Positions 1 to 23,864 of a DNA stretch of 23,864 nucleotides are shown one piece after another. The stretch spans positions 1 through 23,864 of the IMG/VR virus record IMGVR_UViG_3300038701_000564. One strand, 5' to 3'. Below the pieces are notes generated by a model. It had not been told where the DNA came from, did no database searches, and worked only from the letters and a program-made list of their open reading frames with translations. The DNA comes from a virus. Positions within the stretch are counted from its first letter, which is position 1. Each line of letters starts with the position of its first letter. The position numbers were made by a program, and so were the translations under genes.

Positions 1-101
1 GGAATCTACTTGACACTCAGGTAGGTGGCTTCGCCGGAGGAGGATTAGCGATAGCGATGACGACGACAAGGAGAAACCTACCTGAGTGTCAAGTAGATTC
101 C
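1..101. repeat. 26-bp perfect inverted repeat at window edge
   Basis: Bases 1-26 are the exact reverse complement of bases 76-101. The arms enclose 49 bp (27-75). The arm ends just inside (base 27 G, base 75 A) do not pair, so the inner border is sharp; the outer border may continue beyond base 1. Each arm contains TCTACTTGACAC, a sequence also found in part at the -35 region of the promoter at 13025-13053, but neither arm is followed by a convincing -10 box. The spacer carries the purine-rich stretch GGAGGAGGATTAGCG. It could be a real stem-loop (replication, terminus or regulatory site) or an assembly fold-back, because it lies at the end of the sequence. Bases 102-217 hold no gene that I can see. 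Confidence 0.9.
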
Positions 102-217
102 CCATCATACTTATGTCATAGTTGTGTCATGTTACCTGCTGGTTACGAGGATTGGCACGGTGTCTGCGTGGTAACTTAGTTGCCAGTCCAGTTGTCAAGT
201 GAAATCCCTGTCATGGA

Positions 218-361
218 TTAGTCATCGAGTAGTAGAACCCACTGACCACTGTCAAGTTGGTGACGGCAGCAGATATCACAGTAGCCGTCCGGCGTCTCAA
301 CCTGAATCACTGCGTCGTCTGGCAGCCCGAACAATTCCTCTATCAGTTCACGCTTGGTCAT
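218..361 (-). CDS. Small hypothetical phage protein (47 aa)
   Basis: A 47-residue ORF starts MTKRELIEELFGLPDDAV and ends in TAA at 218-220. GGGAG lies about 10 bases before the ATG, and an extended -10 promoter (387-395) sits just upstream, giving a leader of about 19 nt. The opening pattern (ELIEELFGLPDDAVIQVETPDG) resembles the many short phage proteins that begin with a helix and a 'pDa.v' turn followed by a beta strand; their function is unknown. A CxxCC group at residues 28-32 could bind metal or be chance. It is the last leftward gene before the terminal inverted repeat. I do not recognise a named family. Confidence 0.7.
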   Translation of the reverse strand: MTKRELIEELFGLPDDAVIQVETPDGYCDICCRHQLDSGQWVLLLDD

Positions 362-386
362 CCTTAGACTCCCGGCAGTAAGAGAG

Positions 387-395
387 ATTATAGCA
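387..395 (-). promoter_or_regulatory. Extended -10 promoter, leftward
   Basis: On the minus strand the sequence reads TGCTATAAT, a perfect extended -10 element. No good -35 lies 16-18 bp upstream, which extended -10 promoters do not strictly need. Predicted +1 is near 380, giving a 19-nt leader with a Shine-Dalgarno site before the 47-aa gene. The 125-bp gap 362-486 contains nothing else that I can support. Confidence 0.6.
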
Positions 396-486
396 TCCCG
401 AAATGGCTGTTACCACCAACTAACTATCTGTTCTGTTGCAAGTACTGCTGTGGCATGGAGTAGAAAAGTTTGGTGGGCCGGATAAT

Positions 487-678
487 TTACCCCTTCACCT
501 CGGCCGACACGGGGGTTTCGTCGTCCTGCCCCCTACTCATTCTAAGATACACCTTGCCATCTACCACGTCAAGTGAATTCACCAGAAAAGCTGACATGAA
601 CTCCGGGTGGTAGTAGTAGACGGGGAAGGGTTCTTCCATCTTGAGTAGGGCTTGTGCTAGTTCATAGCTGTCCATCAT
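487..678 (-). CDS. Hypothetical protein (63 aa)
   Basis: The protein starts MMDSYELAQALLKMEEPFPV. The ATG at 676-678 overlaps the TGA of the upstream gene (675-677), and GGAG lies 8 bases upstream, which fixes this start rather than the longer open frame. The layout is a short helix followed by strands (YYYHPEFMSAF, DGKVYLRMS), reminiscent of small phage accessory proteins with the same helix-then-hairpin order. No motif or family is recognised. It is the last member of a translationally coupled run of leftward small genes. Confidence 0.75.
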   Translation of the reverse strand: MMDSYELAQALLKMEEPFPVYYYHPEFMSAFLVNSLDVVDGKVYLRMSRGQDDETPVSAEVKG

Positions 679-881
679 GCCTTCTCCTTGATCTCGATAT
701 CGACTTCGATCATGGTGAACTTCAACCACGAACTCCCGAGGTATGGTGGGGCATCGCTATTGTAGAACGTGGCCGACAGTAGCTCCGTCTCCCACTCCTT
801 GGTCCACTGGTTCCAGTACGCATACCAGTGGGTCATCCCATCACCCATGATGGTTCTTGCTACGTAGCGTGTGTATTTCAT
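675..881 (-). CDS. Hypothetical protein (68 aa)
   Basis: The start is taken at 879-881 (MKYTRYVARTIMGDGMTHWY), where ATG overlaps the TGA of the gene before it (878-880) and GTGAGG stands 5 bases upstream. The open frame runs further upstream to 1040, but that part overlaps the preceding gene and lacks a ribosome site. The protein is rich in aromatic residues (WYAYWNQWTKEWE), with a beta-like C-terminal half (SSWLKFTMIEVDIEIKEKA). No family is recognised. Its stop overlaps the start of the next gene by ATGA, so the chain 1177-878, 881-675 and 678-487 is coupled. Confidence 0.7.
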   Translation of the reverse strand: MKYTRYVARTIMGDGMTHWYAYWNQWTKEWETELLSATFYNSDAPPYLGSSWLKFTMIEVDIEIKEKA

Positions 882-1177
882 GGCAGCCTCACAGTAGTAG
901 TGCAGGACCATTCCTGCTTCCAGTCCCACCACCTGTTGGTGGGCATACCAACCAGACACATGACAAGCCACTCCGGTATGTCTAGGTCTGCACCGATTGA
1001 CCGTGGTGTCCAGCAGCGATTCTGTATCATGTCCCTGCACTTACTGGCGAGTGGCCAGTTCAGGGACTGACAGGCGTCCTGCCACTTCTCCTTGCTGGTG
1101 ATGGGCCACCAAGATGGGGCACCATCGAACTTCGATCTCAGTAGGTCTTCTGTTGATTGTGGTAGTGGGCTAGACAT
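878..1177 (-). CDS. Hypothetical protein (99 aa)
   Basis: The start is ATG at 1175-1177 (MSSPLPQSTEDLLRSKF), preceded by GAGGAGTAGGTG; a GTG codon sits one position earlier. It is rich in tryptophan and cysteine (SWWPITSKEKWQDACQSLNW, LVMCLVGMPTNRWWDWKQEW). No known domain is seen. It lies between the 88-aa gene and the 68-aa gene and shares an ATGA overlap with the latter. A longer frame on the same strand overlaps its 3' half. I considered a frameshifted single gene but prefer two genes, because the ribosome site and the stop/start overlap fit so well. Confidence 0.65.
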   Translation of the reverse strand: MSSPLPQSTEDLLRSKFDGAPSWWPITSKEKWQDACQSLNWPLASKCRDMIQNRCWTPRSIGADLDIPEWLVMCLVGMPTNRWWDWKQEWSCTTTVRLP

Positions 1178-1180
1178 CAC

Positions 1181-1447
1181 CTACTCCTCTTCGGTACCGT
1201 AATGCGCTTCGCTTGCCAATGACTGCTCCATGAACTCACGGATGCGGGCTTCGAGTGCTGCACCCCTGAGACCGGCACATGGGCCACGTACCAAGTCTGC
1301 GAACGTGTGTGTCACTGACTTGTGGCCACCGTCCATAGTGAGTACGATCTCCCCATCTCCGTTGCGGTCAACCTCGCAACCAGTTGATGGGTCATAGACC
1401 GCCGCCTTACGCCAAGCCATTTCGTCGAATGTTTCTTTGAGTGCCAT
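1181..1447 (-). CDS. Hypothetical protein (88 aa)
   Basis: The start is ATG at 1445-1447 (MALKETFDEMAWRKAAVYDP), with GGAGGAGTAGGG directly upstream and the previous gene's stop at 1450. The N-terminal half looks like a beta-hairpin domain (DRNGDGEIVLTMDGGHKSVTHTF) and the C-terminal half is helical and acidic (GLRGAALEARIREFMEQSLASEA). No family is recognised and no catalytic motif is visible. It belongs to the tightly packed run of small leftward genes. Confidence 0.75.
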   Translation of the reverse strand: MALKETFDEMAWRKAAVYDPSTGCEVDRNGDGEIVLTMDGGHKSVTHTFADLVRGPCAGLRGAALEARIREFMEQSLASEAHYGTEEE

Positions 1448-1449
1448 CC

Positions 1450-2010
1450 CTACTCCTCCTCTAGTTTGTTTCGCCACCAGACGTATCCAGTCTGATCGAC
1501 AGTATCGTCACCCTTGATGATTCCAGCCCGAAGTCGGACGAGGCGACGGGCTTGCTTGAACTCACTAAGCATATCCGCCGCATCTGAGGATGTCAAGGAC
1601 AATTCCACACCGAATCTCTGCTTGATCCAGAGGGAAACGCGGTCTGCAATGTCCTGAAAGGCGTTCTCGGGTCCATATCCGTCCTGTCTGATGCCAATTC
1701 TGTCTGCCGCAAGCGAAAATAGGTCACTTTCTGGAAGAATTTGGATGTTTTCTTCCGTTTCTGGCGACTTTTCTTCACTTTCGGTACGTTTATACACACG
1801 ATATGTACCGTAACGGAACGGTTCGTCATCCCAAAAACCGCCATCCGGATCCTCGAACTGGTCGCCGGTCGCATCGACTACTAGACGGTCTGCGTATTTT
1901 TTGTTATCAATATCGCACACCCTGTCACCGACCACTGGGATAGTCCCAATGGGTTCAAACTTATCATCTTCCATCATCTTCTCCCAGACTAGGTCTCTTG
2001 AATTGCTCAT
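1450..2010 (-). CDS. DUF6378-like phage protein (186 aa)
   Basis: The C-terminal half (about residues 106-186) reads YGPENAFQDIADRVSLWI, then SLTSSDAADMLSEFKQARR, then DDTVDQTGYVWW. This matches the usual order of the phage DUF6378 domain: a 'YG.P..nF..ia..w' opening, an 'ls..dva.m...K.aR' helix and a closing 'D...DiaGY' helix. The domain is common in phages and its biochemical role is unestablished. The first 100 residues are acidic with beta segments and look like an extra domain or linker, longer than usual for the family. The ATG at 2008-2010 overlaps the TGA of the lipoprotein gene. Confidence 0.7.
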   Translation of the reverse strand: MSNSRDLVWEKMMEDDKFEPIGTIPVVGDRVCDIDNKKYADRLVVDATGDQFEDPDGGFWDDEPFRYGTYRVYKRTESEEKSPETEENIQILPESDLFSLAADRIGIRQDGYGPENAFQDIADRVSLWIKQRFGVELSLTSSDAADMLSEFKQARRLVRLRAGIIKGDDTVDQTGYVWWRNKLEEE

Positions 2011-2540
2011 GGCATTGATACCGTAATAGTTTTACCGTCGTCGTCAATCCTCCATGTGAAGGAGTTCGGAGATCGGTCAATGATCTTCCCGCGTGTCTCG
2101 TGAGTGGCTTGGTAGGCCGCATTGAAGCCAGTGCCCACGGTTGTGGTGAATCCAGCCCCATTATCTGGCAGATGCCCCCATCCGTTGTACTCGTCGCACC
2201 CCTCAACGTTGCCAGCATACACGGTCATAGTGCGCCAGTGCGGTCTAGAGCCCCACGAGTGCGTGTCTATGATGTAGCCATCCCAACGGAAGCACTCTAC
2301 TAACTGTTCCCCAGTGTCAAGAGTTATTTCCTGAATGACGTGGGAATAGTCGTGGTTGAATAGCCTGAATGAGACTGACACCCCATCGACGCTGTCCAAT
2401 TCCCCGTGGGACGCTAGTGATATCCCAATCGACGTGTCTTTTTCGCCAATCCGCACAGAGTGGGATGGGACGACTGCACACGATGTAAGAAAAGCTACCA
2501 GTATCAGGAGAATTGATAGGCGTCTGATGGGATTAGTCAT
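2007..2540 (-). CDS. Predicted phage lipoprotein (177 aa)
   Basis: The N-terminus has basic residues (R6, R7), a hydrophobic stretch (about 9-18) and the lipobox LTSC with Cys21, so a type II signal peptide and membrane anchoring are expected. The mature part has beta-rich segments (GVSVSFRLFNHDYSHVIQEI, ECFRWDGYIIDTHSWG) and two more cysteines that could form a disulfide outside the cytoplasm. GGAGG precedes the ATG at 2538-2540; the start overlaps the previous gene by 8 bases. Phage lipoproteins are known to cause superinfection exclusion or receptor blocking (for example T5 Llp and Streptococcus phage TP-J34 Ltp). That role is inferred here only from the signal peptide and the early-gene position; no sequence similarity is claimed. 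Confidence 0.75.
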   Translation of the reverse strand: MTNPIRRLSILLILVAFLTSCAVVPSHSVRIGEKDTSIGISLASHGELDSVDGVSVSFRLFNHDYSHVIQEITLDTGEQLVECFRWDGYIIDTHSWGSRPHWRTMTVYAGNVEGCDEYNGWGHLPDNGAGFTTTVGTGFNAAYQATHETRGKIIDRSPNSFTWRIDDDGKTITVSMP

Positions 2541-2901
2541 CGCTTACCTCCAGTTTCTCGCGGATTTTGGCTAGGGCAGTGAGAGCTATTTTCCCGAGCG
2601 TGTCTCGATCTACGCTGCACCAGCCCAAAGAATCCCTCGCGGATATCTTCTCAAGCCGCTCCACAGCAATCGCCAGCGAGTCGCCCTTCCGCTTGTTCTC
2701 GGCTTTGAGCGCGGCGAAAGCCCGTTCGCGCTTCTTGTGTAGCCTGATCTTCACGCACTCGAATAGCCGCTTTGGCGGGTCAATGCGGAAGTTTGTGTAC
2801 GGCGGCTTAGCGACACTCTGCATCTCGCCGTCGTCTGTGTAATCCTGCGGATCGTATTGCAGGTCGAACAGGAACGACCGGAAATCATCTTCGTAGCTCA
2901 T
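2533..2901 (-). CDS. Hypothetical protein, helical/basic (122 aa)
   Basis: The start is ATG at 2899-2901 (MSYEDDFRSFLFDLQYDPQD), overlapping the TGA of the upstream gene as ATGA. About residues 45-122 are a long charged helical stretch (VKIRLHKKRERAFAALKAEN, then DSLAIAVERLEKI and ALTALAKIREKLEV) likely to form a coiled coil or helical hairpin. No catalytic motif or family is recognised. It overlaps the lipoprotein gene start by 8 bases, so the two are probably co-translated. Confidence 0.75.
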   Translation of the reverse strand: MSYEDDFRSFLFDLQYDPQDYTDDGEMQSVAKPPYTNFRIDPPKRLFECVKIRLHKKRERAFAALKAENKRKGDSLAIAVERLEKISARDSLGWCSVDRDTLGKIALTALAKIREKLEVSDD

Positions 2902-3104
2902 GGCTTCACCTTTCTTGCGGCTTCTAGGGCGGCGTCCATCTTCTCCTCGGCAGCGTTGATCGCCTCCCATTCTGCGTCATAGGTTGCATCGTCATAGTGC
3001 GGCGTGTGGCCTATCTCTTTGACGCCAGCTTCCAGCGCCTCAACAACCGCCCGCCAAACATCCTCCGGCACCCTGACGAGCTTGGTTGTTGGTTCGTTAG
3101 TCAT
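2898..3104 (-). CDS. Hypothetical protein (68 aa)
   Basis: The start is ATG at 3102-3104 (MTNEPTTKLVRVPEDVWRAV), with GGGGAGTGGCGAG upstream; the open frame extends to 3269 but without a ribosome site. After a short strand (TKLVRVPEDV) the protein is almost entirely helical (WRAVVEALEAGVKEI, then DAEWEAINAAEEKMDAALEA). This looks like the small 'rvpe.vw..l' proteins common in phages, but no function is known to me. It is coupled to the next gene by ATGA. Confidence 0.7.
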   Translation of the reverse strand: MTNEPTTKLVRVPEDVWRAVVEALEAGVKEIGHTPHYDDATYDAEWEAINAAEEKMDAALEAARKVKP

Positions 3105-3117
3105 CTCGCCACTCCCC

Positions 3118-3495
3118 TCACCCAAAGACTCTTGAGAATATTTCATCCCGCTTCTTGCGGTAACGTGCTTCCTCTTCTGCTGGCGTGATAGGGTTCTCGT
3201 AGATGCAGGAGAACTTCTCTTCCTTCTTCTCGTTGGCGTGATCTGGGGCCCAACCCTTGAATGATACAAGCCCTGATGTGAGATTCCAGTCTTCCGGGAC
3301 GGGCTCGAATTTCTCTTTAGTGACCTTGGTATATCCCTCTGCCATCAGCCTCATCTCAATTGCTCGGCCCAACCCAGAAACCGAAAAGTTGCCGCATCCG
3401 TCAACCCCAGAAACCCAGAAGACACCGCTACCGATGTCACTATCGACCTCTACCCACCAACCATCTGAGTGTTCCCATCTGTCGCCAACTTGCAT
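3118..3495 (-). CDS. Hypothetical protein (125 aa)
   Basis: The start is ATG at 3493-3495 (MQVGDRWEHSDGWWVEVDSD), with GGAGG nine bases upstream and the nuclease stop codon at 3498. The N-terminal 45 residues are beta-rich with many aromatics and glycines (GWWVEVDSDIGSGVFWVSG). The C-terminus is charged and helical (TPAEEEARYRKKRDEIFSRV). No family is recognised. A possible promoter inside the upstream nuclease gene (3599-3626) could give this and the following genes extra transcription. Confidence 0.7.
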   Translation of the reverse strand: MQVGDRWEHSDGWWVEVDSDIGSGVFWVSGVDGCGNFSVSGLGRAIEMRLMAEGYTKVTKEKFEPVPEDWNLTSGLVSFKGWAPDHANEKKEEKFSCIYENPITPAEEEARYRKKRDEIFSRVFG

Positions 3496-3497
3496 CT

Positions 3498-4304
3498 CTA
3501 GCCACCTCCGAACGGGCACTGATGAAAGAACTGGCATCTCTGTCCCGTACACTCGATGCCTTCTCTTGACGCTATCGGGTACACACCCGACTCAATACAA
3601 TCTATCACATGCTGGATGCGTGTCAAGGTTCTTTCGCAATCTTTTTCACTTCTTTTGGTTGGGCCTCTGGTCAGTGCAGAGATACGCTTACCACCGTCTC
3701 GGCAGTACTCAAGTCTAAGGGATGGTGGTACTGACCCAGTCTCAAGTAGGCGTGCCAGTGCATATACGGAAAGCTGCTCACTCCTCTCTGCGAGGTCGGT
3801 CTTTGGTGTAGATGGCGACCCGGAGAACTTGAAGTCAACGACGGAGCCGTCCTGCTCGATCAAGTCGATACGTGCGTCCAGTTGCCAACCGGGCCGGTCG
3901 GGGATGTCGATCAACACCTTGTGCTCAGAGATCAACGGGTAGAACGTATCGAATCTCTTCGACAAGTACCAGCGTGAAGCATTCTTGACCCGGAGGAGTA
4001 GTTCATCAAGTACTGATGCGGGCGAGATGGCAGATAGCGAATCAACCAGTACACCACGCTCCTTCCACTCGTTATGGACTACTGCCATCCCGTGTGCCAC
4101 TGCTGCTGCAATGGTCGGTGAATCACCCTCTATGACGCGGGTAAAGGCATACTCCATAGCCGCATGGAACCCAGTGCCAGCGAGCATATTCGGGTTGGAT
4201 GGTCCACGATTGGTCGCACCATCCTCGTATGTTCTCCGGTACTTCTCTGGGCAAGCGAGATAGGTTGTCAGCGACGAGTTGCTTACTGTCTTCTTATTCG
4301 GCAT
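3498..4304 (-). CDS. Cas4/RecB-type PD-(D/E)XK exonuclease with Fe-S cysteines (268 aa)
   Basis: The start is ATG at 4302-4304 (MPNKKTVSNSSLTTYLACPE), with GGAG nine bases upstream; a longer open frame to 4460 has no ribosome site. It shows the RecB/Cas4/AddB nuclease signature: a first cysteine C18 in 'YLACPEKY', His47 (GTGFHAAM), Asp147 (ARIDLI), D157-F-K159 (VVDFKFS), Q177-L..YA (EQLSVYALA), and a C-terminal cysteine trio C252, C257, C263 (ECTGQRCQFFHQC). One early plus three late cysteines is the known 4Fe-4S arrangement of this family. The likely role is exonucleolytic DNA processing for phage recombination or host DNA breakdown. Its start overlaps the 78-aa gene by 11 bases. Confidence 0.85.
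   Translation of the reverse strand: MPNKKTVSNSSLTTYLACPEKYRRTYEDGATNRGPSNPNMLAGTGFHAAMEYAFTRVIEGDSPTIAAAVAHGMAVVHNEWKERGVLVDSLSAISPASVLDELLLRVKNASRWYLSKRFDTFYPLISEHKVLIDIPDRPGWQLDARIDLIEQDGSVVDFKFSGSPSTPKTDLAERSEQLSVYALARLLETGSVPPSLRLEYCRDGGKRISALTRGPTKRSEKDCERTLTRIQHVIDCIESGVYPIASREGIECTGQRCQFFHQCPFGGG
3599..3626 (-). promoter_or_regulatory. Possible internal leftward promoter
   Basis: The minus strand reads TTGACA (3626-3621), 16 bp, then TAGATT (3604-3599), preceded by TG one base upstream (extended -10). It lies inside the 3' part of the nuclease gene and would serve the genes from 3495 leftwards. Because it is embedded in coding sequence, chance is a real alternative. Confidence 0.35.
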
Positions 4305-4530
4305 CGTAGAACTCCGCATTCTGCATTTTCTCATACATTTCCAGTGCCCCCTTGGCAGCCTTGGCGAAGCTTTGAAATTTCCCCATGAACTTCCCAAAAC
4401 AGGTAAGAGAAAATGGACCGAACACCGAATCGCGGAGGTCGTTGATTCTGAATGGGCCATTCACCCACCCATTACAACCGCCCGGATTCGCCGCTGCATC
4501 TTCTGCCCATGGACCAGTTTCGGTTGACAT
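4294..4530 (-). CDS. Hypothetical protein (78 aa)
   Basis: The start is ATG at 4528-4530, directly after the previous gene's TAG (4531-4533), with AGGGGAAATAG as a weak ribosome site. It begins MSTETGPWAEDAAANPGGCN, continues with NGPFRINDLRDSVFGPFSLT, and ends in a helical segment (FMGKFQSFAKAAKGALEMYE). No family is recognised. It overlaps the nuclease gene by 11 bases, so it is probably translated with it. Confidence 0.65.
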   Translation of the reverse strand: MSTETGPWAEDAAANPGGCNGWVNGPFRINDLRDSVFGPFSLTCFGKFMGKFQSFAKAAKGALEMYEKMQNAEFYDAE

Positions 4531-4785
4531 CTATTTCCCCTGTAGTTCTAGGCGAACGTCTTCTGTAGTCTGGCAGACGTACCCAAAGTAATTCTGGACT
4601 CTGTCCGATTCCTTCTCGGAGTAGACCAGATAATCGTCAATGAAAATTGCAGATGCGTAGAAGCAGTACTCCTTCACGACTGTCCATCCATCTGCTGTCT
4701 GGTAGACGGAAGACACCCCGCACCAGCTTGAAGACTGCGCTGCATGGAACATTGCCACTTGACGTAAACGGAAGTTGCGGGTCAT
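4531..4785 (-). CDS. Hypothetical protein, possibly frameshifted N-terminus
   Basis: The C-terminal part looks like genuine protein (VSSVYQTADGWTVVKEYCFY, then FIDDYLVYSEKESDRVQNYF) and ends at the TAG 4531-4533. The start in this frame (ATG 4783-4785) has no ribosome site at normal spacing. A good site (GGAGG, 4809-4805) instead serves an ATG at 4796-4798 in another frame, which reads MDTSDDPQLPFTSSGNVPCS and stops at 4637. Removing one G from the GGGG run at 4716-4719 joins that N-terminus to this C-terminus as ...AVFKLVRVSSVYQTADGW. So the gene is either disrupted, mis-sequenced, frameshifted in translation, or really starts at 4785. The function is unknown. Confidence 0.5.
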   Translation of the reverse strand: MTRNFRLRQVAMFHAAQSSSWCGVSSVYQTADGWTVVKEYCFYASAIFIDDYLVYSEKESDRVQNYFGYVCQTTEDVRLELQGK

Positions 4786-4816
4786 CACTGGTGTCCATTC
4801 TTCGCCTCCGCGAGAA

Positions 4817-5449
4817 TTATGATTCGATCCTGTACCACTCTTTCAGGAATTTGTCTTTGGCTGTTTCGCAGTCCCAATGATACCCGATGGTGGTCTTGGC
4901 CAACTTGAACCATGGGCAACCAGACAGTTTGGGAATCATTCCCAGTGCTTCTTGGTCCAGACTGTCGTAGTTCAGGTGACCCTCACCTCTTAGGTGATCT
5001 GATTCAAGAACTAGGGCAATCACATCTGCGGTCTTGACATTGGGTGGCATGGACTTGGCCAGATGGAACTTCTGACGGATGACGGCATCTATGGTGTGTT
5101 CCAATCCACGCCAAGGCATAGCACCGTCTTGACCAGTCAAGATGCCCTTCACCGGACTTGGTGTGTCACCCATATAGGCTTCGTGGGCGTCGTGACCCAT
5201 CCCCTCTTTGAGCATCTCCCGCATCAGGAAACCCGACAGGTGGGGTGGTGGTGCATAGTAGTCAGTCACTGATACCGACAGGTAGGCAACCACTATAGAG
5301 TGCTGTGCCACAGAGAAAAATCGACTGGTAGCACCAACGAATCGCGGGATTCGTGACTGGTGTGTGGCTATATCCAAGATGTCTATCTGGTCTAACTGGG
5401 GCACTGGCAGATCGAACCTCTTGCCTGTGTATGTGACTATGTAGCTCAC
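4817..5449 (-). CDS. HD-domain phosphohydrolase (210 aa)
   Basis: The start is GTG at 5447-5449, five bases after AAGGAG; the open frame continues to 5479 without support. It begins MSYIVTYTGKRFDLPVPQLD. HD-family metal ligands are visible as His50 (FFSVAQHS), His86-Asp87 (GMGHDAHEAYMGD) and a likely later Asp in the helical C-terminus (LESDHLRGE). The order, 'TGK.fdl..p....I...DIA..lsr..RF.G' then 'SVAQHS' then 'HDA.EAY.gD...P.K', matches the YfbR-like phage/bacterial phosphohydrolases that act on nucleotides such as deoxynucleoside 5'-monophosphates. It is likely cytosolic and part of phage nucleotide metabolism, though the exact substrate cannot be read from sequence. Confidence 0.85.
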   Translation of the reverse strand: MSYIVTYTGKRFDLPVPQLDQIDILDIATHQSRIPRFVGATSRFFSVAQHSIVVAYLSVSVTDYYAPPPHLSGFLMREMLKEGMGHDAHEAYMGDTPSPVKGILTGQDGAMPWRGLEHTIDAVIRQKFHLAKSMPPNVKTADVIALVLESDHLRGEGHLNYDSLDQEALGMIPKLSGCPWFKLAKTTIGYHWDCETAKDKFLKEWYRIES

Positions 5450-5468
5450 GGCTACTCCTTTATCCGCC

Positions 5469-5690
5469 TCAGCCACCACCGATATTGCAGACTGCGCCTA
5501 GGGCTGCATCAATCTCTGCGAGACTCGGGGAAGACTTGATCTGTTCGATGGGACTTTCCACATTTTCTCGACAGTCCCCAATTTGCTGTATGAATGCTGT
5601 AAGCAACCTTATTTCCAGTGAGCCGGACGGCAGGTAGCGGAACTTGTCCCAACACTCTTGGGCTAACACCTTTGCTTCGTCTAGTCGCAA
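5469..5690 (-). CDS. Hypothetical protein (73 aa)
   Basis: No ATG is available; the first usable start is TTG at 5688-5690 (MRLDEAKVLAQECWDKFRYL), with only a weak purine stretch upstream, so the start is uncertain. The protein is mostly helical (SLEIRLLTAFIQQIGDC, then LAEIDAALGAVCNIGGG), with four cysteines in no clear metal pattern. It lies between the nucleotidyltransferase and HD phosphohydrolase genes, 18 bases after the former's stop. No family is recognised. Confidence 0.55.
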   Translation of the reverse strand: MRLDEAKVLAQECWDKFRYLPSGSLEIRLLTAFIQQIGDCRENVESPIEQIKSSPSLAEIDAALGAVCNIGGG

Positions 5691-5708
5691 GTCTAGTGGC
5701 TTTCGTGT

Positions 5709-6533
5709 CTAGCCCTTCACGTATGTATCAATGAGTTCGAGTACTTTCTTGGCGTCAACTAGACCCTTACGGACAAAGTCGTGGAACACAGCCACATCCT
5801 TGACTCTGCCAGCATTCACCTTGATTGCCATTGCATGTTCCATGGTGGCGACTGGCAGGTACATCCCAAGAGTCTTGGACCAGATCGGTACAGCTTCCTT
5901 CACGGCCTGCTTGAACAGTGGACCAGAACCATCGTCGAGACGGTACATCCAGTCCACCTTGACACCCTTGATCTGATAGTGCCCGTTGTCGTTCTTGTTG
6001 ATGACTGGACCCGGATCATGAGGGAAGGTGCCCTCTGGAAGACGATGTGTAGCTGCAATGTCGATATCCTTGGTGGCATACTTAGCACCATGCAGTTTGA
6101 ATGCGCCACCACCTATGACAGCCCAACGGTAGGGGTTCTCTTCGATGTCCCATCCGTCTTTCCAGTTAGTCATACCGTCCATCTCTGGATCGGAGTACTC
6201 GATCATCATCACCCCTGCTGGGGCAATCGGTCCACTAACCTTCTCAAGTTCCTTGAGTACACTCCACAGCTTGCGCTTGGATAGACTCTTCTCGGCCTTC
6301 TTTGGGGCCTTCATCATGGCGTTCCATTCCTTGTCCAGAATGCGTGCAGTGGGAGTGTCGTCTGGTACTGAACAGTCGTTTCTCTCCACGTTGGTTAGTG
6401 GACGCATCTTGCGCTTCCTTGCACGACCGATGAGGTCACGATAGGAGCGTGAATCATCCTTGTCCGCGTGCTTGCCCTTCGCCAGTTTCTTGAGTTTCTT
6501 GGGCTCGAATACCCGATGTCCACCTTCACTCAT
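5709..6533 (-). CDS. Nucleotidyltransferase-fold protein (274 aa)
   Basis: The start is ATG at 6531-6533 (MSEGGHRVFEPKKLKKLAKG), ATGA-coupled to the oligoribonuclease gene. The C-terminal domain (from about residue 134) has the polymerase-beta-like nucleotidyltransferase signature: GGG at 141-143 (WAVIGGGAFKLHGA), Asp156 and Asp158 (TKDIDIA), a third acidic residue Asp194 (VKVDWMYRL), and the closing 'EHAMAIKVNAGRVKDVAVFH' helices seen in AbiEii/DUF6036-type and related stand-alone enzymes. The first 100 residues are strongly basic (KHADKDDSRSYRDLIGRARK, KKAEKSLSKRK) and could bind RNA or DNA. All three catalytic acidic residues are present, so it is probably active. Whether it modifies tRNA, a protein or a small nucleotide is not readable. 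No partner antitoxin is obvious. Confidence 0.75.
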   Translation of the reverse strand: MSEGGHRVFEPKKLKKLAKGKHADKDDSRSYRDLIGRARKRKMRPLTNVERNDCSVPDDTPTARILDKEWNAMMKAPKKAEKSLSKRKLWSVLKELEKVSGPIAPAGVMMIEYSDPEMDGMTNWKDGWDIEENPYRWAVIGGGAFKLHGAKYATKDIDIAATHRLPEGTFPHDPGPVINKNDNGHYQIKGVKVDWMYRLDDGSGPLFKQAVKEAVPIWSKTLGMYLPVATMEHAMAIKVNAGRVKDVAVFHDFVRKGLVDAKKVLELIDTYVKG

Positions 6534-7057
6534 TGCTTTCCTCCAAACAGTGCAGACTTGTAAATTTTGGCCTGCCGAATGCTCTCTCGGGTATCGTCCA
6601 GAGCGCGATGGGCCTCCGCCTTGGGGAGATGGAACTCGGATTTGCCCCACTGGTCAGCCAACACGTTTAGAGTTGACACGTCAATAATTCGGTGGTGTAG
6701 CTTTTCATATAGTTCCGGCATGTGGACCATGATGAACGAGCGATCAAAGTGGATGCTGTTCCCGGCTAGATTCGGCTTGTCGTCCTGAATCATGTTCAGA
6801 AGGGTCCGCTCGGCGTCCACCAAAGAGTATTCGGAATCCAAGCACTCCTGAGTCAACCCACTCCCGCCATGAACGTCTTTGCACCAGACCGTCATGGAGT
6901 CTAGCTTTGATTGCGGGTGACGAACGGCTAAGGACATTGTGTTGATCGTGTTGAAGTCGAAGTCCGTATATATTGCGGCGACCTCCAGAATTTCATCACT
7001 GAGCGGATTGAGCCCAGTCGTCTCCAGATCGAGCCACAGAATCTTTGGTTCACTCAT
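6530..7057 (-). CDS. orn: Oligoribonuclease, DEDDh 3'-5' exonuclease (175 aa)
   Basis: Motif Exo I is Asp10/Glu12 (WLDLETTGLNP), Exo II contains Asp105 (GNSIHFDRSF), and Exo III is His150/Asp155 (EAHRALDDTRESI). The segment 'MPELYEKLHHRIIDVSTL' is the characteristic Orn signature, and 175 aa matches the usual 175-185 aa. Orn degrades 2-5-nt RNAs to mononucleotides in the cytoplasm, and in bacteria also removes linear dinucleotides such as pGpG. GGAGG stands seven bases before the ATG at 7055-7057, which overlaps the TGA of the HTH gene. Phage copies may recycle nucleotides or clear nucleotide signals; the latter is inference. Confidence 0.9.
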   Translation of the reverse strand: MSEPKILWLDLETTGLNPLSDEILEVAAIYTDFDFNTINTMSLAVRHPQSKLDSMTVWCKDVHGGSGLTQECLDSEYSLVDAERTLLNMIQDDKPNLAGNSIHFDRSFIMVHMPELYEKLHHRIIDVSTLNVLADQWGKSEFHLPKAEAHRALDDTRESIRQAKIYKSALFGGKQ

Positions 7058-7410
7058 ACTAGTGCCTCCTCTTTCTTCATGGCAATCTTGTAGCGTCTCA
7101 CAGTCTGCTCTACTGACCGTGGCTTGATACGGAAATGTTTGGCGGCAGATTCCTTACCATGTTCCTCTGCCCATTCCGCAATTCTCTGGCCACGACTAGG
7201 GGTGTGCCATCCAGTCTGCTTGAACTTCTTGTAGTTCTCGACCTCCATATTGTCGAAGGTCATCATGGTGCCACCACGTCGTTTCTTGGACTTGCATGAT
7301 CCAGCAGGGAAGAGAAGACCGTTGACGACATCCCGATAGACGGTGGTCTTGTCAACGCCGACGATCTTCGCCACTGCTGCGATACCCCTGATTAGCTTGT
7401 GTGCTGCCAT
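7054..7410 (-). CDS. DNA-binding protein with two predicted HTH motifs (118 aa)
   Basis: The start is taken at ATG 7408-7410 (MAAHKLIRGIAAVAKIVGVD). The longer open frame to 7503 runs through the promoter and is rejected. Residues 9-33 (GIAAVAKIVGVDKTTVYRDV) look like an AlpA/excisionase- or MerR-type helix-turn-helix. Residues 75-108 (QRIAEWAEEHGKESAAKHFR, then IKPRSVEQTVRRYK) look like a second homeodomain-like HTH. The two are joined by a basic linker (CKSKKRRGG). It is probably a transcription regulator or DNA-bending factor. The promoter's -10 box ends six bases before the ATG, so the mRNA is predicted to be leaderless, as for lambda cI from PRM. It heads the operon with orn and the nucleotidyltransferase. 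Confidence 0.75.
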   Translation of the reverse strand: MAAHKLIRGIAAVAKIVGVDKTTVYRDVVNGLLFPAGSCKSKKRRGGTMMTFDNMEVENYKKFKQTGWHTPSRGQRIAEWAEEHGKESAAKHFRIKPRSVEQTVRRYKIAMKKEEALV

Positions 7411-7416
7411 GATCGT

Positions 7417-7445
7417 ATTATACCATCTGTAGTGGCTCGTGTCAA
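7417..7445 (-). promoter_or_regulatory. Consensus sigma70-type promoter, leftward, leaderless geometry
   Basis: The minus strand reads TTGACA (7445-7440), exactly 17 bp, then TATAAT (7422-7417), a perfect consensus pair. Counting seven bases from the -10 box puts +1 on the A of the ATG at 7410. The -35 box overlaps the helicase stop codon (TGA, 7444-7442). This is the best promoter in the window. Confidence 0.85.
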
Positions 7446-9445
7446 GAACCATTGTTGGAATAAATGCTGAGTATCCAGTCCCTGTAGGCTTGTGCCCGCT
7501 CATTCAGGTTATCACCCAGAAGGCGGGATGCAAGCACTAAATGCAGATTAGATACCTTATATTTCTTGGGGTTCTCCACCAGTTCGTGGAGTGTCAATTC
7601 CTTAGGCTTCGTGGTGCGCTTCCTTGGCTTTAGTTCGTCCGGTGTTGGTATCTGGTGATCTTCAATCCAGTCGACTGGCTCGTCTAGGTCGAGACCGGAG
7701 TCGATGGCTTGATCTGATATTTCCTGCTTCGAGATCATCCTCTTGGCTATCAGGGAGTCTACTGAGCCGTAGGCGACCACATGCTCCACTAGGACCGACT
7801 TTCCCTGACCCTTACGCCATGCACGTCCCTCACACTGACGCATGTTGGATGGAAGCCAATCCTCTTCTGCGAAGACTACGTGACTTGCGCCAGTAAGAGT
7901 AAGTCCCGTACCAGCAGCAGTAATGCCACCAATAAAAACCCGACAATCAGGGTCACGTTGAATACGATCCTCCGCATCCTTCTTCTGGTCATGGCTTGTC
8001 TTTCCGTAGAAGTGGACCACTCCACCGGGGTATTCCTTCTCGAAGGCTTCATACAGTGCTTCGATAACCTGATGATGGTGAGCGAATACCAACACTTTGC
8101 GTTCAGGGTCAAGTAGTGCATCACGCACATGGTCTACTACATATGGCACCTTAGCCAGAGAGACCTTCTTCCTGAGTACGGCTACATGCTCTGCCTCATC
8201 TTTCTGGAAGTCTGCCAGTTCCTTGATGGCAACAGCATGTGCCAGATCGTCACCTGTAGCTTTGGCAATCTCGACTGCTGCACGCAATTGTGTAGCACGG
8301 GGCTCAGAAGCCTTGATAGCTTTCTGCTCTGCCTTGAGGGCACCATCAGCACCCTTCACGTCGATCTCGATAACACGACGGACGAGTGGCGGAAGGTCCA
8401 GTACATCAGTCGATCTTAGTCTGGACATCACGGTCCCGGTGAGTCTCTTGTTCAGCTTCTCCATCTGCTCACGAGAGGGCGGTAGCACTTCCCGGATCAT
8501 CCGTTTGACAGGCTTCATCTTGCCAGTCTTGGGGTCTCTCGCTTTGGCCCACTGCTCACGTTGGTTGGTCTGGCAGAACTGCTGGACGAACCAGTGCTGC
8601 GAAGGCCACCGTTTGGGGTCAAGCCAATTGCAGATTGCCCATAGGTCTTCGGGCTTATTGACCAGTGGTGTGGCTGATAGCGCGACACGACGTTTGGCAT
8701 GTAGCGGCCTCCACTGGTGACCGTTCTTGCCACGCCCCTTACGTCCACCGATAACTGCACGAGTTCTCTTTGCCTTCGGGTTCCTAAGATAGTGGGACTC
8801 ATCGATGATGGCGAATGACCAGTTAGTGGAATCCAGCTTCTCCTTGTGCCTATCCAGAATATCGTAATTGATGATGACGACATCTGTTGGTGGGAAGTAG
8901 TTGCCCTTGGCTATACCGACTGTGCGTGACTTGTCTACGAGCCACCCCTTCTTCTTGAGGGCTGGATCACCCTTGAGTTCACGGAACCAGTTATGCTTCA
9001 AGTGGGCGGGGCAAATGATGAGAGCAGGGAAGCCCTTATCACTGGCAGCGTTGATGGAACCTATGGCACATGCCGTCTTGCCGACACCCACTTCCCATGC
9101 AATCAGTGAGCCTTCACGGTCAGCAATAAACTCTACACCCTCAGACTGGTGATCCATGAGTGTGAGACCGTCAGGGGACTTGTCACTGTCTAGTGGTGGT
9201 AGACCGAGCATCTTCGCCTTCTCCTTGCGGATATAGGCAAGTAACTCTGCTGGTGTACCGCTGAATGCACGACAGTGGGCGAGGATGTCGGCCTTCTTTT
9301 GTCCAACGATAACCCACGAGCGGGAGTTCTTATCCCACTCGGCACCCATCTCCTTCATACAGTCAACCAGAATATTGAACTGGTCCCGGTCTGGATGGGA
9401 GAAGGTGATATGGAATAAGCTACCACTGCTGGATATTTGAATCAT
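7442..9445 (-). CDS. SNF2-family DNA helicase/translocase (667 aa)
   Basis: Superfamily 2 motifs are in order: Q-like motif 'LMDHQSEGVEF' (about 97-107), Walker A 'EVGVGKT' (118-124, GVGKT replacing the common GLGKT), motif II DESH (215-218), motif III 'ALSATPLVN' (255-263), then the second RecA lobe with 'KVLVFAHHH' (450-458), motif V 'GGITAAGTGLTLTGAS' (506-521) and motif VI 'QCEGRAWRKGQ' (537-547). This is the SMARCAL1/RapA-like layout. The N-terminal 80 residues (HPDRDQFNILVDCMKEMGAE, then WDKNSRSWVIV) resemble the short HARP-type substrate-binding module. It is likely an ATP-driven duplex-DNA translocase in phage replication or recombination. It starts right after the oxygenase-like gene's stop. 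Its stop codon is part of the next operon's -35 box. Confidence 0.9.
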   Translation of the reverse strand: MIQISSSGSLFHITFSHPDRDQFNILVDCMKEMGAEWDKNSRSWVIVGQKKADILAHCRAFSGTPAELLAYIRKEKAKMLGLPPLDSDKSPDGLTLMDHQSEGVEFIADREGSLIAWEVGVGKTACAIGSINAASDKGFPALIICPAHLKHNWFRELKGDPALKKKGWLVDKSRTVGIAKGNYFPPTDVVIINYDILDRHKEKLDSTNWSFAIIDESHYLRNPKAKRTRAVIGGRKGRGKNGHQWRPLHAKRRVALSATPLVNKPEDLWAICNWLDPKRWPSQHWFVQQFCQTNQREQWAKARDPKTGKMKPVKRMIREVLPPSREQMEKLNKRLTGTVMSRLRSTDVLDLPPLVRRVIEIDVKGADGALKAEQKAIKASEPRATQLRAAVEIAKATGDDLAHAVAIKELADFQKDEAEHVAVLRKKVSLAKVPYVVDHVRDALLDPERKVLVFAHHHQVIEALYEAFEKEYPGGVVHFYGKTSHDQKKDAEDRIQRDPDCRVFIGGITAAGTGLTLTGASHVVFAEEDWLPSNMRQCEGRAWRKGQGKSVLVEHVVAYGSVDSLIAKRMISKQEISDQAIDSGLDLDEPVDWIEDHQIPTPDELKPRKRTTKPKELTLHELVENPKKYKVSNLHLVLASRLLGDNLNERAQAYRDWILSIYSNNGS

Positions 9446-10090
9446 CTACCACCCCAGTCCTGCGTTCGTGTAAACTTGAGTCTGACGCCTAATCTCATTG
9501 CGTGGAGGATTCTGCATATAGGAGAGACGGAAGAACAGTCTCCACCCATGCCACTTGGTAGCTGGCGCTGCCCGGTGTATAGCCATACTGCCGAATTCTA
9601 CCAAACATCCATCTGGGATGGACCGAATAGGTTGCTCCTCTGGAATCTGTGCATTGACGGATGACCACACCCGGTTCGGATCGACATCGACGGACAGGGG
9701 GCCGACAAGAAATTCAGTATTCGACACACCACCAGTATCACTAGATATGGTACATACATAGTGCTTTGCCTCCGGGTTGATCAGGGAGAAGTCTGGCTGG
9801 TCCCCGTACTCTTTCCGGGGCACAGCATCACAGTGCCATCCGGGAATAGCGGGGTACTGGCCGGGCATCAGCATGTGGACACGAGTGTCAATCACGGAGT
9901 GGAGACCCGCTGGAGCGTTCATAAACCGGGTAGCTGCTAAGAGGATTCTCTTTGTCAGAGGCCCACAATGGTCATAGACGAATCCGGGGTCGCAGGAGAA
10001 GAACATCGTCTCGTTCTTGATCTCGTCTGGTGTGGCGTTACCATCGAATGCAGCCACCTTCTCGAATCGGTTGTCGAATTCGATTTCCAT
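9446..10090 (-). CDS. Predicted 2OG-Fe(II) dioxygenase-like protein (214 aa)
   Basis: The candidate facial triad is His86-x-Asp88 (IPGWHCDAVP) and His172 (FGSMAIHRAAPATKWHGW), with Arg184 or Arg188 (WRLFFRLSY) placed as the 2-oxoglutarate carboxylate binder. The intervening region is beta-rich, as expected for a double-stranded beta-helix. AGGAGG nine bases before the ATG gives the strongest ribosome site of the operon. Known phage members of this superfamily oxidise modified bases, proteins or small molecules; the substrate here is unknown. The downstream neighbour is the SNF2 helicase. The call rests on motif spacing only; a cupin or a non-catalytic beta-helix protein is possible. Confidence 0.65.
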   Translation of the reverse strand: MEIEFDNRFEKVAAFDGNATPDEIKNETMFFSCDPGFVYDHCGPLTKRILLAATRFMNAPAGLHSVIDTRVHMLMPGQYPAIPGWHCDAVPRKEYGDQPDFSLINPEAKHYVCTISSDTGGVSNTEFLVGPLSVDVDPNRVWSSVNAQIPEEQPIRSIPDGCLVEFGSMAIHRAAPATKWHGWRLFFRLSYMQNPPRNEIRRQTQVYTNAGLGW

Positions 10091-10294
10091 TTACTTCACC
10101 TCCTGCTGCTTCATCCAGTCACGCCAAGCGAAGAGTTTACGCTGACCCCAAGTGAGGGGTTGATAAAAGCGTTCCTGATGTCCCTTGGCTGGAAACGGAC
10201 GGTACTTGATTGCATGACGGATCACTGCACGAGCGTATGCCAGTGTGCGTTTGGGTGCAATGATCTTGCTCTTTTTGACTCTGCCCTTTACCAT
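10091..10294 (-). CDS. Small basic hypothetical protein (67 aa)
   Basis: The start is ATG at 10292-10294 in the overlap TAATG with the previous stop, and GGAGG lies seven bases upstream. The protein is very basic (MVKGRVKKSKIIAPKRTLAY, then ARAVIRHAIKYRPFP) and ends in an aromatic helix (QRKLFAWRDWMKQQEVK). The basic N-terminus suggests nucleic-acid contact, but no named family is recognised. It lies between a zinc-ribbon protein and the oxygenase-like gene in the same operon. Confidence 0.75.
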   Translation of the reverse strand: MVKGRVKKSKIIAPKRTLAYARAVIRHAIKYRPFPAKGHQERFYQPLTWGQRKLFAWRDWMKQQEVK

Positions 10295-11064
10295 TAGTAT
10301 GCCTCCGCATAGACACCCTCACCGGGAGTCTTGAAAGAATGACTGGACCATTCGGTTGACCAAGATACGCGGCGATTTCCACACTCGCACCTATGGCTTC
10401 CCGGTATCCAGCCCGAACAGTTCTCGCAATAGTCGCTGCCACTGAAATCAATAGGGTTTCCCGACTTGGCCTGCTCTCCTGCCCACTCGTCAAATGCGAT
10501 CTCGTTAGCGTATTCGAGGGCTTGAGAGATAGTGAAATCCTCCCCTAGTTTCTTGCCCTTCCCCTGTAGCCAAGCCACAGCCTCAGTGGCCAGTTGGTCC
10601 AGCTTGGCCTCCTGCTCTCTACGTGAGTCTTCCTTTGCTTGCTCTTTGAGTATGGCTTCCGTATCTTCGATTAGCTTCTTGGCTTTTCGCATGTTGCCGA
10701 TATGCGGGTAACCGATGCCCTCTGGGTTGATCTTGCAGAAGGGCTTGAGCGCACTAAGGAGACTCGAACGCATCTTCTTCTTTGGGTATGAACGGCTCTT
10801 GGGGTTCTCTACATAGGCTTCCGTCTTGAACCCGAGTTCGGAAAGAGCCTTGATGGCCTTTTCCATAAGGGTCTTGTAGTCAGAGAGCAGACCCTTATAC
10901 ACCGAATTCAGATCGTTGGTGTACCGCTCCAAGTCGGCCTTGTAGACTTCCATCTTCTCTGGGGTAAACCCAATGAGCATGTGCCTGCTGGACCCGAAGC
11001 CGGAACCGTCTATCTTCCATCCCGGCTCCATGAGTTCTTCTACACAGTCGTATTTGTTAGTCAT
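10294..11064 (-). CDS. Helical protein with C-terminal zinc ribbon (256 aa)
   Basis: About residues 35-75 and 125-170 are long charged helices (ERYTNDLNSVYKGLLSDYKT, KKLIEDTEAILKEQAKEDSR) that probably form coiled coils. The C-terminus has a CxxC...CxC set (Cys213, Cys216, Cys226, Cys228; DYCENCSGWIPGSHRCECGN), typical of a zinc ribbon. The start at 11062-11064 overlaps the end of the upstream 62-aa gene by 8 bases. No catalytic motif is seen. It may be a DNA- or protein-binding factor of the replication block; that is inference. Confidence 0.75.
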   Translation of the reverse strand: MTNKYDCVEELMEPGWKIDGSGFGSSRHMLIGFTPEKMEVYKADLERYTNDLNSVYKGLLSDYKTLMEKAIKALSELGFKTEAYVENPKSRSYPKKKMRSSLLSALKPFCKINPEGIGYPHIGNMRKAKKLIEDTEAILKEQAKEDSRREQEAKLDQLATEAVAWLQGKGKKLGEDFTISQALEYANEIAFDEWAGEQAKSGNPIDFSGSDYCENCSGWIPGSHRCECGNRRVSWSTEWSSHSFKTPGEGVYAEAY

Positions 11065-11245
11065 TGGTTGGCTCCTTTACGGTCCACTCGCCGTCCTTGT
11101 AATCAAGACCGCCCTTGTAGCAGGCGTCTTGGATGTAGTTGTTCAGCCGGAAGCCGCAGCAGTCGGTCGTCAGCGTACCCTCGCCGCCACCGCAGACCTT
11201 GCAACTCGCCAAGTTCTCACGTATAAAATCGAAGTCGTGGTTCAT
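11057..11245 (-). CDS. Small DnaJ-like zinc-finger protein (62 aa)
   Basis: The start is ATG at 11243-11245, which overlaps the TGA of the 25-aa gene (ATGA), with GGTGG eight bases upstream; a GTG four codons earlier is the alternative. Residues 15-30 read CKVCGGGEGTLTTDCC, a CxxC-glycine knuckle plus a second cysteine pair as in DnaJ-type or treble-clef zinc sites. The rest is GFRLNNYIQDACYKGGLDY. Proteins of this shape are common in phage early regions and their function is unknown. Confidence 0.75.
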   Translation of the reverse strand: MNHDFDFIRENLASCKVCGGGEGTLTTDCCGFRLNNYIQDACYKGGLDYKDGEWTVKEPTND

Positions 11246-11319
11246 ATTCCCAGCCACCTTTCGTCATCATCATCCCCGCGCCACCATTGCGCGAGCCATG
11301 CTAGTGCGCGGCGGATCAT
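11242..11319 (-). CDS. Micro-gene, 25 aa, coupled on both sides
   Basis: A 25-codon ORF, MIRRALAWLAQWWRG followed by DDDDERWLGI, exactly fills the gap between two zinc-finger genes. Its ATG (11317-11319) overlaps the upstream TGA (11316-11318), and its TGA (11242-11244) overlaps the next ATG (11243-11245). AAGG lies seven bases before the start. The N-terminal half is an amphipathic, tryptophan-rich basic helix and the C-terminal half is acidic. It could be a membrane- or protein-binding micropeptide, or simply a coupling ORF. It is too short for ordinary gene callers. Confidence 0.6.
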   Translation of the reverse strand: MIRRALAWLAQWWRGDDDDERWLGI

Positions 11320-11861
11320 TGTTGAGCCTTGGCGACATCCAGCCTGCGCTCGATGGCTTCTAGTTCCTTGCGTGCGTCAGTGCGCCGCCGCCGCCAATAG
11401 CTAACACTGTGCGCCGCTGACTTACGCTTGCTGGTTAGTATCGCCAATTCCTGCGCGTCCTTGTTCTTCTGCGCTTCGACTTCCAGTTCGGCGCACCTAG
11501 CAGCGCACTCGTCCTTGTCGCGGTAAAGGTCTTTCGAGTTGTACGAGTGGTAGCAGGTCATGCCTTGCGGCGCGTCTGTGTACTCAACACCATCTTCGTC
11601 GAACCGCAACACCCTCGCCAGCTTCACCGCTCGCGGCTCATGCACACATACCTCATGCTCGATGTAGCCGCGCGGTGGTTCGAAGCCCAGATTGCACACC
11701 CCGCAGTCCATTGCGTGCCTGTCGCCATTGCCAAGCAGGATATGCAGCACCTTCGTGCCTTCACAGTCGGGGCACGTCACGCGTTCTTTGCGGTAGTTTG
11801 ATCCTGCGTGCCATACCGTTTCACCGATGGCAAACGGCACGTCGATACTTGGGTTACTCAT
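11316..11861 (-). CDS. Zinc-finger and coiled-coil protein (181 aa)
   Basis: The start is ATG at 11859-11861 (MSNPSIDVPFAIGETVWHAG), five bases after GAGG and overlapping the TGA of the 34-aa gene. A zinc knuckle pair is present at Cys30/Cys33 (VTCPDCEGTK) and Cys53/Cys56 (MDCGVCNLGF), the spacing of a DnaJ-like or rubredoxin-like site. The C-terminal 75 residues are a charged helix with repeated basic residues (ECAARCAELEVEAQKNKDAQ, SYWRRRRTDARKELEAIERR). It is possibly a nucleic-acid or protein adaptor. No named family is recognised. Confidence 0.75.
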   Translation of the reverse strand: MSNPSIDVPFAIGETVWHAGSNYRKERVTCPDCEGTKVLHILLGNGDRHAMDCGVCNLGFEPPRGYIEHEVCVHEPRAVKLARVLRFDEDGVEYTDAPQGMTCYHSYNSKDLYRDKDECAARCAELEVEAQKNKDAQELAILTSKRKSAAHSVSYWRRRRTDARKELEAIERRLDVAKAQQ

Positions 11862-11962
11862 CCCAACCTCTCCTTCTTCCAAAGTTCAATAGCCAGTTCA
11901 ATCTCAGCAAGCCGCTTGGCTTCCTCACGGTAGGCTTCGCGGAGTTCTGTTGTGTCGATCAT
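11858..11962 (-). CDS. Micro-gene, 34 aa, first in operon
   Basis: The ORF reads MIDTTELREAYREEAKRLAE followed by IELAIELWKKERLG and stops with a TGA that overlaps the next ATG (ATGA at 11858-11861). GGGGGA lies seven bases before the start, and a near-consensus promoter (11988-12016) gives a leader of about 19 nt. The whole protein is predicted to be one amphipathic, strongly charged helix. It is the first gene of the operon that runs through the zinc-finger genes, the oxygenase-like gene and the helicase. Function unknown. Confidence 0.65.
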   Translation of the reverse strand: MIDTTELREAYREEAKRLAEIELAIELWKKERLG

Positions 11963-11987
11963 GTTTGAATCCCCCGTTCGTCAACAG

Positions 11988-12016
11988 ATTCTACACCACG
12001 TATCGGACCCTGTCAA
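11988..12016 (-). promoter_or_regulatory. Near-consensus sigma70-type promoter, leftward
   Basis: The minus strand reads TTGACA (12016-12011), 17 bp, then TAGAAT (11993-11988). Predicted +1 is near 11981, 19 bases before the ATG of the 34-aa gene, leaving room for its GGGGGA site. As at 7417-7445, the -35 box contains the stop codon (TGA) of the gene before it. Confidence 0.8.
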
Positions 12017-12447
12017 GCTAATTCTTTAGTTGGCCACCAGTAGCCCTCTGCCGGTTCTTCTGTCCATCCAAATTTACCATACCACTCAGGGTCTTTGCGG
12101 AGTAGATTGGCCCGGTGGGACGAGTGGAGAAGCGGGTTGCTTAGCCATGAGGGCGCGCACTTCATTCCGCAGAAGCACCAACCAATGTCGTCACACATAT
12201 TGAGGTATGCTCCATGGCAGCGACCCCGCCTCTCTGCCCACTCGTCATTCATAGCATTGGCGTAGGTAACAAGGGCATCTTCATCTTCACGCCACATATT
12301 GACAGCGGGATGGTTCTGCCAGCCGTAATCGGGGTTGGTGATTGCCTTGAGAATCTGTCGGCACTCGATGATCTGCTTACCTAGGCGCTTGAGGTCAAGA
12401 ACCTTAGCACACTGCTCGAAGTCTGGGTATGGAAGGAATGTCTGCAT
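12013..12447 (-). CDS. Pyr_excise / MSMEG_6728 family protein (144 aa)
   Basis: The start is ATG at 12445-12447 (MQTFLPYPDFEQCAKVLDLK), with GGGAG nine bases upstream; a longer frame begins inside the promoter. The text 'RLGKQIIECRQILKAI', 'GWQNHPAVNMWREDEDALVT' and 'LHSSHRANLLRKDPEWYGKF' matches the MSMEG_6728/DUF family placed near the T4 DenV pyrimidine-dimer glycosylase (Pyr_excise). Members are common in bacteria and phages; most are untested, so activity on UV-damaged DNA is possible rather than shown. The gene sits alone between its own promoter (12475-12502) and the next operon's promoter, so it is effectively monocistronic or the head of a read-through unit. Confidence 0.85.
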   Translation of the reverse strand: MQTFLPYPDFEQCAKVLDLKRLGKQIIECRQILKAITNPDYGWQNHPAVNMWREDEDALVTYANAMNDEWAERRGRCHGAYLNMCDDIGWCFCGMKCAPSWLSNPLLHSSHRANLLRKDPEWYGKFGWTEEPAEGYWWPTKELA

Positions 12448-12474
12448 TTGTTTTGTCTCCCTTGGTACACAGGC

Positions 12475-12502
12475 ATTATACCACACCAGATAGACTGGTC
12501 AA
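12475..12502 (-). promoter_or_regulatory. Sigma70-type promoter, leftward
   Basis: The minus strand reads TTGACC (12502-12497), 16 bp, then a perfect TATAAT (12480-12475). Predicted +1 is near 12468, giving a 21-nt leader with GGGAG before the Pyr_excise-like gene. It follows immediately after the terminator-like hairpin at 12511-12529. Confidence 0.75.
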
Positions 12503-12529
12503 ATAGGAAACCCGGAAAGTTTCTCCGGG
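12501..12529 (-). terminator. Hairpin plus T-rich tail, leftward
   Basis: On the minus strand CCCGGA (12529-12524) pairs with TCCGGG (12516-12511) around a 7-nt loop, followed by TTTCCTATTT (12510-12501). It would end leftward transcripts from the promoter at 13025-13053 just before the next promoter begins. The T-tract is interrupted, so efficiency is uncertain. Confidence 0.55.
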
Positions 12530-13018
12530 CCATGTACACAATATATTGGGGTATAGGATGATCTATGAACTACATATAGTTCGTCCCGGTATGACTTTTA
12601 GGTTAGAAGATTTTTACTGCAAGTCGAGTTCAGTGGAACTAGCCATAGGGGTTCCCCAGCCAGAAAAATGGCGAAAAAAGAAACCGGCTATCACCGGACT
12701 GTATGATCTGGACCAAGCGACCCCTAGCCTAAAGCGGTACTGCAAGTCTGAGACGAGTGTTTACTGAGCCATAGGTTTCGTGTGAAGAGCGATGCGGCAC
12801 TGTCACTAGGTTTACCGTCCGGGGTTGCAGGGGCTGCTCACCGGAAGTCTCTTCGTTCTTTCGTGGCGGATCATCACGCAGCTTCCCGGCAGCCACACGA
12901 AAGGCTGTACGGTTTCCTGCGGTCATCTGATTGGGGCTCTGTACGTCCCCCTTCTTCACCCCACTCTCGGTGGGAGTTTCCTGATGCCACTTGGTCCAGT
13001 TGTCAAAGTTTGCTGCTT
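12511..13018 (-). ncRNA. Candidate structured noncoding RNA (about 350-510 nt)
   Basis: This is the only stretch over 300 bases without a convincing gene. It has a promoter (TTGACG, 17 bp, TATACT; +1 near 13018) and two possible 3' ends: the hairpin at 12511-12529, or a short CCGG...CCGG stem (12697-12684) followed by a T-rich run (12683-12672). Possible helices include GTGGG/CCCAC (12974-12970 with 12964-12960), CACGAAAG/CTTTCGTG (12903-12896 with 12865-12858, plus 2 bp after a bulge), TAGGGGT/ACCCCTA (12726-12720 with 12652-12646) and GAACTA-loop-TAGTTC (12582-12567). An 11-nt repeat GACTTGCAGTA occurs twice (12748-12738, 12625-12615). Phages are known to carry large ornate RNAs such as GOLLD and ROOL, but I cannot match this to either. 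The rival reading is a weak 76-aa ORF (12729-12959). Confidence 0.35.
12729..12959 (-). CDS. Doubtful 76-aa ORF within the ncRNA candidate
   Basis: GTG-started ORF (MKKGDVQSPNQMTAGNRTAF, ending NTRLRLAVPL) lying between the promoter at 13025-13053 and the T-rich run at 12672-12683, so its placement would suit a one-gene transcript. Against it: there is no ATG, only GAGAG as a poor ribosome site, unusual composition in its second half, no recognisable domain, and overlap with the predicted stems listed for the noncoding RNA. I keep it only as the alternative reading. Confidence 0.2.
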   Translation of the reverse strand: MKKGDVQSPNQMTAGNRTAFRVAAGKLRDDPPRKNEETSGEQPLQPRTVNLVTVPHRSSHETYGSVNTRLRLAVPL

Positions 13019-13024
13019 GCCACT

Positions 13025-13053
13025 AGTATATCACACGAGTGTCATGGCGTCAA
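13025..13053 (-). promoter_or_regulatory. Sigma70-type promoter, leftward, after portal stop
   Basis: The minus strand reads TTGACG (13053-13048), 17 bp, then TATACT (13030-13025). It lies 10 bases past the portal stop codon and faces the gene-poor stretch 12530-13018. The upstream bases TCTACTTGAC are shared with both arms of the inverted repeat at 1-101. Confidence 0.7.
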
Positions 13054-13062
13054 GTAGAAAAC

Positions 13063-14520
13063 CTACTCATCTGGCACATTTCTCAGGTCGTCTTCATTCT
13101 TCTGTGGCTTGGTGTCCTCTGGCTTTACATCACCACCGTCACCCTGTTTGCGGTCGGGTCTCTGTTCGCCTTCTCCATTGGGGCTTGCTTGGAACCCGGT
13201 GGGTGCTGGATTGACTTCCTTCCAGTCGAACACGTCAGGTGCCCCTTCTGGACGATCAACACCGAGTGTGGCATAGACATCTACCGCATTCAGCGGAATC
13301 TTCATGTCGGCAACCTGCTTGAGTTCGGGTACAGTGAGCCTCTGCTTCTCTGCTGCCGGTCTCAGTGCAAGGTATGGACGTGGTTCATTAGACTTGAGAC
13401 GTGGTAGCTTCTTGCCGCTACTGCCGTCATTCAGCTTGATGAGCCAAGGTAACCAGTCGTTACTGAGGGCATCGCAAATCTTGTTACCGTATGCTGCCAG
13501 TTGCGCGAACTTCTGTTTGTCACCGATGTCCTTACCGCCTCTATCGCCCCCTTCCGTGGACGTGGTGGCTAGATCGTTACCCCAGATCAGCTTGATGGAA
13601 CGACGCTCAAGTACTTCACGATACTGTGTCAGGAACTCCCAAGTGGCCCCCTTGGGTTCAAGAAGCTCGATAGCAGTCTCTTGACTCATGGCAGAGCGGC
13701 GACGACCACTGGACCTCGCAGCCTTGTCAGCAGCAGATCGGAGCCTTGTGGACATCTCATCCGGGCGAAGACTGTCAAGCATCTCCTTGATGAGTTCACG
13801 GGGAAGAGAGTAACGGTCAGCGTAGATACGCATGGCCTTATCGAGTAGCTGTGCCGACTCAGCCAACAGGAACAGTTGGAGTACGTGGTCGATGTCGCCT
13901 TCTGGATTAGTGCCAGCACCCGGACGGAATACTGTCCACTGGGTTCGGTCATACCAACGCCCGACTTGGTCTTTGGCTATCTGTGGATCATCTGCGTTAC
14001 CAGTGAGTTCAGAGACTTTGCCGATGGATCGTTCTGGATTCAGTTGGTCCTGTCTCCAGCCTTCCCAATAGATCACTCCACCAGCTTTCCACTTGCGGGC
14101 ACCACAACCACGGAAGTCGGGGATGTAGTACTCAGTGTCTTCATCGAAGACGGCACGGTGTTGCAGGAAACGAACACCCTCCACCTTGGCACCACACAAC
14201 CAAGCGAGTGCGTCACCGACACCAGAGGCTGCATCTACAATCTTCTGTAGTTCATCCCTCAGGTTACCAGAACCCACAACAGTGAGTTGCATACCAGACA
14301 TTCGCTCAGAGAATTCCATGAGTGGCTGTAGCACCACATCATTCTTGAGCATGGTCTTGTATGCCTTGGAGTCAATCTTGTAGGCATCGTCACCCCAAGA
14401 CTTGATGATGTCTGCCCATACACCTAGGTCTGGCAGTTCCTGATACTGGAACTCCTCGGGCTTGAATTTGGAGACTGTCCACTTCTTGGTTGATTCCCAG
14501 ACATTCTTGAGTGCTGACAT
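13063..14520 (-). CDS. Portal protein, DUF935 / Mu gp29-like (485 aa)
   Basis: The portal forms the dodecameric ring at the capsid vertex through which DNA is packed. The DUF935 pattern is visible around residues 308-365: 'RRSIKLIWGNDLATTSTEGG' (compare the family's 'k.iLGqtlTt..gg'), then 'GGKDIGDKQKFAQLAAYGNK' and 'ICDALSNDWLPWLIKLN'. The N-terminal wing has LLDKAMRIYADRY-type helices, and a central Ser/Arg-rich segment (KAARSSGRRRSAMSQ) is present. The C-terminus (about 440-485) is a disordered charged tail (GDGGDVKPEDTKPQKNEDDL). The length is normal for the family. The start directly follows the terminase TAG, with AGGAG upstream. It is transcribed leftwards with terminase, away from the capsid genes. 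Confidence 0.85.
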   Translation of the reverse strand: MSALKNVWESTKKWTVSKFKPEEFQYQELPDLGVWADIIKSWGDDAYKIDSKAYKTMLKNDVVLQPLMEFSERMSGMQLTVVGSGNLRDELQKIVDAASGVGDALAWLCGAKVEGVRFLQHRAVFDEDTEYYIPDFRGCGARKWKAGGVIYWEGWRQDQLNPERSIGKVSELTGNADDPQIAKDQVGRWYDRTQWTVFRPGAGTNPEGDIDHVLQLFLLAESAQLLDKAMRIYADRYSLPRELIKEMLDSLRPDEMSTRLRSAADKAARSSGRRRSAMSQETAIELLEPKGATWEFLTQYREVLERRSIKLIWGNDLATTSTEGGDRGGKDIGDKQKFAQLAAYGNKICDALSNDWLPWLIKLNDGSSGKKLPRLKSNEPRPYLALRPAAEKQRLTVPELKQVADMKIPLNAVDVYATLGVDRPEGAPDVFDWKEVNPAPTGFQASPNGEGEQRPDRKQGDGGDVKPEDTKPQKNEDDLRNVPDE

Positions 14521-15771
14521 CTATTTCTCTCCTGACCACTCTAGCTCATCTCTCTCTAGGTCTAGGCCACCCACGAGGTAGCATAGAGAGTCACAAGCAT
14601 GGTCATCTTTCTTGACTGGTTCGTCCTTGTCCTTGTGGTACACCCAGTAGGGTATTTCCAGAAGGAGTCGTGGACACGCATCTTCAACTATGAATAGTTT
14701 GTCTTCACGGAACCTCTTGTTGACTGCATCAATCGAGGCCGCTTTTGACTTCTTGATTGCTGGCACAGTGTTGATGCCGAGTGCTTTCAGTTCTTCACGG
14801 TCCTGTAGATCATGGTCAGAGTAGATTGTGCCGTCGGGGTCACCTACTTGGCTCCAGTTGCAGGGAGGTCTCTCGTCCAGTATCTCTTCGATATGACGAG
14901 CATGTTCCTTTAGCAGTAGACCGTTGGCGGAGTGTTCAGCGAAGACGTACAGTTCGTCCCAAGAGGTGTAAGCTGCACGCAGGAACACGGTGTGGTGATT
15001 GAATCCAAGGTCCAGACCATTCACGAATCCAATGACCCGATTCCAAGGCACCTTACTAGACGGGATGACATGCCTGTTCTCAAACTGGTTGAACACCAGA
15101 TTGTCCAGAGGCACACCCATCTCACCCATGATCCAGCGTCGATAGTCTGCTGTACCGGGTGGGTTCTCTGCAAGATACTGTTCAAGTACATCTTCGGGGA
15201 GAAGTGTGTTCTCGAAGGTGTTCGACTGCATGAGTTTGGCGATAGCCTTAGCACGACCTCTTTCCCGTGCTTGAGCATCCCACACCCAAGATTCGATCCA
15301 ATGTTTTGGTGGTGGACTGTTGCCCACGAACCTGCACAGGCGTGAACCCTTGGGGTGACGGACTGCCATCTTGAGTCGGCGGATATGTTCCTCTGGGCAA
15401 CCTTCGATTTCGTCACCTGCCATCCACCAGAGGTTGCCACCCTTCACTGTTTCGGCGGGCACATCTAGGGACTGGAACTTGAACTCTGACCCATTGGAGA
15501 ACCGGATGATGTTGAGCCACTTGTCAAACTTATATTCAACACCCAACTCCTCATAGACGTTCAGGAAGTCGGGGATTGTTGCCTGCCTCAACTGCGGGTT
15601 GTTGCTGGAGACTACGATACCACGGGAGCCCGGATACTCCATACACTCACGGAGACACCACAGACCTAGGCAGTGTGACTTACCGTTACCACGTCCACCA
15701 ATCCAGAAGATCGTGTTGGTCTTCCGGTCGTTCATGAAATCCATCTGCCCGGTGAACAGTGGGTAGTCCAC
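14521..15771 (-). CDS. terL: Terminase large subunit (416 aa)
   Basis: This is the DNA-packaging motor. The ATPase domain has Walker A GGRGNGKS (25-32) and Walker B with Asp120-Glu121 (WWMAGDEIEG), and a coupling-like SPP/NSPPP segment (about 151-155). The nuclease domain has the expected acidic residues: Asp254 (NGLDLGFNHHTVF), Asp311 (VGDPDGTIY) and Asp390/Asp394 (KKDDHACDSLCYLV). The length is normal. It starts at GTG (15769-15771), overlapping the small-subunit TAG by one base (TAGTG), with GAGGG upstream. It belongs to the Terminase_6-like group by motif order; the packaging type (cos or pac) is not readable. Confidence 0.95.
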   Translation of the reverse strand: MDYPLFTGQMDFMNDRKTNTIFWIGGRGNGKSHCLGLWCLRECMEYPGSRGIVVSSNNPQLRQATIPDFLNVYEELGVEYKFDKWLNIIRFSNGSEFKFQSLDVPAETVKGGNLWWMAGDEIEGCPEEHIRRLKMAVRHPKGSRLCRFVGNSPPPKHWIESWVWDAQARERGRAKAIAKLMQSNTFENTLLPEDVLEQYLAENPPGTADYRRWIMGEMGVPLDNLVFNQFENRHVIPSSKVPWNRVIGFVNGLDLGFNHHTVFLRAAYTSWDELYVFAEHSANGLLLKEHARHIEEILDERPPCNWSQVGDPDGTIYSDHDLQDREELKALGINTVPAIKKSKAASIDAVNKRFREDKLFIVEDACPRLLLEIPYWVYHKDKDEPVKKDDHACDSLCYLVGGLDLERDELEWSGEK

Positions 15772-16007
15772 TACTTGTCCCTCTCCGGTGCAGGTACAAA
15801 CCGAATCTCTTTGAAGCTGGCAGCTACACTGGGTTCACGGTCCTTTGGTAGTACAAAGGAAGCTACGAAGTCTCGTGCGTAGCGGTCACCGTCTCTGGCC
15901 TGTTCAATGGCCTTCTTGACGATAAGCTCCATGTCGTCTTCGGTCACGCAATTGCGGGCACGTTCCAACCAGTTGGTCGGAATTGCCTCAAGTGTTTCTT
16001 CGTCCAT
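15771..16007 (-). CDS. terS: Probable terminase small subunit (78 aa)
   Basis: The assignment rests mainly on position, directly upstream of and overlapping the large subunit by one base. The protein is small, acidic and helical (MDEETLEAIPTNWLERARNC, VKKAIEQARDGDRYARDFVA), shorter than most TerS. The start is taken at ATG 16005-16007, because the upstream ATGs (16016-16014 and 16034) lie within or before the extended -10 promoter (16023-16015), and no Shine-Dalgarno is seen before any of them. The mRNA would have a 0-1-nt leader. A longer form (87 aa from 16034) is possible if transcription starts further right. Confidence 0.65.
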   Translation of the reverse strand: MDEETLEAIPTNWLERARNCVTEDDMELIVKKAIEQARDGDRYARDFVASFVLPKDREPSVAASFKEIRFVPAPERDK

Positions 16008-16014
16008 GGCACCC

Positions 16015-16023
16015 ATTATAGCA
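16015..16023 (-). promoter_or_regulatory. Extended -10 promoter for terminase/portal operon
   Basis: The minus strand reads TGCTATAAT (16023-16015), with no clear -35. Predicted +1 is 16008-16007, at the terminase small-subunit ATG, giving a leaderless or one-base-leader mRNA. It is the same nonamer as the promoter at 387-395. Confidence 0.6.
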
Positions 16024-16032
16024 TAATTCTGC

Positions 16033-16056
16033 ATTCGCTATTCGGGAACAGCGAAT
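16033..16056. repeat. Inverted repeat ATTCGCT...AGCGAAT
   Basis: ATTCGCT (16033-16039) is the exact reverse complement of AGCGAAT (16050-16056), with a 10-bp spacer. It lies immediately upstream of the leftward extended -10 promoter, where a repressor or activator could bind. No T-run follows on either strand, so a terminator is unlikely. Confidence 0.55.
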
Positions 16057-16069
16057 AAACGACCGCAAA

Positions 16070-16085
16070 CCCTATTGGAATAGGG
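16070..16085. repeat. Inverted repeat CCCTATT-GG-AATAGGG
   Basis: Two 7-bp arms with a 2-bp centre form a near-palindromic 16-mer that overlaps the end of the first direct repeat. A related half-site, CCCAATAG, stands at 16119-16126. The compact palindrome is more like a dimer operator than a hairpin. Confidence 0.55.
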
Positions 16086-16119
16086 AGAAGAAAACATTGA
16101 CCCACTGGACAAAACTGGC

Positions 16120-16148
16120 CCAATAGCATGGAAAATCACCCATGTCAA
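16120..16148 (-). promoter_or_regulatory. Possible second leftward promoter
   Basis: The minus strand reads TTGACA (16148-16143), 17 bp, then TATTGG (16125-16120), with TGC before the -10. The -10 is poor (3-4 of 6 matches). If active, it would transcribe through the inverted repeats and direct repeat towards terminase. Confidence 0.3.
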
Positions 16149-16266
16149 TCAGTTTCCTTTTGCTGGTGAAGTTTTTCTTTTCGACCGCAACCCCTTGTGC
16201 ATGGCTCACTAACAGGAATACGACATGCTGTGTCAAGACCAAAATCGAATACCCGCTCAGGAATTA

Positions 16267-16275
16267 TGTTATAAT
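16267..16275 (+). promoter_or_regulatory. Extended -10 promoter for virion operon
   Basis: The plus strand reads TGTTATAAT (16267-16275), with no recognisable -35. Predicted +1 is about 16282, only two bases before the ATG at 16284. AGGAG (16276-16280) would then lie outside the mRNA and could serve only transcripts starting further upstream. Confidence 0.6.
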
Positions 16276-16283
16276 AGGAGCAC

Positions 16284-17717
16284 ATGACCAACATTCCGAC
16301 CGTCTCATTTACTCCTGAGATAGCCCCCACCTTCGATGTGTTTTGGGGCAAGTCTGACCAGTTGCCGAATGGCGACCGTCGTTCTTGCTTCCACTCCCAC
16401 ATGGGTCTATGGGCTATGGAGCCTACCAGTTTGCAGAGTAAGGCAAATGCGGTGATCTCCCGGATGCACCCTGAGTCGAGTGTTGCAACAGAACTAAAGG
16501 CGGAACTCTTCGCTCAAGATGGCAGTGAGACCTCGGTCCCGCTGTCTTTCAATTCTGCTGCAATGGGTGAGAAGTACACTGCTGTTGTGCCAGTCCATGG
16601 TGCAATCACAAAGAAGCAGTCTAAGTTCGCTGAAACGTCTGCCCTCGAAGTCCGTAGGGCTATCCGTCAATTGGCAGCCGATGATTCCATTGGGAAGATT
16701 GTACTACACATTGACTCACCGGGTGGTGCCGTCTCTGGCATATCTGATCTCGCAGATGCGGTAAAGTCTGCGGCCTCGGTGAAGCCGGTTGTTGCATACA
16801 TCGAAGACATGGGTGCTAGTGCGGCCTACTGGATCGCAAGCCAATGCACTGAGATCGTGGCCAATGAGGGAGCCTTTGTCGGTTCACTCGGCACATACGG
16901 AATGATCCATGACACCTCAGGCGCATACGAGCGTCAGGGCGTCAAGGTGCATCTGATCTCAAGTGGTGGCATCAAGGGTAAGGGTGCAGAGGGTACAGCA
17001 ATCGACAAGGAAGTTCTTGCTGACCAACAGCGCATCGTAGACACAATCAACTCACTCTTCAAGGCTAACGTGGCATCAGGCCGCAGTTTCAGCCAGAAGA
17101 AGATAGACAATCTGTTCGACGGTCGAGTCCATGGTGCTAGTGAAGCACTGCGTATGGGACTGATTGACCGTATTGGTTCTTTTGATTCCGTTCTAGCAGA
17201 AGATAAGCCCATGCCCGAAGCAATGAAAAAGCCCGACAAGGAAGACATGCCCAAGGATGAGGGTGAAGAAGAAGAAGAAGAAGAGATGCCGATGAAGAAG
17301 AAGGAAGACAAGAAGTCGCATCTCGATGAAGACATCTTCGCACTAGCCGAAAGCATCAAGGAAGCGGGTTGCCCGTTCTCTGTCGAGAGCATCAAGTCGA
17401 AACTGTCTGCCGCCGCTGAGGGGCATGAGGATGAGATCGACGCTATGGAAGCTGCCATGAAGGCGGGTGAACGACTCTCCAAGATCAAGAAGTTCGTCGG
17501 TGAACATGCCGAAGAAGAGACCAAGGTAGAGACGGTCGCCAAACCGAAGTCGTATGCAGATATGACAAGTCAGTACAAGGCGAAACTCAAAGAAGCTGTG
17601 GCAGAAGGCATCTCCCCAGAGAAGCTGACAAGCCACATGAATGAGAAGCACCCCGAACTGGTTGAGGCAATGTGTGCAGAGGCTACCAATCGGTGGCGTA
17701 TGCGATACAGCAAGTAA
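16284..17717 (+). CDS. S49 capsid maturation protease with C-terminal scaffold (477 aa)
   Basis: The S49 (SppA-like) protease domain spans about residues 40-300. It has 'HIDSPGGAVSG' (142-152), the nucleophile Ser179 in 'MGASAAYWIAS', and the likely general base Lys231 (SSGGIKGKG), 52 residues later as in short SppA enzymes. The 'LWAMEP' opening is typical of phage head proteases. An acidic-then-basic low-complexity linker follows (about 318-345, EEEEEEEMPMKKKEDKK, encoded by GAA/GAG runs). A helical C-terminal part (about 346-477) is probably the scaffold, which the protease removes during maturation. Upstream are the extended -10 promoter and AGGAG (three bases from the ATG). The first 40 residues are an extension of uncertain use. 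Confidence 0.85.
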   Translation: MTNIPTVSFTPEIAPTFDVFWGKSDQLPNGDRRSCFHSHMGLWAMEPTSLQSKANAVISRMHPESSVATELKAELFAQDGSETSVPLSFNSAAMGEKYTAVVPVHGAITKKQSKFAETSALEVRRAIRQLAADDSIGKIVLHIDSPGGAVSGISDLADAVKSAASVKPVVAYIEDMGASAAYWIASQCTEIVANEGAFVGSLGTYGMIHDTSGAYERQGVKVHLISSGGIKGKGAEGTAIDKEVLADQQRIVDTINSLFKANVASGRSFSQKKIDNLFDGRVHGASEALRMGLIDRIGSFDSVLAEDKPMPEAMKKPDKEDMPKDEGEEEEEEEMPMKKKEDKKSHLDEDIFALAESIKEAGCPFSVESIKSKLSAAAEGHEDEIDAMEAAMKAGERLSKIKKFVGEHAEEETKVETVAKPKSYADMTSQYKAKLKEAVAEGISPEKLTSHMNEKHPELVEAMCAEATNRWRMRYSK

Positions 17718-17738
17718 CGAAGAAACAAGGAAACAGAC

Positions 17739-18812
17739 ATGAGTGTTGGAACACAAAAGAGTCCGATCTCGCTCGATGCCGGTGAAGCCATTGCTGCACA
17801 CCGTTTGGTTCGACTGCACGCCAGTACTGCTAAGACCGTGGTTTACGCGGATAGTGGTGAGCGTGCCCTAGGTGTGGTTTCCACACTTACGGCAAGTGGT
17901 GCCAGTGCCCGAGTCAGCCTCCTGCACGGTGGCGAGGTTCTCAAGGTAACTGCTGCTGGAGCCATCTCGGCCAACGCAGAGGTCTACCCGGCTAACGATG
18001 GTAAGGTCAGTGATGCAGTCTCCGGTGAACCCATCGGTCGCATTCTGGTTGCTACCACGACTGACGGCGACTTTACCCTACTGGTCCCATACGGGATGTC
18101 GGGTGGAGATACTGACCGCGACTGGTTCGTCTTCGAGGACGACTTCACCAAGTACGACTTGAACGAGTCCGGCTCGAACGGTAACTGGACCCTCGACTCC
18201 AATGATGGTGGTGCTGCCACGATTCAGGACGCACACGGTGGCACGATTGTTCTGGACGGCTCGGACACTACAGTTGCCGACAATGACGAGATTTATCTTG
18301 TCACGACTCAGGAGTTCTACAAGCCTGCTATCGGTTCAGTGGATGGTGAAGTGCTTGCCATCGCTAAAGCCCGGATCAAGCTGACTGAGGCCGCGACCGA
18401 CGACGCCAGTTATGCGTTCCTGTTGCTCGGTGGCGACACAGTAGATGTGGCCAACACGATTGCTGACGGTGGTGCTGCACCCGCAGACGCCAACCAGTAC
18501 ATCGGGTTCCTAAAGTCTGACGGTGCTACAGTCTTCCAAGGTGTTGTCCGAGACAGCGCACAGGACTCAGACGCCAACGTGGGGTCACGCACGAGTGGTT
18601 CGTGGCAGGAACTCAAGATGGTGATCTACGATGCCGACATCGCTGACGGTGAACTTGAAGTTGAGTTCTTCGTGGACGGTGTCTCGGGTGGAACGGTGAC
18701 CTACGCGGTTGCCAGTGCCACAGAGATGCGTCTCCTGCTCGGTGTCAAGAACGGTGGCGCGAACGAAGAGTCACTTCATATCGACAAGGTGCGCTTGGAA
18801 TTCAAGCGATAA
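17739..18812 (+). CDS. Head decoration-like protein (DUF2190-like) fused to jelly-roll domain (357 aa)
   Basis: Residues 1-118 (SLDAGEAIAAHRLVRLHAS, ERALGVVSTLTASGASARVS, EPIGRILVATTTDGDFTLLV) match the DUF2190 capsid cement/decoration pattern of small beta-rich proteins that bind the capsid surface, normally about 100-120 aa in total. After a linker, residues about 130-357 form a second beta-rich domain (FEDDFTKYDLNESGSNGNWT, SWQELKMVIYDADIADGELE, LHIDKVRLEFKR) that resembles a concanavalin/LamG-like jelly roll, often carbohydrate-binding. Lectin activity is inferred from fold only. It lies between protease and major capsid protein, the usual place for a decoration gene, with AAGGAA upstream. 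Confidence 0.75.
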   Translation: MSVGTQKSPISLDAGEAIAAHRLVRLHASTAKTVVYADSGERALGVVSTLTASGASARVSLLHGGEVLKVTAAGAISANAEVYPANDGKVSDAVSGEPIGRILVATTTDGDFTLLVPYGMSGGDTDRDWFVFEDDFTKYDLNESGSNGNWTLDSNDGGAATIQDAHGGTIVLDGSDTTVADNDEIYLVTTQEFYKPAIGSVDGEVLAIAKARIKLTEAATDDASYAFLLLGGDTVDVANTIADGGAAPADANQYIGFLKSDGATVFQGVVRDSAQDSDANVGSRTSGSWQELKMVIYDADIADGELEVEFFVDGVSGGTVTYAVASATEMRLLLGVKNGGANEESLHIDKVRLEFKR

Positions 18813-18847
18813 GGGATAGCGCAAAGTAGCTAACAAGGAACGAAACG

Positions 18848-19861
18848 ATGAGTAACATTTCTCCGTCACCAAGCAGCACTCTCCAGCGCCCCGATATCGG
18901 TATGGCACTGATGGAGTTTGAGTTGGGCCAACCGGCCATGCTCAATATCGCCAACGAGGTGATGCCCGTTCAGGAAGTCTCAGAGTTTACCGGCAACTTC
19001 GGTAAGTTTGAGGCGGTTGAACTGGCTCAGGATGCCAATGACCTGAAACGTGCGGCTGGTGCGAGCTATGCGAAGTTCGACTACAAGCTGACTCAGGACA
19101 ACTATGAGACCGAAGAGTATGGTGCCGCTATGGCACTGGACCAACGGTTCATGCAGTCCTACAAGTACGTAGCTGGTCGAGACATTGAAGTCTTCCGCAT
19201 GATTGCGGCTTCGATGGCGCGAGACATGCTGATGCTGGCTCAGGAGAAGCGTGTAGCTGCCGCCATCTTCAATGCCACTACTTGGACTGGTGCAGCACTC
19301 ACCACGGGTGTGACCAACGAATGGGACGATGCCACTAACGCGACCCCTTCGACCGACGTGAAGGCCGCGAAGGAAAAGATTCGTGCCCGCTTCGGTGCCA
19401 TCCGTGAGCAGGACTTGGTTGCCATCATGACTTCGAGTGTGCGTGACAACCTTCGGGTTGCTGACGACATCACCCAGAAGGTCCAGTATGTGCGACCGAC
19501 CAACCAGATGGACATCAGTGATGGCGACATTGCTCGTGCCCTCGGTGTCGGACGACTGATTATCGGTGAAGCCTTCAAGCCCACCCATGGTCAGGGTGCA
19601 AGTGCCCCCGCCTTCTCACGAGTGTGGGATGACGAGTACTGCATGATCGCCAAACTGGCACGACCGGGTCTCCCGACTCAGAGTGGTATGGGTCTTGGTC
19701 TACAGTTCCACTGGGCGGAAGACGGTAGTCAGCCGATGGGCCTTGTCGAGACATACTTCGATGACGATGTCCGTGCTGAGATTGTCCGAGTCCGTCACCA
19801 GTTTGCAGAGAAGGTTCTGATGTCGAACGCAGGCCACCTCCTGAGTAACATCACTAGCTAG
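18848..19861 (+). CDS. Major capsid protein (337 aa)
   Basis: It is placed directly after the protease/scaffold and decoration genes and before the neck genes. The protein has the layout of phage major capsid proteins of about 330-350 aa: an N-terminal arm (SPSSTLQRPDIGMALMEFEL), the segment 'EYGAAMALDQRFMQSYKYVA', long spine helices (IEVFRMIAASMARDMLMLAQ), a P-domain (KEKIRARFGAIREQDLVAIM) and a C-terminal beta part with 'VETYFDDDVRAEIVRVRHQF'. AAGGAA lies seven bases before the ATG. No separate scaffold gene is present because the protease carries one. A hairpin terminator follows, consistent with high expression of this gene. Confidence 0.85.
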   Translation: MSNISPSPSSTLQRPDIGMALMEFELGQPAMLNIANEVMPVQEVSEFTGNFGKFEAVELAQDANDLKRAAGASYAKFDYKLTQDNYETEEYGAAMALDQRFMQSYKYVAGRDIEVFRMIAASMARDMLMLAQEKRVAAAIFNATTWTGAALTTGVTNEWDDATNATPSTDVKAAKEKIRARFGAIREQDLVAIMTSSVRDNLRVADDITQKVQYVRPTNQMDISDGDIARALGVGRLIIGEAFKPTHGQGASAPAFSRVWDDEYCMIAKLARPGLPTQSGMGLGLQFHWAEDGSQPMGLVETYFDDDVRAEIVRVRHQFAEKVLMSNAGHLLSNITS

Positions 19862-19889
19862 TAGCGGGCACCAAAAGAAGTGAATGAAT

Positions 19890-19923
19890 GGGGCGGGGCG
19901 GGCCAAAACCCCCCTGCCCTTTC
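19890..19923 (+). terminator. GC-rich hairpin after capsid gene
   Basis: The G-rich run GGGGCGGGGCGGG (19890-19902) can pair with CCCCCCTGCCC (19909-19919) through a stem with one G-T pair and one bulge, followed by TTTC. It lies 29 bases past the major capsid stop. The short T-tail suggests partial termination that would lower expression of the downstream neck genes relative to capsid. Confidence 0.6.
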
Positions 19924-19938
19924 AACTAGGAGAGAAGC

Positions 19939-20307
19939 ATGGCTGGACCAGTAAAAGTTGGAGCGCACATTCTCCCGGTTGCCCGTGGTGTCCTAGGTGT
20001 TGGTCTTGCTCTTGCAGGGGCTTCTACCAAGTCAGGTGCAGCAGCAGGACTGTCAACCACTGCCAAGAAGGTGACCTTCGAGACTGAGGGAAGTGTGTGG
20101 GCTGAACGCGCCCCAGTTCTCATTCGATTCAAGATGGTAGGACAGACACTCACACTCGGACTTGGACAGAAGACCGGAGGTGAGTCGATTGCGGCAGACA
20201 CATGGACAGCTTGGCTTGCGTGTACCGGACTCTACGAAGGTAAGGACGACTGGTACGTCACCGCAGGCGCAGAAGGTGCATTGGATTACGAAGTAGCATA
20301 CGTCTAG
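19939..20307 (+). CDS. Hypothetical virion-operon protein (122 aa)
   Basis: The start follows AGGAGAGAAGC. The N-terminus is glycine/alanine-rich and hydrophobic (HILPVARGVLGVGLALAGAS), but no charged n-region or cleavage box marks it as a signal peptide. The rest is beta-rich (KKVTFETEGSVWAERAPVLI, QTLTLGLGQKTGG, DWYVTAGAEGALDYEVAYV). It is probably a small head or neck protein by position. No family is recognised. Confidence 0.7.
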   Translation: MAGPVKVGAHILPVARGVLGVGLALAGASTKSGAAAGLSTTAKKVTFETEGSVWAERAPVLIRFKMVGQTLTLGLGQKTGGESIAADTWTAWLACTGLYEGKDDWYVTAGAEGALDYEVAYV

Positions 20308-20327
20308 TCGGGAGGCAGGAGATCGTT

Positions 20328-21044
20328 ATGACTCTACCCGATTGGCAACTAGTTCTTTCTGGCCCTTCGGCTGCTCGTTGGCCCATCTCTGATGCGGCTA
20401 AGGTAGCTACAGTAAACGGTTCAATTGCCCTTCTGGGTGATAGACCGTCAGACGCCTATGGTGTCTTCGAGTTGACTGCGGCCAATTCCTACCGTCAAGA
20501 GATCAAGAATTCAATTCGCAAGGGGACTCGTGTATATATGCGTCCTCGTTGCATGTCTCGCTGTGGTCAAGCTGAATCACCAGAGAAGCTCAATCTAGTA
20601 GACACCAAGTGGGGACCAGAGAGCCTCAGGCATCTCCATGATGATGTTGTCTGGTGTGCCGTACAACCTGAACAGGACTTCGGTCAAGCACGAGCGTGGA
20701 TAGGCTCAGGCGTACTCATGCTGTGGATTCTGGCAGAGACCGACAGACCTGACCGGGTCTACATATCGGGTCTCGACACATACCCGGAACACACCAAAGA
20801 CGAAGACTATGCAGAGGGGATAGACAAGATCAACGATCTGGACACACTCCCCGAGTGGCGTGAACGTCGCAAGCAGATGAACAAGAGGGCTCTACAGGGT
20901 CTTCGAGAGATTACCAAACACTACCGTGATACCGACTTCGTCTTCCTTGAGGAACCTAGCTTCTCCTTGGAGGGCATGAATGCCAGAGTGGCATCAGCAG
21001 ACGATCTCCGCCGACTCTATCGTGGCGTTGAAGACAAGGAATAA
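20328..21044 (+). CDS. DUF115/GT42-like putative glycosyltransferase (238 aa)
   Basis: Two motifs suggest the DUF115/sialyltransferase-like fold. An N-terminal nucleotide-sugar loop 'VLSGPSAARWPISD' (about 9-22) leads into 'VATVNGSIAL'. A second motif, 'GSGVLMLWILAETDRPDRVY' then 'ISGLDTYPEHTKD' (126-157), compares with the 'sGv.m...a...G...iyl.GiDfY' of GT42 enzymes and DUF115. The C-terminus is helical and charged. A ribosome site (AGGAG) lies upstream and the gene is followed after 3 bases by the next one, so it is part of the virion operon. Glycosylation of capsid or tail proteins is a reasonable guess; activity and sugar are unknown. Confidence 0.6.
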   Translation: MTLPDWQLVLSGPSAARWPISDAAKVATVNGSIALLGDRPSDAYGVFELTAANSYRQEIKNSIRKGTRVYMRPRCMSRCGQAESPEKLNLVDTKWGPESLRHLHDDVVWCAVQPEQDFGQARAWIGSGVLMLWILAETDRPDRVYISGLDTYPEHTKDEDYAEGIDKINDLDTLPEWRERRKQMNKRALQGLREITKHYRDTDFVFLEEPSFSLEGMNARVASADDLRRLYRGVEDKE

Positions 21045-21047
21045 GGG

Positions 21048-22814
21048 ATGGCAGCCAAGACAGAGGGTGAAGTAGTCACACAACTACAGGACTATGTGGC
21101 CCTGTACAAGATCATGATCGACTTCCTCGAAGGCCCGATGGAAATCCAGTTGGAAAGCATCGAGGACGAGATCGTCACTGGTGACAGCAATTACATCACT
21201 GATGGGCAGTTGCAGGCACTTCGCCAGTTCCGCTCATACCTCGGGAACTTCTGGTCCAATGCAATCCCGATGCTCAAAAGTGTAGCACCGACTCTATCGG
21301 AACTTGCTGGTTCATCGAACCCCGGCACAGAATACTCGTCCGACATTGCGTGGTTCCATGACTACCTGACTGACAACAGTAAGGCTGTGCCGACTCGCGG
21401 GTTCACCAAGTCATCTTGGTCAGCAGATGGAAGCAACACGGGCACTGGTCGCATCGTGCAACACACTGCCGACCTAGCCACTCTTGCAATTGACTGTGCC
21501 CACCCTGACTCTGGTCTCCGTCTACGCTGTCTCAAGTCTGCTGGTCGAGGAATCACTGAGGGACAGGAGCCATTCGAGCTTATCGGTTCAAAGGTAAATC
21601 GTGCTTGGGAAGATGACGGTCTTAGTAACGGACTCTATGAGCCACAGCTTGGTAAGGGATTCAATGACCTAGGTGCTGACCAACTTCGAGTCAAGGGATA
21701 TGGACAGGACGTAGAAGCGATGCGTGCCATGTCTGGTGGATCACCACTGAATCTGTTGGGTACGAACGGTGGAATCGAGGCAGCGGTCTCGGGTACAGCG
21801 AACTCACGATTCAGTGGGATGACCATCATCTCTGGTGGCACCAACCTGTCTGTAGAGTCAACTGCACCACTGGTCGGTAGTCAGTCACTCAAGGTGGATG
21901 GAGACTTCGTTGCATACATTCCACTAAATGTAAACGCTCTCTATCCAAAGACGGCACTAGCATTCGGTGCATTGGTCAAGAAGGTGATCTCGTCTTCCAC
22001 ACTGACGGGTACACTGACCTTTGTGCTGCGTTCAGGCGGGGCTAAGGGGACTGCTGCACAGGGTACAGCACACTCTACAATTTCAGTCACTGTCGGCAGC
22101 CTCACGGACAACACAACGACTAATGAAGATCAGACGTTGATTGTTCCTGCCGCACTTGGTGCTGATCCCCGCATTGAAATTACGATGGCATCATACTCGG
22201 ACGGATCGGGTACGGACAACAGTCTGTTGATCGACGAGATTTATGCTGCACGGATGTACCAGATGGACATGGGCCAGTTCGTTCTGCCGGTCTCTGGTGT
22301 CACCCCGTTCGAGACTGACGACTTCTTCACAGCTACCGTAACCACCGCTGGAGATGAGGCAGCAGCAGGACTTACTCAGGAGTTCTTCAACCGACTGTTC
22401 GGTCGCTACGTCAAGCACTCTGCTGCTGGCACAACCTTTGTTGACCCGACACTGGCACCAGAGATCGTTGTCAGATCGAGTGTGGACGGGTCATCGTACT
22501 CTGCCCATACAGACGGTGGACAGGTGGACCACGGTACTGACGCCGCTGGTGATGTGACGTTCTATGTGGAGTTCTCGAACACTGGTAACTACCCACTAGC
22601 ACTTGGAATCCCCGCTGAATCTGGTGCAACCAACTGCTCCATTGCGAGTGGCAAGAACTCAGCACCTGTAGTAGTGCAACCGAACCGCAAGTATATCATG
22701 CCAATCGTTGTGACCATCGCTGGTGCAGGAGCATACGACATCACTCTGACGTGGGACACCAACGACTCATCGGAAGCCACATACGAAGTCGATCTGATTG
22801 GCACCGGAAGCTAG
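21048..22814 (+). CDS. Large structural protein with C-terminal Ig-like domain (588 aa)
   Basis: The N-terminal 95 residues are helical (TQLQDYVALYKIMIDFLEGP, LQALRQFRSYLGNFWSNAIP). Residues about 240-410 are beta-rich and Ser/Thr/Gly-rich (SGMTIISGGTNLSVESTAPL, LTGTLTFVLRSGGAKGTAAQ), resembling a carbohydrate-binding-module-like sandwich. The last 100 residues (DVTFYVEFSNTGNYPLALGI, NRKYIMPIVVTIAGAGAYDI, TLTWDTNDSSEATYEVDLIG) look like an Ig-like/choice-of-anchor domain, common on phage surfaces. ATG follows AAGGAATAAGGG. It may be a head fiber or adhesin; no named family is recognised. Confidence 0.7.
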   Translation: MAAKTEGEVVTQLQDYVALYKIMIDFLEGPMEIQLESIEDEIVTGDSNYITDGQLQALRQFRSYLGNFWSNAIPMLKSVAPTLSELAGSSNPGTEYSSDIAWFHDYLTDNSKAVPTRGFTKSSWSADGSNTGTGRIVQHTADLATLAIDCAHPDSGLRLRCLKSAGRGITEGQEPFELIGSKVNRAWEDDGLSNGLYEPQLGKGFNDLGADQLRVKGYGQDVEAMRAMSGGSPLNLLGTNGGIEAAVSGTANSRFSGMTIISGGTNLSVESTAPLVGSQSLKVDGDFVAYIPLNVNALYPKTALAFGALVKKVISSSTLTGTLTFVLRSGGAKGTAAQGTAHSTISVTVGSLTDNTTTNEDQTLIVPAALGADPRIEITMASYSDGSGTDNSLLIDEIYAARMYQMDMGQFVLPVSGVTPFETDDFFTATVTTAGDEAAAGLTQEFFNRLFGRYVKHSAAGTTFVDPTLAPEIVVRSSVDGSSYSAHTDGGQVDHGTDAAGDVTFYVEFSNTGNYPLALGIPAESGATNCSIASGKNSAPVVVQPNRKYIMPIVVTIAGAGAYDITLTWDTNDSSEATYEVDLIGTGS

Positions 22815-22817
22815 TAG

Positions 22818-22834
22818 AAAGGGAGGCACCCTTT
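22818..22834 (+). terminator. Short hairpin between structural genes
   Basis: AAAGGG (22818-22823) pairs with CCCTTT (22829-22834) around a 5-nt loop, and one more T follows. The stem is short and half A-T. It may only slow the polymerase or stabilise the mRNA end. Confidence 0.3.
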
Positions 22835-22848
22835 TACTGGAAAGAGAA

Positions 22849-23067
22849 ATGACTGAACACAAAGAAATCCCGCAGGAATGGAAGGCTACAGCAGATGGCA
22901 TCAACAAGATGCGTGAACTGTTTGCTCTGGCACTCAAGCGTGGACTGTTCGCAAGCATCGAAGAGAACGCTATGTACCTGAACGCCTATGGCTCTCTTGA
23001 GTACGAGATCAAGATGAAGATTCAGGAAGCTATGGCACCAAAGGAAGAGGAAGCCCCTAGTGAGTAA
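22849..23067 (+). CDS. Hypothetical protein (72 aa)
   Basis: The start is ATG at 22849 (MTEHKEIPQEWKATADGINK) after GGAAAGAGAA; the open frame continues upstream into the previous gene without support. The protein is helical and charged (MRELFALALKRGLFASIEEN, YEIKMKIQEAMAPKEEEAPS). It overlaps the next gene by 8 bases. The position suggests a small neck or chaperone-type protein. No family is recognised. Confidence 0.7.
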   Translation: MTEHKEIPQEWKATADGINKMRELFALALKRGLFASIEENAMYLNAYGSLEYEIKMKIQEAMAPKEEEAPSE

Positions 23068-23491
23068 CCTTACCGATCTGGCAGATGCAGCATCGACTCA
23101 GCTACAGGTAGTGGTTGCAGCAGGTACTGTTGTGGACTTGACTAACCAACGTGATGCAGATGTAGCAGCAGACACCACACTCCTGACTGGGGTATGCAAT
23201 CAGGCTGCTCGTAAGGTGCGTCGTCGTCTTGGAGATGTCTCTGATACTGATGATGATGCGGTGGACTTCGCTGTGCGGTTCGCCCTGCTGGACCTAGCCA
23301 CATTCCATTCACTGACATTCACTGATGGTGGTATGGCATACGTAGCGGGTGTGGAGCGTGATCTCGCAGAGGAAGCTAAAGCACGTCGTCAGGCCAACAG
23401 TGTCTACCAGTTGTCCCTAGAAGACATCACCACCCACGATGACAGGTGGGATGAAGAGACTTGGGATGAGAGTGCAGACGGCACTTACTAG
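23060..23491 (+). CDS. Probable head-tail connector/adaptor protein (143 aa)
   Basis: The start is GTG at 23060-23062 (MSNLTDLADAASTQLQVVVA), overlapping the previous gene by 8 bases, with GAGGAA upstream. The middle part (CNQAARKVRRRLGDVSDTDD, DFAVRFALLDLATFHSLTFT) has the helix layout of Mu gp36/DUF1320- or gp6-type connectors, which join portal to tail. The acidic C-terminus (DDRWDEETWDESADGTY) is unusual. The assignment is by size, fold pattern and position next to a Mu gpG-like gene. Confidence 0.6.
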   Translation: MSNLTDLADAASTQLQVVVAAGTVVDLTNQRDADVAADTTLLTGVCNQAARKVRRRLGDVSDTDDDAVDFAVRFALLDLATFHSLTFTDGGMAYVAGVERDLAEEAKARRQANSVYQLSLEDITTHDDRWDEETWDESADGTY

Positions 23492-23500
23492 GTGTAGTCA

Positions 23501-23864
23501 ATGGGTATTGCGGTAACCACCAGAGAGGGCATGGTAACGAACATAGCGCAGGCGAGGGATATGACCCTGACAGCACTTAGAAGTCTTGAGAAGCGCCTAG
23601 AGTTCGACATGACCAAGAATCAGTTTGACGCCTTTAGTATGGGTGGTCACCAGATGCACGGTGGAGTACAGTGGAGACCACTATCACCAACCACTGTGGC
23701 AATCAAGGCCAAGCTCGGTTACGCACAACCAGCAGCACCCCTCATCCGGTCAGGTAGGATGTCAGTCAGCAGCAGAGTCAAGGTGCAGCTATCGTCCACC
23801 GCTGGTGGAGTACAGTACAGAATATGGGCTTGGAACGAGACACCGTACTCTGGCTACCACATGT
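23501..23864 (+). CDS. Virion morphogenesis / Mu gpG-like protein, 5' part
   Basis: The open frame from ATG 23501 runs to the window end. It reads MGIAVTTREGMVTNIAQARD..., with the family signature 'VQWRPLSPTTVAIKAKLGYA' then 'APLIRSGRMSVS' and 'ETPYSGYHM' (about 56-121). This matches the phage virion-morphogenesis family (Mu gpG, HK97 gp10-like), whose members complete the head or terminate the tail tube. The expected 'YA.iHqfG' C-terminus lies just beyond the window. No good ribosome site is seen, so the start is somewhat uncertain. Confidence 0.75.
   Translation, partial: MGIAVTTREGMVTNIAQARDMTLTALRSLEKRLEFDMTKNQFDAFSMGGHQMHGGVQWRPLSPTTVAIKAKLGYAQPAAPLIRSGRMSVSSRVKVQLSSTAGGVQYRIWAWNETPYSGYHM

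Follow-up and report, generated by a model that had tools for sequence, protein, structure and literature searches.

A self-promoted gap between the portal and Pyr_excise genes of a phage genome as a candidate small RNA unit

Introduction

What is made from a gap between two phage genes that carries a promoter of its own? Such a gap lies on the minus strand of a virus record of 23,864 bases, referred to here as the window (the whole stretch of DNA that was analyzed), in a phage that is otherwise tightly packed with genes. A first-pass annotation had read it as a separate transcription unit whose product is RNA. Here, that reading is weighed against a gene for a small protein, the remnant of a decayed gene, and a site that acts as DNA.

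Results

The minus-strand genes of the window lie on the left, up to about 16,034, and the plus-strand genes lie on the right, from 16,284. Profile searches recognize genes for terminase, portal, head maturation protease, scaffold, and major head protein. The gap extends from the stop codon of the portal gene at 13063 to the ATG of the Pyr_excise gene at 12447. Its upstream neighbor encodes a Mu-type portal (positions 13063 to 14520, minus strand; PF06074, E value of 1.6e-10), and its downstream neighbor encodes a pyrimidine dimer DNA glycosylase (positions 12013 to 12447, minus strand; Pyr_excise, PF03013, E value of 1.6e-21). Statistics for the gap were computed on positions 12487 to 13062 (576 bp). 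An assembly frameshift was rejected as the origin of the gap, since the neighboring small genes read cleanly from their own starts with no sign of an indel.

Positions 11316 to 13053 hold, on the minus strand, successive cassettes that each have their own promoter: the gap unit (13053), Pyr_excise (12502), and a gene for a 34-amino-acid peptide, which starts at about 11962 (minus strand) behind a promoter at 12016 and is followed by a gene of approximately 188 amino acids. Elsewhere in the window, positions 16035 to 16283 form a divergent control region between the leftward terminase and portal genes and the rightward protease and head genes. The turn of the cumulative GC skew falls close by, and a TATAAT lies just 5′ of the AGGAG-ATG of the protease gene. 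Positions 1 to 101 hold a perfect 26-bp inverted repeat (arms at 1 to 26 and 76 to 101, loop of 49 nucleotides, folding z score of about −6). The first arm opens the contig at its very first base; the repeat may reflect folding back of the assembly at the contig end or be a genuine hairpin or terminator.

The TTGACG-17 bp-TATACT promoter reported by the first-pass annotation is present at positions 13053 to 13025 (minus strand), and the motif scan revealed in addition a TG before the −10 element, making it an extended −10 promoter (TTGACG-N17-TATACT). Its spacing predicts a transcription start at about 13018 (minus strand). From shuffles, 0.125 TG-extended sites with 10 or more of 12 matches are expected per strand; the window has four on its minus strand and none on its plus strand. 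A shuffled gap holds such a promoter in 0.25% of trials (P about 0.0025); this P value and the others given here are post hoc, calculated on features already observed, and carry no correction for how many features were considered.

An ATG follows the remaining three of the strongest promoters in the phage (7445, 12502, and 12016), lying 0 to about 25 nucleotides past the expected start. Among them, the promoter of the next cassette (positions 12475 to 12502, minus strand, by motif scan) has AGGGAG as a Shine-Dalgarno sequence in its leader, ahead of the ATG at 12447, and the promoter at 12016 has GGGGGA. In contrast, the sequence after the gap promoter, AGUGGCAAGCAGCAAACUUUGACAACUGGACCAAG, offers no nearby ATG and no Shine-Dalgarno sequence. 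The promoter at positions 7417 to 7445 (minus strand) is a perfect 12-of-12 TG-extended sigma-70 promoter with its expected start at or beside an ATG (about 7410), which suggests a leaderless mRNA.

Two terminator-like sites were retrieved on the minus strand of the gap by motif scan, although 2.1 are expected by chance, so that the bare count is not above chance. Site 1 (positions 12697 to 12674), which the first-pass annotation had not listed, consists of CCGGTGATAGCCGG, forming a 5-bp hairpin at 12697 to 12684, and then TTTCTTTTTT. It is plausibly the first terminator, which would place there the 3′ end of an RNA of approximately 340 nucleotides. Site 2 (positions 12531 to 12509) consists of GGCCCGGAGAAACTTTCCGGGTT with 10 pairs and the T-rich tail TCCTATTTGA, and it ends just ahead of the −35 element of the next promoter, which begins at 12502. 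This is the terminal hairpin with a T-rich tail that had been described right before that promoter, and it would mark the end of the unit, giving a read-through RNA of approximately 510 nucleotides.

Ensemble folding of the predicted transcript showed an end-to-end helix, P1, formed by CUGGACCAAGUGGC as the 5′ arm (positions 12999 to 12986, minus strand) and GUCGCUUGGUCCAG as the 3′ arm (positions 12721 to 12708, minus strand), the latter ending 10 nucleotides before terminator-like site 1. P1 comprises 14 contiguous pairs, two of them G-U, with a pair probability of 0.98 to 1.00 in the predicted ensemble. A long-range helix as strong as P1 occurs in 0.3% of shuffles when the ends are not preselected and in 0.2% when only the two ends are considered. 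The helix is thus predicted to bound an RNA of about 340 nucleotides.

The folding energy of the gap is ordinary. Relative to shuffled sequences, z scores of −0.43, −0.38, and −1.03 were obtained for 514, 343, and 306 nucleotides, respectively; the same tool gave −2.98 for the RNase P RNA of Escherichia coli (377 nucleotides). Sliding local windows of the gap show no more structure than the coding sequence of the phage. The 3′ part (positions 12508 to 12677) lies somewhat above shuffles in stability, with a z score of −1.94 and 6 of 200 shuffles equally stable. The several short helices noted earlier are therefore no more stable than those of shuffled sequence, and the general idea of an ornate RNA is weakened because the z scores of the gap are near zero.

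The 11-nucleotide repeat reported previously is real and turned out to be part of a longer, diverged repeat with two copies. On the minus strand, a repeat search placed copy 1, CCTATGGCT-N18-GACTTGCAGTA, at positions 12775 to 12738, within P1, and copy 2, CCTATGGCT-N15-GACTTGCAGTA, at positions 12649 to 12615, 3′ of terminator 1. The copies are separated by 123 to 126 bases; their ends are conserved, whereas the part between has diverged. In shuffles, an 11-mer repeat accompanied by a collinear 9-mer arises in 0.01% of cases (P about 0.0001), and the duplication is therefore unlikely to be due to chance. The comparison of the gap with the rest of the window, for similarity or complementarity, gave only short matches with E values of 0.4 and above. 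A resemblance of the motif to the D arm of a tRNA was also considered and rejected, since ARAGORN finds no tRNA and Rfam gives no tRNA match at an E value of 10.

The motif might instead be bound as DNA by a protein of replication, partition, or packaging or by a regulator, in which case the region would act as DNA. A binding site of this kind could look like what is seen here, two collinear elements that each recur once in direct orientation at a distance of about 125 bp, in an AT-richer stretch (41 to 45% G+C, against 53%). However, no copies beyond these two were found across the window, the GC skew shows no large change at the gap and changes direction at about 16,000, and the promoter and P1 would be left unexplained. 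This explanation is considered very unlikely.

The claim that the gap lacks a convincing gene stood only in part. The 76-amino-acid open reading frame listed earlier exists, with a GTG start (positions 12959 to 12729, minus strand), and no homologue of it, or of the 97-codon frame, was found in PHROGs, Pfam, the PDB, phages, or viral contigs; a Pfam match of the 97-codon frame to Polyketide_cyc2 (E value of 0.093) was dismissed. Outside the gap, 14 start codons of the phage were inspected, and 13 have a clear ribosome-binding site of the AGGAG/AAGGA type. Among the starts in the gap that open at least 15 codons, such a site is found only at a TTG with 25 codons, and upstream of the GTG at 12959 there is just GAG, which is not a Shine-Dalgarno sequence of the kind this phage uses. 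The claim thus holds for the ribosome site and for homology, whereas part of the frame has gene-like codons.

These codons form a segment of 61 codons in one frame (positions 13016 to 12834, minus strand; P from <0.001 to 0.04 depending on the background model), the first 19 of which include no start codon. The segment is the best in the gap and scores 19.9 bits, compared with 7.7 ± 1.7 bits in shuffles, and its significance falls to a P value of 0.04 when the sequence's own base composition serves as the background. At 0.11 bits per codon, the 76 codons outscore 98% of stop-free stretches in wrong frames and are outscored by 89% of real ones, and a stop-free run of this length occurs in 29% of shuffles. 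No coding signal was detected in any frame of the AT-rich 3′ third of the gap.

Such values bear on two further explanations. The gap may hold a gene for a small protein, transcribed from the promoter at 13053, translated as 76 amino acids from the GTG at 12959 or as a shorter product from an in-frame ATG near 12923, and ended by terminator 1 or 2; the product would then be a fast-evolving accessory protein of the phage. Consistent with this, the segment scores well above shuffles, the score per codon falls among the lower values of real genes, and the frame resembles further small genes that lie in gaps of the phage. Nevertheless, the GTG lacks a Shine-Dalgarno sequence of the phage's type, the codon signal starts 19 codons ahead of the first possible start, its significance is weak under the sequence's own composition, an equal stop-free run is common in shuffles, and the product has no homologue in the collections searched. 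A small-protein gene is accordingly regarded as unlikely.

A codon signal that begins before any start codon is as compatible with a decayed gene, or with chance, as with a gene. The gap could be the remnant of a decayed or truncated gene between two promoters, carrying only the signals of its neighbors. A codon-like frame that lacks a start and fades after 12834, the ordinary folding energy, and the lack of homologues would all suit such debris. It sits poorly, however, with a near-consensus extended promoter pointing into the gap, which is unlikely to persist by chance, with a significant long-range helix and a duplicated motif, and with the tight packing of the remainder of the phage. A gene remnant is likewise judged improbable.

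A locus related to the gap was sought through the portal, terminase, helicase, head protein, glycosylase, and open frame, as well as by DNA similarity and motif patterns, and none was found. No relatives of the portal, terminase, or helicase were retrieved from viral contigs, and none of the portal from genome contigs or phages. The major head protein (PHROG 1005; positions 18848 to 19861, plus strand) has relatives in 23 viral contigs at 28 to 41% identity, and none of these 23 loci shows similarity to the portal, the terminase, or the gap sequence. The lineage is concluded to be highly diverged or mosaic because the terminase and portal show no similarity in those loci.

Relatives of Pyr_excise were found at five loci, two of which have a gap upstream of the gene with a sequence unrelated to the gap studied here. 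Scans of the viral and genome collections with motif patterns gave 3 viral matches and then 18 viral and 2 genome matches, which were taken as chance because unrelated genes with long open frames contain nearly all of them. No homologous RNA was retrieved from the collections by DNA similarity or motif patterns.

The proposed membership in GOLLD, ROOL, or another Rfam family found no support. The gap has no match at the gathering threshold, and cmscan at E values up to 10 returned a single, meaningless match on the opposite strand. Searches of the record with the GOLLD (RF02032) and ROOL (RF03087) families were empty, the former at an E value of 10; no control genome matched ROOL either, so that cmscan carries the weight. 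An ARAGORN search of the window retrieved no tRNA.

Discussion

The gap is read, with moderate confidence, as a self-contained, moron-like unit that would yield a phage small RNA of 340 to 510 nucleotides. Sequence statistics support the promoter, the helix, the repeat, and the absence of a ribosome-binding site. These same features support a unit that is transcribed separately and lacks a start for translation, and the first-pass interpretation holds in this modest form, as a separate and probably noncoding unit. The small-RNA reading is preferred because the promoter is significant and yet, unlike its kin at 7445, 12502, and 12016, is not followed by an ATG; because the ribosome site is absent while P1 (P of 0.002 to 0.003) and the motif are significant; and because the open frame has no protein homologue and the 3′ third has no coding signal. 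The ordinary folding energy, the codon usage at 13016 to 12834, a terminator count at chance level, and the lack of a homologous RNA count against it. The product of the gap would be RNA, most likely of a type that lies outside every Rfam family and is not yet cataloged. As judged from sequence features, the unit would be transcribed, terminated at the two sites, left untranslated, and active in trans.

Morons are independently transcribed accessory cassettes of phages and usually encode proteins. The gap unit resembles them in lying between structural genes with a promoter and a putative terminator to itself, and the next two cassettes are also self-promoted; it differs in being read as RNA.

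ROOL, whose RNA assembles into a multimeric nanocage, has a model of 574 positions. Many GOLLDs exceed 800 nucleotides, and GOLLD and ROOL often lie near tRNA genes (PMC12286853). Like these, the gap would hold a long noncoding RNA in a phage genome. Unlike them, it has no Rfam match, no tRNAs nearby, and an unexceptional folding energy, and at 340 to 510 nucleotides the candidate is shorter than GOLLD.

Prokaryotic small RNAs (sRNAs) range from 50 to 550 nucleotides, and the phage sRNAs lambda PreS, OOP, and 24B_1 have known targets and act by Hfq or antisense mechanisms (PMC12197685). The gap unit, a candidate drawn from its sequence, fits this size range. It shares with those sRNAs the position of a short noncoding candidate between phage genes, theirs being sometimes transcribed from their own promoter, but differs in having no similarity to any cataloged RNA. 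A phage-encoded sRNA is the candidate for its nearest functional kind. RNA anti-CRISPRs (Racr) are small noncoding phage RNAs that mimic CRISPR repeats (PMC10651486). The gap RNA would also carry a repeated motif, but one in which the ends are conserved and the middle has diverged.

In the proposed mechanism, transcription by a host RNA polymerase of the sigma-70 type would begin near 13018 (minus strand). Most transcripts would stop at terminator 1 (about 12675), giving an RNA of about 340 nucleotides, and part of the transcription would read through to terminator 2 (about 12508), giving about 510 nucleotides. P1, pairing nucleotides ~20 to 33 with ~298 to 311, would close the short RNA and protect its ends. 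The two-copy motif CCUAUGGCU-N15-18-GACUUGCAGUA, which flanks terminator 1, may serve as a pairing or protein-binding site, and the RNA would act, most likely in trans, as a regulator or decoy on host or phage RNA or protein. A bolder proposal, offered tentatively and thought unlikely, is a new class of phage noncoding RNA with an end-to-end helix, made as a form of ~340 nucleotides and a read-through form of ~510 nucleotides, in which termination sets whether one or two copies of the motif are present.

Should the gap prove to hold a small protein or debris, it would show that a promoter and a terminator can make an ordinary gap resemble an RNA gene. If it is transcribed as RNA, it would be a phage sRNA gene outside all Rfam families, from a lineage for which the searched collections contain almost no relatives. 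Its anatomy predicts that the RNA begins near 13018 and ends near 12675 and 12508 and that the motif serves as a binding site.
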